The notes under the pieces are model-generated. The model was not told where the DNA came from. It saw only the letters and a program-made list of their open reading frames with translations, and did no database searches. A stretch of 64,000 bases of DNA from Pseudomonadota bacterium (GTDB taxonomy: Bacteria; Bdellovibrionota; FAC87; UBA2466), in assembly GCA_009927165.1 (NCBI GenBank), contig RFNO01000117.1, positions 1-64,000 of the forward strand, in the 5' to 3' direction. Both the position numbers and the translations under genes were made by a program. Of the stretch, positions 1-64,000 are shown piece by piece (positions within the stretch are counted from its first letter, which is position 1; each line of letters starts with the position of its first letter).

Positions 1-315
1 CCAACCCTCCCAGGGGAGCATGTCTCAACAAAAGTGAACTCCGCGGCTATTGCGCTCTAGCTCATGCGAGCTCTGCGGCACTCTCAATTGCCCTTACGTC
101 TCAATGAGCCATCAACTACTTGCACAAAAAGGATTGAGAACGGGAGAGCTGAGTAAATCTTTACCAGGCTGCGTAAGACACTACGCATTTTTGAATGTTA
201 AGTCCTTTGTGTTAACGCCCAGTGTCCACTAATTAACTATCTGAAAATTAAATAAAAAACAGATTTGTTAGGGTTCTGTTAGGAAACGGTATCAAAATTG
301 CTGCTCTAATGTCGC

Positions 316-1008
316 ATGCTCAGCATTTTAACTTCAGCGACTACAACAGCAGATGCCCGATTGCTCAGACGAGAGGTTTTGAGCATCCATCGTTCTACTC
401 CTCATTTTGGACGTAAGTTCTATCATTTAATGATGGGACTCATGTGCTTTAGCCTCTATGCGTTCGTATTGAATCGAGAAGAAGCTCTCCTCGCTTTGTT
501 ACTGATTGGAGGGAGTTTTATGATGGCCGATGTGCTGAGACTAAAATCCAGCACCATGAATACCTTAATCTTAAAATATTTTGGGAAAATCATGCGTCGG
601 GAAGAGTTGAGAAGCATCTCGGGTAATTCTTTTTACATTTTGGGATTAATCGTGGTGGTGGCCCTTTTCTCAAAAACTATCGTACTTTTGAGTGTGCTGT
701 TTTTAGCTGTGGGAGATCCTATTGCCGCGATTGTAGGAACCCAATGGGGGCGTCACAAAATCACAGCGAGGAAAAGTTTGGAAGGAGCCGTAGCTAATTT
801 CTTAGCGTCTGGATTCGCCTCCTTTCTTTTAGGAATAACGTATTTAAAACTAGACCTTCACCACAGTCTTTTTTTGGCTTTATTAGGGGGAATGGTCAGT
901 ACGATAGTAGAGCTTATTCCAGCACCCATTGATGACAATTTTACAATCCCAGTAGGTTCCGCTCTATTACTCTCAGTTGTTTTCTACTTCATTCCGTTAG
1001 TAGCTTAA
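316..1008 (+). CDS. Membrane CTP-dependent dolichol/diacylglycerol kinase-like (SEC59/DGK1/phosphatidate cytidylyltransferase-like) protein
   Basis: 230-aa ORF; multiple TM segments; 'GDPIAAIVGTQWGRHK' and 'GGMVSTIVELIPAPIDDNFTIP' resemble the family signature. Confidence 0.75.
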   Translation: MLSILTSATTTADARLLRREVLSIHRSTPHFGRKFYHLMMGLMCFSLYAFVLNREEALLALLLIGGSFMMADVLRLKSSTMNTLILKYFGKIMRREELRSISGNSFYILGLIVVVALFSKTIVLLSVLFLAVGDPIAAIVGTQWGRHKITARKSLEGAVANFLASGFASFLLGITYLKLDLHHSLFLALLGGMVSTIVELIPAPIDDNFTIPVGSALLLSVVFYFIPLVA

Positions 1009-1013
1009 ATTCC

Positions 1014-1925
1014 TTATTCATTGCGAAGATCCAGATTGCGGGTGCGGTCACACTCGCTTTCTAAGGCATGTTGAGTGCTAGGTGTTGAGTCTAATTGCTC
1101 AAAATATTTTTCCAGAGCCAGGGTTGTACTTTTAATGTCTTGGCTGCTGCCGTTACGCAACTCTACGAGAAGTGACCAAGCTCCATGTTTCCAATAAGCA
1201 TAATCCTCAAAAGAGCCATCACAAGGATAGACGATTTCTGTCGAGGTTCCATACCGATAGCCATTGATCTCAGCAGCTTTTGATGTGATTTCAACGAATC
1301 GGTTATGATCTAAAGTGTGGTCGTTTTTGACAGCGATGCCCCAGGGATAAGTGAAAGTACCCACGAATCCATGAAGGGTAGCACTGCCCGTAAAAGGGCG
1401 TGAAGCGAGTAGCTCCATCGCAGCTTTAACACTCGCTAGTTTTCCTCCTGCAGCTGAAATGCAAGGGCCCGGGTAATCTCGGTTCGGATCCATGCCGTGT
1501 TCATGCCGATGATTCTCATTGTATCCAGAAATATTAAGCACAGGGACGATAGTCCACTCTGTATCCGAAAGTTGGCCTCGATAGAGCTCAGAGCTATCAA
1601 AGCGTTGTATTAACGAATTGAGAAAATCTAAAGAAAGGTCTGCTGCTGCCCCTTCGTTGCCATGGTGTGTTCCAACAATGAGGTGACCAATTTTATTTTT
1701 ATCCATTTTCGATGGATGGGTACTGACGCGCATCGCGTAAATATCAACTCCATCATCATTTTTTCCAATAGAGTAGAGGGCGGTTGTGGAGGCATGTTCT
1801 TTCTGGATCGCCTGCATCTTTTCAACGATGACGGTGTAGCGGTCTTTTGCATTGGCAGCTTGATTGAAAAGAAAGCTCGTTAATCCGATGATAAATATGA
1901 ATTGGCGCATAATGGCCCTCCCCAC
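1014..1925 (-). CDS. Secreted M14-family zinc carboxypeptidase-like protein
   Basis: Signal peptide; 'GTHHGNEGAAADL' (HxxE) and 'HGMDPNRDYPGPC' motifs; likely start at an internal Met (MRQFIFIIG...). Confidence 0.75.
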   Translation of the reverse strand: MGRAIMRQFIFIIGLTSFLFNQAANAKDRYTVIVEKMQAIQKEHASTTALYSIGKNDDGVDIYAMRVSTHPSKMDKNKIGHLIVGTHHGNEGAAADLSLDFLNSLIQRFDSSELYRGQLSDTEWTIVPVLNISGYNENHRHEHGMDPNRDYPGPCISAAGGKLASVKAAMELLASRPFTGSATLHGFVGTFTYPWGIAVKNDHTLDHNRFVEITSKAAEINGYRYGTSTEIVYPCDGSFEDYAYWKHGAWSLLVELRNGSSQDIKSTTLALEKYFEQLDSTPSTQHALESECDRTRNLDLRNE

Positions 1926-2013
1926 CGCAAATTATATCGGGTTTTAAATTGAAAAAGCGAGCAAGAATAAAAAAAATTTAGAAGGAGTTTTCTGAGAGGA
2001 AATACAGAATTTC

Positions 2014-2042
2014 TTTTCAAGGCTCCATCGCCCGACTATATT
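2014..2042 (+). promoter_or_regulatory. Candidate sigma70-like promoter for the histone gene (TTTTCA - 17 nt - TATATT)
   Basis: -35 2014-2019, -10 2037-2042; AGGAG RBS at 2083-2087, 6 nt before the ATG at 2094. Confidence 0.5.
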
Positions 2043-2093
2043 ACTCCTTTTGAAGCAAGCAGAACCCTTAAACCCAATCTTCAGGAGACAAAA

Positions 2094-2282
2094 ATGGCTA
2101 CCAAAGTCAAAGAAAGCTACATCGTTCAGTCAAAAGTAAAAAGTCTGATCAAAAAGTCAAAAATGAAATGTTCATCAGATGTCATTGAAGCAGTGAATGT
2201 TTTGATTCACCATGCTGTGAATCGAGGTGTTGAGCGCGCTAAAGCAAATGGTCGCAAAACATTGCGAGCAGCTGATTTATAA
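2094..2282 (+). CDS. Bacterial single-histone-fold protein (Bdellovibrio Bd0055-like)
   Basis: 62 aa: ...SYIVQSKVKSLIKKSKMKCSSDVIEAVNVLIHHAVNRGVERAKANGRKTLRAADL; C-terminal RxTxxxxD motif (RKTLRAAD) and short-long-short helix pattern typical of histone folds. Confidence 0.88.
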   Translation: MATKVKESYIVQSKVKSLIKKSKMKCSSDVIEAVNVLIHHAVNRGVERAKANGRKTLRAADL

Positions 2283-2289
2283 AAGAGAG

Positions 2290-2331
2290 GCCGAGTGTCT
2301 TTGCTTCGGTGATAGGCACTCGGCTTTTTTT
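2290..2331 (+). terminator. Intrinsic terminator of the histone gene
   Basis: 11-bp stem GCCGAGTGTCT (2290-2300) / AGGCACTCGGC (2314-2324), one G-U pair, then TTTTTTT. Confidence 0.9.
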
Positions 2332-3370
2332 GGGTTTGAACACCTCCACTCAAATTCATTCACTTTCTTACCGGAATCGTCTAGCTGAAGATCGGGACGT
2401 TAAAAAAGTTTTTTCATTCTTAAATCGAGAATTAAGGACTCGATCAGGTTTTTCTATTGCTCAAGAGTATCCTTCAGTCTTTGGCGAATTTCCTGGAGGC
2501 GAATCACTTTTCATAGAAAAAAATGAAGAGATTGTTTCTCATGTCGGAATAGTTGTTCGAGAGTATCGTTTTGAAGAGATTCGATTTAAGGTAGGTTTGA
2601 TTGGTTCGGTAGCTACTACTTTTTTGTGTCGCGGGGAAGGATTTGCCAGCATTCTGATTCGAGAAGCCGTTGCTCGGCTAAAAGCTTTAGGTTGTGTTTT
2701 GGCTGTACTCTGGTCGGACAAACCCGATTTTTACGCTCCTTTGGGATTTTTCAGAGGGGGCCAAGAAAATGATTACTTGTTTTCTGTGGATAGCGTTCCG
2801 TTAGTAGAAGAAATTGCACGTGAAGGGGTGTCAGAAAAAGAAGCCCATAAAATTTGGCGGTTATATCAAAAGCATCAAAGTCGACTCGATCGTTCATTAG
2901 AGGAAATGAAAGCCTTGCTGATGATCCCCAATGTCCGCCTATTCGTGACCCATAGAAATGAAGAGATCACTTCTTACTTGGCAGTTAATAAAGGTGCTGA
3001 TTTCACAAACTATATTCATGAGTGGGGTGGAGAGCTCGCTTCAGTTCAAAAAAACATTGCCTTTTGCCAGCGAGAAATTTTTAAGGAAAAGAAACTTACT
3101 CTTATTTCGCCCTCTTATGTAGAGCACAGCGTTTTTTCTCCAATAGCGGAAAAGTCTTGGTTAGGAAGTCTGGGACTATTAAAGATTATTGACCGTCAAA
3201 AACTGATGGCTTGTTATCGAGAGTATCTAGTTCAAAACGGGATGTCGGCTTCTCATCAAGAATTACTTACGTTAGCTGATGCAGAGTATCTCCAAGTCAT
3301 GTTTGGGAAAGAAAATAGTCGAGACCGTTCAGCGTTTCCGTTTTTTTTGTGGGGTTTTGATTCTATTTAA
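2309..3370 (+). CDS. GNAT family N-acetyltransferase (start codon uncertain)
   Basis: 353-aa ORF; GNAT-like 'GLIGSVATTFLCRGEGFASILIREAVARLKALGCVLAVLWSDKPDFYAPLGF'; the GTG start lies in the upstream terminator loop, so a TTG at 2330/2336 is possible. Confidence 0.75.
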   Translation: MIGTRLFLGLNTSTQIHSLSYRNRLAEDRDVKKVFSFLNRELRTRSGFSIAQEYPSVFGEFPGGESLFIEKNEEIVSHVGIVVREYRFEEIRFKVGLIGSVATTFLCRGEGFASILIREAVARLKALGCVLAVLWSDKPDFYAPLGFFRGGQENDYLFSVDSVPLVEEIAREGVSEKEAHKIWRLYQKHQSRLDRSLEEMKALLMIPNVRLFVTHRNEEITSYLAVNKGADFTNYIHEWGGELASVQKNIAFCQREIFKEKKLTLISPSYVEHSVFSPIAEKSWLGSLGLLKIIDRQKLMACYREYLVQNGMSASHQELLTLADAEYLQVMFGKENSRDRSAFPFFLWGFDSI

Positions 3371-4078
3371 TTTAGGCCCAGAAGTTAGCTTTCTTACTTC
3401 TTCGTTCCCATAATTGTCTAAAACGGTTTGGATACGCTCAGAAGATTCAGTAGACAGAAGTTTTTCAGGCAGGGCTTCGTAAAGCAGCCACGAAGTAATT
3501 TGCGCTCGCCCCTTGAAGTAAACCCACAATCTTTCACTTTGCTGGGGAGCAGGAAAAGCTGTGATAAAACCATTCAGGGAAGACAGCAGAGAGTGATGGC
3601 CTGCTGTGTTTTCGCAAGTTACTGTCGTGGATTGAGTTGTTCTAAAGTTGTTAATGGTAAAAGCACGTTCAAACGTATGTTGTATACCCGGAAAACTCAA
3701 TCCAAACTTAGCAATGATTTGATTGTGAATCGTGGGAGATTGTCGTAAGTCCAGAATTTTGAGCAAGTACATACCGCCGGTCGGTTTTTGATTAATTCCT
3801 GTCAATGCCCAGTTTCGATACCCTTTGAGATCTCCTGCCACTTTGGAAAATACTTCTAAGGTTCCATTGATCGCAGCAAAGCCCTCGAGTTCAATGGTCT
3901 TCTTTCCCAAACGTCGTACAGTCCGTTTTAAATAGTCTCCATTTTTTTTTGAAAGCTCAGAATTTAGTTTTTGATAAATTTCAGTTTCAGAAGAGACCCA
4001 ACTGGGTAAGCAGAACGATAAGGGGCCAAGGACAAAACCGAAAAATAGAATTATTTTTTGTATTTTCGAAGTGCCCAC
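3329..4078 (-). CDS. Secreted protein of unknown function
   Basis: Track ORF extends to 4222, but a GTG at 4076-4078 gives a signal-peptide start (MGTSKIQKIILFFGFVLGPLSFCLPSW) with only 28 nt overlap with ubiB. Confidence 0.6.
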   Translation of the reverse strand: MGTSKIQKIILFFGFVLGPLSFCLPSWVSSETEIYQKLNSELSKKNGDYLKRTVRRLGKKTIELEGFAAINGTLEVFSKVAGDLKGYRNWALTGINQKPTGGMYLLKILDLRQSPTIHNQIIAKFGLSFPGIQHTFERAFTINNFRTTQSTTVTCENTAGHHSLLSSLNGFITAFPAPQQSERLWVYFKGRAQITSWLLYEALPEKLLSTESSERIQTVLDNYGNEEVRKLTSGPKLNRIKTPQKKRKR

Positions 4079-5730
4079 AAACTTGTTCCCAAAAGGTAAA
4101 AAGAGCTTACCAAGCAAATTATACCCCAAAGGGAAAATCCAAGGAAAAGAGGTTCCGTTTCTTTTTGCCAAAAAAGAATTCCAACTGTTAAGAGAGCTAA
4201 GCTCAAGCAGCTTAATATCCAAAAGTATGTAAATTTGAGAATCGCATGGGGAAGGAGCTCAGCATCACGATTTTTAATTTCAAAAACAAAATTATTTTGT
4301 GACCATTTTCTCAGGAAACGCTTCAGTAGCTTAGGAAACGTTTCTAGCGTATCTTGTAAGTCTCTTGCTAAGATGATGAGGTCTTTGGTGACCCGTTCTT
4401 TACTGTATCGTGAAGCTACTACTTCTTTCGCCAGCCGGTTGCCAAGCTGCAGAATATCGAAATTAGGGTCGAGCTTTTTAGCAAGACCATCAATGGTCAT
4501 AATAGCTCTGAAGAGGAGCATTAACTCGCGGGGAACCTTTAAATTGTGTCGTGCGGCAATTCCCGTTGATTGCAAAAGAAGCTTTCCCACGTTTACATCA
4601 CCTAGCGTAAGTCCTACGTAAGGAGATATGGTGTCCATTAAATCTTTTTGAAGAAGAGCTATGTTCGTGTCACCGGTTGGACTACAAAGAGTGACATATT
4701 CAGTTGCTAGCGTTTCGTAATCCTCGTCCATAATGGCAATAAACATGGAAATGATGCTGTCTTGAACTTTTCGGCTCAAACGACCAACGATCCCGAAATC
4801 GATGATTCCAATTCGGCCATCGGGAAGAACAAAGAGGTTTCCTGCATGAAGGTCACCGTGAAAAAGCCCGTTCCGCATGACCATTTGAAAAAAAGCATCA
4901 GCTCCAGTTTCAATTATTGATTGAGGATCAATGCCTTTGGAAAGAATTGCTTCTCTATCAGAAAATCGGATCCCTTCGAATTTTTCGAGAACCAGCAATC
5001 GTTGGGTAGAGTACTTAGAAAAAACTTCTGGAATAGCTACTTTCTGAGAGTGAGCGAGCTGTGATTTTATTTTGCGAATATTGTTGGCTTCAACTCTAAA
5101 ATCTAATTCGAATAAAATGGTGTGGAAAAACTCCTCGACAAGACCTTCTGGATTAAAGGGTTTAGTTTCGGGGACATACTTCTCAAGAAGGTTGGCAAGC
5201 CCTCGTAAAATTGAAATATCCGTATGAAGAATTTTGTCAATACCAGGTCTTTGAATTTTGACGGCTACTTGTTCTCCGGTTTTTAAACGGGCTGAGTGTA
5301 CTTGAGCGATACTGGCTGCAGCCAGAGGCTCCTCATCAAAACTGTCAAACAATGCGTTCAATGGAGCATTCAGCTCGTTTTCGACGACTTTTTTGATTTC
5401 GGAAAAAGGGATAGTAGAAACTTGATCTTGGAGCTTAGAAAACTCTTCTACAAAGTCTTCTGGAATTAAGTCAGGACGAGAAGCCATAAGCTGACCCAAT
5501 TTAACAAATCCCGGACCCAGTTTTTCAAAGGCGATTCTCAACCGATGTGGCAATGGAAGATTCTTGTAAGTAGGATCCTCATTTTGAGACTCAGGGAGAA
5601 ACCGAGTCAACTGCATTCGGCGCATGAAATCTGCGAAACCAGTACTGACTAAAATTTTTAATATCTCACGCAAGCGCCCAGCATTTTTAAATGCCTGACT
5701 GATTTGATTGGCAGTTGAGATAACTTTCAT
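4051..5730 (-). CDS. ubiB: ABC1/AarF/UbiB family atypical kinase
   Basis: 559 aa; 'KLGPGFVKLGQLMASRPDLIP', 'AAASIAQVHSARL', 'GLFHGDLHAGNLFVLPDGRIGIIDFGIVGRL'; C-terminal TM pair. Confidence 0.93.
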   Translation of the reverse strand: MKVISTANQISQAFKNAGRLREILKILVSTGFADFMRRMQLTRFLPESQNEDPTYKNLPLPHRLRIAFEKLGPGFVKLGQLMASRPDLIPEDFVEEFSKLQDQVSTIPFSEIKKVVENELNAPLNALFDSFDEEPLAAASIAQVHSARLKTGEQVAVKIQRPGIDKILHTDISILRGLANLLEKYVPETKPFNPEGLVEEFFHTILFELDFRVEANNIRKIKSQLAHSQKVAIPEVFSKYSTQRLLVLEKFEGIRFSDREAILSKGIDPQSIIETGADAFFQMVMRNGLFHGDLHAGNLFVLPDGRIGIIDFGIVGRLSRKVQDSIISMFIAIMDEDYETLATEYVTLCSPTGDTNIALLQKDLMDTISPYVGLTLGDVNVGKLLLQSTGIAARHNLKVPRELMLLFRAIMTIDGLAKKLDPNFDILQLGNRLAKEVVASRYSKERVTKDLIILARDLQDTLETFPKLLKRFLRKWSQNNFVFEIKNRDAELLPHAILKFTYFWILSCLSLALLTVGILFWQKETEPLFLGFSLWGIICLVSSFYLLGTSLWALRKYKK

Positions 5731-7727
5731 TTGGATTCAGGTAATTGCAAAAATGTTATTTCATTATCTTCGAGCGAAACATGAGCTACTTGAATTTCAA
5801 GTTTATCTCCAATGCTCAATGTTGTGTGCCCAGGCCGTCTTCTCATACAGCCTTTGCGTTCATCGTACTCGTAATAGCCCTGGAGAGATGCGATGGGTAC
5901 GAAACCTTCAATAGCATGTTGGGTAATCTCGATAAAGAGACCTTTAGGGATAACTCCCGAGACCACTCCCTCAAACACTTGCCCCACTCTTTGAGACATA
6001 AACCAACACTGTTTGCGTCGAGTAATAAAACGTTCTGCTTCCATGGCTCGGCGCTCACGCTCTGATGTTAGTTCTCCCAGGCGAACCAAATCCAAAGCTT
6101 CTTTACTCTTATCGGCTGATTGAGCCTGAAGAATGAAACGCTTTAAGGAGCGGTGCACAATCAGGTCCGGATACCGTCGGATAGGGGAGGTAAAGTGAGT
6201 ATAATCCTTCAGCGCAAGGCCAAAGTGTCCTTTGGGTTCGGGCTCGTAACGAGCTTGTTTCTGGGCCCGAAGAATTGCTTTGTGCAGAGTGCTAGCCCCT
6301 TTTTTTCCGGTGGTATGAGCTAAAATTTTCGAAAAAGCTTGGGGAGACACTTCTTTTAGCATGAGACTGAATCCCAAACTTTTCATCAATTGATTGAGTT
6401 CTTCAATGGCCTCAATTTCTGGGGTCTCATGAATTCGATACAAAGTAGGCACACTAAAATCTTTAAGAACCTTAGCTACGGCTGAGTTTGCGGAAACCAT
6501 AAATTCCTCTATCAGTCGGTGAGATTCCCAGGAAGGGAAGGGATAGGCTTGGGAGGGCATCCCGTCTTTATCCAGTTCAAAACGGCACTCGGGAAGTTGA
6601 AAATCCAAAACTCCGCGGCTGAGCCGCTGGTTCTGAAGTTGCTGAAACAGTTCGCTGGCATTCGCTAAGGGCGCTCGACATTCTGGCGGCAAAGCATGGC
6701 TGTTGCCTTTAAACCATTCGTGTACTTGCGTATAAGTCAAGCGAGCGGCTGTTCGAATAATCCCCTCATAAAAAAAACTCTCCAGCATGATTCCATTGCG
6801 ATCAAAACGTATTTCCGCAACGAGAACGAGTTTATCTGTTTTGGGATTTAAACTACACAGATCATTGGACAAGGATTCAGGAAGCATGGGGATGCAATAG
6901 CCAGGAAAATAAGTACTAGTGCTTCTTCTGAGGGCCTCTTGATCCAGACTGGTTGAGGGACGCACGAAAAAACTAACATCTGCAATAGCCACATAAAGTG
7001 TGAAAGCTTGTTGTCCGGTGGATTGCTCAACCAAAATGGCATCATCAAAATCTTTTGCATCTTCCCCATCGATCGTAACAAAAGGAAGGTGTCGTAAGTC
7101 TTTTCTCCCTTTGAAAGGTTGGCGATACTCAGCTTCAGCAGATTCTCTAAGTCGCTCAGCTTCTTTCAATACTTCCTGACTGAATTGCTCCTGAATATTG
7201 AATCGAGAGATAGTAATCAAATGATCATGTTTAGGCAGAAGCTCACTGCCTAGCACTTCTTTAATGGAGGCAGTTCCGGACGATCGATCATCAGGATACT
7301 TTCTGATTTGCGCAATAACCCAAGTATTGAGGTCTCCTTCATTGGCGTTTTCAAGAGAAACAAAATCACCCTCAGCGGTTTCCAGAAAGTATTTTTGTCG
7401 TGAGCCATGAACTTGTCCAAGCAATTTGGTACACGCTCGTTCGATAACTTTTACAATTTCAGCTTCACTTCGCGAGCCCTGATGATGAACTCGGTATTCA
7501 ACGATATCGCCGTTCATCAAAGAACGAGCTTCGCGTGGGGACACATAAGTGTCTTCTTGTCCATTTTCAGGGGGGATAACAAAAGCAAAGCCGCGAGGAT
7601 TTTTTTGGATCCGTCCCACCCAAGTTTTAGGCGAACGAAAGCGGGAGGGCTGAAATTTAGTGGGTCGAGAAGTCCGATTTTTTCCTCGGCGACGAGGGAT
7701 GCTGGAGTTACGTTTTCTTTTTTTCAC
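5727..7727 (-). CDS. rnr: Ribonuclease R
   Basis: 666 aa; RNB catalytic motif 'DGEDAKDFDDAI', 'YTHFTSPIRRYPDLIVHR', C-terminal S1 domain. Confidence 0.95.
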   Translation of the reverse strand: MKKRKRNSSIPRRRGKNRTSRPTKFQPSRFRSPKTWVGRIQKNPRGFAFVIPPENGQEDTYVSPREARSLMNGDIVEYRVHHQGSRSEAEIVKVIERACTKLLGQVHGSRQKYFLETAEGDFVSLENANEGDLNTWVIAQIRKYPDDRSSGTASIKEVLGSELLPKHDHLITISRFNIQEQFSQEVLKEAERLRESAEAEYRQPFKGRKDLRHLPFVTIDGEDAKDFDDAILVEQSTGQQAFTLYVAIADVSFFVRPSTSLDQEALRRSTSTYFPGYCIPMLPESLSNDLCSLNPKTDKLVLVAEIRFDRNGIMLESFFYEGIIRTAARLTYTQVHEWFKGNSHALPPECRAPLANASELFQQLQNQRLSRGVLDFQLPECRFELDKDGMPSQAYPFPSWESHRLIEEFMVSANSAVAKVLKDFSVPTLYRIHETPEIEAIEELNQLMKSLGFSLMLKEVSPQAFSKILAHTTGKKGASTLHKAILRAQKQARYEPEPKGHFGLALKDYTHFTSPIRRYPDLIVHRSLKRFILQAQSADKSKEALDLVRLGELTSERERRAMEAERFITRRKQCWFMSQRVGQVFEGVVSGVIPKGLFIEITQHAIEGFVPIASLQGYYEYDERKGCMRRRPGHTTLSIGDKLEIQVAHVSLEDNEITFLQLPESK

Positions 7728-7764
7728 TCAACTAAAGTATGCCGGTTTGGAGGGTTAACGTAAA

Positions 7765-8700
7765 TCAGAAAGGAGGTAAAAGCGATGCTGGGTTCGGTAC
7801 TTGGGGGGGGCCCTGGGTAACTCCCAAAGTCGAAGGTGCCGGAACATTGGAGGTTCTGGGATCGAATTTGGGTTTTTCACTTGAGGGAGTTCGACCTGTT
7901 GTTGCCGGCGTATCTATTTCTCCAGCCGAACCCGCAGCAAAGTCGAGTTGGGGAGTCATTCTGGCTTGCGCTGGAAAACAAACAATATCATCGTTTGACT
8001 CGCTATGAAGATTAGGTTGAGCAGGAACTTTTAATCGGATGGCGTCAGAACCATTCCAAGCCTGAAAGCCCACTTTCGCAGAAATTTTTGATTTTGCAGG
8101 GAAACAAAAGATGTCTGATGGCTGTTTTGGTACAGACTTGCTTTTAGCTGCAGATGAATTCATCGAAGCAGAGGCTAGAGCTCGCTCAGCACTTGCTCCT
8201 TCCGATTGGGATCCTGTTTTGGAAGCTACCCTGTTTTCTAAAACACTACGAGAGGCCGCACGAGCGGAATCTTTTTTGAATACATCGATAGTTAGTCGAG
8301 TGGGGTTAGCTAACCAAAATGCATCGATTTCATGCTGCTTATTTTTTATCAGCGTTCGAATACTAAATCCATTCTTAGGAGATTCTGTATCAAATGCGAG
8401 AGGACCCATCATGGACTGTTTTTCAAGGTAACTTTCATTGATGCTACTTTCCGGAATAGCCCCTACTAAAGTGGCACCTGTAACAACCAAGGACAAATCT
8501 CTTCCCGATAATGAGGAGGCATTAGGCTTAACGACAACTTCTTTTGAAACGGTTGAACCTGAGAATTCGATTACCAAGCGTTCAAATCCTTCTTCCACAT
8601 ATTTTTGAAATCGGAACTTAGTAACACTGAGTTCGGTCTGTGCAAATGAACTCCAAGACATCCATGTGATAATTGCGGAAAGCGTGAGTTTGCTCATCAT
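7765..8700 (-). CDS. Secreted AMIN-like protein with duplicated CFPA motif
   Basis: Signal peptide; AMIN-like N-terminus ('FERLVIEFSG...ANPTRLTIDVF'); two 'D-I-x-C-F-P-A' segments. Confidence 0.5.
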   Translation of the reverse strand: MMSKLTLSAIITWMSWSSFAQTELSVTKFRFQKYVEEGFERLVIEFSGSTVSKEVVVKPNASSLSGRDLSLVVTGATLVGAIPESSINESYLEKQSMMGPLAFDTESPKNGFSIRTLIKNKQHEIDAFWLANPTRLTIDVFKKDSARAASRSVLENRVASKTGSQSEGASAERALASASMNSSAAKSKSVPKQPSDIFCFPAKSKISAKVGFQAWNGSDAIRLKVPAQPNLHSESNDDIVCFPAQARMTPQLDFAAGSAGEIDTPATTGRTPSSEKPKFDPRTSNVPAPSTLGVTQGPPQVPNPASLLPPF

Positions 8701-8791
8701 AATGAGATCCTTGTCTTAAATTGAGTTACAGTGGGCTTATCGGAACTTTGTGCTAAAATCTTAAAGATTCAAACCTTCTAGAAGAACGAGC

Positions 8792-9214
8792 TTGCGAATG
8801 AAAAAATCGTTATATATCGTGTGCTTACACGCCATCTTCTTTTGCCTAGTATGGGGATGTGCTAGCCAGGAAAACCGCAACCCAGTGGAAAGTCCGTCTC
8901 CCGTATTAGAACCTGCGGATGAAATCAGCGTGGTTTCTGAAAGCCCCCGCCCTTCCAATTTTGATGAGACGATGCAGCTGCTCAGCCAGTTAGGATACCA
9001 AGGAGTTGGGTTAGAGCACGAGGACGAAGCAACCCTGAAATTTATCATTTCGGTATTTTCCAACCCCAAAAGTCAAAACAGAAACATTCGATTTGTTTAT
9101 ACAGGACTCCAGTTGTCTTATGATCGTGAGCAATTTTCCCTGACTTTAGGTGAAAATAGCAGTCTGGCCCAGACGTTGAAGTTTATCGAAAAAAATATTC
9201 CTTTCAAAAAATAA
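8792..9214 (+). CDS. Small lipoprotein of unknown function
   Basis: 140 aa; N-terminal hydrophobic stretch and lipobox-like LVWGC. Confidence 0.7.
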   Translation: MRMKKSLYIVCLHAIFFCLVWGCASQENRNPVESPSPVLEPADEISVVSESPRPSNFDETMQLLSQLGYQGVGLEHEDEATLKFIISVFSNPKSQNRNIRFVYTGLQLSYDREQFSLTLGENSSLAQTLKFIEKNIPFKK

Positions 9215-9274
9215 GTGACTGAATCCAAGGAATAAATCTTTCAGAAGGTTTCTTAAAGCGCCGATAAAAAAGAA

Positions 9275-10054
9275 ATGAACTTCCGTAGAACTTTCCGAAC
9301 CCTAAAAGAATTGTTGGGATTTTTGCCATCGGGTTCTCAATCAGATTGGGTTCAGATTGACCGAGTGGATTCATTCAAGCCCACGATCGTGCTGGTGTCC
9401 GGTTTTGGTGCTACCCATCGAAATCTGGAAGCGGCTAAGAAGAGATTCAAAAAGGAGGGCTTTAATGTTTTTCTGCTTTCCCTTGAGTGGAACGATTTTT
9501 CTGATCTCGTGAAAGGTTTCTATCCTCTCTCCAAAAAGCTGAGTCAGCTCATTTTAAATTTAAGAAAAAAACCCAAAATGAGTAAAAGTCCTATTTTCAT
9601 TGTGGCGCATTCGGCGGGGGGGCTTGTGGCGAGACATTACATTCAAATCCTTGGCGGGTCTCACTATGTGAGCGGTTTAATTACGTTGGGAACTCCTCAC
9701 CAAGGAACTTGGTTTGCTTTACTCGGATTGATGACCCATCTTCTGTTGAAAGCTCGATGTCTTTTACAAATGTTGCCGACATCTTCATTTATTTCTGAAA
9801 TTAACAAAAAAGAGATTCCCGATAATTTTCCTTTTATCAGTATTTATTCCAAAGATGACTTGCTTTGTCCGCCAAGCTCAGCAAGGCTTTCTCACCAAAC
9901 CTATCAGGGACAAAAAGTGAAAAGCATTGAAATAGCTGGCATCAACCACGCTGGGTTTTTGCTCAATAAAGGGCTACACAAACAACTGGCTCAAGTCATG
10001 CGAAGCAATACAGAAGAATTAACCAACAATATCCTCGCCGCCATCCACTCCTAA
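9275..10054 (+). CDS. Alpha/beta hydrolase (lipase/esterase, PGAP1-like)
   Basis: 259 aa; nucleophile elbow 'VAHSAGGLVARHY', 'GTPHQGTW', C-terminal His 'AGINHAGFL'. Confidence 0.85.
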   Translation: MNFRRTFRTLKELLGFLPSGSQSDWVQIDRVDSFKPTIVLVSGFGATHRNLEAAKKRFKKEGFNVFLLSLEWNDFSDLVKGFYPLSKKLSQLILNLRKKPKMSKSPIFIVAHSAGGLVARHYIQILGGSHYVSGLITLGTPHQGTWFALLGLMTHLLLKARCLLQMLPTSSFISEINKKEIPDNFPFISIYSKDDLLCPPSSARLSHQTYQGQKVKSIEIAGINHAGFLLNKGLHKQLAQVMRSNTEELTNNILAAIHS

Positions 10055-10813
10055 AACATTACCAGAAATCCACCCGGCTTCGGCTCGAACCAAAAGTGCG
10101 ATGCAGTCTGCCACTTCTTTGGGGGTAGTGAGCCTTTTATGTGGATTTTTCTGAAGTGCCATTTCAATCATGACGTCATTTCCAGGAATTTTTCTCAGTG
10201 CAGGCGTATCAGTCACGCCAGCCCTAACAGCATTTGCAGTTATTCCGAAAGGGGCCAGTTCAAGAGCCAGTTGCCGACAGTGAGATTCCAATGCAGATTT
10301 TGCAGCAGAAACGGGTCCATAAGTAGGCCAAACTCGAGTCCCCCCCGAAGAAGTCATCGCAAAAATTCTGCCACCCTTTGCCAGTAGGTTCTTTTTAAAT
10401 AGGTCTTGGGCCCAGTACACTAAACTATTAGCCATCACATCCAGTGTCATTTCTAGAGCATCTTTGGACACGTGGTCTTTATCCTCTTTAGAGATGAAAG
10501 GTTTGAGACTTCCGAATGCAAGAGAGTGAACCAAACAATGAATTCCCTCAGGGGCCAAACGAGTGAGTTCCCCAATTACTTCAGTACGTTTATCTTTATC
10601 GGCTGCATTTGCGTTGAAAAACGCGGTTTCCACACCCTTCTTTTTAATCTGAGCAATAATTTCCTCAACATGAGGAAGTGTTCCTTTACGATCGAGGTGA
10701 ACGCCGCAAATATTCATGCCCTCATCGGCAAGTCGAAGTGAAATTGATTCACCGAAGCCACTCGATGCTCCTAATACCAGTGCCCATTTACCTTTTACTT
10801 GAGAGAGTGCCAT
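10019..10813 (-). CDS. SDR family oxidoreductase, enoyl-ACP reductase-like
   Basis: 264 aa; 'LVLGASSGFGESI', 'YGPVSAAKSALESHCRQLALELAPFGITANAVRAG', 'ISGNVLGVDGG'. Confidence 0.85.
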   Translation of the reverse strand: MALSQVKGKWALVLGASSGFGESISLRLADEGMNICGVHLDRKGTLPHVEEIIAQIKKKGVETAFFNANAADKDKRTEVIGELTRLAPEGIHCLVHSLAFGSLKPFISKEDKDHVSKDALEMTLDVMANSLVYWAQDLFKKNLLAKGGRIFAMTSSGGTRVWPTYGPVSAAKSALESHCRQLALELAPFGITANAVRAGVTDTPALRKIPGNDVMIEMALQKNPHKRLTTPKEVADCIALLVRAEAGWISGNVLGVDGGEDIVG

Positions 10814-10824
10814 TACTAGATCCT

Positions 10825-12225
10825 TTAAGAGGGTTGCTCAGAGTGTTTATTCTCGTCGGGTATCTCCTGAGTATGAGATCCCTGTTTTTCCAAAAAGTCT
10901 TTTCGTTCTAAATTGATTTCCTTGAAGTCGGCATCTTTAAGAGTCCAAGCCAACGGAGCAAAGCTACTGGTTCCAGTAATTTCTCCTTTTGCTAATTTTC
11001 CGAAATCTAATCGACCTGCACTTACTTCTTGGTTGTCTTTCAATTCAAATAATTCGATCGATAGTGAAGGGGTTCGGGGGGGCTGCGTTTTGGGACCCAA
11101 ATGCCGCGCAATTTGGACGTCTTGTAAACGGGTTAAAAATTTTTCCACCAAAGAAGTGTCTACTCGTTCACTATTGGCGGGGTCTGTAAAACCCCAAGCG
11201 ATCCCATCTTTCTTAATTTCCACCGGAGCTTTATCAGAGCGAGTTATTTTAATCCGAACCACATTGAAACGATTAAAAGCAATGGGGTGAGGATCTCGCA
11301 GCTCATTAGCTGGCTTCAATAATTCTGTTAGAATAGCTTTGTCCACTTGATACACAAGCGCTTTGTCTTCTCGTTTGGCATAGGTTTTGTCCTTTAGGGT
11401 CGAGAGAAAGAGTACAAACTTTTGTTGCCCTTTTTCTGTCGTGAAAAAAAGCTTAATCACTGGTTGATGAAGACCAAAAGTTTTAAGAGAGTCCCCCGTC
11501 TCTGACTCCACAGAAGTAGCACGAAGCTCTGTTAGAGAACTGAGAACCTTTCCCCACTTGTTTGGGTCTACAGGAGTTCCCTCTCGAGCGAGAAACCACT
11601 TTCCAGAAGGCTCTTTGTTAACCAAAAAACTTCCTGTGGGGTTATGAATTTCGACATCTTTGATTTCGTCTTTTGTGAGCGGAAGAACTTTCTTGTTCCG
11701 GAGTTCGAATAGCGATTTCTCAAAAGTAGAATGGAGAGACCGGTTGACTTTGAAAACGGTATTTCGACGGGCTAATTTCACATAAGACCCCGACCCTACT
11801 TGAGTAGCATTGCCAATCAGAATGCTTTCAGATTGGTTTTCATCTTTTTTGGCAGTGATAGTTAAAGAGGGTTCGGCTAGGCCAAAAAGGCCAAGATCCT
11901 TGGGATTGTCTTCAATTTCCCGTTCAATTTGTGTGGAAGTAAGACTGGAGAGTAAAGAGCCCGGAACGCCGTTATCAGCATCATCATGGACGGGAGAAGT
12001 GATTGTCCAAGTAGAGCCGGTCTTGTGAAGCTGAAAGGTATCTCCCTTGCGATGGCTAATCCAGAGTTCTTGAATATCATCTTTGGAGAAAGGTACCAGC
12101 AGCTTAGCACGCTCTTCAGTTTTGGAATGTTCTTCTTTAAAGCGCTTTTCGTAAAACACGTACCAACCAGTAATAACGACCAAAGCGAGAAGAAGTATCA
12201 GCGTGGAGGATGAGCTTTTTTTCAT
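10825..12225 (-). CDS. DUF4340 domain-containing protein
   Basis: 466 aa; N-terminal TM; repeated 'GLFGLAEPSLTITAKK' and 'TFGLHQPVIKLFF' patterns. Confidence 0.8.
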   Translation of the reverse strand: MKKSSSSTLILLLALVVITGWYVFYEKRFKEEHSKTEERAKLLVPFSKDDIQELWISHRKGDTFQLHKTGSTWTITSPVHDDADNGVPGSLLSSLTSTQIEREIEDNPKDLGLFGLAEPSLTITAKKDENQSESILIGNATQVGSGSYVKLARRNTVFKVNRSLHSTFEKSLFELRNKKVLPLTKDEIKDVEIHNPTGSFLVNKEPSGKWFLAREGTPVDPNKWGKVLSSLTELRATSVESETGDSLKTFGLHQPVIKLFFTTEKGQQKFVLFLSTLKDKTYAKREDKALVYQVDKAILTELLKPANELRDPHPIAFNRFNVVRIKITRSDKAPVEIKKDGIAWGFTDPANSERVDTSLVEKFLTRLQDVQIARHLGPKTQPPRTPSLSIELFELKDNQEVSAGRLDFGKLAKGEITGTSSFAPLAWTLKDADFKEINLERKDFLEKQGSHTQEIPDENKHSEQPS

Positions 12226-12258
12226 GGGAGAGCTCTCAGTGAATGAAAGCCAGGAAAG

Positions 12259-12477
12259 TTAATCAACACCCAATTGATCAATATCAACTTCTGCAGATTT
12301 GCTGACGGAACCTACTGCAATTTCCCGAAGAGCGATCACTGCGGGTTTGTTGTGCGGATGATGAACGAGAGGCCTTGAGCCTTTAGCCAATTGTTTTACG
12401 CGTTTGGCAGCAATGTGAATCAATTCAAAACGATTGGGAATTTTGTCCAAGCAATCTTCTACAGTAATTCGAGCCAC
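12259..12477 (-). CDS. rpoZ: DNA-directed RNA polymerase omega subunit
   Basis: 72 aa; '[33 protein letters not shown]...[14 protein letters not shown]'. Confidence 0.95.
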
Positions 12478-12631
12478 TGATAGTCTCCCTTTCTGGTTAC
12501 GTTAGAGCGCATCCTATGGAAATGATTACAGAAGTCAACAGTTACCTTTTCCCATTCGGAAGAGAAGAGTACGCACAATCACATAAACCAATTCTAATCA
12601 TTTCAGTAACTTAAACAAGTCGAAGAAGGGG

Positions 12632-13888
12632 TTAAACGTAAGGCTCTACGCACGCCCAGCACTTATTTAAGGTCTCATGACTAACCCGAAGGGATTTCTG
12701 GGGACTAAAACGCAACTGATGATCGGAATCAATCAGTACTTTAATTGCCTCAGATACAGCAGCTGAGTCGGTATAACTGTGAGGCTTTCTCAGGGAAGAT
12801 TGTCTACAGAGATCGGCAGCCAAAGGGAGGAAAGTAGACCAATCATGGTTTCGCAGAGCTTTGATAGCTTTCTTCTTTTTCTCACCCCTTTGAAAAAGCG
12901 GATCATGGGAACGAAAATCCAAGAGCCTTCTTCTTTGGGTGATAACTATTTTCGTGATGAGCATGAGCGCCATGAACCCCTGAACGACAAGCAACCAAAC
13001 ATTCTTATAACCAGGTGAATAGGGGCTCCAAGACAACTCCTGAGGAATTGAAACTTGAGTCATGAGTGAAGCAGTGGGGGGTAATTCCAAATCGGGAATG
13101 ATACGAAAACGAGATTTAGGAATCCCTTGGGCTACATATTTCTTGAGGAGAGGATCAAAAAAAAGAAAAGTACCTAAATCGAGTTCTGTGAGCGCCTCAT
13201 TGTCAGTGGAAAGAGTCCATTCAAAAATCTTTGAACCCGAAGCTACAGTTCCTTCCATCATTGCGGTTTGGGACAAAATCGAAAGGTCTTTGGGGAGACG
13301 CAGGGGGATATTGTTTATTTCAGGGAAATTGCCTTCTCCAGTCAGTCTTAGTTTCAAAGAAAAAGGTTGAGACTTTCTAAAAGGTATTTCCGGTTTCTCC
13401 AGGCTGAGCTGGAATTTGCCAACAGCTCCAGAAAAATCACTTGCGCTAAAATCTTTCGGTAGCGGGGGGAGGGGGAGGATTTTCAAAACATCCGCTTCTG
13501 AATTGAGTGGTTGAGCTAAGCCGACATTACTGTCCTTAGCTAAAATACTCATAGGCTGAATAGAGGGTGAACGCATGTTAACAATCGGAAAGAGAGAATA
13601 GGAACCTACGACTCCGATTGAATGAGATTGAGGAGAATTCATTGGAAGCACCGGGATGCGTCCTTGTCTCAAAATCAGGTTTTCACTCCAAAAGCCACGA
13701 AACTCCGGAAACTTTACCACTTCAACTTCGATCAGTTGCTGTTCTACCGATTCTAAAACAAAATTGGCTATCACTTGCTCGCCACTGAAAATGGTTTGCT
13801 TAGAAAACTGCAATCGGAATCGAGGGCTGTCAGAGGCCAGCCCTATTGAAAAGGTCCAAAACAAACCTAAGAAAATGGCTTTCACCAT
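12632..13888 (-). CDS. batD: BatD-like protein
   Basis: 418 aa; secreted, beta-rich, C-terminal TM; last gene of a MoxR/DUF58/VWA operon. Confidence 0.75.
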   Translation of the reverse strand: MVKAIFLGLFWTFSIGLASDSPRFRLQFSKQTIFSGEQVIANFVLESVEQQLIEVEVVKFPEFRGFWSENLILRQGRIPVLPMNSPQSHSIGVVGSYSLFPIVNMRSPSIQPMSILAKDSNVGLAQPLNSEADVLKILPLPPLPKDFSASDFSGAVGKFQLSLEKPEIPFRKSQPFSLKLRLTGEGNFPEINNIPLRLPKDLSILSQTAMMEGTVASGSKIFEWTLSTDNEALTELDLGTFLFFDPLLKKYVAQGIPKSRFRIIPDLELPPTASLMTQVSIPQELSWSPYSPGYKNVWLLVVQGFMALMLITKIVITQRRRLLDFRSHDPLFQRGEKKKKAIKALRNHDWSTFLPLAADLCRQSSLRKPHSYTDSAAVSEAIKVLIDSDHQLRFSPQKSLRVSHETLNKCWACVEPYV

Positions 13889-15420
13889 GGTGTCCCCGTT
13901 TTGTTGCGGGATGGATTTTGCTGGCCTCTTAATCTTTTTAGGGTTTGTTTCTCCTCACTCGAAATCAAATCAAACAGTTTCTGTTTCTGTTCTTCTGTAA
14001 GTGGTTCTCCCTGGAACTGCTTGGGTCCTTTGGGATCATTGCCAGGATCGTCTTGCTTACCATCCGAGTTTCCACTTTGCTGTTGTTGAGATTGTGCTTT
14101 CTTCATAGCTTCCAGAATCTGTGCAGCCAAAGCCATGTTCTCCGAAATCATCGTGTTGGCTTGAGCATTGAAAGATTCGTCTGCGGCATTGGTTTTATAG
14201 GCTTTTTGATAGGATTCAAGCGCTTGCTCAGGGTCCCCCATTCTCAGAAAAGAATTACCAAGATTAAAAAGAGCTTGTTTTCTGGCATTAGGATTTTGAA
14301 GAACTAGCGAGCTTTCCTCGAAAAGTTCGACTGCTTTTTGAAAATCCTTCTTTTTAACTTGTTCTAGACCTTGATTGTAAGCTTCCGTGGCACGTATTTG
14401 GTCATCTTCTGCCCAAGCAACAAAAGAAAAGCTTCCAAAGAAGAAAAATAGAGCAATTGTTTTAATAGTGTAATGCCAACGGCCATAAGAAAACTCAATC
14501 GCAAAAAGAATGAGTGCAATCGCAAAGAGAATGGGAAAAAATTCACGTTCTAATTTAAATTGCGATGAGGTTCTACCGGCCGAGAGTGATTGATTAAGCT
14601 GCTGAGCCAATAATGGTATGTTTTCGTAGGTGCCAGAAAAATAAGATCCTCCTGTTTTAAGTGAAATTTCCCGTAACAAAGGAGCGTTAAGTTTGGTTTT
14701 GATAATACTTCCAGTTTGGGGATCCCTCATAGGAGCACTTGGAAAAGGAATAGTACTTCCGTCTGGGGTGCCAACGCCCACAGTAAAAATAGGGATATCT
14801 TTTTGTCGATATTGCGCAAGAGTTGCAGTGTCAAATTGACCATGCATTTCACCGTCCGAGATTAAAAGTACCCGAGGTGTACTCCAGGTTTCTAGTTTGT
14901 CCGATGATTGAGTTTCGATTCTTCGAATAGTTGTCATCAAATTGTTCAGTGTTTCATTGAAGTCTGTTCCTTGATGAGAGGTAAGACTAGGATCTACGGA
15001 AAGTAGTGAATCGGCGAGTGCGAATGTATCCGTGGTCAGCGGCAGTTGTAAAAAGCCTGAACTAGCGAAGGGAAACAAGGCTACTCTTGGTTTGGTCAAT
15101 TGTTCCAATGTTTTTTCGAGCAACAATACTGAGAATTGCAATCGATTGGGCAAAGTGTCATCAGCTAGCATGCTGTTTGAGATGTCTAGCGCAACAAAGA
15201 TATTAGCCGTGACGGGCTCAGGTTGACTGGTTCTCGTACCCCCTTGAGGGCGGCACAACCCAAAAATACAGAAGCCAAAAGCTAGAGTAGAAAGCAGAAA
15301 GCGGCGCCAGTGAAACCATTCGGGCCAACGGTATCTTCGCCAGAGAAGATAACAGACAAAGAAGACCCAGGGAATCATCCCCCAAAGCGCTTCAGGATTT
15401 AATAGGCGATAAGTGGTCAT
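13882..15420 (-). CDS. BatB-BatC fusion: VWA domain plus TPR repeats
   Basis: 512 aa; VWA MIDAS 'VALDISNSM'; TPR 'KQALFNLGNSFLRMGDPEQALESYQKAYK'; polar C-terminal tail. Confidence 0.85.
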   Translation of the reverse strand: MTTYRLLNPEALWGMIPWVFFVCYLLWRRYRWPEWFHWRRFLLSTLAFGFCIFGLCRPQGGTRTSQPEPVTANIFVALDISNSMLADDTLPNRLQFSVLLLEKTLEQLTKPRVALFPFASSGFLQLPLTTDTFALADSLLSVDPSLTSHQGTDFNETLNNLMTTIRRIETQSSDKLETWSTPRVLLISDGEMHGQFDTATLAQYRQKDIPIFTVGVGTPDGSTIPFPSAPMRDPQTGSIIKTKLNAPLLREISLKTGGSYFSGTYENIPLLAQQLNQSLSAGRTSSQFKLEREFFPILFAIALILFAIEFSYGRWHYTIKTIALFFFFGSFSFVAWAEDDQIRATEAYNQGLEQVKKKDFQKAVELFEESSLVLQNPNARKQALFNLGNSFLRMGDPEQALESYQKAYKTNAADESFNAQANTMISENMALAAQILEAMKKAQSQQQQSGNSDGKQDDPGNDPKGPKQFQGEPLTEEQKQKLFDLISSEEKQTLKRLRGQQNPSRNKTGTPW

Positions 15421-16465
15421 AAAAAATGATAGCGTCTCCCGGGCGCTTTATCTTCCGGAGCTTTCTTTGAAAACGAGTCTCCAGAAGCACATAACAAATA
15501 GCAAAAAGAAGTGTAGCGAGAGCAGCCGGGTAAAAAAAGAGTTCTTCAGTTTCCGAAAGGGCATGAACTTTGATTTTTGTTTTTTCTAGTTTATCAATCT
15601 CCTGAAGTATACGGGACAACATCCCCGTATCACGGGCCATATAGGATTTACCCCCAGTATTGTCAGCTATTTCCTTCAGAAGCTTCGGATTGAGATATGA
15701 GGGAACCTGAGCAACAACATGCAGTCTTTTGCCATTTCCATCAACCGCATAAATCGGAACTACAACGCGATCTTGCTGTCCAATCCCAATTGGATAAATA
15801 CGAATCCCCTCTTGAGCTGCGAGTTTCGAAGCAGTAACAGGATTAATGGAGCCTACATTGCTATCGCCATCGGTCAAAAGAATAAGGACTTTGTTTTTCG
15901 ATTGTGATTTTCGAAGTCTTGCGATTCCATTAGTGATCCCCAAGCCGATTGCTGTTCCCTGCTTAAGCTCTCTCAAGCGTACTTCCTCGACACGGCCAAG
16001 AAGAAATTCAAAGTCTCTCGTAAGTGGAGACATCATGATGGACTCGCCACCAAATGTGACCAGCCCTATCCTATCGTTGGGTCTCTGTGAGATGAATTGC
16101 CGAATCACTTGCTTAGCTGCAAGAATTCGAGAAGGGGAGAGGTCTTCGGCGTCCATGCTTTCAGAAACGTCCAGAACGAGCACAATATCGACCCCTTCAG
16201 TTGATTTTTTGACGAGGGTTTTGGTTCGGGTGGGACGTGCAATAACGACCACTAAAAGTCCTAGTGCCAACAGCTGTAATAGAAAGAGAACTCGAAACGC
16301 CCAACGTGTCCTGCGAATTGCGCTTTTGAGTTGCTCCCATGGCCCGGGCATTTTCGAAAGAAGAGGTTCTTTTTCTTTACGGGGTCGAAAAATAAAAAAG
16401 ACTGCCAAAAGAGCAATGGGGATCAGGGCCCAAAGCAACTTGGGATAGAAAAAATGAGCACTCAC
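15392..16465 (-). CDS. batA: BatA-like VWA domain protein
   Basis: 357 aa; 'VDIVLVLDVSESMDAEDLSPSR' MIDAS, 'LILLTDGDSNVG', N- and C-terminal TMs. Confidence 0.9.
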   Translation of the reverse strand: MSAHFFYPKLLWALIPIALLAVFFIFRPRKEKEPLLSKMPGPWEQLKSAIRRTRWAFRVLFLLQLLALGLLVVVIARPTRTKTLVKKSTEGVDIVLVLDVSESMDAEDLSPSRILAAKQVIRQFISQRPNDRIGLVTFGGESIMMSPLTRDFEFLLGRVEEVRLRELKQGTAIGLGITNGIARLRKSQSKNKVLILLTDGDSNVGSINPVTASKLAAQEGIRIYPIGIGQQDRVVVPIYAVDGNGKRLHVVAQVPSYLNPKLLKEIADNTGGKSYMARDTGMLSRILQEIDKLEKTKIKVHALSETEELFFYPAALATLLFAICYVLLETRFQRKLRKIKRPGDAIIFYDHLSPIKS

Positions 16466-17337
16466 AGAAGCTCCCTTTCAATTGTGTTCAAGAGCTCCTC
16501 TGCAAGAGCAGAGTGCGGAGTGTGCTGAAACTTCACTGCATCCGTTTTGAGCAGGGAAGCGTGGATTTCAGAAGTGTGATATCGAGGGTTGATGCGCTTT
16601 TTGAGCTCCTGAGTTGTGAGCGATGGAGAAGGTTGATGAGTTTTTCTTTCAAAGAAAACTTTAAGAGTATAAGTGATCTCGTCGATCAGTTCCGCTTGGT
16701 TTCGGCCTTCAAGTAATTGTTTGCGAAAGCGTTGAATTTCTTTTCTGAGCCATTGGCGATCGCTGGTTAGGTTGGGTAGGGTGAAACTCAAGGAAAGTTG
16801 TCTTAAGCGAGCCCATTGAATCTGTTTGAAAGACCATTGAATAATCCAAGCAGTCGCCAAAAGTCCCAGAACCCAATAAAGCCCAGTCAGCAATTTTCTC
16901 CAGGGGAGGGGAGAAACAAGTCTTGGGAACTCAGCTCGGATCTCCATGTCATTTTCACTACGTGTAGAAATGACTGAGACTGTCTTTGCAACTGTGGAAA
17001 AAGTATCGGAACTTGATTTGATTTGTAGAGGCGGTATCGTAAAGGTTCCTGGTTGGTAAGCTGTAAATTCATAGGTCCAAATGTGAGTGTTACTATCAAC
17101 ATGATAGTTACGCTCTAATAATTTTAGGTCAGGGTGGTCTACAACAAGGTCTTCAAAAAGTTGGGGAACGCTGCCATCTTTGGCCAGTGGAAGACGCACA
17201 GTAAGTGTCGTCGTTTCGCCTATTTTAATAGTGGGTTTGTCCAGTTCATAAGTAAAGGGAAGAGCTATATTACAGAGAATGGTAATAGCGCTGCCCAAAA
17301 AAATGAACCAATCTTTGAAGATAGTCATCTTGAACAC
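16462..17337 (-). CDS. Bat operon membrane protein (BatD-like N-terminus)
   Basis: 291 aa; signal peptide, 'ELDKPTIKIGETTTLTVRLPL', central TM, cytoplasmic tail; overlaps upstream DUF58 gene by 68 nt. Confidence 0.7.
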   Translation of the reverse strand: MFKMTIFKDWFIFLGSAITILCNIALPFTYELDKPTIKIGETTTLTVRLPLAKDGSVPQLFEDLVVDHPDLKLLERNYHVDSNTHIWTYEFTAYQPGTFTIPPLQIKSSSDTFSTVAKTVSVISTRSENDMEIRAEFPRLVSPLPWRKLLTGLYWVLGLLATAWIIQWSFKQIQWARLRQLSLSFTLPNLTSDRQWLRKEIQRFRKQLLEGRNQAELIDEITYTLKVFFERKTHQPSPSLTTQELKKRINPRYHTSEIHASLLKTDAVKFQHTPHSALAEELLNTIERELL

Positions 17338-18163
17338 TCAAAGGAAGAAAATCAGCTCGGCACTCCCTAGCTGTTTGTTCTAGTTGATTAGTAAAAGTTG
17401 AATAATATTGGGCCAAAGTTTTTCTGAAAAATAAGGATTCCGAATCCAGCAAATAAAAGTCCCCAGATTCTGGATCACAAATTTCAGTAACGCCCTTGCT
17501 TGATATAAGGCGTTCTGAGTCGTCATAACCCTGCAGTAAGATAAGCTCATGATGTCGGCCAAGCGGTGAAAGCTCTAGTGAAAATGAAGTCATCAGAAAG
17601 TCTGACAAGATAAGAACAAGGCACTTCTCCTTTAGAGCTTTCTGACAAAAAGAGAGAGCTGGACGAATATCACTGGGACGTTTATCAAGGTCGAGATTGA
17701 GTAGGAAGTTTATGGAAGTTAATACTTGCTCTTTACTTCGGCTGGGAGGGAAAAAACGTTTTACTTCTTGATCAAAAAACAGCAATCCCACATTGTGGTT
17801 GCATTTAAGTGCCCCCATTCCAAGCAAGGCAATGACTTCTGCGTACATATCTACTTTTCTCAAAGCTCCGGAACCAAAAAGCGATGAACCGCTTGCATCT
17901 ACTAGCAAAATGACGGTGATTTCCCGTTCTTCCTCGTAGACTTTGAGGATGGGTTTTCCAGTTTTGGCTGTGGTCGTCCAGCTAATATGGCGAACATCAT
18001 CGCCGGGCTCGTATTGCCTGAACTCCTTAAATTGCATACCTGTTCCGCGGAAGGGGCTTTCTGCAGTGCCTACATATGGTGAAGCCAACCGACGACGAGA
18101 AAAAAGATCGATTTGCTCGACAGCATGTAAAAGGGATGGCCTAAAGTGAAAATGTGCTTTCAT
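17270..18163 (-). CDS. DUF58 domain-containing protein
   Basis: 297 aa; 'FRGTGMQFKEFRQYEPGDDVRHISWTTTAKTGKPILKVYEEEREITVILLVDASGSS'. Confidence 0.93.
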   Translation of the reverse strand: MKAHFHFRPSLLHAVEQIDLFSRRRLASPYVGTAESPFRGTGMQFKEFRQYEPGDDVRHISWTTTAKTGKPILKVYEEEREITVILLVDASGSSLFGSGALRKVDMYAEVIALLGMGALKCNHNVGLLFFDQEVKRFFPPSRSKEQVLTSINFLLNLDLDKRPSDIRPALSFCQKALKEKCLVLILSDFLMTSFSLELSPLGRHHELILLQGYDDSERLISSKGVTEICDPESGDFYLLDSESLFFRKTLAQYYSTFTNQLEQTARECRADFLPLSVQDDYLQRLVHFFGQRYYHSL

Positions 18164-18177
18164 GAAAAAATATCAAT

Positions 18178-19224
18178 TTAGGGAACGGTTACGGTTTCCA
18201 AAAGCTGACCAATGACCCGGTCACTACCCAATCCTCTGGCTTCAGCATCAAAAGTGAGGATAAGACGATGGCGCAAAATTTCAGGTGCAACCGCTTTAAT
18301 ATCATCAGGTGTAACGAATGTCCTTCCCTCGAGAAACGCATTTGCCCTACTGGCTCGGTGAAGAAATAGGGTCGCTCGCGGAGAAGCACCGATTCGAATG
18401 GATTGACGGAGATCCTTAAGTTTTGTTAAGTCGGCCTCCTGAGAATCTAGAACGGTATCTGAGCGAGTGGCTAGTACCAAACGCAAAATATATTCTTCAA
18501 TACGTTTATCCGAATAAACGAGTTCTAGCCGAGTTCTCATTCTCAGAATGTCCTCGGTAGAAATTACTTTTTGGACATGAGGAAGTTTTAAGCTGGCCAT
18601 TCTTTCCATAATCCGCTTTTCTTCTTCTCTGGTTGGATATCCTACTTTGAGTTTGAACATGAAACGGTCTAGCTGGGCCTCGGGCAAAGTGTAAGTCCCC
18701 TCCTGTTCAATAGGATTTTGGGTGGCAAGCACTAAAAAGGGTTCTTGCAGGGGATAGGTGGAGTCTCCAATCGTAACTTGTTTTTCAGCCATAGCTTCCA
18801 GAAGGGCACTCTGAACTTTTGCTGGAGCTCGATTGATTTCATCGGCCAGAATTAGGTTTGAAAATAAAGGGCCCTTTTTGGGAACAAAGTCATGAGTGTC
18901 CTGACGATAAATAATGGTCCCAATCAGATCGCTGGGAAGAAGATCAGGGGTGAATTGAATCCGTTGAAATTTAGCATCCATAGCCGCAGCTAGGCTTTTT
19001 ACTGCGAGCGTTTTTGCAAGACCGGGGAGGCCCTCCAGAAGCACATGGCCTTCAGTCAGTAAACCCAGCAGTAAACTGCGAGTCATATGTTCTTGCCCCA
19101 CAATGACTTTACTCATTTCGGCGAGTACCACTTTTAGAGCTTTGGATTCGTGCTCTACTTGTTCCCGAAAAACGGCGGAATGGGCAGCCGATTCAACGAT
19201 TTTTGTGCTTTCTGAATTTTGCAT
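18178..19224 (-). CDS. MoxR family AAA+ ATPase
   Basis: 348 aa; 'EGLPGLAKTLAVKSLA', 'LILADEINRAPAKVQSALLEAMAEKQVT', 'LATQNPIEQEGTYTLPEAQLDRF'. Confidence 0.95.
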   Translation of the reverse strand: MQNSESTKIVESAAHSAVFREQVEHESKALKVVLAEMSKVIVGQEHMTRSLLLGLLTEGHVLLEGLPGLAKTLAVKSLAAAMDAKFQRIQFTPDLLPSDLIGTIIYRQDTHDFVPKKGPLFSNLILADEINRAPAKVQSALLEAMAEKQVTIGDSTYPLQEPFLVLATQNPIEQEGTYTLPEAQLDRFMFKLKVGYPTREEEKRIMERMASLKLPHVQKVISTEDILRMRTRLELVYSDKRIEEYILRLVLATRSDTVLDSQEADLTKLKDLRQSIRIGASPRATLFLHRASRANAFLEGRTFVTPDDIKAVAPEILRHRLILTFDAEARGLGSDRVIGQLLETVTVP

Positions 19225-19268
19225 GGGGTAATCTCTAAGTTAGAGGTAAGATTCTTTCATTTTAACGA

Positions 19269-19574
19269 ATGATCAGGAATTTCGATATGCCGATCGTAAC
19301 TCTTTCTCCTTTGGAAAAAAGCCTCGAAGTCCCCCACGAAACTCTGCTATTTGATGCGGTGTGCAGGGCCGGATTGCCGATTGCGTCATCGTGCAGCGCT
19401 GTGGCTGTGTGCGGCAAATGCATCGTTCAGGTTCTCAGCGGTACCGGAAACCTTTCGGAAGTCTCGGAATACGAAAAAAAACTCTTAATTCGGGATCGAA
19501 GAAAACCCAATGAGAGAATTGCTTGTATGACCAAAGTTCAGGGCGACTGTAGGATCACCACCACTTATTGGTAA
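19269..19574 (+). CDS. 2Fe-2S ferredoxin
   Basis: 101 aa; C-x5-C-x2-C ('CSAVAVCGKC') and distal Cys ('RIACM'). Confidence 0.88.
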   Translation: MIRNFDMPIVTLSPLEKSLEVPHETLLFDAVCRAGLPIASSCSAVAVCGKCIVQVLSGTGNLSEVSEYEKKLLIRDRRKPNERIACMTKVQGDCRITTTYW

Positions 19575-19575
19575 T

Positions 19576-21210
19576 TTAATCGATCGCTTTTTGAAGAATA
19601 TCGGCTGCTCGATTTGGGCCAATGGCTAAAAGAAACGCAGCCAACTTGGGACCATTTGGTTTTGCCACCAATACTTGATAGACATCTTTGAAAAATACTT
19701 TTCCTTCAATGCCATGATTTTTCATAATCTCCCAAGTTCTATTGGCGAGCATTTCCTCTGATTGAGTTGCTTTGCCTTCTCTTAGCGTCTGGACCAATTC
19801 TTTCATCGCTAATGGAAATTGAGATTTGTGTTTTGGAGCCGATTGAAGAGTAAAACGGAATTCCTCGGGTGCGTAAGTGGTAATCCATTTCCAGGCTCTT
19901 TTTGAGCGTGATAAAAAGCGTTTTTCATCTTCGTCATTGCGAATATCTTTTTGATAAAAAGCTTTTGTTTTTTGTAAATCGCCTTCCTGAATTTGTAATA
20001 AATTGCAAAGATGTCTGAAAGGAAATTGCACTGGCAAAGTCTGGTTCTCAGTGGAAGTATCGACGCGAGAGAATTCATAGATTCTCTTCTCGTAATTCAC
20101 TTTTTTGTCCTCTCCTTTTTCCAAGCCAAAGGCAAACCGTTCACATCGATCAAAATCGTCATAGGCCTTCATAACATCTAAGTCGAAAGCAATCGAAAAA
20201 TCGAGATTGGGCTTTCTGCTGGCAAATAGGTAACGAACTAATGCGGGCTCATAGATTTCTAAAGCTTCAGTTAGCGTGATGAGGTTTCCTGAAGAAGAGG
20301 AGAGCTTAGAGCCCACTCCTTTTGCGAGAACGAAGTCATACTGCACATAAAAAGGTGGTTCTCTTTTCCAGATTTCCCTAACGATTTCACAGCCCGTATC
20401 GTAGGATCCTCCTTGCGACGAATGGTCTTTTCCACCTGGTTCAAAATCGACTTGTTCTTTGGACCAGCGCATAGGCCAGTCTACTCTCCAAAGGAGTTTA
20501 ACCCCTTCTTCTTTTCGAAAATCGATAGAGAATTCTTGCTTGCAAGCTTTGCAAAAGTATTTAACCAATGAAGTATCGTCGTGAGAGACCACTTCAGTAG
20601 TGTCGCGATCACACTGTTTACAGAAAATGCTGAGACAAGACCAATTCGACGGCAAATTTTCGGTACGAGACCGATTTAAAATGTCAGCAATTTTTTTCTG
20701 GTTTTTCAAGGCAACCGAAATCCCCTCAGCATATTGACCAGAACGGTATTGCTCATTTTGATAAATGAAGTGGGGCTGAATACCCAATTGGGCAATTTCT
20801 TTTTCAAAACGGGTTTCAAAATGTCTAGCATAAGAGGTCTCAGTTCCAAACGGGTCTGGTATCTTAGCTAAGGGCCGGCGAAGATTTTTTTCAATTAGTT
20901 CCGAATTTGGTAAATTTGCGGGAACTTTTCTAAGCGCATCGTAGTCATCCCAGCTGTAAATAAAACGAACCTTTTTTCCACGGTCCTTAAGAGCTCTGAC
21001 GACGAAATCCACTGTGATGACTTCTCTGAAATTGCCGATGTGTACCACACCGCTTGGGGAGATTCCTGAAGCACAAACCAATACTTCTTTTTCAGGGTGC
21101 TTTGCCAATAAAGCTTCCGCAGCGTGATCGGCCCAATGAACAGTAGGGGTATCAGAACTGTCTGCGGATGGGGAAGATTTTTGCATTTTTTCTTTTTCCA
21201 TAACGACCAT
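19576..21210 (-). CDS. lysK: Lysine--tRNA ligase, class I (archaeal-type)
   Basis: 544 aa; HIGN class I motif 'SGVVHIGNFRE', 'KLSSSSGN' KMSKS-like motif, 'IYSWDDYDALRKVP'. Confidence 0.92.
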   Translation of the reverse strand: MVVMEKEKMQKSSPSADSSDTPTVHWADHAAEALLAKHPEKEVLVCASGISPSGVVHIGNFREVITVDFVVRALKDRGKKVRFIYSWDDYDALRKVPANLPNSELIEKNLRRPLAKIPDPFGTETSYARHFETRFEKEIAQLGIQPHFIYQNEQYRSGQYAEGISVALKNQKKIADILNRSRTENLPSNWSCLSIFCKQCDRDTTEVVSHDDTSLVKYFCKACKQEFSIDFRKEEGVKLLWRVDWPMRWSKEQVDFEPGGKDHSSQGGSYDTGCEIVREIWKREPPFYVQYDFVLAKGVGSKLSSSSGNLITLTEALEIYEPALVRYLFASRKPNLDFSIAFDLDVMKAYDDFDRCERFAFGLEKGEDKKVNYEKRIYEFSRVDTSTENQTLPVQFPFRHLCNLLQIQEGDLQKTKAFYQKDIRNDEDEKRFLSRSKRAWKWITTYAPEEFRFTLQSAPKHKSQFPLAMKELVQTLREGKATQSEEMLANRTWEIMKNHGIEGKVFFKDVYQVLVAKPNGPKLAAFLLAIGPNRAADILQKAID

Positions 21211-21272
21211 CTATAACATTTTTCTTTTCTGAGATCATTCCCAATACATAATAAATGGCCTATAGTTGACCT

Positions 21273-21770
21273 ATGAAACCTTGGGCCTGGCTTTTAATAT
21301 TTGCAATGACAGTTGGGGCGTCAGTTTATCTCTGGAAAAAAGCACCCGGAACAAGCGTATCTCCGGTGGAAATGCCCCAAGGCCTTTCTAATGCACCCTT
21401 AGAACCCCCGGCGGTGGGTGCCCCCTCGTTGGAGACTAAGACTCAGCCAACGGCAAAAGAGGGAAGTCGCTTGCCTGTTCCGCGGCCCCCCACTCCTGAA
21501 GGCAACTCTCCAGAAGTGGTCCCGGTACCCCCTCCGCCTGAATTTAGGCTTTCGGACCCCATAGCATCACCGCCGAACATGTATCCGCCATCCGGTGACC
21601 CAGATCCTGATTTGGGATATCCCGGTTACGTGCCTCCTCCCGGTTATCCTCCGGGAAGTGCGCCACCCGAGGAGGGAGAATCTGGATTTGTTCCTCAACC
21701 GTTTGAGCCTCCTCCTCCCCTGGATGAGGAGTTCATTCCTCCGCCACCGCCTGAGCCACCGGGAGAATAA
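21273..21770 (+). CDS. Proline-rich exported/membrane-anchored protein
   Basis: 165 aa; single N-terminal TM; proline-rich low-complexity remainder. Confidence 0.7.
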   Translation: MKPWAWLLIFAMTVGASVYLWKKAPGTSVSPVEMPQGLSNAPLEPPAVGAPSLETKTQPTAKEGSRLPVPRPPTPEGNSPEVVPVPPPPEFRLSDPIASPPNMYPPSGDPDPDLGYPGYVPPPGYPPGSAPPEEGESGFVPQPFEPPPPLDEEFIPPPPPEPPGE

Positions 21771-21773
21771 ATC

Positions 21774-22979
21774 GTGAGCCTTTCATTTATCGCTTGGCGA
21801 TTTATGCTTCGTGGGACCGAACGAGGCACTTTTAGTGCGATGACTCTTTTTGCTTGGTTAGCCATCGGAGTAGGGGTGGGTGCGATGAGTTCGCTCTTGT
21901 CGGTTATGTACGGATTTGAAGGAGCTCTCAGGGAAAAAGTACTCAACGCTTATCCCCATATTTTGGTGGGATCAAAAGATCCGAGTAAACCATTGGAACC
22001 GTCGGTTGATTTTGAGCGAATAGTTCGATCTTTGCCACAAGTACAGAAATGTTTCCCTTATGTTCAAAACGAAATGATTCTCCAAACTTCAAGAAGAGGG
22101 CTTGGGGCTGTTATTTGGGGGGTGCCTGGATCGGAACTTCCGAATCTAAAATTTAAAGTGCAGGAGGGAAATTGGCCTCAGGAAATGTCATCTTTGCCTC
22201 AAGCGATGTTGGGAAGCGAGCTGGGTGAACGACTGGGCTTAAGTACAAAGGATCAAATAAAAATTATTTCACCACTCGAAAAATCTGGGCCGCTGGGGAT
22301 GGTTCCCCAAAGCGAGCTAGTGGAAGTGGCTGGTCTTTTTGCTTCCGGCCATTATGAGTTTGATGAACAATACGCTGTCATGCTCCTCGAGGATGTTCAG
22401 GAACTTCTGGGTTGGGGTAACGGACTCACGGGTTGGCAAGTGTGGGTAAATAGCCTTGAAGATACCGATCAAGTGCTTACTGAAATTAAAAAGCATCTAC
22501 CCGAGGGGTGGGAAGCAAAAAGTTGGAAGACATTTAACTCAGCCCTTTTTCAATCATTGAAGTTAGAACAATATTCCATGTTCAGTATTTTGGTGTTTGC
22601 TATTTTGATTGCGGTAATGAACATTGTAATTACGCTTACTATGAATGTGAGTCATAAGCGAAAAAATATTGGTGTTCTCAGAGCGCTGGGAGCTACTCAA
22701 TCCCAAATTCACAAGATATTCCTCTGTCAGGGCGCTTTTATGGGAGGAGTGGGGCTTACTCTGGGAGCCGTGCTGACGATTCTTTTTGTTGTTTATGTAA
22801 AATACTTTTCTGGCTATCAGCTACCAGAAATTTATTATGACCGAACCATTCCAATAGAAATTCGACCAGTCTCTATTTTTGCTATTTATGCAGTTGCTAC
22901 TATTTTGATTTATCTCGCTACATTGTATCCAGCATCGCAAGCATCGAAGTTGAGTGCGATTGAAGCTATTCGCGAATAG
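21774..22979 (+). CDS. LolC/LolE-family lipoprotein-releasing ABC transporter permease
   Basis: 401 aa, GTG start; 'RKNIGVLRALGATQSQIHKIFLCQGAFMG' FtsX-like signature; 4 TMs. Confidence 0.88.
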   Translation: MSLSFIAWRFMLRGTERGTFSAMTLFAWLAIGVGVGAMSSLLSVMYGFEGALREKVLNAYPHILVGSKDPSKPLEPSVDFERIVRSLPQVQKCFPYVQNEMILQTSRRGLGAVIWGVPGSELPNLKFKVQEGNWPQEMSSLPQAMLGSELGERLGLSTKDQIKIISPLEKSGPLGMVPQSELVEVAGLFASGHYEFDEQYAVMLLEDVQELLGWGNGLTGWQVWVNSLEDTDQVLTEIKKHLPEGWEAKSWKTFNSALFQSLKLEQYSMFSILVFAILIAVMNIVITLTMNVSHKRKNIGVLRALGATQSQIHKIFLCQGAFMGGVGLTLGAVLTILFVVYVKYFSGYQLPEIYYDRTIPIEIRPVSIFAIYAVATILIYLATLYPASQASKLSAIEAIRE

Positions 22980-22989
22980 TCTTGGCCTA

Positions 22990-23478
22990 TTAAGCTCGAA
23001 AATGTTTCGGAGATAAGATTTTTAGGATTTTGTTTTGAAGCTGAAACATCTTTCTTTCGTCGGCCAAGCTTCGCTCGTGATCATAACCGAACAAGTGCAG
23101 CATGCCGTGAACGGTAAGTCTTTCAAGTTCTCGTCCGAGTGATTCTCCGTATTCCTTTGCTTGACGTTTTGCAATGGGAAGACAGATCACCAAATCCCCG
23201 ATATCCAAAATTGGAATTTCCGGTGAATCTGCCTCAATTCGAGAAAAAGAAAGAACGTCTGTTGGCTTGTTTTTTCCTCGATAACCACGGTTCAATTTCC
23301 TTACGATTTCAGTCCCTACGATACTGACTGAAACCATAATCTTTTGTCCCCGCTTGATGGTTTTACGTGTCACTGTTTTTGGTAATTGAGAAAGAGTAGT
23401 TCGAATGGCTTTTCTAATCCGAGCTTGGAAAGAAGCCGGAAAAGAGGAGGGACAAGAAATACAAATCGTAAGAACCAA
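22990..23478 (-). CDS. ybeY: Endoribonuclease YbeY
   Basis: 162 aa; 'NRGYRGKNKPTDVLSF' and zinc motif 'HGMLHLFGYDHE'. Confidence 0.95.
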   Translation of the reverse strand: MVLTICISCPSSFPASFQARIRKAIRTTLSQLPKTVTRKTIKRGQKIMVSVSIVGTEIVRKLNRGYRGKNKPTDVLSFSRIEADSPEIPILDIGDLVICLPIAKRQAKEYGESLGRELERLTVHGMLHLFGYDHERSLADERKMFQLQNKILKILSPKHFRA

Positions 23479-23479
23479 T

Positions 23480-25867
23480 TTAACCCGCCTTTTTTGGGGG
23501 TTGAGGATTCCCGGATTTTTGAGGATCAGGTAATGGATCGATTAAATTTTTCTGTCCAGGATATTCAATTCGATGATGATAAAGTGCTGTAAGAGTTCTA
23601 GTAAATGTCTCTTCAATAAGCTTTAACTCGCGTTGAGTAAGATCACAATCCGTAAACTGCTCTTCGAGAAATCGCTTTTGGATAATACTGCTTACCATGG
23701 CTTGGACCTTAGCAGGCGTTGGGTCATTGATACTGCGAGTGGCTGCTTCGCAGGCATCTGCCATCATGACAATCCCTGCTTCTCGAGACTGAGGTTTGGG
23801 ACCTGGATATCTAAAGTCCATTTCCTGGGGCTCAGGATGTTCCTGAGACTGGGTGCTGAGATATTTGGCTTTATTAAAAAAGTAATTTGCCAAAGTTGTC
23901 CCATGATGTTGCTCGATGATGTTGTTGATCGAATCCCCCAGATTATGTTCTTTGCCCAAGCGAACTCCATTCTTTACATGAGCAAACAATATTTTTGCAG
24001 ACATGTGGGGCGTGAGATGATCGTGAGGATTGTTATGGGGAGATTGATTTTCAATGAAGTACAGAGGTTTCGTCATTTTTCCAATGTCGTGATAATAAGC
24101 CGATACTCTTGCGAGAAGAGGATTAGCTCCTATTTTGTCTGCAGCTAGTTCAGCCAAGCTCCCCACTATCACTGAGTGATGATAAGTCCCCGGTGCTTTC
24201 ATCATCAAGTTGTGGAGCAAGGGGTGGTTGAAGTTTGAGAGTTCTAAAAGTTTCAGGCTGGTTGTGTAACCAAATGCAGACTCCAGCAAAGGAATGAGCA
24301 AGCCGGAGAGACCAACTGAAAACAAACCAGAAATAAACGACAAAGTAACGCAAATTAAAAGGTCAGACCAAATCGGATTTTTATATCCCAAAACATTAAT
24401 CATGGTAAATGCGAGCACAATGAGTGCTCCAGTAGCGCCTGACAAAACTCCAGTTTTCAAAAGGTCGGATCGTTGACGGTAGGATTTGATGGACTCAATG
24501 GCTGTGGCATTGACCACCAGGGACCATAGAGCAAAGAAAAAGTGTTGGTCAAGCATGTAACCAATGATCATGCTAGTAGCAATTGCATAAGTATAAGCAG
24601 CAGTTTTTCCCATCAGCAAACTGATGATGATTCCCCCTGTGGAAACTGGAATTAGGTATTCCAAACCGTAGCCTTCAAGAAAGGTGGAAAACCGACTTTG
24701 TGCGAACAGATAGCCAAGTTTCAGTAAAGCGAGCGATCCCGTGATAGCCAACATGAAAAGCAATGAATCTTTGAAAGACAGTGACCAGAAGGTTTTGGGA
24801 GAGAAGTTCATGTTGAATAACAAATGAAGAAAGATAGCAAAAATGATGAAAGTGAGAAAAAAGCGTTTGAGCTGATTTTGTGGAGAGCTTAGATCTTGGA
24901 GAGCTCGAAGAAGTTCGAGACTTTGCTCAGTGATCCTTTCTCCTCGAGCCACAATGACTTGTCCTTCTTTTAAAGCTACCAACGACGGGCGACTACTGGC
25001 TAAAAAAGCGTCAATACGTTTTTGAGTGAGAGATGGGTTGTGAATCAAATTGGGCGGAATGATATCGGAAATCAATCGAGCGATGGGCACTGTCAATTGT
25101 TTAGACTGTTCTTTCAGTCGCTGGGGCGAAAGCTCAACTACTTTTCTTGCTTCGTCTAGACTTAAAATTTTTGTGAGGTCTTGAATAGGAAATTCATGAA
25201 AGTTGTGATTAGTTTCTCTGACAATAATGCCCGTTCCATAGTAAAGCGAGAAGAGCTCCATTTCAGAAATAAGTCTTTCTTTGAGGTTTGAAGCAATTCT
25301 TACAAAGATTTCCTCAGCTTCTTTGCTGAATTTGACTTGATGTAAAAAGATGAGATCCCGTGCCGAAATAGGTTGTCCGGTGATTTCTATAAGCCGTCGA
25401 GTGGTAATTTCCGAAGGAGCCTGTTTCCATGCACCACGATCATTTTTATAAAAGTCGGTACGTAAAGTTCTGAACGCCTGTTTCCATTTGTCGAGCCAGC
25501 CTTTGATGAGGGAATCGTCGTAGTCGAAGATCGGAGGTACTCTTTTCTGGAGAGCCTCTTTTTCTTGAGGAGATGCTTCTTTAGGTTCGATTTCTACTGT
25601 GAATGGCGCAACTAAAGTGACTTCGGCAAAGTCTCCCAGGCGGGGAAGTTCCGGCGGAATTTTTGCTTGATGGCTTCGTCCCAGAACAAAAGCGATACAA
25701 AAAGCGAAGATTACACAATAAAACAAACGCGCAAAAAATTGTCGGCGATGAGGTTTTCCTTCTTTAACGATGTCTGAGGTTTTTCCTTCATAGGCGCGCG
25801 CAAACTGTTCTACCAACAGGTGAACCAGCTCTCCCAACTTCTTCCATTTTTGCGCCAAAGTGTTCAA
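23480..25867 (-). CDS. 7TM-HD domain protein (PgpH/YqfF-like putative c-di-AMP phosphodiesterase)
   Basis: 795 aa; extracytoplasmic region, 7 TMs, HDIG-type 'HHSVIVGSLAELAADKIGANPLLARVSAYYHDIGKM'. Confidence 0.92.
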   Translation of the reverse strand: MNTLAQKWKKLGELVHLLVEQFARAYEGKTSDIVKEGKPHRRQFFARLFYCVIFAFCIAFVLGRSHQAKIPPELPRLGDFAEVTLVAPFTVEIEPKEASPQEKEALQKRVPPIFDYDDSLIKGWLDKWKQAFRTLRTDFYKNDRGAWKQAPSEITTRRLIEITGQPISARDLIFLHQVKFSKEAEEIFVRIASNLKERLISEMELFSLYYGTGIIVRETNHNFHEFPIQDLTKILSLDEARKVVELSPQRLKEQSKQLTVPIARLISDIIPPNLIHNPSLTQKRIDAFLASSRPSLVALKEGQVIVARGERITEQSLELLRALQDLSSPQNQLKRFFLTFIIFAIFLHLLFNMNFSPKTFWSLSFKDSLLFMLAITGSLALLKLGYLFAQSRFSTFLEGYGLEYLIPVSTGGIIISLLMGKTAAYTYAIATSMIIGYMLDQHFFFALWSLVVNATAIESIKSYRQRSDLLKTGVLSGATGALIVLAFTMINVLGYKNPIWSDLLICVTLSFISGLFSVGLSGLLIPLLESAFGYTTSLKLLELSNFNHPLLHNLMMKAPGTYHHSVIVGSLAELAADKIGANPLLARVSAYYHDIGKMTKPLYFIENQSPHNNPHDHLTPHMSAKILFAHVKNGVRLGKEHNLGDSINNIIEQHHGTTLANYFFNKAKYLSTQSQEHPEPQEMDFRYPGPKPQSREAGIVMMADACEAATRSINDPTPAKVQAMVSSIIQKRFLEEQFTDCDLTQRELKLIEETFTRTLTALYHHRIEYPGQKNLIDPLPDPQKSGNPQPPKKAG

Positions 25868-25945
25868 TTAAGGAGTTACCTTTCCGTAACTCTTATCGGC
25901 TTATTCAGGGGGAAAAACGAGGGAAGGAAATGTGCGGAGAGTCAT

Positions 25946-25985
25946 AAAAAAAGGCCCAACCCGAAGAAGTCTTCGAAATTGGGCC
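25946..25985 (-). terminator. Intrinsic terminator of the minus-strand Lys/Ala-rich protein gene
   Basis: Stem GGCCCAA/TTGGGCC (25953-25959 / 25979-25985) with inner CGAAG/CTTCG, followed on the minus strand by a 7-U tract. Confidence 0.85.
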
Positions 25986-26016
25986 GGTTGCTATTGCTAG
26001 CAAATTTCCGCGCTAA

Positions 26017-26319
26017 TTAGTGACCAGCGGGAGGAGCAACAGGAGCTGTTTCTGTTGTAGTTCCCATGTGCTCTTTTACAGCATCTTTTGCTGCGTCTAC
26101 TTTTTCTTCAGCTTTTTTCATGGCTTTTTTAGCGCCTTTTTTCCATGTTTTTGCTGTTTTAGCAGCCGTTTGTTCAACAGCTGCAGCACCTTCTTTTACC
26201 GTTTCAGTGGTAGCTTCAGCAGCTTTTTCAACTTTATCCATTGCTTTTTCGGGGTGATCAGCAAGGGCAGGAACTGCAATGAGTCCCAAGGTTACTAGGA
26301 TGTTTAACAGTGCTTTCAT
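26017..26319 (-). CDS. Small secreted Lys/Ala-rich protein
   Basis: 100 aa from Met at 26319; signal peptide MKALLNILVTLGLIAVPALA; repeating K-A-E heptad-like segment. Confidence 0.7.
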   Translation of the reverse strand: MKALLNILVTLGLIAVPALADHPEKAMDKVEKAAEATTETVKEGAAAVEQTAAKTAKTWKKGAKKAMKKAEEKVDAAKDAVKEHMGTTTETAPVAPPAGH

Positions 26320-26575
26320 GAGTTTCTCCTTAAGAGTTTTAGTTTGAGTCTCAAACAACTGACAGAGTTTACAGTTAAGTAGTTGATATGGCAACGTTTG
26401 TATCATTCTTTTTCAAGACACTATCAGAGTGTCTCCTGGGGGATTGAAAGGTGAGTTCAAAAACAGCGACAACATTTTAGGTAATAAAAACAATGATTTA
26501 ATATCGGTATCGAGAGGGTTGCAGCATTAATTATTTTGAATTAACATGCCGCAACATGCTAGAGGGGGGTAGGAT

Positions 26576-27478
26576 TTGAGATTCTTAAGTCACGTTGTTT
26601 TTATCTTTTTGGTTTCGGGAGCGATAGCCGGAGCTGATACCGTGACTCTTGAAACCTACGGAGACTCGTTAACAGCCGGATTTCTCGCAAACACGTTATT
26701 GACGAATCCTCCTCCCATTTCTGAACTCAGTAAGACGTTGCAGAATCTTGCTTTTGCTTTTTTGCAAAAAGATCGAACTCTCTTAAAACAATTTGAATCT
26801 AACGAGAACGCTTGGCCCTATTTTTTTGCGAAGAATTTGGCGCGTGAGGGAATTGTTGTTTCTGAAGTAGTGAATTTAGCTATTTCAGGAAGCCGAAGTT
26901 CAGAAATTCCTCGCCAAGTAAAACAGCGAGGTGTTTCAAGCGCTCATACTTGGGCATTATTCTTTGTGGGACATAATGATCTTTGTCATGTCCCGGGAGA
27001 TTCAACGGTATTAACTCAGCAATTTCAAGAGCACCTCAATGCTGCCATGGAGGAGTGGGAAAAAAATCACGAGGGCTCAAATGTATTTTTAATTCCTGCC
27101 GCCCCCATTTATGAGTTGTATCCAGTGCTGGATAACTACACTTGGTTTGAAAGTGAAAAAAAATCATTTAAGTGTCAGGATGCTTGGACCAAGTACTTTC
27201 CGTATTGTGCCCATTTTTTTCAGCGATACAAAAAAGGTGAGTTAGAAAGTTATCTGAAGCCTCGAACCCAAGCACTCAATTCATCTTTAGAGGAAATAGC
27301 TAAGAAGTGGGACAGCAAAAGTTCGGGCAAAAATACTTATCGATTCTTGGAAGCTCAATGGCCGTCTCCTTTGAGGCCCGAGCTTTTTGCGATGGATTGT
27401 TATCATATTGCAGCTCCTGGCCAGCAGATTTTCGCTGAAAACATTCTGGCTGCTATTCAGAAGCTTCTAAAAAGGTAA
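26576..27478 (+). CDS. Secreted SGNH/GDSL-type hydrolase
   Basis: 300 aa, TTG start; 'YGDSLTAGF', 'GHNDLCH', 'DCYHIAAPGQQIFAENI'. Confidence 0.85.
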   Translation: MRFLSHVVFIFLVSGAIAGADTVTLETYGDSLTAGFLANTLLTNPPPISELSKTLQNLAFAFLQKDRTLLKQFESNENAWPYFFAKNLAREGIVVSEVVNLAISGSRSSEIPRQVKQRGVSSAHTWALFFVGHNDLCHVPGDSTVLTQQFQEHLNAAMEEWEKNHEGSNVFLIPAAPIYELYPVLDNYTWFESEKKSFKCQDAWTKYFPYCAHFFQRYKKGELESYLKPRTQALNSSLEEIAKKWDSKSSGKNTYRFLEAQWPSPLRPELFAMDCYHIAAPGQQIFAENILAAIQKLLKR

Positions 27479-27588
27479 AAAGCTTAAGAAAAAACACTGT
27501 CTAGTTCCTCTTCAAACTATCAAAAACTTAGGCACTTTCTAAGTACTTGAAACTAATTAGTAATTCACTTTTGAACCGAGCGCATTTG

Positions 27589-27737
27589 GGCACACCCTTA
27601 TTAAGGGCTGAGATAACAGTGCCTGGAAATCACTCAAACTGTTCTTGGCAGACTGATTGCAACTCACGGCCTTGAGCCGCTCTCCGTGTGGGGAGCTAAC
27701 TCTGTAGACCTTCTGTTTAAAGAAGAGTCTCAGAGTT
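27589..27737 (+). ncRNA. Hairpin-rich leader or independent structured RNA
   Basis: Consecutive hairpins: GGCAC/GTGCC enclosing CCCTT/AAGGG; CGGC/GCCG; GCTCTCC/GGGGAGC; AACTCTG/CAGAGTT extended by AGAC..TTCT/AGAA..GTCT. Confidence 0.45.
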
Positions 27738-27786
27738 GTGTGCTCTGTTTATCGATGAGTGGAATTTGTTTTCGCGGAGTGGTCTG

Positions 27787-29274
27787 ATGAAAAAGCAAGC
27801 GGTTCGTAATTCAGTTTTGGCAGCAGCGCTGGGTGTAGTGATGGTTATTCCCGTCCTTAGCTATGCTGAAAGTTTTGATGAGTACAATGCAAGCTTCAAA
27901 AAAGACTTGCCGAAAGTTGATGCTCTTTTAAAAGGCTCTGCTCCTGGGGCTTCATCGGAGAGTTTAAGAGAAACAGTCGCTTCCAATTTAGCACAAGCTG
28001 CTGAAGGCCTTGAGCTGGGGGGCGCACGAAAAGAATTGTTTGAAGAAGAAACCAAACTTCAAAAATGGCACGATAAAATTAAAAAGGCCAACGCTCTTGG
28101 GCCTGCTATGGACAGCTTTGTTAAGAAGGCAATCAGTGATCGCAGCTTGAAACTTGATAAAGCACAAGAATTGACTAGCCAGCTTTCGGCTTCAACTCCT
28201 TTTATTAATCCAGCTGATTTTGACGTTAGCTCCTTGGCAAATTCTTGCCAAAATGGGGTGGATTTTAGTCCTCTGCTCCAAATGGCTCAAAATTTTGGTA
28301 CTGACAAAGTCGATTATTTGAGACGTAAGGCACAAGCTCTTCTCGAAGAGAAATCCGAAGACGCAAAAGCTCTAGAGAAAAAGAAAATTCTTGATTTGAT
28401 TTCAAACTTGAAAGAATTGAATGCTAACAATGAAGCGCTTGATGCAGATGCGCTTAAGCCCGAAGAAGCAGCTAAATTAGATAGCATTCAAGCGATTGAG
28501 TCACGATTAGCAAAACTAAAGAAAGAAAAAAATCCTCAAGCTAAAGCACAGTTCAAACAAATCGAGTCTGATTTGGTGGGAAAATTCCAGAGCTTCACTG
28601 AGCAGTTATTTCAAATTCGAGACAATGACAAACGCGTCCAAATTTTAGGAGACGAGTTTGCTCGTGGAATTGAGCAACAACAACAATTCATGATGATGAT
28701 TGCTCAACAAGCTACCAGCCGATTGGTTGAAAATTGCGTGCAAGAAACCGACGGAATTTTCCAGGAAATTGATAACACTCGAGCCTACTTATCTCCTATC
28801 GTAGGAAGTCGAGTAGCTGGTTTAGATGCCTTAGCTCAAGAAAGAAGAGCAAATAGCATGGGATTCATCCGAGGCGACGTGAACAGCGCATGCCCCGACG
28901 TGAGTACTACTTTACAAGGCACTATCGGAGGATTCTTTAACACTGATTTACCCAATCAGCTTCAAGCAGTTCGCAGTACCAAAAATCCAGCAAAAATGCT
29001 GACTGAAGCCATTGGAGTCATGGACTCTATCCGTAACATGCAAGCTCAGTTGGGACCTTCATTGCAACCCCTGATGGAAGGTTGCGATACTGCAAGCCGA
29101 ATTCGAGAAAGTTTACGTCAGCGAGCCCAAAACTCTCAAAACAGAAACTCGGGCAACGCTTCGACAACAGGTTTGAACAATACGACACCAGGAGTTCCCC
29201 GAAATTCGGTGAACAACTTCCCTGGTTCACCCAATGGGTTTGGTACCATACCGACTCATACGTTCCGTCGATAG
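27787..29274 (+). CDS. Secreted alpha-helical protein of unknown function
   Basis: 495 aa from the internal Met ([27 protein letters not shown] signal peptide); long charged helical segments. Confidence 0.7.
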
Positions 29275-29295
29275 TTTAATTCCATCTCATAAACA

Positions 29296-29337
29296 GTTAG
29301 CCTGGGGGCACCAAAGCTCCCGGGCTAACGCTTTTTT
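29296..29337 (+). terminator. Intrinsic terminator after the 495-aa secreted protein gene
   Basis: 14-bp imperfect stem GTTAGCCTGGGGGC/GCTCCCGGGCTAAC then CGC TTTTTT. Confidence 0.9.
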
Positions 29338-29392
29338 AAAAGTCGTTCGTTTGACGACGCTGCCTCGGATTGGTAGCTTTAGAGCGAAATCA

Positions 29393-30271
29393 ATGCGGGG
29401 GTACTACAGCGTGTCAGACATCGTTTCGCAGATTCAGAAAGTAAGCGTCATTGGCTCTGGGACTATGGGGAATGGAATTGCCCAGGTCGCCGCTACTGCC
29501 GGATATCAAGTTATCCTTTTTGATATTTCAGGGGAACAGCTTGAGAAAGCTCTCCAGACCATCAAAAAAAGTCTCATGAAGCTGGAAGAAAAGGGAAAGC
29601 TCAAAGAACCCACCAGTGATGTTTTTAAACGATTAAAATCCACCACTCAGTTTGCTGACTTAAAAAATAGCGATTTTGTCATTGAGGCGGCTACTGAGAA
29701 CAGAGAAATCAAATTCAAATTATTTGCCGATCTGGATGCGCTGTTAACTCCAGGAGTTGTCATTGCTACCAATACTTCATCCATTTCAGTAACTGAAGTA
29801 GCCAGCAAGACCAAACGTCCTCATTTGATTGCTGGCATGCACTTCATGAATCCAGTTCCTCTAATGACACTCGTTGAGGGAATTCGAGGCTTAGCGACTG
29901 ACGATTCTTGCTTTAAAGTCGTGAGACAAGTCGCTGAGAAAATGGGAAAAGTCTTTATTGAAGCTCAGGATTCCCCTGGGTTTGCCGTAAACCGTGTTTT
30001 AATGCCCATGATCAACGAAGCTTTTTTTGCTCTGCAAGAAAACTTGGCTTCGGCAAAAGACATCGATTCTGCCATGAAGTTGGGTTGTAATTTTCCGATG
30101 GGTCCTTTGGAATTAGCGGACTTTGTTGGATTGGACGTGTGTTTGTTTGTAATGGAAGTGTTGCATAGAGATTTGGGTGACTCAAAATATCGACCCGCTC
30201 CCTTGCTTCGGAAATATGTTGAGGCGGGGTGGAAGGGTCGAAAAACTAATAGGGGGGTCTATGTTTATTGA
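29393..30271 (+). CDS. 3-hydroxyacyl-CoA (3-hydroxybutyryl-CoA) dehydrogenase
   Basis: '[30 protein letters not shown]', '[17 protein letters not shown]'; track ORF 29234 start overlaps the upstream terminator. Confidence 0.93.
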
Positions 30272-30878
30272 AGGAATTCCAGAGTTAAATGTAGATTCGG
30301 GGCTTGAGCAAGAAGAAATAGAAAAGCAAATCTCGGAATTTGAAAAAAAACAGTCCCCATTAATTGGTCTGCAAGCTTCCCTGGATAATTGGAAAAAAAT
30401 CCAATCAGCGATTTGCGCTCTTCGCTCGGCAAATGTTTCAGCTCTGCTGGAACTGAGAAAGTCTAATGAAGCACTTGAGGATGATGAGCTGATTTATGTC
30501 TTTGGCATTTTGCGTGATTGGGATCAATTGTACATTCAAAATTTTTTGGAACTTTGTGGAGATTGGGTTCCACAAGAGTTTCAGGAGATTTTAAAAAACG
30601 AAGCAAAAATAGAATTAAAATGGGCAAAAGAGTGGCTGACTGCAGCCACCGATCAACGAATTACCAAGTATCCCACACTGCCATGGAGAAGTTTTACGCG
30701 TAAGATTGTAGGGGAAAATTATCAGTTTGCCGTGAAATTTTTAGAGTTAGCGGCTGCTCCGGCAACTCCCGAAAACTTAACTGCTATTCATGCCCACATC
30801 AAAAGCTTTGTAGAGAGCAAGAAAAAGGTTGTTTGTGTGTTTCCTAAGAAATGGAAACAGGGGGCAACAGAACACTAA
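30261..30878 (+). CDS. Conserved-context protein of unknown function between HBD and B12-binding subunit
   Basis: 205-aa ORF from internal Met, 4-nt-scale overlaps with both neighbours indicate translational coupling. Confidence 0.6.
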
Positions 30879-31267
30879 TGATTCGTGTCCTAGTAGCTAA
30901 ACCAGGACTGGATGGTCATGATCGGGGTGCCAAGGTACTTGCGCATGCGCTGAGAGACGCTGGTATGGAAGTTATCTATACTGGGCTTCATCAAACTCCC
31001 CAAATGATTGTCAACACTGCCATACAAGAAGATGTTCAGGTTATTTGTGTGAGCATTCTTTCCGGAGCCCACCAGCGAGTATTTCCTGAAATTTTGACAC
31101 TGTTAAAAGATAGAAAAGCCCAAGACATTCATGTTCTCGGAGGTGGGGTGATTCCAGATTCGGATGTCGTGGCTCTTAAAAAAATTGGCGTGAGAGAAGT
31201 GTTTACTGCCGCAAATTCTTTAAGTGAAATAGTAGCTTTTATTAAAAAGTTGCCTCTACCTCAGTAA
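30878..31267 (+). CDS. Standalone cobalamin-binding domain (methylmalonyl-CoA mutase C-terminal type)
   Basis: 'AKPGLDGHDRGAKVLAHALRDAGMEVIYTGLHQTP' with DxHxxG-type B12 ligand motif; 'VLGGGVIP'. Confidence 0.92.
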   Translation: MIRVLVAKPGLDGHDRGAKVLAHALRDAGMEVIYTGLHQTPQMIVNTAIQEDVQVICVSILSGAHQRVFPEILTLLKDRKAQDIHVLGGGVIPDSDVVALKKIGVREVFTAANSLSEIVAFIKKLPLPQ

Positions 31268-31269
31268 TC

Positions 31270-31752
31270 TCAAGTGTTTTTTTGTGTGTTTAAGCGATTT
31301 CGTTTTCGCTCTAAAGCACCTTGATAGCGTGCTTCTTCCTCTTTAGTTTTAGGCTTAAATGCTGGAACAGGTGTGGGATCTCCATTGTCATCCACAGCAA
31401 CGTAAGTGAGATAGGCATGAGTAGCCTTCTTGGTAACGCCAGTGATGCTATTTTCTGCTTCCACCAAAACTTCCACTTCCATTGATGTTTTTCCCGAGTA
31501 AGTAACTCGGGCGCGTGTTAGCACGGTATTTCCTTTTTTTATTGGAACAATGAAATGCAAGTAGTCGATACTCACTGTTACTACAGGCCGTCGAGCAAAC
31601 CGCATTGCTGCAATCGCGCCGGCCACGTCTATCCAACCCATTACGACGCCTCCAAAAATAGTACCAAGAGCATTGGTATGTTGAGGAAGAACGAGTTCTG
31701 TCATGAGTACGGAAAAACCATCTGCGTCAGTCGCGTTATGAGATTGGGTCAT
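31270..31752 (-). CDS. Acyl-CoA thioesterase (hotdog, YciA/BACH type)
   Basis: 160 aa; 'NALGTIFGGVVMGWIDVAGAIAAMRFA'. Confidence 0.92.
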   Translation of the reverse strand: MTQSHNATDADGFSVLMTELVLPQHTNALGTIFGGVVMGWIDVAGAIAAMRFARRPVVTVSIDYLHFIVPIKKGNTVLTRARVTYSGKTSMEVEVLVEAENSITGVTKKATHAYLTYVAVDDNGDPTPVPAFKPKTKEEEARYQGALERKRNRLNTQKNT

Positions 31753-32783
31753 GGGTTTCCTTTTTGACGGTTTCTGTTTATCTGAAAGTTTTTAACAAAT
31801 CGCGTATGCTCAGCGTAGGTTTTTGAAAATAGATGTGAGCCATTATTGTTACTAACAAAAAAAAGGTAGTCTGTTTGTGCCGGATTAAGAACTGCCTCAA
31901 TGGCATCGCCCCCGGGGCTTGCAATGGGTCCAGGTGGAAGTGCTGGAATGGTGTAAGTATTATAGGGAGTCATTCGCTGGAGGTCAGCTTTAGTGAGATT
32001 CCCGTTGAAGTTATCGATACCATAAATAGTGGTGGGATCGCTTTGTAATCGCATGCCTTTTTTCAATCGATTTGAGAACACAGAAGCGATGAGCGGACGT
32101 TCCTGAGGGTTTCCCGTTTCTTTTTCGACAATTGAAGCAAGAGTCACTACGCGTTCTAGTGTCATCCCTGATTTCTGTATTTTGTCTTTAAAACGAGAAT
32201 TAAGTTCCTGGAAAAACCGATTTACCATCTGCTCTAGAATTTTTTCCTCAGAATCCAGACGAGAAATTAAATAAGTGTCTGGGTACAAAAACCCTTCCAA
32301 GTGAGGAGCCTGAAGATGATACCTTTCAGCTGATTTCTGAGAGAGGGCTAAAGCAGCAAACTTTTTAGAATCACCCAGTTGCTGCTGACCGATCAAGTCG
32401 GCAATTTGTTTAATATTCCATCCTTCTGGGATGGTTAAGGGATGGGTTACGGGCTCTGAATAATAGAGTGTTTTTAGCGTGTGTAGGAGATTTGCACCCA
32501 ATGAAAATTTAAATTCGCCTGCACGCACATTTTTATTTCCTCGTGTTACTCGCAGCAGGAGACGAAAAAGTAGGGGTCTTTGAACAATACCTTCTTGGTG
32601 CAACACGTCGGTTACTGCTCTTAACGATAACCCTTTAGGAATAAGAACATCTTTGGTTTTTCCCGATGGGGTTCCTTGAAGAAGGAGAAAAAAGAGAAGT
32701 ATCCCCACGATGGGGATGAGAGCACCTCCTAAAAGGAGTACATTTCTGATAGAGCCTTTAGGTGAATCTATTCTTCGTCCCAC
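31749..32783 (-). CDS. mltG: Endolytic murein transglycosylase MltG
   Basis: 344 aa; 'IVEKETGNPQERPLIASVFSNRLKKGMRLQSDPTTIYGI', 'YNTYTIPALPPGPIASPG'. Confidence 0.95.
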   Translation of the reverse strand: MGRRIDSPKGSIRNVLLLGGALIPIVGILLFFLLLQGTPSGKTKDVLIPKGLSLRAVTDVLHQEGIVQRPLLFRLLLRVTRGNKNVRAGEFKFSLGANLLHTLKTLYYSEPVTHPLTIPEGWNIKQIADLIGQQQLGDSKKFAALALSQKSAERYHLQAPHLEGFLYPDTYLISRLDSEEKILEQMVNRFFQELNSRFKDKIQKSGMTLERVVTLASIVEKETGNPQERPLIASVFSNRLKKGMRLQSDPTTIYGIDNFNGNLTKADLQRMTPYNTYTIPALPPGPIASPGGDAIEAVLNPAQTDYLFFVSNNNGSHLFSKTYAEHTRFVKNFQINRNRQKGNP

Positions 32784-33238
32784 GTTGATTCTTCCTTCTG
32801 ATTTTTAAATCTCAGCCGGTCAAGATATCCTTGGAGGATAATACTCGCAGCAATTTGATCAATAACTTTTTTTCTGTTTTTTCTGGAAAAATCAGATTCA
32901 ATAAGAGACCGTTCTGCTTGGACCGTAGTAAACCTTTCATCCCATTCCACGATCGGAACTGTGATGCCGTCTTGTAGCGCTGCGATATATTTTCGGATGT
33001 TCAGCGCATCCTTTCCTTCCTCCCCAAACTGATTTAACGGAAGACCAACGACCACTTCAGCGACTTCATGAGTTTCTACGAGGTTTTTGATTTTCTCTAA
33101 CCATGGTTTAATTTGAGTTTCTTCAACAGTGATAAGAGGACTTGCTAGCAAACGGGTTTCATCGGAAAGAGCTACTCCTGTGCGTTTGGAGCCAATATCT
33201 AAGCTCATTATTCGAGTTCTCGATGTCATAAATCCCAT
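32768..33238 (-). CDS. ruvX: Holliday junction resolvase RuvX/YqgF
   Basis: 156 aa; 'LDIGSKRTGVALSD', 'VVGLPLNQFG', 'WDERFTT'. Confidence 0.93.
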   Translation of the reverse strand: MGFMTSRTRIMSLDIGSKRTGVALSDETRLLASPLITVEETQIKPWLEKIKNLVETHEVAEVVVGLPLNQFGEEGKDALNIRKYIAALQDGITVPIVEWDERFTTVQAERSLIESDFSRKNRKKVIDQIAASIILQGYLDRLRFKNQKEESTWDEE

Positions 33239-34746
33239 CCAAGCAAATGTTTAGGAATCAGGAACTCTCCGGATTCTCTTCCGCTCGGCTCTAACGTACT
33301 GAGCGGATAAGTGCACTGATAACCAGCAAATGACCCCATGGGTCTCCCATTGCCACTTTTCTTTAATCCACTGATGGGCATCTTAAAACTGATTTGGGTA
33401 GTCGGCGTGTTCCAATGGACCATGCCCACTTTGGCTTCGCCCATAAACCGGTAGTATTTATCTTTAGATGCAGTGTAAATAGAGGCTATCAATCCAAATT
33501 TAGTTTGATTATTAATTTCTAGAGCCTCATCTAGGTCATTAAAAGTGTAGAAAGCAATGTTAGGCCCAAAAAACTCTGAGTTCTGAAACAAACTTTTCGG
33601 ATCTGCGCGATTAACAAGGTAAATCGACGGAGAAACATAATAACCCTTCTGGGGTCTCTCGAGCGGTTTTCCCCGCATGATTTCCTCACAGCCTTCGCGA
33701 GTTGCGATCCCCTGGTATCTCAAATAATCTTCCACGGCCGTCTCACTTATCAGGGGTCCCATGAAAACTGTGTTTTCTCCTGCTTCTAGCCCATATCCGA
33801 TCATGCATTTTTTGGATAGTCGGTGAAAGTCCTTCATAAAGCGATCAAAAATGCCTTTTTGAACTAAAACTCTACTGGTGGAAGTGTAACGTTGACCCGC
33901 AGTGAGATAGGAAGAAACGAGAATATCACTTAAAGCCATTTCGTAATAGCAATCATCTAAAACTATCGAAGCATTTTTCCCGCCACTTTGAATGAGCTGA
34001 ATTTTCCAATAATCCATTAAAAGTTGTTTTTGGATGGCAACACTGGTTTCTGGAGTCCCGGTGAAAAAGACGCCGTCAATATCCGGATGCCCTGTTAAAC
34101 GGCTAGCAATGGAACCATCACCTTGAATAAAGTTAAAACAACCCGCTGGTAGTCCTGATTCGTGAGCACACTCGGCAAGAGCTTGGCCCAAAGCAGGAGC
34201 ATGTTTAGTTGTTTTGATGATGACCGTATTTCCGTTAAGAAGCGCAGGAATAAAATGATGATGAATTGATATTAGGGGAAGAACCGACTGAGAGACAATT
34301 GCAAGTACCCCCAGCGGAAAGTACCTGATAACACCGTCAACACCTGGAACAGCTTCGGGAACCGGTGTTTCTGCACTGGTTTGGCTTCCTAATTGTAAAA
34401 AATGGTCAATTAGGATTAGGCACTCGGCAACTTCTTGCTTGGACTCCCAAAGCGGCTTTCCCAATTCCAAAGAGTTTAAATAGGCTAGCTCTTCGCGTTT
34501 TGTAGCAACTACTTCTCGGTAACGTTGGATTGAGGTGTAGCGTTCCTGGAGAGAAAGTCGTTTCCAAACAGAAAAACCCCGTCTTGCAGAACTGATGGCT
34601 TCTACAACATGTGAGTTGGAAAAAGGAAATTCGATAGATTTTTGATCAAGGTTACCGGGATTTCGGCTAAAAATAGAACCATTAGATTCCTGGACTTTTA
34701 CAAAGTGACCTCCGAAGTAATTTCCCCTGTATTGTCGGTCTTTCAT
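33226..34746 (-). CDS. astD: Aldehyde dehydrogenase, succinylglutamate-semialdehyde dehydrogenase-like
   Basis: 506 aa; ALDH fold; adjacency to an AstA homologue. Residue pattern around the expected catalytic Cys ('SYLTAGQRYTSTSRV') lacks the usual GQRCT cysteine. Confidence 0.75.
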   Translation of the reverse strand: MKDRQYRGNYFGGHFVKVQESNGSIFSRNPGNLDQKSIEFPFSNSHVVEAISSARRGFSVWKRLSLQERYTSIQRYREVVATKREELAYLNSLELGKPLWESKQEVAECLILIDHFLQLGSQTSAETPVPEAVPGVDGVIRYFPLGVLAIVSQSVLPLISIHHHFIPALLNGNTVIIKTTKHAPALGQALAECAHESGLPAGCFNFIQGDGSIASRLTGHPDIDGVFFTGTPETSVAIQKQLLMDYWKIQLIQSGGKNASIVLDDCYYEMALSDILVSSYLTAGQRYTSTSRVLVQKGIFDRFMKDFHRLSKKCMIGYGLEAGENTVFMGPLISETAVEDYLRYQGIATREGCEEIMRGKPLERPQKGYYVSPSIYLVNRADPKSLFQNSEFFGPNIAFYTFNDLDEALEINNQTKFGLIASIYTASKDKYYRFMGEAKVGMVHWNTPTTQISFKMPISGLKKSGNGRPMGSFAGYQCTYPLSTLEPSGRESGEFLIPKHLLGWDL

Positions 34747-34767
34747 GCAGAAACCCTTTTTTGATGA

Positions 34768-35802
34768 TTAAGATTCCAGGGGAAGCGTATAGATATCTGC
34801 TCCCCCGTCTAATTCTAGCAGTTCCGAGGCCGTTTTGGGCAAAAGAACCTTACCCCGGAATAATTCAAATGGAGTCTGCAGACAACGAAACTCACCATTT
34901 TCAAAACGACTCGCAAGAGCTCGCACCGCCAACCGGCTTTTTAGTGTGTCTCTATGGAGATGGTATTTTTTAGTCTGATTTACTAAAGTGATTTTATCAG
35001 TGTCTGCCCAAAAGTGGGGGCCTCCATCGAAAGGATCAATGTGTTCTTTCCACTTAAATCCAATTTTCTCAAGCATGTGTTTAACAGGCTCAGTGTCTGG
35101 GCCCACTTTGCCAATAGCATCCCGCGCCTCCCCGGAAAGTAAAACAGTGTAAATGTCTCCGCGAGGAAACAGAGAAGTAATAAATTCTTTGTTTTTTCGA
35201 GAGAGCAGGTCCGCATCTTGATAAGACAAGTTTGTGAAACGACGTCCTAGCGCTTCCCATAGCAAACTTTCCCCATTTTCTGACAAAGGAGGCATCAATT
35301 CCGATAGCACTCGGTCTTTAAACCACCGTCTTTTCATTTTGATGAAAGCGAATCGCGAGAACGAAAGAATTCTACCCAATTTTAACTTGTGGCCACGATA
35401 GCTCGGGTCAATGACGAGGCCTCCAATTTCAGTGGGACCGTCCGACTCGAATTTCAGGCTAAGTACTTTGTGAATAAAACCGGCGTGAATAGTTTCACTG
35501 TATTTCTGCTTTTCTTTCAGTTCAAAATACATGTGGGGACTATCGGGACTACCATGGCGAGCAATAATCATTGAAGTACCGATGACTTTTCCATTGGATA
35601 AGTCTTCCATGACAAAAATGTATTCTCGGTCAAATTTGTCAGTGATGGTTCCTTTGAACGAGTCTACTGACTTTTTAATTTTTTCTTTCAGGAGGTCACG
35701 ATTATTGGGCAAGTTGATGAAGTAAACCAATCCACTGAGCCGTTCGAGCTCATCAAGGTCTTGCTCTCTCACACTTCTTACTAGGAAATTAAATTCGGTC
35801 AT
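34768..35802 (-). CDS. astA: Arginine N-succinyltransferase
   Basis: 344 aa; 'FLVRSVREQDLDELERLS', 'EIGGLVIDPSYRGHKLKLGRILSFSRF'. Confidence 0.9.
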   Translation of the reverse strand: MTEFNFLVRSVREQDLDELERLSGLVYFINLPNNRDLLKEKIKKSVDSFKGTITDKFDREYIFVMEDLSNGKVIGTSMIIARHGSPDSPHMYFELKEKQKYSETIHAGFIHKVLSLKFESDGPTEIGGLVIDPSYRGHKLKLGRILSFSRFAFIKMKRRWFKDRVLSELMPPLSENGESLLWEALGRRFTNLSYQDADLLSRKNKEFITSLFPRGDIYTVLLSGEARDAIGKVGPDTEPVKHMLEKIGFKWKEHIDPFDGGPHFWADTDKITLVNQTKKYHLHRDTLKSRLAVRALASRFENGEFRCLQTPFELFRGKVLLPKTASELLELDGGADIYTLPLES

Positions 35803-37124
35803 AAAGTGCCTCCCTGAGTTTTGAGAAGGGTAGAGTAAAACTTAGTTGCTACCTCCATTTGCTTTAGCGAATTGTACTCATTGGGCCGGTGCGCATTTCC
35901 TACGCTGATGCCAGGACCAAAAACAATCGCACTGGCTCCATTCGCTTGATAAATAGCTGCTTCCGTCGATGTCGCTTTGGTTTTGAGTACCGGTTTTACA
36001 CCGCATTGCTTGAGACTTTGTGACGCCAAGACCAGAAAACGACTGTTTTTTTGTCCTTTCAATGAAGCATCTGAAGTGACACCTGTTACTTTAGCGCCCA
36101 ATTTGGTGATCTCATCGCGAATCTTTTTTTCCAATCGGCTTTGGTCCACGTCTGGGAGAGTGCGAACGTCAAACGTAAATTCAATCCGGTCGTGGAAGGA
36201 AGCTGCCATATTTAAACTAAGGCAAGTATAAGAAGGGGAAAAACGAGGATCCTTTCTTTGCTTAAATTGCCGCTTTAGTTCTTCTAAAAATTGTAAAAAT
36301 GAAAAAATGAGCTTGGCCGTAGAATTTTGACCGGAAATCAGTGTTGCTTCGCAACTGTCCGGTATTTTGTTGAAGTTAGTTCCCGCTTGCAAAGAGACCA
36401 CTCCATATCCTCGTTTGAAAATATCGGTTAGCCCTTTGAGAAGCGCATTGTCCCCGAGGTCTGGAGTGGAGCTGTGGGCTGATAACCCCCTCCATTTCTT
36501 TTGACTGGTGGGGATTCCTTTGCCCTCTGGTTTGCAGGGAATAGAAACGGTGAAAATCAGGTGTCCTTTGTGAGCGTAAATTAACTCAAGATTCGAGGGT
36601 TCACCCACTAACGCATATTTGGGTTTAATCTTTTTGGTTTTGAATAAATGCTGAACGCCTACAAGCCCGCGTTCTTCCCCGTAGGTTCCTATCAAAGCAA
36701 AAGGGCGCTTCCAGGGCCGAGCCAACCGACAAGCCCAAATCTTGCACAGAAAATCCAATTTCACATCGGCACTTCCCAAGCCGTAGATTCGATCTCTCAC
36801 CCGAGTTGCCTTAAAGGGATCTCCACCCGTTTTGGTCCATTGCTCGGGAGATCCCGCATCAACCGTATCTAAGTGAGTGTTCAATGCGAGAAGGTCAGGA
36901 GTATCAAGATCATGGCTAAAAGCGATTAAGTTTTTGAAAATCACCCCATTTTCAGTAACTTTTTGTTCTTCAACTTTGAGTCCGGAGTCAGTCAGCAGCG
37001 GAACCAAAAAGCGCACGAGATCCTCGTTAGTTTGATAGGTCGTCGAATTAATGCGGATTGCTTTTTCAATCCAATCCATTGGAGGTAACTTCATGCGTGG
37101 TCCTGTAACAAGTGGGAGAAACAC
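35799..37124 (-). CDS. M20 family metallopeptidase/deacylase (start may be 37094)
   Basis: 441 aa; 'NTHLDTVDAG', 'GLGSADVKLDFLCKIWA', 'GTYGEERGLVG', 'GPGISVGNAHRPNEY'. Confidence 0.88.
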   Translation of the reverse strand: MFLPLVTGPRMKLPPMDWIEKAIRINSTTYQTNEDLVRFLVPLLTDSGLKVEEQKVTENGVIFKNLIAFSHDLDTPDLLALNTHLDTVDAGSPEQWTKTGGDPFKATRVRDRIYGLGSADVKLDFLCKIWACRLARPWKRPFALIGTYGEERGLVGVQHLFKTKKIKPKYALVGEPSNLELIYAHKGHLIFTVSIPCKPEGKGIPTSQKKWRGLSAHSSTPDLGDNALLKGLTDIFKRGYGVVSLQAGTNFNKIPDSCEATLISGQNSTAKLIFSFLQFLEELKRQFKQRKDPRFSPSYTCLSLNMAASFHDRIEFTFDVRTLPDVDQSRLEKKIRDEITKLGAKVTGVTSDASLKGQKNSRFLVLASQSLKQCGVKPVLKTKATSTEAAIYQANGASAIVFGPGISVGNAHRPNEYNSLKQMEVATKFYSTLLKTQGGTL

Positions 37125-37349
37125 TAGCCTTGACGGGTCTTTGGTGTCAACGAGGACACCGTTTTAAAAAGCTTTCAAAACAGACTGTAAATGCTTGAAA
37201 TAATTCAACAAAAAATGATATCGCTTGAGTTGCTGGAGTAACTCTGATAAAACCCTCGTGATTTTGTGACCCTTGAATTATCGCGGCTTTGAGGGCAAGG
37301 CCCGAAAATTCAGAGGTCAAACCCAAAGAGGTTTGTTCTGAGTTCGTTA

Positions 37350-38075
37350 ATGCCTAAAGATTTAGCGAGTTTTCTCACCCCAGAACTGCTCCGGCAAATT
37401 GAGGAGCAGCTAAACCACCAGTTCAACCACAGAGACTTTTTGCTTGAAGCTCTTGTGCATTCCTCTTTTGGAAATGAAAAGGGCGCTGAAAAGGATAATG
37501 AGCGTTTAGAGTTTTTGGGAGATGCAGTTATTGGGCTGGTGATTGGAGAAGAGCTTTGGAGGCGATTTTCCAGCTCATCCGAAGGACTCTTATCGCGTTG
37601 GCGCAGTCAGTTGGTAAGTAGAAAGAGTTTAGCCGATTTAGCTGTTCAAGTGGGAATGGGTGATTGGGTTCTTTTGGGGCGAGGAGAAAAAAGAACTGGC
37701 GGGTCTGAAAAGCAGAGTATTTTGGCGGGGGTATTTGAAGCCGTAGTTGGTGCTTTGTACTTAGATGGTGGGCTTGAAAAAACACGAAGTTTTTTATTGA
37801 GAGTGTTTACGCAGTCTATTCAAAACATTTTTGTCGACGATGTTAGTTATCGAAAAGAATTGGACCAAAAAACGTTCCTCCAAGAAATTACACAATCAAA
37901 ACATCGTTCTATTCCCCTTTACCGTGTAGTCGACGTATGGGGGCTCGAGCATGAAAAGAATTTCAAAGTCGAAATTGAAATTGAAGGAGTAGTTGTTGCG
38001 GCTGGTGAAGGCAGAAGCAAAAAAGAGGCGGAGCAGCGAGCTGCAAAAAAAGCCCTAGAAAGTTACGGTGTGTGA
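37350..38075 (+). CDS. rnc: Ribonuclease III
   Basis: 241 aa; 'NERLEFLGDAVIGLVIGEELW', C-terminal dsRBD 'GEGRSKKEAEQRAAKKALE'. Confidence 0.96.
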   Translation: MPKDLASFLTPELLRQIEEQLNHQFNHRDFLLEALVHSSFGNEKGAEKDNERLEFLGDAVIGLVIGEELWRRFSSSSEGLLSRWRSQLVSRKSLADLAVQVGMGDWVLLGRGEKRTGGSEKQSILAGVFEAVVGALYLDGGLEKTRSFLLRVFTQSIQNIFVDDVSYRKELDQKTFLQEITQSKHRSIPLYRVVDVWGLEHEKNFKVEIEIEGVVVAAGEGRSKKEAEQRAAKKALESYGV

Positions 38076-38078
38076 TCT

Positions 38079-39005
38079 ATGTCTGAAACAAAGAAAAAAA
38101 ACATAAGTGGATTTATTGGGATTGTTGGGCCTACAAATTCAGGAAAATCTACCCTCTTGAATGCCTTAGTAGGGAGAAAAATTAGTATCGTTTCATCAAA
38201 AGTGCAAACAACTTATCGCGGTGTCAGTGGAATTCTTAACTCCGGTGATGGACAATTCGTTTTTACGGATACTCCTGGATATCAGCGTCATCCAGAACGA
38301 GTAGCGCAGCTGTTAAACCTGGTTGCTGACCAAAAAGCTTCTGGATGTGATGCCGTTCTGTGGGTTTTTGATGCATCTTCCATTCGAGTGTTTGATCAAA
38401 TCCTCAAGCTAAAAGAAAAGATCAAAAATTTAAAACGACAAGACCTCTCTTTTTGTGTGTTAAACAAAGTTGATAAGATTGATAAACTAAAACTCCTCCC
38501 TCTGATTCAATCTGTGTGGGAATTGGGACTTTTTAAAGAAGTTGTCCCTGTGTCTGCAAAGAAGAGTAGTGGCGTAGATAGATTGGTAAATATTCTCAAT
38601 CCGGTGCTCCCTGAAGGGGAAAAGTTCTATCCTGAAGATTCAATTAGCGATAGAAATACGGATTTTCACTTGAGTGAGTTCATTAGAGAAAAGATTTATC
38701 AAGCTACTCACCAGGAAGTTCCTTACTCCTCTTGGATTGAAATACAAAGATGGGCGACAACAGCAACTGAGCAACCAAAGTCCAAGGTTGAAACTATCCA
38801 CGCTACAATTCATGTGGATTCAGACTCCCGAAAAGGAATCCTGATCGGGAAAAAGGGTGAAATGCTAAAGAAAATAGGCACGGAGGCCAGGAAAGATATC
38901 GAAATGTTTCTTGGAAAACATATCTGTTTAAAACTCCACGTGGATGTTCAGCCCAAGTGGAAAGAAGATGCACGGTTTTTAAATCGCTATTTGGAGCTTG
39001 AATAA
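38079..39005 (+). CDS. era: GTPase Era
   Basis: 308 aa; 'GPTNSGKSTLLNAL', KH domain 'RKGILIGKKGEMLKKIGTEARKDIE'. Confidence 0.95.
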   Translation: MSETKKKNISGFIGIVGPTNSGKSTLLNALVGRKISIVSSKVQTTYRGVSGILNSGDGQFVFTDTPGYQRHPERVAQLLNLVADQKASGCDAVLWVFDASSIRVFDQILKLKEKIKNLKRQDLSFCVLNKVDKIDKLKLLPLIQSVWELGLFKEVVPVSAKKSSGVDRLVNILNPVLPEGEKFYPEDSISDRNTDFHLSEFIREKIYQATHQEVPYSSWIEIQRWATTATEQPKSKVETIHATIHVDSDSRKGILIGKKGEMLKKIGTEARKDIEMFLGKHICLKLHVDVQPKWKEDARFLNRYLELE

Positions 39006-40306
39006 TGGAGTCAATTGTTCTCACAGGAAGACCTAACGTAGGAAAGTCCAGTCTGTATAACGCCTTGCTGGGCTACCGGAGAGCTATTGTTTTAGACATG
39101 CCTGGTACCACGATGGATTTGGTTCGTGAGAAATTGGAATGGGCTCCAGCTATGGTGATCGATAGCCAGGGTATTTTTGATGAGGGTGATACTCAGACTC
39201 TCCAAGAAATTATAAAAGCTGCTTCTATTTTTCTTTTTGTTGTCGATGCACAAGTAGGAGTAACCCCCTTTGACCGTTGGCTTGCTAGAGAAGTTCACAT
39301 TGCCAAAAAGCCGACACTTTTAGTGATCAATAAGTGTGATGGTCATGGACGAAGCTATGAAGAGGAATTTTCAGAGCTTGGATTTTCTGAGAGTTTAGAA
39401 GTGTCGGCAGCACACCGTCGGGGAATTACGGATCTTAAATCATGGTGTCGTCGACAGTTAGGGGTGCCGGAGTTTTCTGAAGAGATCATTGAAGCAAGCG
39501 AAGATAACGAGGAAGAGAAGGCGCCAATCAAATTAGCGCTCATAGGCAGACCCAATTCCGGAAAATCAACTTTAATGAACAAGCTCTGTCGCCAAAGAGT
39601 GTCGAGAGTCAGTCCCATTGCGCACACGACTAGGGACCCCGTAAGCTTCGAGATTGAGTCAAGCAAGGGAAAAATCCGAATTGTCGATACTGCAGGCATC
39701 CGTCGTCCGCGAAGCCTAAAAGAATCTGTAGAGCAATTCTCTATTCATGCTTCTACACGTACGCTAAAAGAAGCTGATGTAGTGTTTTTGTTAATCAATT
39801 GTAGTGAAGCGATTACGGATCAAGATATGAGGCTGCTATCGTTGATCGAACGAGAAAAGAAGCCGACGGTAGTATTACTAAACTTTTGGGACCGACTTTC
39901 CGGTACTGAGAGAAGACACTTTGTTGAAAATTCAGATTTTGCAAACTATCTGAAAAATTTTAAAACAATACCGGTTAGCGGAAAGACCGGCTGGAATATT
40001 GATCGGTTAATGTCTCAGGTATATAAACTTCACGAACAATCTACAAAACGAGTAAAGACCTCAGACCTTAATCGCTTTGTAAAGGATGTGGTTAGTAAAA
40101 ACCCGCCTCCAGCGGCCGGAAATGGAAATTTCAATATTTTGTATGCTAGCCAGGTTAAGAAAAGTCCTCCTACGTTTGTTTTCTTCATGAATCGCAAAGG
40201 GAATCTACCGGAAAGTTATCAACGGTATCTTGAAAATCAGATCAAAAGCAGACTTGGCTTCAAGAGCCAACCCGTAAGAATTTATTTCCGGGCTGGCGAG
40301 CGATAG
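39005..40306 (+). CDS. der: GTPase Der (EngA)
   Basis: 433 aa; two tandem G domains 'GRPNVGKSSLYNALLG' and 'GRPNSGKSTLMNKL'. Confidence 0.95.
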   Translation: MESIVLTGRPNVGKSSLYNALLGYRRAIVLDMPGTTMDLVREKLEWAPAMVIDSQGIFDEGDTQTLQEIIKAASIFLFVVDAQVGVTPFDRWLAREVHIAKKPTLLVINKCDGHGRSYEEEFSELGFSESLEVSAAHRRGITDLKSWCRRQLGVPEFSEEIIEASEDNEEEKAPIKLALIGRPNSGKSTLMNKLCRQRVSRVSPIAHTTRDPVSFEIESSKGKIRIVDTAGIRRPRSLKESVEQFSIHASTRTLKEADVVFLLINCSEAITDQDMRLLSLIEREKKPTVVLLNFWDRLSGTERRHFVENSDFANYLKNFKTIPVSGKTGWNIDRLMSQVYKLHEQSTKRVKTSDLNRFVKDVVSKNPPPAAGNGNFNILYASQVKKSPPTFVFFMNRKGNLPESYQRYLENQIKSRLGFKSQPVRIYFRAGER

Positions 40307-40421
40307 CCCCAATAATGCTCGGCGTTTAATGCAGCTGCGTCCCGGCAAAAAGCGGCTGTGGATAAAATTTTGAAAATCTCGTCCTTTGTTTTGATAAGAT
40401 AAAGCTACTCTTTTTCACTCC

Positions 40422-41576
40422 ATGGACCAAACCACACACAAAAAGCAAGTTATCCGGCCCGAGCTGCTCCAATCGATCCAATCTCGTTGGGAACGAGCCC
40501 TTCCCGCCTTAAAGGAAAGAGGTCATGTTATTTTTATTAGCGACCGGTATCGATTTTGGGATGCACCCGGTTTTGTTCAGCAAAGTCTGGCGAGAGTCCT
40601 TGTTGAGAATGGAATACAAGTAACCTGGTTGGACGGAATGAGTTGGAAGCGTTCCTATCCGGCTATTCCTGAAAAATCCCCTCTTTTAATGGTGTCCCAA
40701 TTGAAGTGCTTGCCGGGTAGAAGATGGCGATTCATCGAAGAAGCAAGCATAAGTTGGCAAGCCCATCAGATCAAATCGTTGTGCAGGAAAGAAAGGCCGA
40801 TTATTTGGGTTCAAGGAAGTTTAGATGACAGAATTTCCGAACGATTAGATTCAGTAGATGTATTTTCAGTGTTTGATGATCCTTTATTAAATACTCCGGG
40901 TAATCCACTCTGCGAAAAAGCAAAGCTGATCGTGAGTCAAAATGCGTTTGCAGATAATATTTTCCATGAAAGGTATCCCCAAAAAGCCCATATTTTTTTA
41001 CCACCGGTTGAATTGAGTGAGCGAGTTTTTGCGAAGTCAAAGCAAGAGATGCTTCTGCCTCCCGGTTTTCCCCAACAAGTCATGGGATATTTAGGGGCGT
41101 TTTTTCCTGAGGGTTTTGACTTTGAAATCCTTCGCTACTTGATTACTTCCCTACCTGCCTGGGGATTTTTAATGGTGGGAAGAACCAATGAGGAAGGGGA
41201 AAAAATCTTGTGGGAGCTCAAAAAGTTCCCTAATTTTTGCCACCATCCCTGGATTGCTAGAGAACAGCTGCCCAATGTTTGGAGCTTACTGGATGTAAAT
41301 CTGATGCTGTATCGGCCCCACGCAACTAATTCAGGAGCTTTTCCTGTCAAACTTCTGGAAGCTCTTTATTTTGGTATTCCATCTGTGGCGACTAAAGTGC
41401 CCAAAACTTCAAGTTTAGAGGGGGTAATTCCTTTGAGTTCTTTTCCCGATCAAATAAAAGATTTGGCTTTAAGTGAATATAAATTCCCCAAAGATCGTTC
41501 GGCTACTTTTGAAAATTTATTTTATGAAATGCATCCGAAAATTCATTTAGCTAAAATCTCTGAATTAATCGGCTAA
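40422..41576 (+). CDS. Glycosyltransferase (GT-B)
   Basis: 384 aa; C-terminal 'FPVKLLEALYFGIPSVATKVP'. Confidence 0.8.
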   Translation: MDQTTHKKQVIRPELLQSIQSRWERALPALKERGHVIFISDRYRFWDAPGFVQQSLARVLVENGIQVTWLDGMSWKRSYPAIPEKSPLLMVSQLKCLPGRRWRFIEEASISWQAHQIKSLCRKERPIIWVQGSLDDRISERLDSVDVFSVFDDPLLNTPGNPLCEKAKLIVSQNAFADNIFHERYPQKAHIFLPPVELSERVFAKSKQEMLLPPGFPQQVMGYLGAFFPEGFDFEILRYLITSLPAWGFLMVGRTNEEGEKILWELKKFPNFCHHPWIAREQLPNVWSLLDVNLMLYRPHATNSGAFPVKLLEALYFGIPSVATKVPKTSSLEGVIPLSSFPDQIKDLALSEYKFPKDRSATFENLFYEMHPKIHLAKISELIG

Positions 41577-42593
41577 ATGAATTTTACTTAACATCATTTT
41601 GATTCGGTCTTGATAAGTGTGATTGCCACGTTGAACTCGATCAAATCCTTTTGCAGCAATTTTCTTCCGCTCTCCCAGATGAGCTTTATAGTAAGTTACT
41701 TTATCTTTGAGCTCGTCCAAGGAATCAAAACAAACAATTTCCTTGTCCTCATCAAAGTAGCTTAAAATTTCTTCATTTCTCGGTGCAATTTGCAAAGTTC
41801 CACATGCCGGGATTTCAAAAGTCCGTTGTGTATGACGATCTTCTGCTTCCTCTCGTAAAAGACCAAGAGCGATTTCACTGTGACTTATTACGTCTGCAAA
41901 GTCGGGATGGTAAATTGCATGAGGAACAATATGGTCTCGATACTTTCGATAATTTCGATATTTTGTCCAGCGGTCGCCCCACACGTAGAGTTGTTCCCAA
42001 CCAACAGCATTAAGAAATTTATCTCGTGAGCGATCATATGTTCCTACGAAAGTTACCTGAAATGATTTGCCTCCAAGTTTGCTTTCGTTTGCAGATAGAG
42101 GCCGATGTACTTGGGGCTCGAAAGCAGAGGGAATATAAAAAGATAGGGGTTGTCCTAACATTTTGTATCGTTGGAGATTTTGGGACTTGGTCGTGAATAC
42201 GCAGTCGTAAAGTGAGAGAGTATCAAAAAAATCACTTGGCTTGAGAATGCCATCGGAAAAGTTATTGTCATGAGAATGATAAATCAGCTTAGGTGGGCAG
42301 GGTAAAGACCGCAATTCTTGGAGTAAGTCACTGGATAAAAAGTTTTCTGCCAAATTCAAAACCAGTTCAATGTTCAGTTCCTGACATTTGCGAAGCACGA
42401 ACTCTGAACAAGCATCAATTTTTTTTTTTAGGGGATGGTGATTCCAACGGATCAAAAAAGATTCCCAAACATGCTCAGAAGCAAACATGCCTGGATCCCA
42501 ACGAAATACTTCGTGTCCCAAAGCTTCGGCCGCATTTGCGTAAAAGGAAGAGCAAGCATTGGGGGAGAGGCTACCCAAATAGAGAATTCGCAT
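41565..42593 (-). CDS. CgeB-like glycosyltransferase
   Basis: 'SEIALGLLREEAEDRHTQRTFEIPACGTLQIAPRNEEILSYFDEDKEIVCF'; likely start at Met 42593. Confidence 0.85.
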   Translation of the reverse strand: MRILYLGSLSPNACSSFYANAAEALGHEVFRWDPGMFASEHVWESFLIRWNHHPLKKKIDACSEFVLRKCQELNIELVLNLAENFLSSDLLQELRSLPCPPKLIYHSHDNNFSDGILKPSDFFDTLSLYDCVFTTKSQNLQRYKMLGQPLSFYIPSAFEPQVHRPLSANESKLGGKSFQVTFVGTYDRSRDKFLNAVGWEQLYVWGDRWTKYRNYRKYRDHIVPHAIYHPDFADVISHSEIALGLLREEAEDRHTQRTFEIPACGTLQIAPRNEEILSYFDEDKEIVCFDSLDELKDKVTYYKAHLGERKKIAAKGFDRVQRGNHTYQDRIKMMLSKIHLAD

Positions 42594-42713
42594 AGAAAAA
42601 TTATAGACGAATCTGGGGCCCGACCCTAATTGTGTTCGGTAACGGCCGTAGTTTGTTGCACCGTCTAACAAATTGACAGTTGTTTAGCGTGTGAACAAAC
42701 GGGAGATTGAATT

Positions 42714-42742
42714 TTGAGCATGGCGGAAAAAGACTGTAAATA
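42714..42742 (+). promoter_or_regulatory. Weak candidate promoter for the ncRNA (TTGAGC - 17 nt - TAAATA)
   Basis: Positioned just upstream of the first hairpin of the non-coding region; match is only partial. Confidence 0.25.
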
Positions 42743-42749
42743 CAAATAC

Positions 42750-43172
42750 TTGAAATCAGGAGACTGAATGCCATTAGTCTACACAAGACGAGTGGCATTT
42801 CCTTGCAATTTGTAAAGTGCGGCTGAGGAAACTTGGCTAGGAGGCAGTCTCAGGAATGCTACAAAGATGGGTTCGGGACAACTAATTCGAAATTGCAAAT
42901 CGGGAGACCATGAGTCGGGAGGAAACAGGTTTTAGTTTGAGAGAAGATTTACTCAGACTTGAGGCCATTAGGGGGAACTAAGATCCGGTGTGAACGAGGA
43001 CTTGCTGGTGTGAAACCGGGTCCCATTTTTTCTAGAGCTGAAGGGGTTTCGCTCTAGGATAAACGGTCTGCTTAAAGACAGCAGGCACGGGGGTACTCAA
43101 CAAGTATCTTCGTGGTACCACTACTCCTCTCTCGCCCGCCGCTTTCAATTGTGAAGGCGGCGAGGTTTTTTT
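42750..43172 (+). ncRNA. Unidentified long structured non-coding RNA
   Basis: No plus-strand ORF; AATGCCA/TGGCATT hairpin, 9-nt long-range TTGCAATTT/AAATTGCAA, CTAGAGC..GAA/TTC..GCTCTAG hairpin, strong terminator at the 3' end. Confidence 0.65.
43137..43172 (+). terminator. Intrinsic terminator 1 after ncRNA
   Basis: 11-bp stem CGCCGCTTTCA/TGAAGGCGGCG, ATTG loop, then AGG TTTTTTT. Confidence 0.93.
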
Positions 43173-43175
43173 AAG

Positions 43176-43213
43176 AAACGGTCCAAGGATGTGATTCCTT
43201 GGGCCGTTTTTTT
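43176..43213 (+). terminator. Intrinsic terminator 2 after ncRNA
   Basis: 14-bp stem AAACGGTCCAAGGA/TCCTTGGGCCGTTT with overlapping 7-T tract. Confidence 0.93.
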
Positions 43214-43291
43214 CTCTTTATGAATATAGCCTCATAATTAACGCTCGGTGTGACTTTATCCGATAGGGGAATGGAGAAGGCTTAGAGCACT

Positions 43292-44389
43292 ATGGATGAA
43301 GGAAAAAAAATAGGGTCCATTCCGTTTTCCGTGAAGAAACGAGCTGAAATGCAAGGGGGATTTGAGGAGATTCAGCAAGTAGCCTCTGGGGGGATGGCTA
43401 TCGTTTTTAAGGCCAAACAGCCCAGTTTGGAAAGATTTGTAGCTGTTAAAAGTCTCAAATCCCATTTGTTAGCTAATCCTGAGATCAGAGAGCGATTTCG
43501 GAGAGAGGCCAAGGCTTTAGCTAGTGTTCTTCATCAAAATATTGCCCATGTGTATGATTTCAGTGAGTCTGAAGAAGAAGCCCTTATTTTCATGGAATAT
43601 ATTGATGGAATCGATTTGTCCCAAATTATCCAAAAAGTAGGAGCGCTTCCGGCTGAAGTTGCTGCGGCGATTCTTTTAGGGCTGGCTCGGGGAGTTTCCT
43701 ATATCCACAATCGTCATTTGATTCATAGAGATATTAAACCCTCCAACATTCGGTTAACGGCTCGGGGCGAAGTGAAGCTGATGGATTTTGGAATTGTAAT
43801 GGACACTGAGAGCCATTCGCTCACGAGACCTGGAATGATGGTCGGTTCTCCAAGTTATCTTTCCCCGGAACAAGTGATAGGAGATCCCCTGACGCCTCAA
43901 TCCGACATTTTTCTTTTGGGAATCTGTTTGTACGAAATGTTGACGGGTACGCGGCCCTTTAAAGAAGAGGGTAACAAGACCGTGTTCCAGCGCATTCGAG
44001 AATGCGAGTATATTTCAGCTCAAGAGATGAACAGTGCTATTCCCCGTAAACTCAATCGAATCATAGAAAAATGTCTGGAGAAAGACCCTCGAGATCGATA
44101 TGCCACTGCAAAGGAAGTCGTCCAAGAATTGGAGACTTTCCTAGGATTCATTAAAAGCAACCACACTCAGGATCTCATTTTGGGTTTTTTTGATGAGGAG
44201 TCTCTTCTGGTTCCCGCCATGTCTTATTCGGATGAGATAAAAGCGGCAGGTAGTTGGAAACAAACATTTTCCAGTAAAACCTGGTTGTTAATTCTTTTAC
44301 TGGCTAGCCTCAGTTTGGCTATCGGATATGTTTGGGGTAGAAACGATTCGGTTCACGCTTTACCCTACAGTGCCAAGCCTCTGAAGTAA
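43292..44389 (+). CDS. Serine/threonine protein kinase, PknB-like, with C-terminal TM
   Basis: 365 aa; 'HRDIKPSNIRLT', 'LMDFGIVMD', 'GSPSYLSPEQ', TM 'TWLLILLLASLSLAIGYVWG'. Confidence 0.95.
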   Translation: MDEGKKIGSIPFSVKKRAEMQGGFEEIQQVASGGMAIVFKAKQPSLERFVAVKSLKSHLLANPEIRERFRREAKALASVLHQNIAHVYDFSESEEEALIFMEYIDGIDLSQIIQKVGALPAEVAAAILLGLARGVSYIHNRHLIHRDIKPSNIRLTARGEVKLMDFGIVMDTESHSLTRPGMMVGSPSYLSPEQVIGDPLTPQSDIFLLGICLYEMLTGTRPFKEEGNKTVFQRIRECEYISAQEMNSAIPRKLNRIIEKCLEKDPRDRYATAKEVVQELETFLGFIKSNHTQDLILGFFDEESLLVPAMSYSDEIKAAGSWKQTFSSKTWLLILLLASLSLAIGYVWGRNDSVHALPYSAKPLK

Positions 44390-44471
44390 TGATGGTTTTT
44401 CTATAAAATACAGCTACTTTTCTTAATTAGCAGATCTTTTCTTTGGTCCCTTTCAGTGCTACAAGGGGACC

Positions 44472-45584
44472 ATGTTTTTTAAGTCAAAATCCAGCGCCCT
44501 TTCAGCGGAAGCCGTCTTGCAAAAGTTAAAATCGGTACAGGATCCAGATTTGAACCGAGACATTGTCAGTTTAGGATTTGTTAAGAATCTGAAAATCGAA
44601 GGAGCAAAAGTTTGTTTTCAGGTTGAACTGACAACTCCAGCGTGTCCGGTGAAGGACCAGCTCAAGCAGCAATGCGAAGAAGTCGTTATGTCCTTAGAAG
44701 GGGTATCTAAAGTGGAGGTTGAGATGACTGCTAACGTTCGTGGCACAGCACCCCAGTCAAACCGTATTGTTTTGCCTACTGTGAAAAATGTAATTGCAGT
44801 GGCTAGCGGAAAAGGCGGTGTGGGAAAAAGTACGGTGACCATCAATTTAAGTATGGCACTTGCGGCTGAGGGAGCCCGCGTCGGGTTACTCGATGCTGAT
44901 ATTTATGGTCCAAGCATTCCTCTGATGATGGGTACCACGAAGGAAAAACCTGAAAGTCGCGAGAAACGAGTTATCCCCATCGAGCGAGATGGAGTCAAAA
45001 TGATGTCGATGGGGTATCTCATTCCTGAAGGCGAGCCCGTGGTTTGGCGTGGTCCGATGGTTCACGGAGCGTTAACTCAGTTTTTAAGTCAGGTTGAGTG
45101 GGGAGAATTAGATTACTTGTTGATTGATATGCCTCCGGGAACTGGCGATGCACAACTTACGATCAGCCAGAGTGCTCCCCTTGCGGGCGCAATTATTGTA
45201 ACTACCCCGCAAGAAGTGAGTCTGATTGATGCTCGAAAGGGCCTCAAGATGTTTCAAAATGTAAAAGTACCTATTTTGGGGGTTGTGGAAAACATGTCTG
45301 GCTTTGTTTGTGGCCATTGTCATGAAGTGACTCATGTTTTTCGCAAAGGAGGCGGCGAAAAAATGGCAGCTGAAATGGGAGTTGCCGTTTTGGGAAGCAT
45401 TCCTTTGGATCCTCAAATCGCCGAAACTTCCGATTTGGGGACTCCGATTGTAGTTTCTCATCCCAATACACAGGTGGCTCAATCGTATCGTTCCATTGCT
45501 CGTGAGATTGCTGCAAAATTATCAGTTTTAAGCTTAGGAGGAGTTTCATCGTTTAAACCCATCGAGATGGAATGGCAGTCATGA
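44472..45584 (+). CDS. apbC: Mrp/NBP35/ApbC family Fe-S carrier P-loop ATPase
   Basis: 370 aa; N-terminal MIP18-type domain, 'ASGKGGVGKSTVTINLSMALA', 'CGHC'. Confidence 0.95.
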   Translation: MFFKSKSSALSAEAVLQKLKSVQDPDLNRDIVSLGFVKNLKIEGAKVCFQVELTTPACPVKDQLKQQCEEVVMSLEGVSKVEVEMTANVRGTAPQSNRIVLPTVKNVIAVASGKGGVGKSTVTINLSMALAAEGARVGLLDADIYGPSIPLMMGTTKEKPESREKRVIPIERDGVKMMSMGYLIPEGEPVVWRGPMVHGALTQFLSQVEWGELDYLLIDMPPGTGDAQLTISQSAPLAGAIIVTTPQEVSLIDARKGLKMFQNVKVPILGVVENMSGFVCGHCHEVTHVFRKGGGEKMAAEMGVAVLGSIPLDPQIAETSDLGTPIVVSHPNTQVAQSYRSIAREIAAKLSVLSLGGVSSFKPIEMEWQS

Positions 45585-45895
45585 GTCTTTCACCCCTGGA
45601 ACTTAAGCAGTTGGGACCGCAGCATTTGGGGATTATTTGGAATGATGGCCACAATTCCTTGTTCAATGTAAGGAATTTGAGGCTCAAGTGTCGATGCGCC
45701 AATTGTGTCGACGAGTGGACTCGAGAAAAACTTCTTGATGATAACTCAGTCCCACTTGATGTGAAGCCTCGCAAAATTGAATCAGTCGGTCGATATGCAA
45801 TTAAAGTAGAGTGGAGTGATGGTCACGATGCGGGAATCTATACGTTTGAGCACTTAAGAGCTCAGTGTGAGTGCCCCTTATGCAAATCCCGATAA
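45572..45895 (+). CDS. DUF971 domain-containing protein
   Basis: 107 aa; 'LRLKCRCANCVDEWT', 'YAIKVEWSDGHDAGIYTFEHLRAQCECPLC'. Confidence 0.9.
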   Translation: MAVMSLSPLELKQLGPQHLGIIWNDGHNSLFNVRNLRLKCRCANCVDEWTREKLLDDNSVPLDVKPRKIESVGRYAIKVEWSDGHDAGIYTFEHLRAQCECPLCKSR

Positions 45896-46944
45896 CACTC
45901 GAAAACAAGCTCATTTACATAAAAAAAACGTCGGATCCTTTTGGAATGAATGTTCCTTTTGAAACGAGTTCCTACCGAGAGGATTTTGAACAGTCGATGA
46001 GCGGTGGTTTTTTCGATTTGTCAGATTGGGGCATAGTCGAAATCAAAGGACCCGATGCTCGTGATTTTCTCCAGAGAATGACCACCGTCGATTTTAAGAA
46101 AATCTCCTCCCACAAAGTAGTTCCTGGGGCGTTTTTGACGGGACGCGGGGGAGTAGTGGCTCTGGGAATGTTTAGAATGCTCAAGGATGAGCATTTTCTT
46201 TTTATCACAGGGCCTGGTCAAGAAAGTGCTTCTTTGGACCATATCGATCGGTTTCACTTCCAGGAAAAACTTGAAGCACAGACGGCGGGACAAGACTCTG
46301 TGGTCTTGGGCCTATGGGCAACGCCGGAGCAACTTGAGAAAAAGCTAGGTTGGAAGTTGGGAGCTGCCTTGGAAGTAACTCAATCAACATTGGATTCTGT
46401 TGGAGTGGAAACATGGATTGATAATCGCCGTCCTTTTCTAGTTTGGTGTCAGCTCCAAAGAAATAATGCACTCGCTTTCATTACCGCCCTTTCCAAAAAG
46501 GGTTTCGACCTGTTGGGTACCCATGTCTTTCATTTTTATCGTATTCAGGCGGGGATGCCTTGGATGGGTTGGGAAATCACCGATAAAGATCTCATTTTAG
46601 AAGCTAACTTAGAGGACCATGTCGCTCGAAATAAGGGCTGTTACCCAGGACAAGAGGTGGTAGAGAGAATTTTTACCTACGGACAAGTCAATCGAAAACT
46701 TTTTGTAGTAGAATTGAAAACGCAGGAAAGCAGGGATTATTTACGAAAACCAGTCCTTGTCGACGATGGTGATAAGCGAGTGGGAGAACTTGTTTCTGCA
46801 GTGGAGTTCCCGGAAGATTCTTCGAGAGCCATTGGACTTGCGTATATTCGAAAGGGCTATTGGAACTCTTCAACGGAATATGAAACTGCTGACAAAGACA
46901 TGTTGAAAATTCAGTTGGGCCCTGAAAGGAATGACAATGCTTAA
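45871..46944 (+). CDS. ygfZ: YgfZ/GcvT-like folate-binding protein
   Basis: 357 aa; signature 'KGCYPGQEVVERIFTYGQVNRKL'. Confidence 0.9.
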   Translation: MPLMQIPITLENKLIYIKKTSDPFGMNVPFETSSYREDFEQSMSGGFFDLSDWGIVEIKGPDARDFLQRMTTVDFKKISSHKVVPGAFLTGRGGVVALGMFRMLKDEHFLFITGPGQESASLDHIDRFHFQEKLEAQTAGQDSVVLGLWATPEQLEKKLGWKLGAALEVTQSTLDSVGVETWIDNRRPFLVWCQLQRNNALAFITALSKKGFDLLGTHVFHFYRIQAGMPWMGWEITDKDLILEANLEDHVARNKGCYPGQEVVERIFTYGQVNRKLFVVELKTQESRDYLRKPVLVDDGDKRVGELVSAVEFPEDSSRAIGLAYIRKGYWNSSTEYETADKDMLKIQLGPERNDNA

Positions 46945-48784
46945 GGGGTTGTTCAGGTTTTTTTCTTCTGTAAAATTGGCAGTGTTTTCGTTGCTTTTGT
47001 TATCAGCGGTCCTGGCTTACGCCACGATGATGGGAAGCTTTTACGGCATGAGAGGCTCCCAAGTTGCAGTCTACCAAAGATGGTGGTTTGGGGGAGTCCT
47101 TTTTCTTCTCGGACTTAATGTTTTTTGTGCGGCAATGTCCCGCTATCCCTGGAAGTTGCGACAGGCTGGGTTTGTACTAACTCACCTCGGAATTATCATT
47201 ATTTTAGTTGGAGCTTTCGTAACACAAAAATATGGAATCGATGGAAACCTTCAGGTTTCTGAAATGCAACAAAACCGCGAAGTAATGTTGAACGATCTCA
47301 AGTTAACCATTGTTAAGCAGGCGACGGATAGTGAGGAGTCTACCAAGAAGCAGGAAATTATTATTCCGGAAAGTCATGTGCCTCGGGAAGGGAAAATAGT
47401 TGAGATTGTTTTTAAAGACAAAAGTGAAAAGTCAGCGGGCACTTTAGTAGTCGAGAAGTTTATTCCTAGAGCCGTTCCAGAAAATCAAATGATCATGAGC
47501 CCAACAAAGGGATTGGGAACTCCTGCTCTAAAGATAGCGCTTTCGAATAACCGATTCAGAATTCAGGAATGGTTGAAAGCAGATCCCCAGGAAAAAAAAG
47601 CAGAGCTTAATTTGGGGCCGGCGATTGTTACTTTTCAGAAGTTGTGGACTCCCGAAGATGAAAAAAACTTTTGGTCTCAGAAACCCAAGAAGCCAGAAGC
47701 AGCAAAAGTAGCAGACAAAGGAACTCTTTTAGTGGACGTAGCTGGGCAGAGATTCGCGCTCAAAGTTTCAGATCTCATCAATCAATGGCGTCCGCTGGAA
47801 AAATCTGGGTTTGAGATACGAGTAGATAGGTATTTGCCTTATGCAGTCGTTGAGAATAACAAATTAATCAGTCGTTCAGCAGATCCCAGAAATCCAGCCA
47901 CTGAAGTTTCGGTAAGAAAAGGAAAAGATTCTAACCAGACCGAGCGATTTATTCTGTTTGCCCTGATGCCCGAGCATAATACGCAGTACAAGCGTAAAGA
48001 CGAAAGTAAACCTCGTTTCGAGGTCGCCCTTTCTTTAATGCCGCCTCAGCAGGAGCAAGAGTTGATGGGAGTGGGGCGATCACGGGGACGGTTGTACTTG
48101 GCTCAGAACAGTAGTGATAGCGAATTGTTCTATCGCAGTTTTGGTGCTTCCGGGGATTTGAACTCCGAAGGAAAAATCGCGCCTGGGAAAAAAGTGCCGA
48201 CGGGTTGGATGAATATCGAACTTGAAGTGAAGGAGTGGTTACCGTTTTCGGTTCAAAAGGAAGAGCCAAGATCAGTGGAGAAATTGCAGGGAGCAGATGA
48301 GCCGTTTTTGACAGCGATAAAAGTCAAAGTGGACTCATATCCTTCGGTTTGGCTTTTAGAAGGAATGGGGAAAATGTTTTCTGTTGGGGGAAAAGATGTT
48401 GTTGTTCAATATCATCGAGACAGTTTAATGCTACCCTTCGATATTTATCTGGATAAGTTTACCATGGGGACTAACCCGGGAACTCAGCAGGCTGCTAGTT
48501 TCACAAGTAATGTCACCGTAAAAGACCCCAATCAGGATGAACAGAAAAAAGCAGTCATCTCTATGAATGAACCTCTGAAGTATGGGGGGTATTACTTCTA
48601 TCAAGCTAGTTATCAGCTTACCCCGGGTGAACCTGCTGTGTCAGTACTAGCGGTAAACTTTGATCCCGGTAGGGTGTTAAAATACTTGGGGTCACTCATT
48701 ATGACTTTAGGCATAAGCTTAATGTTTTATTTGAATCCGCATTACCTAAAGGTTTTTCTGGGTGGCCAAAAGGAGACGGCATGA
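46931..48784 (+). CDS. resB: Cytochrome c biogenesis protein ResB (system II)
   Basis: 617 aa; 'FFSSVKLAVFSLLLLSAVLAYATMMGS', 'NEPLKYGGYYFYQASYQ'. Confidence 0.92.
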   Translation: MTMLKGLFRFFSSVKLAVFSLLLLSAVLAYATMMGSFYGMRGSQVAVYQRWWFGGVLFLLGLNVFCAAMSRYPWKLRQAGFVLTHLGIIIILVGAFVTQKYGIDGNLQVSEMQQNREVMLNDLKLTIVKQATDSEESTKKQEIIIPESHVPREGKIVEIVFKDKSEKSAGTLVVEKFIPRAVPENQMIMSPTKGLGTPALKIALSNNRFRIQEWLKADPQEKKAELNLGPAIVTFQKLWTPEDEKNFWSQKPKKPEAAKVADKGTLLVDVAGQRFALKVSDLINQWRPLEKSGFEIRVDRYLPYAVVENNKLISRSADPRNPATEVSVRKGKDSNQTERFILFALMPEHNTQYKRKDESKPRFEVALSLMPPQQEQELMGVGRSRGRLYLAQNSSDSELFYRSFGASGDLNSEGKIAPGKKVPTGWMNIELEVKEWLPFSVQKEEPRSVEKLQGADEPFLTAIKVKVDSYPSVWLLEGMGKMFSVGGKDVVVQYHRDSLMLPFDIYLDKFTMGTNPGTQQAASFTSNVTVKDPNQDEQKKAVISMNEPLKYGGYYFYQASYQLTPGEPAVSVLAVNFDPGRVLKYLGSLIMTLGISLMFYLNPHYLKVFLGGQKETA

Positions 48785-50469
48785 ACGCCAAATTATTAGT
48801 ATTAGCTTTCTTATTAGCAGCTCAAGTCAGTTTCGGGCAGCTTCAAAAACGAGAGGGATTTCAGTGGGACATGATCGAGTCGCTTGCGATTCAGGATCGA
48901 GGACGGCTTAAGCCTTTCGACACTTTTGCACGAGAGAGTGTGCTTTATGTTACTGGTAAATCAAGCTGGAAAGGACTATCAGCGGTTGAAGTCGTTTGGG
49001 GGTGGTTACTTGCTTTTGAAGAAGAATATAAAGACGAATCTTTTATTCGAGTAGATTATAAGCCCCTTAAGGAAAAATTGGGTCTTGAGGTTAAAAATCA
49101 ATTTTTTCGATTTGATGAAATAAGAGATTTGGAAACTCTTGATCAAGCAGTGAGACAAGCTAGCGATAAGCAAATGAGCAAGGAGCGCTTGAGTGAGCTT
49201 GATAAAAAAGCATTGGAACTCCAGAACAAAGTTAGCCTTGTCGAATCTGTTATCACTGCCACATCGTTAGCGCTATTACCCAATCCTAAAAATCAAGACG
49301 AAGCGTGGTTTACGCTTGCTGATTTTATCAATAAACGGGCTACCCCTTATGAAGTGGCGGCGCATGACAAGTTTGGATTAGTCCTCGAAGAGTGCAGTTT
49401 AGCTTTTAGAGGAAAAAAAGCCGATGAATGGAATCGCTGTGCCCCCACACTAAAAGTTATTCTTCGAGATGAGTTGGCGAAAGGGAATTACCCCAGTGCG
49501 GCTTCATTGAACCGTGAGATTCATTACAATCATTTTAGACCCTTTCGTTGGGCCTGGGTAGGATACACTCTTGCTTTGGTTGCCCTGATTCTGGGATTGG
49601 TGGGGGACAGGAAAGTTTTTAAGCAAACTGGAGTTGCCCTACTGTTTGTTAGTTTTGGCATACACACTTATGGTTTTGTTTTGCGATGTCTTATTTCGGG
49701 CAGACCTCCCGTAACCAATATGTATGAATCAGTGGTATGGGTGAGCTGGGGTTGTATACTTTTTGCTCTCATGATTTGGGGAGCTTATAAAAACATTATT
49801 ATTCCAGCTGCTGCGCTGGTGTTTTCGATTGCCGGTTTGGTGCTAGCGGATAATCTTCCCTCGGTTCTCGATCCAGGAATTCATCCGTTGGTGCCAGTTT
49901 TGCGCAGTAATTTTTGGCTCACTATTCATGTGTTGTGCATTACTTTGAGTTATGCGGCATTTGCAGTCGCCACCTGCTTGGGAAATCTCAATTTGGGAAT
50001 GTATATTTTTAAACCGCAGGAAGCTAAAGGCATTCAGCAAAACATCTTGTTCATGTATCGAGGAATGCAAATCGGAGTCATTCTTCTTGCTGCCGGAACT
50101 ATTCTGGGTGGAGTTTGGGCGGATTATTCTTGGGGAAGATTTTGGGGATGGGATCCTAAAGAAGTTTGGGCTCTGATTGCTCTTCTCTTTTATATCGCCG
50201 TACTCCACGGTCGATTCACTGGGTGGTTAAAAGGGTTTGGCTTCGTAGCAACGACTGTGCTTTCATTTTTAGGAGTGGTGATGGCTTGGTACGGTGTTAA
50301 CTTTGTGCTGGGAGTAGGGCTCCATTCCTATGGATTTGGATCGGGTGGGCTTAGCTATGTTCTCACCTATTTAGTGCTTCAAATTGCTTTTATAGGAATT
50401 TCTTACTATCGCTATGTAAAGGTTGGTAAACCAGGCAATAACTATGTGGCCCCTCGAACAGGGATTTAA
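48781..50469 (+). CDS. ccsA: Cytochrome c biogenesis protein CcsA/ResC with N-terminal extension
   Basis: 562 aa; tryptophan-rich 'GGVWADYSWGRFWGWDPKEVWALIALLFY'. Confidence 0.93.
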   Translation: MNAKLLVLAFLLAAQVSFGQLQKREGFQWDMIESLAIQDRGRLKPFDTFARESVLYVTGKSSWKGLSAVEVVWGWLLAFEEEYKDESFIRVDYKPLKEKLGLEVKNQFFRFDEIRDLETLDQAVRQASDKQMSKERLSELDKKALELQNKVSLVESVITATSLALLPNPKNQDEAWFTLADFINKRATPYEVAAHDKFGLVLEECSLAFRGKKADEWNRCAPTLKVILRDELAKGNYPSAASLNREIHYNHFRPFRWAWVGYTLALVALILGLVGDRKVFKQTGVALLFVSFGIHTYGFVLRCLISGRPPVTNMYESVVWVSWGCILFALMIWGAYKNIIIPAAALVFSIAGLVLADNLPSVLDPGIHPLVPVLRSNFWLTIHVLCITLSYAAFAVATCLGNLNLGMYIFKPQEAKGIQQNILFMYRGMQIGVILLAAGTILGGVWADYSWGRFWGWDPKEVWALIALLFYIAVLHGRFTGWLKGFGFVATTVLSFLGVVMAWYGVNFVLGVGLHSYGFGSGGLSYVLTYLVLQIAFIGISYYRYVKVGKPGNNYVAPRTGI

Positions 50470-50475
50470 GACACA

Positions 50476-50772
50476 CTAATCCCCTAAAGACGCTTCATAA
50501 GGTTGAAGAGAGTCGCGTTCTGGTTCCACTGAGGGCTCAGAGGTCGCGACTTCATCGCGATAATCTTCTTTATCCTCTGGGAATAAAAGATTGGTTTGTT
50601 GTTCGCACAGGCCAGAGTGTTGTTCTCCGTTATTACCCACACAATCGTGGTAATAATTTTCAGCGTTATTGTAGTCCGAGCTAGGGGGCAGAACTACTTG
50701 AGTTCTGCCCAAATTAGCTGGAAGAAAGCATAAAGTGAATGCCGCCAAGATGCGAGTCAGGGTGTATTTCAT
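50476..50772 (-). CDS. Small secreted protein of unknown function
   Basis: 98 aa; N-terminal signal peptide; two Cys in the mature part. Confidence 0.55.
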   Translation of the reverse strand: MKYTLTRILAAFTLCFLPANLGRTQVVLPPSSDYNNAENYYHDCVGNNGEQHSGLCEQQTNLLFPEDKEDYRDEVATSEPSVEPERDSLQPYEASLGD

Positions 50773-50858
50773 CGTTGTAACTCCAAGTTGCCGTAAAGTA
50801 AGTCTGTCTATTGAGAGGAGAGAGCAAGAATCTCGCCAACATTGCTTGTGCCTAGTTT

Positions 50859-50877
50859 AAGCGGGGAGACCCCGCTT
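50859..50877. repeat. Perfect 8-bp inverted repeat (AAGCGGGG-AGA-CCCCGCTT)
   Basis: Read directly; no adjacent T-tract, lies between recO end and the 98-aa gene start. Confidence 0.6.
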
Positions 50878-51010
50878 CTCTGTGTTGAGTCATTTCAGAC
50901 TGTCAATCCAGTCGAGAGGACGATCGGAAAAATACAGTAATAACAATGGGTTGAGACAATTGGCTAAGCTGCTGTCAGCTGTATTCTCTTTGAACACTCC
51001 AGTCAGCCAT

Positions 51011-51739
51011 TTAGACGGGCAAAAGAATTTGAGTATGAAAGGAAGCAAATTGAGTCAGAAGATGGCTGAGGGGAATAACCTGTTCTTGAGCAACCAAAAA
51101 ACTATCCCATTGAGGCATTTTCATTTTTTCTGCCACACTCAAAATCATCCTCTGCTCAGTTCTTAAATGAAAAGATTGGAAAGATTGTCCAGAAATACAA
51201 GTCTGACAAACCGCTCCCCCTGAACTCAGATCAAAAACAGCAGAGTTGTCTAAATCCCCAGAACATCGAGCACACTTTTCAAGCTGTGGGCTCAACCCCA
51301 AAAAACTAAGCAATTTCAATTTAAAAACTAAAACAAGCAAATCCAATCGCTCAATATTAGTTTCTTTTTCAATGAGAGCGAGAGTTTGACCAAGAAGGCT
51401 ATAAAGATTGGGCATTGGCGTTGGAACATCTGCTAATTTCTTTATCCATTGTACGGCTTTTCCCGCAATCATAACTTTTTCTAAGCTTTCACGAATCTGT
51501 GGAAAAGAATTGATAACAGTTAATTCAAGTAAATAAGGTCTGTCTTTAGGATCCCCTCTCAGAAAAATCTCATTGTGACAAAAAAGATCAAGCCCTCCGA
51601 TATAGCGTTTTTTACTTTTTCTGGCAGATTTCGCAAGCGTCGAAATAACTCCCCATTTTTGTGTTAGAAAACGGATGTAACAATCAGCTTCACCAAACTT
51701 CTCAATTGAAAGAACGATAGCTTTAGAGGAATGAGTCAT
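51011..51739 (-). CDS. recO: DNA repair protein RecO
   Basis: 242 aa; N-terminal OB region 'KAIVLSIEKFGEADCYIRFLTQKWG', 'CARCSGDL...CQTC' zinc motif. Confidence 0.92.
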   Translation of the reverse strand: MTHSSKAIVLSIEKFGEADCYIRFLTQKWGVISTLAKSARKSKKRYIGGLDLFCHNEIFLRGDPKDRPYLLELTVINSFPQIRESLEKVMIAGKAVQWIKKLADVPTPMPNLYSLLGQTLALIEKETNIERLDLLVLVFKLKLLSFLGLSPQLEKCARCSGDLDNSAVFDLSSGGAVCQTCISGQSFQSFHLRTEQRMILSVAEKMKMPQWDSFLVAQEQVIPLSHLLTQFASFHTQILLPV

Positions 51740-51745
51740 CAGTGT

Positions 51746-52801
51746 TTATTTCTCACAAAAAGTCATCGCATCTGAAAGAGAGGCAATAGAGTTTTTATCT
51801 AGCTGAGATGAAGGAAGTCTCTTGAAACGGAGATAAAAAAAGTATCCTAAACAATTAAAGAGAACATTATAGATCTGCATCAAAGTACAAAGTGTTCCCC
51901 CTTGCTCGGGTGATTGCACACCCATCCACTTAAAGAGAGTGTAAAAAGCAACTTGGCCTGTTCCAATTCCTCCCGGAAGCAGAGGAACAGCAGCAGCGGT
52001 TACTGAAATGGGAACAATTACAAAATATTGGACCAGACTTAGCCGAATCCCTAACAAACTTCCTTCCAGAAAATGAAAGTAATTAGCGCTGAGAATTGAT
52101 AGTGCTGACAGAAACAGTGCTGCTAGTAATTGTTTAGGATGATTTTGATAAATAAAAGCGGCATCGAGTAGTTTTCCTAATCGTGCAGAGGATCGCAACT
52201 TTCGGTTGATTCGATTGAAAATATTACTCTTCCAAATGGGAGCATAGAAAAAAAGAGCTGAAAATAAAATGAACATGAATGAAAACGTCCAAATGGTGAC
52301 TGCAAGAATTTGGAGTTGGGGTTTTCCCTGAAGCCAGTTAGAAAAAATGAGTAAAGTAAAAGCAGCATAAGCGATAATCACCGAAAGCCCCAACACTCTA
52401 TCGAGAATCACGGTAAAAACTGCTTTGATTCGCTTGTTCGGTTCTTTGCCTGCAATATACCACGCTTTCATGAGATCGCCGCCAACTGATCCTGGCATGA
52501 AAGTATTAAAAAAATTACCAATCATGGTCAGTGAAAACAAATCCCTAAAGTTTAAGTAGAGCCCTTGTGCCTTAACTAAAATCAGCCATCGAGATGTGCA
52601 TAGGAGAGAAGAAGTAGCAAGAAAAACAAAAGCCACGGCGAGATTTAGCGGGCTAAAGATAAGATGCTTTAACAAATCAAAGTCGATCATTTTGTCTCGA
52701 AGTACCCAAACAACTAGGGCTAAGCCCAAAACTGTTTTTATTAGAGTTTTTAGTTTTTGATTCGGCAATTTCATCGTTAATTTGACCTTATTTCTAATCA
52801 T
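51746..52801 (-). CDS. Lysylphosphatidylglycerol synthase TM-region/UPF0104 flippase-like protein
   Basis: 351 aa; 'NFFNTFMPGSVGGDLMKAWYIAG', 'VPLLPGGIGTGQVAFYTLF'. Confidence 0.88.
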   Translation of the reverse strand: MIRNKVKLTMKLPNQKLKTLIKTVLGLALVVWVLRDKMIDFDLLKHLIFSPLNLAVAFVFLATSSLLCTSRWLILVKAQGLYLNFRDLFSLTMIGNFFNTFMPGSVGGDLMKAWYIAGKEPNKRIKAVFTVILDRVLGLSVIIAYAAFTLLIFSNWLQGKPQLQILAVTIWTFSFMFILFSALFFYAPIWKSNIFNRINRKLRSSARLGKLLDAAFIYQNHPKQLLAALFLSALSILSANYFHFLEGSLLGIRLSLVQYFVIVPISVTAAAVPLLPGGIGTGQVAFYTLFKWMGVQSPEQGGTLCTLMQIYNVLFNCLGYFFYLRFKRLPSSQLDKNSIASLSDAMTFCEK

Positions 52802-52936
52802 CTCAACGGGACGCTTCGTTGACTTAAAATCCGGCCCAGTCTAAAATTTTCCTTAGTGTCTCACAACATAAAAAACTTGAAAATTAGCCTTGTTTGAGCC
52901 TCAGAGAAGGGTCCCATCAGAATCGGAGTCAAAAAC

Positions 52937-54244
52937 ATGAGAATTTGCGTTTTAGGTACAGGATACGTGGGATTAGTAGCTGGAGCCTGTTTTTCTGACT
53001 CGGGTAATCATGTTGTTTGTGCTGATATTGATCAACAAAAAATCAGTAAACTCGAGCAGGGGGAAATTCCCATTTACGAGCCTGGCCTCGAGGAGCTAGT
53101 GATACGAAATCGAAAAGCAAAACGATTATCCTTCACTTCTGATTTGCCCACTGCCATCAGCAAAAGCCAAGTTATCTTTGTAGCTGTTGGAACTCCGACC
53201 ACTGAGACGGGGGGACTCGACCTAAAATACGTGCTTGCGGCTACGAAAACTATTCGGGAGCACATCAAGTCAAACACCGTTGTGGTCCTGAAAAGCACTG
53301 TTCCGGTGGGAACTGCGGACAAAGTGAGAGAAGTTCTTAAAGGCGTTCCGCACCAAGTAGAAGTGGTGTCTAACCCCGAGTTTTTGAAAGAAGGCACCGC
53401 AGTAAATGATTTTTTTAAACCGGAAAGGGTAGTAGTAGGAGCACAATCAGAGTGGGCCAAGCAAGTTTTGGCTGATTTGTATGCGCCCTACGTTCGCTCC
53501 GGAAATCCTATTTTCTTCATGGATAATCGTTCTGCCGAGTTATCGAAATATGCCGCCAATTCATTTTTGGCGATGAAGATTTCTTTTATCAATGAAATGG
53601 CCAATCTATGTGAGCGAGTGGGCGGAAACATTCAGGACGTTCGGCGTGTTTTGGTAACTGATAGTCGAATCGGATCCAAATTTTTATATCCGGGATGCGG
53701 ATATGGTGGTTCTTGTTTTCCGAAAGACGTTCAGGGGCTTATTCACTTAGGACAGGAATATGGCTTGTCTTTGGATCTTTTTAAAGCCGTGCATGCCATT
53801 AACGAAAAACAAAAATTAATTTTGCTTCAAAAAATAAAAAAGCACCTTGGTTCTGTTTTAGATGGGAAAACCGTGGCTGTTTGGGGTCTTTCTTTTAAGC
53901 CAGAAACGGATGATATGCGAGAAGCGCCTTCTGTGAGCCTTATCTCCGAACTCATTAAAATGGGATGTACAGTCAGGGCTTATGATCCAGTAGCCAATAG
54001 TGAAGCGAAACATTATTTCCAGGACAAAGTAACTTTGGTTGAGCAAGCCTATGATGCTATCAGAGGAGCTGATGTACTAGCCGTGCTGACTGAGTGGAAT
54101 GAATTTCGGACTCCAGATTTTGAATTAATAAAGCGTGAACTGAAGAGCTCGGTAATCTTTGATGGAAGAAATCTTTACAACCGGCAAAGCCTAGAAAGCC
54201 AGGGCATTAAACACTACTGTATTGGACAACCGGACCCGATATGA
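52937..54244 (+). CDS. ugd: UDP-glucose 6-dehydrogenase
   Basis: 435 aa; 'GTGYVGLVAGACFSDSGNHVVCADID', 'GCGYGGSCFPKDVQGL'. Confidence 0.95.
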   Translation: MRICVLGTGYVGLVAGACFSDSGNHVVCADIDQQKISKLEQGEIPIYEPGLEELVIRNRKAKRLSFTSDLPTAISKSQVIFVAVGTPTTETGGLDLKYVLAATKTIREHIKSNTVVVLKSTVPVGTADKVREVLKGVPHQVEVVSNPEFLKEGTAVNDFFKPERVVVGAQSEWAKQVLADLYAPYVRSGNPIFFMDNRSAELSKYAANSFLAMKISFINEMANLCERVGGNIQDVRRVLVTDSRIGSKFLYPGCGYGGSCFPKDVQGLIHLGQEYGLSLDLFKAVHAINEKQKLILLQKIKKHLGSVLDGKTVAVWGLSFKPETDDMREAPSVSLISELIKMGCTVRAYDPVANSEAKHYFQDKVTLVEQAYDAIRGADVLAVLTEWNEFRTPDFELIKRELKSSVIFDGRNLYNRQSLESQGIKHYCIGQPDPI

Positions 54245-55188
54245 AATTTCAGCTGCCTAAGGGACGATATTTAGTATCTGGAGGTGCAGGATTTATTGGC
54301 TCCCATCTTTCCGAAGTATTAATTGAAAATGGCTGCGAAGTAGTTGTGGTTGATAACTTCATCACGGGTCGTCCACAAAACATCAAGTCTTTGTTGGGAA
54401 GAAGAAGTTTTTCTCTTGTGGAACAGGACCTGGTTTCTCCTCTGAAAATTTCTGGTCAACTTGCCGGTATTTTTCATTTAGCTAGTCCAGCGAGCCCAGT
54501 TGATTATGCGAAGTTTCCCATCGAAACACTGCATGTGGGGGCAATAGGCAGTGATAATATTTTAAAGTTAGCACAAGAAAAAGATTGTCCAATTTTGGTT
54601 GCCTCAACCTCGGAAGTGTACGGCGATCCTCTCCAGCATCCGCAACAGGAAACCTATTGGGGTAATGTGAACCCAATCGGACCGAGAGGATGTTACGATG
54701 AATCTAAGCGTTACATGGAAGCCCTTACGATGGCGTATCGAAGAGTACACCACGTGAGAACCCGTATTGCTCGGATTTTTAATACCTATGGGCCTCGCAT
54801 GAGACCCGATGACGGAAGGGTAGTTCCCAATTTTTGTAAGCAGGCTCTTGCGAATGAGCCGGTGACCGTCTTTGGCGATGGAATGCAGACTCGAAGCTTT
54901 TGTTTTGTAGATGATTTAGTTGGTGGGTTGGTTCAGTTGATGGGTTCCGATCATGCAGAGCCAATCAATTTGGGCAATCCCCAAGAAATGACGATTAATC
55001 AATTTGCTGAGAAAATTATTCGTTTCTGCAAAAGCCAGTCAAAAATTCAATATCTGCCTTTACCGCAAGATGATCCGAAGACACGTTGTCCTGATATTAC
55101 GTTGGCCAAGAGCATCCTGCATTGGGAACCTAGAGTCGACTTGGATTTGGGCCTTGAAAAGACTGTCGAATATTTTCGAACTCATTAG
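54241..55188 (+). CDS. UDP-glucuronate decarboxylase (UDP-xylose synthase)-like SDR
   Basis: 315 aa; 'GGAGFIGSHLSEVLIENG', 'HLASPASPVDYAKFPIETL', 'GPRGCYDESKRYMEAL', 'RIFNTYGPRMRPDDGRVVPNF'. Confidence 0.93.
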   Translation: MKFQLPKGRYLVSGGAGFIGSHLSEVLIENGCEVVVVDNFITGRPQNIKSLLGRRSFSLVEQDLVSPLKISGQLAGIFHLASPASPVDYAKFPIETLHVGAIGSDNILKLAQEKDCPILVASTSEVYGDPLQHPQQETYWGNVNPIGPRGCYDESKRYMEALTMAYRRVHHVRTRIARIFNTYGPRMRPDDGRVVPNFCKQALANEPVTVFGDGMQTRSFCFVDDLVGGLVQLMGSDHAEPINLGNPQEMTINQFAEKIIRFCKSQSKIQYLPLPQDDPKTRCPDITLAKSILHWEPRVDLDLGLEKTVEYFRTH

Positions 55189-55340
55189 CATTCAAGCCTA
55201 GTTCCTGCACCGTGTTTAAAAACAGACCGCACCGCAACACTGAAATAAAAAGTGTTTGCATTGTTACTACCCGTTCATCGATGTATACTTATCTTGTCCC
55301 TATCAAGTGTGCTTCCAAACTAATAATTTTCGGAAAAAAA

Positions 55341-55811
55341 ATGGATAAGAGAAAATCACCCGGCAAGGGCGGAAAAGAACGTATTATTGATTTGAATTCT
55401 TATCGCAAGAATAAAAATGAAGAACGTCGTCGTGAATACGAGCGCGTGTTGTTCAATCGAGTCTTGGGGGTTTATAGCTTTGCAGAAAAAGGTTCTTTGA
55501 CCCACGTAGAAGTTCTCGATATCAGTTTTTCCGGTTTGAGATTTAGAGAAGACCGTCCCGAAATGCCATTTAAGGCTAACCAAAAGATAGCTTTGCGTTT
55601 TTATTTTACTCCTCAAACGTATCTTCGCTTGGTTATGGAAGTTAAACGGGTTATTCCCTTTGATGAAAATGGGAGAGCGGGCTTAGAGTACGGGTGTGAA
55701 ATAGACAAAGAAACCAAGTCGTACGAAGTCATTAATCAATTGGTAAATTTTATGTACAAGTATGCAGAAGTAGCTTGCCACGATAATCATCCACCTATGA
55801 TCTGGTTCTAA
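55341..55811 (+). CDS. PilZ domain protein
   Basis: 156 aa from Met 55341; 'DISFSGLRFRED' and basic N-terminus. Confidence 0.7.
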   Translation: MDKRKSPGKGGKERIIDLNSYRKNKNEERRREYERVLFNRVLGVYSFAEKGSLTHVEVLDISFSGLRFREDRPEMPFKANQKIALRFYFTPQTYLRLVMEVKRVIPFDENGRAGLEYGCEIDKETKSYEVINQLVNFMYKYAEVACHDNHPPMIWF

Positions 55812-55816
55812 ACTAG

Positions 55817-56416
55817 CTATTCTTTCCCAGGCCAGGGAATCGAAGTGCCAAAACTGATGCCCTTGCAATAAGGGTAAAGAAACATTCCCAATCGCTGAAA
55901 TTCATCGATCGATAATCCTTCCGCTGGCAAAGAGACTTCGACTGAAAAATCATCTCGAATAGGTAACTGAAGGACGCGCTTCTTTGAATTAGTTGTGATT
56001 CTGTCCTCGTTGGGAGGGGTAACGTTTTTCTGATGAATTTTTCTTTCCCAGCCAAAGGGATCAGAGCTCCAAGCACGGTAATCTTCGAGTGAGCAGCGGA
56101 TTAAATCTTTTTTTTCCTCGCGAGTGAAACAACTTAAGCTCTGCTCTGAATGAGCTTCTCTAGCTAAAAGCGAATCGAGATTAGCCAACATGTAATCTAC
56201 ATGGTCCTCTTCCTCGAGAATATGTCTGAAAAAGCTCTGACATGCCGACACCTTTGATTCCACACTGGTAGCATCGATCATGGTTTCGCGAGAAGCAAAT
56301 TGCAGAAATTTTATGACTTCTTCGGTGTCCCTGATCAGCGACATTTGCTTACCGCCGGGGATTACTTTCATTCTGCTTTTATTTCGACCCCTGCTCACGG
56401 CATACCTTTCTGACAA
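55817..56416 (-). CDS. Hypothetical protein
   Basis: 199-aa ORF, overlaps upstream HAD gene by 22 nt; no family recognised. Confidence 0.55.
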   Translation of the reverse strand: MSERYAVSRGRNKSRMKVIPGGKQMSLIRDTEEVIKFLQFASRETMIDATSVESKVSACQSFFRHILEEEDHVDYMLANLDSLLAREAHSEQSLSCFTREEKKDLIRCSLEDYRAWSSDPFGWERKIHQKNVTPPNEDRITTNSKKRVLQLPIRDDFSVEVSLPAEGLSIDEFQRLGMFLYPYCKGISFGTSIPWPGKE

Positions 56417-57192
56417 AGGTGCTGGACGAGTTCTTGAAAACCGCGTCCCCCAGCGCTCGGAGTTATGTATCGAGGATGTTGTTTCATGATTGGCAGGTAC
56501 TTCTGAACATTCGCTACTCCAACACTGAGATCAAAAAAACCAAAAAGAGGTTCGTCGTTGGGAGAGTCGCCAGAATAAACTACCGTTTGCTGACTCGCGC
56601 CATATTCTTTGCCAAATTGATTCAAAAGATATTGGCAAGCGGTTAATTTGGTGTGTTTTCCAACCCAATAGTTGATATGAATCGAACTCAATTTTGCGGT
56701 CACTCGGCTGTCATGAGCGAGGAAGCTTAATATCCAGTTTACTTGTTCCTCTGATAAGCGCGGAGGCTCCTCCTGAAAATCAATAGCATAATCAAAAAGT
56801 CGGTAGGGCTGGTCAGTAGCCAGTTTTGCTTCAGGAATGTTTTGCTTAATATGATCAAAGCAATCCTGAAGAATCTTTTTTTGGCTTTGCAGGTCCGTAT
56901 TCGAAGCCAAGCAGTGGGTACGCACGCGGTCCTTATCTCGCCACATTAGTCCAGCACCATTTTCAAAAATCATAGCGTCGAGGGGTACTAAGCGCATGAT
57001 TGAATCAGCCCAGCCCGCTGGTCGTCCCGAAACAATAACTAACCAAAGTCCTTGTCGTTTCAATTGGTGGAGAGCTTCCAGCGTGTCCGGCAAAAGAAGA
57101 GATTCGTCAGTCAAAGTGTCATCAAGATCAGAAAAAACGCCTCGAACGGTGTGAGCAGGTAGTTTCGGCAAATTCATTGGTTGAGATTGCAT
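56395..57192 (-). CDS. HAD-IIB family hydrolase (mannosyl-3-phosphoglycerate phosphatase-like)
   Basis: 265 aa; 'FSDLDDTLTDESLLLPDTLEAL', 'VIVSGRPAGWADSI', 'YSGDSPNDEPLF'. Confidence 0.88.
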   Translation of the reverse strand: MQSQPMNLPKLPAHTVRGVFSDLDDTLTDESLLLPDTLEALHQLKRQGLWLVIVSGRPAGWADSIMRLVPLDAMIFENGAGLMWRDKDRVRTHCLASNTDLQSQKKILQDCFDHIKQNIPEAKLATDQPYRLFDYAIDFQEEPPRLSEEQVNWILSFLAHDSRVTAKLSSIHINYWVGKHTKLTACQYLLNQFGKEYGASQQTVVYSGDSPNDEPLFGFFDLSVGVANVQKYLPIMKQHPRYITPSAGGRGFQELVQHLCQKGMP

Positions 57193-57193
57193 A

Positions 57194-58090
57194 TTAGCTT
57201 TTAGATAAGAGGTATTGTTTTAATTTTCTCGGGTAATCGGTAATGATGCCATCGACCCCTAGTTGCAGAGCACGATTCCAATCAGTTTCATCATTCAAAG
57301 TATAGGGATGAACTTCAATACCCAGGGCATGGCATTCTTTGACCATGTCTGATGTTAACCAAGAAAACTGGGGTGATGCAATGTTGGCTCCGAGATTCTT
57401 TGTCGTTGTACAAATATCAGAGGGGCTGGCGAATAAAGCAGAGAGACGCAGATGCGGAGCTAGGGTTTTCGCCCAACGCAGAGTTCGGAAGTCGAAGCTT
57501 TGGAGAACGGAACGTTCAATCATGCCATACTTTTTGAGGAGGTTTATTACAGAACCGGTAAAAGCTTTAGGGGGGAGTTCCAGCGTTTGTTTGGCCGGAA
57601 TCATTTTGGTTTCAATGTTCAGATGAACGGTATTGTTTTGTGTTTGCTTTAACCAGACCAAAACTTCTTCGAGGGTAGGAATCGAAGAGTTGGGAACTGA
57701 TTGTTGTTCTGGAAACTGAGGGTTGGGGACACTTCCACAATCGAAACTTTTAATTTGTTTTAAGGTCAGACTTCTGACAGGAATGATTTTCAGGAGGGGT
57801 TTTTTGTTGGAGTCCAAACACAAGTCTGCCGAAATGACCGGCTCATGAGATAAGACTGGAATTCCTTCTTTTGAGAGGGTGAGGTCAAGCTCCAAAAAAG
57901 TAATATCAGCATTTGCTGCCTCTGAAAGAGCAGCAATAGTGTTTTCGGGGTGTGTTCCCCTTGAGCCCCGATGTCCGTGTATGGAAAGCTGTAAATTATT
58001 GTGCTTGCTGTTGTGAACCAAGGTACTGGGGGAGGATTGGCATCCCACAGTGGTCCATAGGATAAAAGCTAAAGTAAGATAAAAACTCAA
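57194..58090 (-). CDS. Glycerophosphodiester phosphodiesterase, lipoprotein
   Basis: 298 aa; lipobox TVGC; 'HGHRGSRGTHPENTIAALSEAANADITFLELDLTLSKEGIPVLSHEPV'. Confidence 0.93.
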   Translation of the reverse strand: MSFYLTLAFILWTTVGCQSSPSTLVHNSKHNNLQLSIHGHRGSRGTHPENTIAALSEAANADITFLELDLTLSKEGIPVLSHEPVISADLCLDSNKKPLLKIIPVRSLTLKQIKSFDCGSVPNPQFPEQQSVPNSSIPTLEEVLVWLKQTQNNTVHLNIETKMIPAKQTLELPPKAFTGSVINLLKKYGMIERSVLQSFDFRTLRWAKTLAPHLRLSALFASPSDICTTTKNLGANIASPQFSWLTSDMVKECHALGIEVHPYTLNDETDWNRALQLGVDGIITDYPRKLKQYLLSKS

Positions 58091-58806
58091 AGGAAGTCCT
58101 GCGAAGCAGAGGGTTTCGAAGTTTTAGATCGGAAGTGAGCTGAGTCTTTTAAGTCACTCGTGGAAGCTGCCACTCCAGAAAAAATCTGCTCAATAATTTG
58201 TCGTATAAACGTGTCTTTCTGAAAAGCAAAAAGGTGACCCCTTCCTGAAGAATCAAAGAGTTTGTGACACCCCAACAGAAGTCCCCACAGTAAAAAAACA
58301 GTTCGAAGCGCCTCATCTTCATCTTTAGCTTTAAAGAATGGGGAATCCTGAACAAAAGTTTTTAATCGGTCCAAACTGGAAAGGGTGACACTCATGAGCC
58401 GAGTCAGGGTAGTTGCCTGAATTTGTACTTCTTTCATGCCTTTGTAGGAATAAAGGAGCATATCGAAATATTCTCCATAGAGGCCGTAGAAAGCAAAGAA
58501 CGATTCTGCCACTTCAACGAGTGAATCAGTAACTTGGGATCGATTTTTTGCTGATTTGGCTTTCTTAATGAGCGTTTCAAGGCGCTTGTCGTACTGTTCA
58601 GCTCCTTTCAGGGCCAGGGAAGCAAAAATATCCTCTTTCGATAAAAAATACCGATAAATCAACCCGACGCTGATTTCTGCTTCTTTGGCGACATCCTGAA
58701 GGGGGGTATTTAAAAAGCCTTTTCTTTCAAATATCTGGCGAGCAGCTTCAAGAATATCATTAGTCCGCTGACTTTTTTCGCGCGCTTTTCGTTCCTTGAT
58801 TCCCAT
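58087..58806 (-). CDS. TetR family transcriptional regulator
   Basis: 239 aa; 'ILEAARQIFERKGFLNTPLQDVAKEAEISVGLIYRYFLSKEDIF'. Confidence 0.95.
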   Translation of the reverse strand: MGIKERKAREKSQRTNDILEAARQIFERKGFLNTPLQDVAKEAEISVGLIYRYFLSKEDIFASLALKGAEQYDKRLETLIKKAKSAKNRSQVTDSLVEVAESFFAFYGLYGEYFDMLLYSYKGMKEVQIQATTLTRLMSVTLSSLDRLKTFVQDSPFFKAKDEDEALRTVFLLWGLLLGCHKLFDSSGRGHLFAFQKDTFIRQIIEQIFSGVAASTSDLKDSAHFRSKTSKPSASQDFL

Positions 58807-59042
58807 TTTTCCCTCGCTATGCCTAACCCAAATGTGATAAAGGGGCGCCTCAGTCTCGTACAGGACTGGGTTTCTGGCAAGTTCTCATGGGCGAAAAAAA
58901 CCCAGAGAGTGAATGCCATTCAAAAATAAAATGGAATTCAGTAACAGCTTGAATTGACAGGACTTTCCATTTGTAAGATTCTATATGGGGCTGAGCGTTA
59001 ATTAGGGGCAGCCGGTGGATGATGAAAATGAGCTAAGGGGAG

Positions 59043-60404
59043 ATGATGGAAGATCAAATGGTTGAAAATACTCAAGCTAAAACGGCCACCCAGCCGACGA
59101 CTGCCGAAAGCAAAGATATTTTTCAAAAGTGCGCTGCTTTTGAAGAAGCAAATCGTGTTCGCCAAATGGGCGTTTATCCCTATTTTCGCTCCATTGAAGA
59201 AACCCGTGGTAACGAAGTAGTCTGCCAGGGAAAAAACAAAATCATGATTGGCTCGAATAACTACTTGGGCTTGGCCCAAGACCGTCGAGTCATTGAAGCG
59301 GCTTGCGACGCGGCCAAAAAATACGGTTCTGGTTGTACTGGCTCGCGATTTTTAAATGGAAACATCCGCCTTCATGAACAACTGGAAGAGGAGCTTGCAA
59401 ACTTTCTTCAGAAAGAAGCCGTTCTTCTTTTTTCGACTGGATTTTTCGCCAATCAGGGTGCTTTAGCGACTCTTCTAGAAGAAGGCGATGCCATACTTTG
59501 CGACCGCGAAAATCATGCGAGTATTTTGGATGGGTGTCGTCAATCCGCAGCTAAGACTATTCCTTTTGCGCACAACTCAGCAGATGCCCTTCGGAGAAGG
59601 CTTGCTCGCCTTCCTAATACAGCTGGCAAATTACTTATCGTAGATGGCGTGTTTAGTATGTCAGGAGATATTGTGGACCTTCCTGCGATGACAAAAGTCG
59701 CAAAAGAGTATGGTTGCCGCATTTACGTGGATGAGGCCCATGCTTTGGGAGTACTGGGCCCAAAAGGCGAAGGAACAGTTCATCATTTTGGAATGAACCA
59801 AGACGTTGATTTAGTGATGGGAACCTTCTCAAAGAGTCTCGGTTCGATGGGTGGGTTTGTAGCAGGCCCCGAATATGTGATTGATTATTTAAGACACAAA
59901 GCTCGATGTTTTATGTTTACTGCATCCCTGGCCCCAGCGGTTGCTGGAGGAGTTCTAAAGGCTTTGCAGATTCTGAGAAGTGAGCCGGAGTTGATGGAGC
60001 CGCTTTGGAAGAATACAAGAAAAATGCATGAAGGCTTTAAGAGTTTAGGATTTCGAATTGGTACCACTCAGACTCCGATTGTGCCTATTCTGATTGGTAG
60101 CGAAGTAAAAGCTTTTATGTTTGCGCAAAAGCTTTACGAAGCGGGTATTTTTGCAACTCCCGCTGTGTTCCCCGCCGTTAGGTATGGCGAAGCCATCATT
60201 CGCACAAGCTACATGTCAACTCACACCGACCAAGAACTCGATTATGTTCTGGAGACTTTTGGACGACTGGGTAAAGAGATGGGAATCTTTGACGACGAGG
60301 CCTATACGGGAGGCACAAAACGAAATGGTTACGATTTTAGCAGTGCAAACCAACAAGATGATGAAGTTGTTCGAGGAGCTACCCGAGAAACTTCATCAAA
60401 CTAA
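59043..60404 (+). CDS. spt: Serine palmitoyltransferase / alpha-oxoamine synthase family PLP enzyme
   Basis: 453 aa; 'NYLGLAQDRRVIEAACDAAKKYGSGCTGSRFLNG', PLP Lys 'GTFSKSLGSMGGFVAG'. Confidence 0.85.
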   Translation: MMEDQMVENTQAKTATQPTTAESKDIFQKCAAFEEANRVRQMGVYPYFRSIEETRGNEVVCQGKNKIMIGSNNYLGLAQDRRVIEAACDAAKKYGSGCTGSRFLNGNIRLHEQLEEELANFLQKEAVLLFSTGFFANQGALATLLEEGDAILCDRENHASILDGCRQSAAKTIPFAHNSADALRRRLARLPNTAGKLLIVDGVFSMSGDIVDLPAMTKVAKEYGCRIYVDEAHALGVLGPKGEGTVHHFGMNQDVDLVMGTFSKSLGSMGGFVAGPEYVIDYLRHKARCFMFTASLAPAVAGGVLKALQILRSEPELMEPLWKNTRKMHEGFKSLGFRIGTTQTPIVPILIGSEVKAFMFAQKLYEAGIFATPAVFPAVRYGEAIIRTSYMSTHTDQELDYVLETFGRLGKEMGIFDDEAYTGGTKRNGYDFSSANQQDDEVVRGATRETSSN

Positions 60405-61437
60405 TCCTCATCTCGTTCCTCCTTTTCCGGGCAGTGTCGCTAAACTTCTAGGTCCGAAAGCTCCTTTTGCGAAGCGGGGTCGAGTTTCTCTTTTTATTGC
60501 TTACAAAAATGGTGAGCCAGCAGGGCGAATTGCGGCCATAGTGAATCGTGCTCACAATGAGTTTTATCAGGATCGAGTCGGATTTTTCGGGTTTTTTGAT
60601 TTTATAAATGATGTCGAAGTAGCTAGTCTTTTATTGAAAACTGCAGAGGACGAGCTAAAAAAACAAGGGTTACACTCAGCTCGGGGACCTTACAATCCCA
60701 GTATCAACGATGAGTGTGGACTCCTGGTTGAGGGTTTTAATTCGCCTCCCATGGTCATGATGCCCTTTAATCCCGATTATTATCAGGCTATTTACGAAAA
60801 ATTGGGACTCCAGTCAGTACGAAACCTCTATGCCTATTATTTGTCAGCCGATGTCCAGGTCCCGGAAAAAATAAATCGTGTTGTGGAAAGAGTAAAAAAA
60901 CGAAGTGGAATCGTTTTTCGCAATCTGCGTCTCAAAGAGCTCAACGAGGAATTAAAGATCATACAAGAGTTATACAATAGTACCTTAAAACGCAATTGGG
61001 GGTTCGTGCCAGTGGGCTACGAGGAACTTCAATTTGCAAGTGCTGATTTAAAGCAGATTGTTCAACCAGAATTTGTGATGATTGCAGAAAAAGAAGGGAC
61101 AGCGATTGGTTTCTCAATGCTTCTTCCCAACATTAATGAGTTTATGTTGAAGGCCAGAAAACATCGAGGCCTGATGCGTGTGCTGAGTTTTGTATGGTCA
61201 TTAAAAACAAAGAGCACTAAAGAGGCAAGGCTGGCAGTGTTAGGGGTAAAGCCAGAGTTTGAAAACTTAGGAATTCCCGCCGTCTTTTATTTTGAAAGCA
61301 TTCAAAGAGGAAGAAAAAAGTTGATCGGCGGGGAGTTGTCGTGGATCGAAGAAAGTAATCTACCAATGATGAGAAGCTTAGAGCTTATGGGGGCTTCCCG
61401 CTATAAAACTTATCGGATCTACGAGAAAACACTATGA
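60325..61437 (+). CDS. Acyltransferase-like (GNAT-fold) protein, candidate bacterial ceramide synthase
   Basis: ~370 aa; 'SARGPYNPSINDECGLLVEGFNSPPMVMMPFNPDYY'; start 60325-60361 overlaps spt; position between spt and an SDR reductase. Confidence 0.7.
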   Translation: MVTILAVQTNKMMKLFEELPEKLHQTNPHLVPPFPGSVAKLLGPKAPFAKRGRVSLFIAYKNGEPAGRIAAIVNRAHNEFYQDRVGFFGFFDFINDVEVASLLLKTAEDELKKQGLHSARGPYNPSINDECGLLVEGFNSPPMVMMPFNPDYYQAIYEKLGLQSVRNLYAYYLSADVQVPEKINRVVERVKKRSGIVFRNLRLKELNEELKIIQELYNSTLKRNWGFVPVGYEELQFASADLKQIVQPEFVMIAEKEGTAIGFSMLLPNINEFMLKARKHRGLMRVLSFVWSLKTKSTKEARLAVLGVKPEFENLGIPAVFYFESIQRGRKKLIGGELSWIEESNLPMMRSLELMGASRYKTYRIYEKTL

Positions 61438-62438
61438 AGATTTTGATCACAGGAGCTAGCGGATTTGTTGGGAGAAACCTGTTGTTACGTGTGGCCTCTG
61501 ACCCGTCCTACAGCGAGATAATTATCCCCATTAGAAACCGAGATAAATTAAAGAAGCAAGGTTTAATGGATGGTCTTGATTTCAAAAGTTCAAGATTTCG
61601 AATTGTTGAGACAGCGGCCCCCCAATGGGAAAATCTCCAAGATGTGAAAGTAGACCATCTGATCCATTGTGCAGGTCTTCTTTTTGCGCGGGAAAAGAGA
61701 GAATTTTTAGAAACAAATGTAAATGGAACATTAAATTTGTTTAGAAATACAAGTTTTGAGCGAGCAATCGTTCTTTCTTCCCAAGCGGCGAGCGGGCCTT
61801 GTGAGCCAGGGCAAGTTGCTAAAACCGAACGTGATGGAAATGTGCCAGTAACCTGGTATGGGCGCTCCAAACTTGAAATGGAAAAGCGCCTCCAAAAAGA
61901 ATTCGGGAATCGTAATTATGTGTGCTTGCGTCCGCCCATCATTTTGGGAGCGCGTGATTCAGCTACTTTACCATTATTTAAAATGGTTAAAGGGAGAATT
62001 TTATTTAAACCAGGATTGAAACTTAAATATTATAGCTATATTGCGGTGAATGACCTGGTTGATGCAATTCTAAAAACACTCAAGGCTCCGTTAAGCTACA
62101 GTGAACTCTCATTGAAAGAGTATTTTGTTGCCTGTGATGAAGTGATTACTGACGAGGCACTTATCACAACGGCTGCTTTAGCTGCGGATAAAAGGGGAGT
62201 GCTACTGAGAGTGCCCCAAACTCTTTTAAAGGGTATTGCTAAAGCAGTGGACGCAGTTCCATCGTGGCGAGAAGCAATTCCTTCGTTAAGTGGGGATCGA
62301 GCTCAGGAAATCTGGCCCGATCGGTGGGTAGTGTCTTCGCAGAAATTTGCAGAGCAATTCGCTTGGAAATCATCGCCTGATCTTCTTCAGACTCTGAAGG
62401 AAACTCATAACTGGTACAAAGAAACAGGCCAGATATAG
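61434..62438 (+). CDS. NAD-dependent epimerase/dehydratase (extended SDR), candidate ceramide reductase CerR-like
   Basis: 334 aa; 'MKILITGASGFVGRNLLLRV', 'YGRSKLEMEKRL'; ATG overlaps previous stop by 4 nt. Confidence 0.8.
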   Translation: MKILITGASGFVGRNLLLRVASDPSYSEIIIPIRNRDKLKKQGLMDGLDFKSSRFRIVETAAPQWENLQDVKVDHLIHCAGLLFAREKREFLETNVNGTLNLFRNTSFERAIVLSSQAASGPCEPGQVAKTERDGNVPVTWYGRSKLEMEKRLQKEFGNRNYVCLRPPIILGARDSATLPLFKMVKGRILFKPGLKLKYYSYIAVNDLVDAILKTLKAPLSYSELSLKEYFVACDEVITDEALITTAALAADKRGVLLRVPQTLLKGIAKAVDAVPSWREAIPSLSGDRAQEIWPDRWVVSSQKFAEQFAWKSSPDLLQTLKETHNWYKETGQI

Positions 62439-62470
62439 CTTCTTTCTTTCAGTTTGTTAGAATAGAAAAC

Positions 62471-63154
62471 ATGTCACTTTTAGAAGAGATTTTAACTGGC
62501 CGCACCGACTCCCACACAGAAGTATTTTCGGGAGGGCATCGAGTTCACCAAAAAGTAGTTCAGCCTCTCACCAAATTAAAAAATGCCGCAGCTAAAGCAG
62601 GGTTCGACTTGGCTATTTGTAGCGGTTTTAGAAGTTTTGATCGGCAGTTGATGATTTGGAATGAGAAAGTGAGTGGAAAACGCCCAGTTCCGGATTCCCA
62701 GGGTAGGGGGGTGAACGTGTCGGAACAGCCGCCTCAGGTGCTGATTGATCTGATCCTTCGCTGGTCGGCTTTGCCTGGAGCTAGTCGGCATCATTGGGGA
62801 ACAGATTTTGACGTGATTGATCAGTCTCGACTTCAACCCGGGCAGAATTTTCAGCTTATTCCCCAAGAGTTTGAAAAAGGAGCTCTCTTTGGTGACCTCC
62901 ACGAATGGCTGGATACAAACATGGATATTTTTGGATTTTTTAGACCTTACGAAAGTGACCGTGGAGGGGTAAGTCCTGAGCGTTGGCATTTAAGTTATGC
63001 GCCTCTAGCAAGTGACTATTTAAGCAAACATACTTTGGGGCAACTGACGAAAGCTTTGAATACGAGTTCTATGCTCTTAAAAAAAGAAGTCCTGTTGCAG
63101 TTACCGGAAATTTGGAAAAGATTTGTTATCAATACTGATCCCCCAAGAATATAA
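62471..63154 (+). CDS. M15 family D-alanyl-D-alanine carboxypeptidase (VanY-like)
   Basis: 227 aa; 'SGFRSFDRQLMIWN', 'SRHHWGTDFDVID', 'ERWHLSYAP'. Confidence 0.92.
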   Translation: MSLLEEILTGRTDSHTEVFSGGHRVHQKVVQPLTKLKNAAAKAGFDLAICSGFRSFDRQLMIWNEKVSGKRPVPDSQGRGVNVSEQPPQVLIDLILRWSALPGASRHHWGTDFDVIDQSRLQPGQNFQLIPQEFEKGALFGDLHEWLDTNMDIFGFFRPYESDRGGVSPERWHLSYAPLASDYLSKHTLGQLTKALNTSSMLLKKEVLLQLPEIWKRFVINTDPPRI

Positions 63155-63283
63155 GTATTGGACTATACAGGAAAAACACCAAAAATGCATGGTAACGCGG
63201 TGCCGCAAAATGTCTCTTGTTCCCGGTCTCCAAGATCCCTATAATGCCGCTCGAATCAAAAACATTTCCACAGGGGTTTTAAA

Positions 63284-64000
63284 TTGTTGTTACGCGGAGA
63301 TTTCTGGAAGCGGCCGGCCACTCTTAAACCTTATGTTTTAAAAATTAAAGATGGATTTTTATTGGGGCTCGCCCTGGCCCCTGAAAAGGGGGCTCCTTGC
63401 TCCAATTGTGTACGATTGTGGCTGAAGCAACGAAACATTGTGGCTCAACATTCCACTCTATCTGAGCTGACCATTCGCAGAGATTTAATTACCGAACTTC
63501 TAGCCGAAAACTCAGCCCACACCATTTACGAAATTTCTTTGGATGGTACCGCAATAAAAATGGAATCCCTGGTTTTTCCCCATCCGCAATGTACTTGTGA
63601 TCGTGGAAATTATTTGCCGCCTGAAAGCCTTTCAAAAAATACCAATTACGCTTTTTCACCTCTTTACCAAATTTTTTGTACTAGATTCGGAACCCCCGAT
63701 GGAAATCTGTGGCTCACTCGGGTAACCGGTGATTGTCCTTTGTCGGAACGACCATTGACGGTATTTGCAGTTGAAAAAGACAAGGAAGTTTCTCGAAAAA
63801 AAGCGGTAGATGAATGGATGAAAAAGGCAACATTAGCGGATCTTCCAAAGCGAATGAAACGCGGGGAGCTGATTGCTTCGGAAGTGCTTCAAACCGGGGA
63901 TTTGGAACTGTTGAAGCCATCGTCGCAAAGAGAAGTTGAGACAGCGGCTATGGGCGCTGGAAAGGATAAAGAAGAGGCAACATTAAATGCACTGGTTGAG
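63284..64000 (+). CDS. Truncated at window edge: TOMM cyclodehydratase-like (leader-binding zinc domain plus start of YcaO domain)
   Basis: Not in ORF track; TTG start with AGGGG RBS at 63272; frame open to the edge. 'APCSNCVRLWLKQR', 'VFPHPQCTCDRG', 'SPLYQIFCTRFGTPDGNLWLTRV', 'AAMGAGKDKEEATLNALVE'. Confidence 0.65.
   Translation, partial: MLLRGDFWKRPATLKPYVLKIKDGFLLGLALAPEKGAPCSNCVRLWLKQRNIVAQHSTLSELTIRRDLITELLAENSAHTIYEISLDGTAIKMESLVFPHPQCTCDRGNYLPPESLSKNTNYAFSPLYQIFCTRFGTPDGNLWLTRVTGDCPLSERPLTVFAVEKDKEVSRKKAVDEWMKKATLADLPKRMKRGELIASEVLQTGDLELLKPSSQREVETAAMGAGKDKEEATLNALVE

Follow-up and report, generated by a model that had tools for sequence, protein, structure and literature searches.

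The window, a 64,000-nucleotide stretch of a fragmented Bdellovibrionota genome, encodes a 62-aa histone that is probably a face-to-face (FtF) alpha3 nucleoid protein, one that would assemble into a ring-shaped tetramer, wrap ~60 bp of DNA, be made from a single-gene transcript, and organize the nucleoid. Residue details at the end of helix 2 and at the C-terminus argue, with good confidence on our part, for this FtF, tetramer type rather than for the dimer type of Bdellovibrio. The gene and the elements around it are as follows:

2014-2042, plus strand: predicted promoter, with -35 hexamer TTTTCA (2014-2019), a 17-nt spacer, and -10 hexamer TATATT (2037-2042), from a consensus scan and comparison with relatives
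2083-2087, plus strand: AGGAG, ribosome-binding site 6 nt ahead of the start codon, from the sequence
2094-2282, plus strand: histone ORF (62 aa, ATG start), from the ORF translation; single-fold histone, probably of FtF type
2290-2331, plus strand: predicted intrinsic terminator, stem GCCGAGTGTC / GGCACTCGGC followed by 7 T, from folding energy and pair changes in congeners

Histone gene and predicted fold

The translated ORF reads MATKVKESYIVQSKVKSLIKKSKMKCSSDVIEAVNVLIHHAVNRGVERAKANGRKTLRAADL and contains the motif R54-K-T-L-R-A-A-D61 (RKTLRAAD), as the initial annotation had noted. A phmmer search against solved structures matched Bdellovibrio HBb/Bd0055 (8CMP/8FVX, E = 6e-8), Leptospira HLp (9QT0, E = 3e-5), and archaeal HTkC (9F2C, E = 1.5e-4). 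The Pfam profile PF00808, which had been proposed as a check, scored 16.4 bits, under its 21.4-bit cut-off, so that the general histone profile alone could not settle the identity of the protein and homology rests on the solved-structure matches; a search of NCBIfam returned no match.

An AlphaFold monomer model, for which 32 relatives were aligned (mean pLDDT 88), has the three-helix histone fold: residues 12-21 form helix 1, residues 28-51 helix 2, and residues 59-61 a helix 3 of a single turn. The best nine Foldseek matches of this model were chains of HBb, HLp, and HTkC, all alpha3 histones (TM 0.81-0.85 by query length); HBb was the best fold match (E = 1.2e-4), and the monomer fold resembles the three about equally. 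The model has the shortened helix 2 and the helix 3 of 3-4 residues that define alpha3 histones, whereas the helix 3 of ~10 residues found in nucleosomal HMf/HTk is absent, the chain stopping at residue 62 after the one-turn helix. The matches by sequence and by fold bear out the earlier identification of a bacterial single-fold histone. Purifying selection on the gene is strong (pN/pS = 0.087, dS near 1.4, against the congener L033), and the net charge of the protein is +8.7, compared with +1.6 for HBb.

Residues that separate tetramer-type from dimer-type histones

Short alpha3 histones have been split into FtF histones (tetramers) and bacterial dimers (HBb type), plus smaller categories. 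FtF histones conserve R48, N52, R54, T56, and D61 (profile numbering), and their C-terminal carboxylate, just after D61, makes a salt bridge (PMC11390915). Bacterial dimers lack the dimer-dimer residues R48 and N52. The window histone has all five FtF residues at identical position numbers, together with K16 on helix 1, which is also conserved in FtF histones; its chain ends one residue past D61, at the site of the carboxylate salt bridge, and this was counted for the FtF class. It shares with the bacterial dimers the RKTxxxxD motif (R54-K55-T56...D61) and three helix-1 lysines (K14, K16, and K20), but not the absence of R48 and N52.

We compared the protein with homologs in a set of 111 distinct domains. 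The FtF-like rows carry R/N (69 rows) or K/N (11 rows) at positions 48/52, with residue 60 variable; in all 25 HBb-type rows position 48 is not R, position 52 is D or Q, position 60 is R, and the chain runs on past D61 in a C-terminal tail of 4-8 residues, mostly 6. The FtF-like and HBb/ZZ-like sets part cleanly except for one R/E row, and the window histone falls with its orthologs from the same class in the FtF-like set.

HBb/Bd0055 of Bdellovibrio bacteriovorus is a dimer histone (PDB 8CMP, 8FVX, 9EZZ, and 9F0E; PMC10627809, PMC11317129), and the window histone could likewise remain a dimer, bending or coating DNA. HBb is its best solved-structure match both by sequence and by fold, is closest in pairwise identity (45%, against 30-32% for HLp and 33% for HTkC), comes from the same phylum, and shares the helix-1 S-K motif and DNA-contacting lysines, the RKT motif, and the RD clamp. 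However, the window histone has R48 and N52, which are absent from bacterial dimers (Ser/Asp in HBb), and R58, equivalent to HLp R59, where HBb has Met55; Arg57, a main DNA contact of HBb (PMC11317129), is replaced by alanine (A60), and the six residues that follow the clamp aspartate in HBb are missing. The tree also parts the window clade from HBb, although the corresponding AU test is nonsignificant (see below). We therefore regard a dimer of the HBb type as unlikely. The earlier description of the protein as Bd0055-like stands at the level of fold homology, whereas the class residues R48/N52, R58, A60, and the tailless C-terminus point to FtF. It had also been suggested that a divergent N-terminus might alter DNA binding; helix 1, however, keeps S13, K14, K16, and K20, and the informative differences from HBb are C-terminal.

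The FtF assignment is consistent with HLp of Leptospira perolatii, a bacterial FtF histone (PDB 9QT0-9QT2; PMC12701072), in which R59, K21, K15, S14, and K17 are the main contributors to DNA wrapping (PMC12701072). All five are identical in the window histone (R58, K20, K14, S13, and K16, respectively), as are the tetramer residues R49/N53/R55 (R48/N52/R54); both proteins have a single alpha3 fold and end one residue past the RD-clamp aspartate. They differ in overall sequence (~30% identity), in the loop motif (RTT in HLp, RKT with K55 here), and at the HLp interface residues S52, T61, and F63 (A51, A60, and L62), and Leptospira lacks HU/Dps, whereas the window genome carries an IHF-like pair. 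HTkC of Thermococcus kodakarensis, an archaeal FtF histone (PDB 9F2C; PMC11390915), shares fold, length, R48, and the RKTL motif, but is only 33% identical and has Glu at position 52 instead of N52. Other FtF-like histones of Bdellovibrionota (family f9 and others; L013, L020, and L100-L122) have R/K48, N52, and R54 in common with the window histone; they differ in forming a separate tree branch, in an RKTV/RKTI motif, in 3-4 residues past the clamp aspartate and, often, in a lysine/alanine-rich N-terminal tail.

Expression unit and gene neighborhood

The promoter, AGGAG site, and terminator of the initial annotation were all located. The two promoter hexamers match 9 of 12 consensus positions; since the consensus scan alone was at chance level (three sites found, 2.3 expected), comparison across relatives was used in its place. 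Congener L033 has the identical TTTTCA-N17-TATATT pair and spacing, the spacer itself sharing 6 of 17 bases with the window, and in L035 and L036 the start codon is preceded, at a similar distance, by TTAACA-N17-TATGAT; the regions upstream of the L032 and L034 histones showed no clear promoter-like site. Such a site lies 35-60 nt before the ATG in four of the six histone upstream regions, compared with 0 of 3000 shuffles. Owing to its long loop, the terminator (-28.9 kcal/mol, z = -6.5) had escaped a simple scan; congeners carry pair-preserving changes, and in L032 stem pairs are kept through changes on both sides. Judged from these comparisons, related genomes conserve both the promoter and the terminator, which supports the earlier notion of a self-contained expression unit in the window, with read-through possible in L032 and L033. 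In the window, an M14 zinc carboxypeptidase gene (1014-1925, minus strand) lies between an upstream membrane-protein gene and the histone gene, and an M14 gene likewise lies between the two, on the strand opposite to the histone, in L034, L035, and L036. It is absent from this position in the congeners L032 and L033, so that there only 38-63 bp separate the histone gene from a preceding gene on the same strand.

Two congeners, and four further genera in the class, have orthologs of the window histone, and the loci read have neighbors in common: M14 peptidase, GNAT, START-like lipoprotein, UbiB kinase, and RNase R. This shared neighborhood refutes an origin by contamination or from a phage, a reading that the fragmentation of this metagenome assembly (137 contigs) and the closeness of archaeal relatives might have invited; a search of 50,697 phage records also gave no match, and we consider such an origin extremely improbable. 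Elsewhere in the window are a gene for a class I (archaeal-type) lysyl-tRNA synthetase (19576-21210, minus strand; PF01921, E = 4e-125) and an open frame of 512 aa (27736-29274, plus strand) that matched nothing in Pfam.

Distribution, phylogeny, and proposed role

A histone was found in 171 of 192 sampled genomes of the phylum. The host class (15 genomes) excludes both family f6, whose histone L018 matches the PDB sequence of HBb over the aligned region, and family f9, which has an FtF-like lineage of its own; this would place the small class outside Bdellovibrionia and Bacteriovoracia, the two classes in which such histones have been described. In a tree of 98 domains and 45 columns, the seven class orthologs fall together with FtF histones of archaea and planctomycetes, the nearest archaeal relatives being those of Aenigmatarchaeota/Diapherotrites, and two supported branches (97/84 and 99/93) part them from other Bdellovibrionota histones. 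AU tests rejected neither a tree with all Bdellovibrionota histones forced together (P = 0.088) nor one joining the window clade to the HBb group (P = 0.092). Moreover, the archaeal rows were found with seeds from the window protein, including ANGRKTLR, which favors a grouping with archaea. For both reasons we treat independent archaeal origin as a lead only, and did not adopt horizontal transfer from archaea as an established reading, although the tree suggests it. More speculatively, the class may carry a third histone lineage that came from archaea independently; wrapping and bending histones would then be the main chromatin proteins of sister classes within a single phylum.

The window histone is the only histone found in its genome (137 contigs, 96% complete). 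The HU-family genes found there are two, IHF-alpha/beta-like (G000:C67:12771-13040, L145; G000:C68:54068-54334, L146), and no separate HU gene was found beyond them in the 96% complete assembly; ribosomal L2 was not found in it either, and its S12 gene sits at the end of a contig with no operon around it. An extra HBb-like histone domain, possibly of ZZ type, occurs elsewhere in the class, within 150-200-aa open frames of other genera (L088 and L092-L095); none of this kind was found in the window's genome. In genus g6, a sister genus of the same family, none of six genomes (G007 and G009-G013) had a histone at E <= 1e-3, the one match having E = 0.66, which suggests histone loss.

The absence of a detectable histone from these six genomes implies that the protein is dispensable in that lineage and, with the IHF-like pair in the host, would fit a histone-fold protein with no global role in the nucleoid, such as a minor or regulatory DNA-binding protein that is expressed at a low level. 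Several points speak against this: no other histone was found in the genome, the gene has a promoter and a terminator of its own, both conserved, and is under strong purifying selection, and the protein is highly positively charged and keeps nearly all DNA-contact residues; we think a minor role quite unlikely, and the window histone is likely a nucleoid component. For an FtF nucleoid protein, the fold implies that monomers would pair into histone-fold dimers. By analogy with FtF structures, R48, N52, and R54, located where helix 2 ends and in loop 2, would then hold two dimers together as a ring-shaped tetramer, along with the C-terminal carboxylate after D61. As in HLp, ~60 bp of DNA would wrap nonspecifically around the ring, held by S13, K14, K16, and K20 of helix 1 and K55, T56, and R58 of loop 2. 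The gene would be transcribed alone, from its own promoter, and its product would organize the nucleoid beside the IHF-like pair. Tetramerization, wrapping, and abundance are thus predictions by analogy.

Among bacterial histones, just two have been studied well, each from a different phylum: HBb, which bends or coats DNA, and HLp, which wraps it. The present case warns that best sequence identity to Bd0055 is no predictor of binding mode, for which residues 48, 52, 58, and 60 and the C-terminal tail offer direct test points. A predicted wrapping histone is now placed in the phylum of HBb, in a small class and as the sole histone found in its genome, so that both binding modes could be compared between related bacteria.
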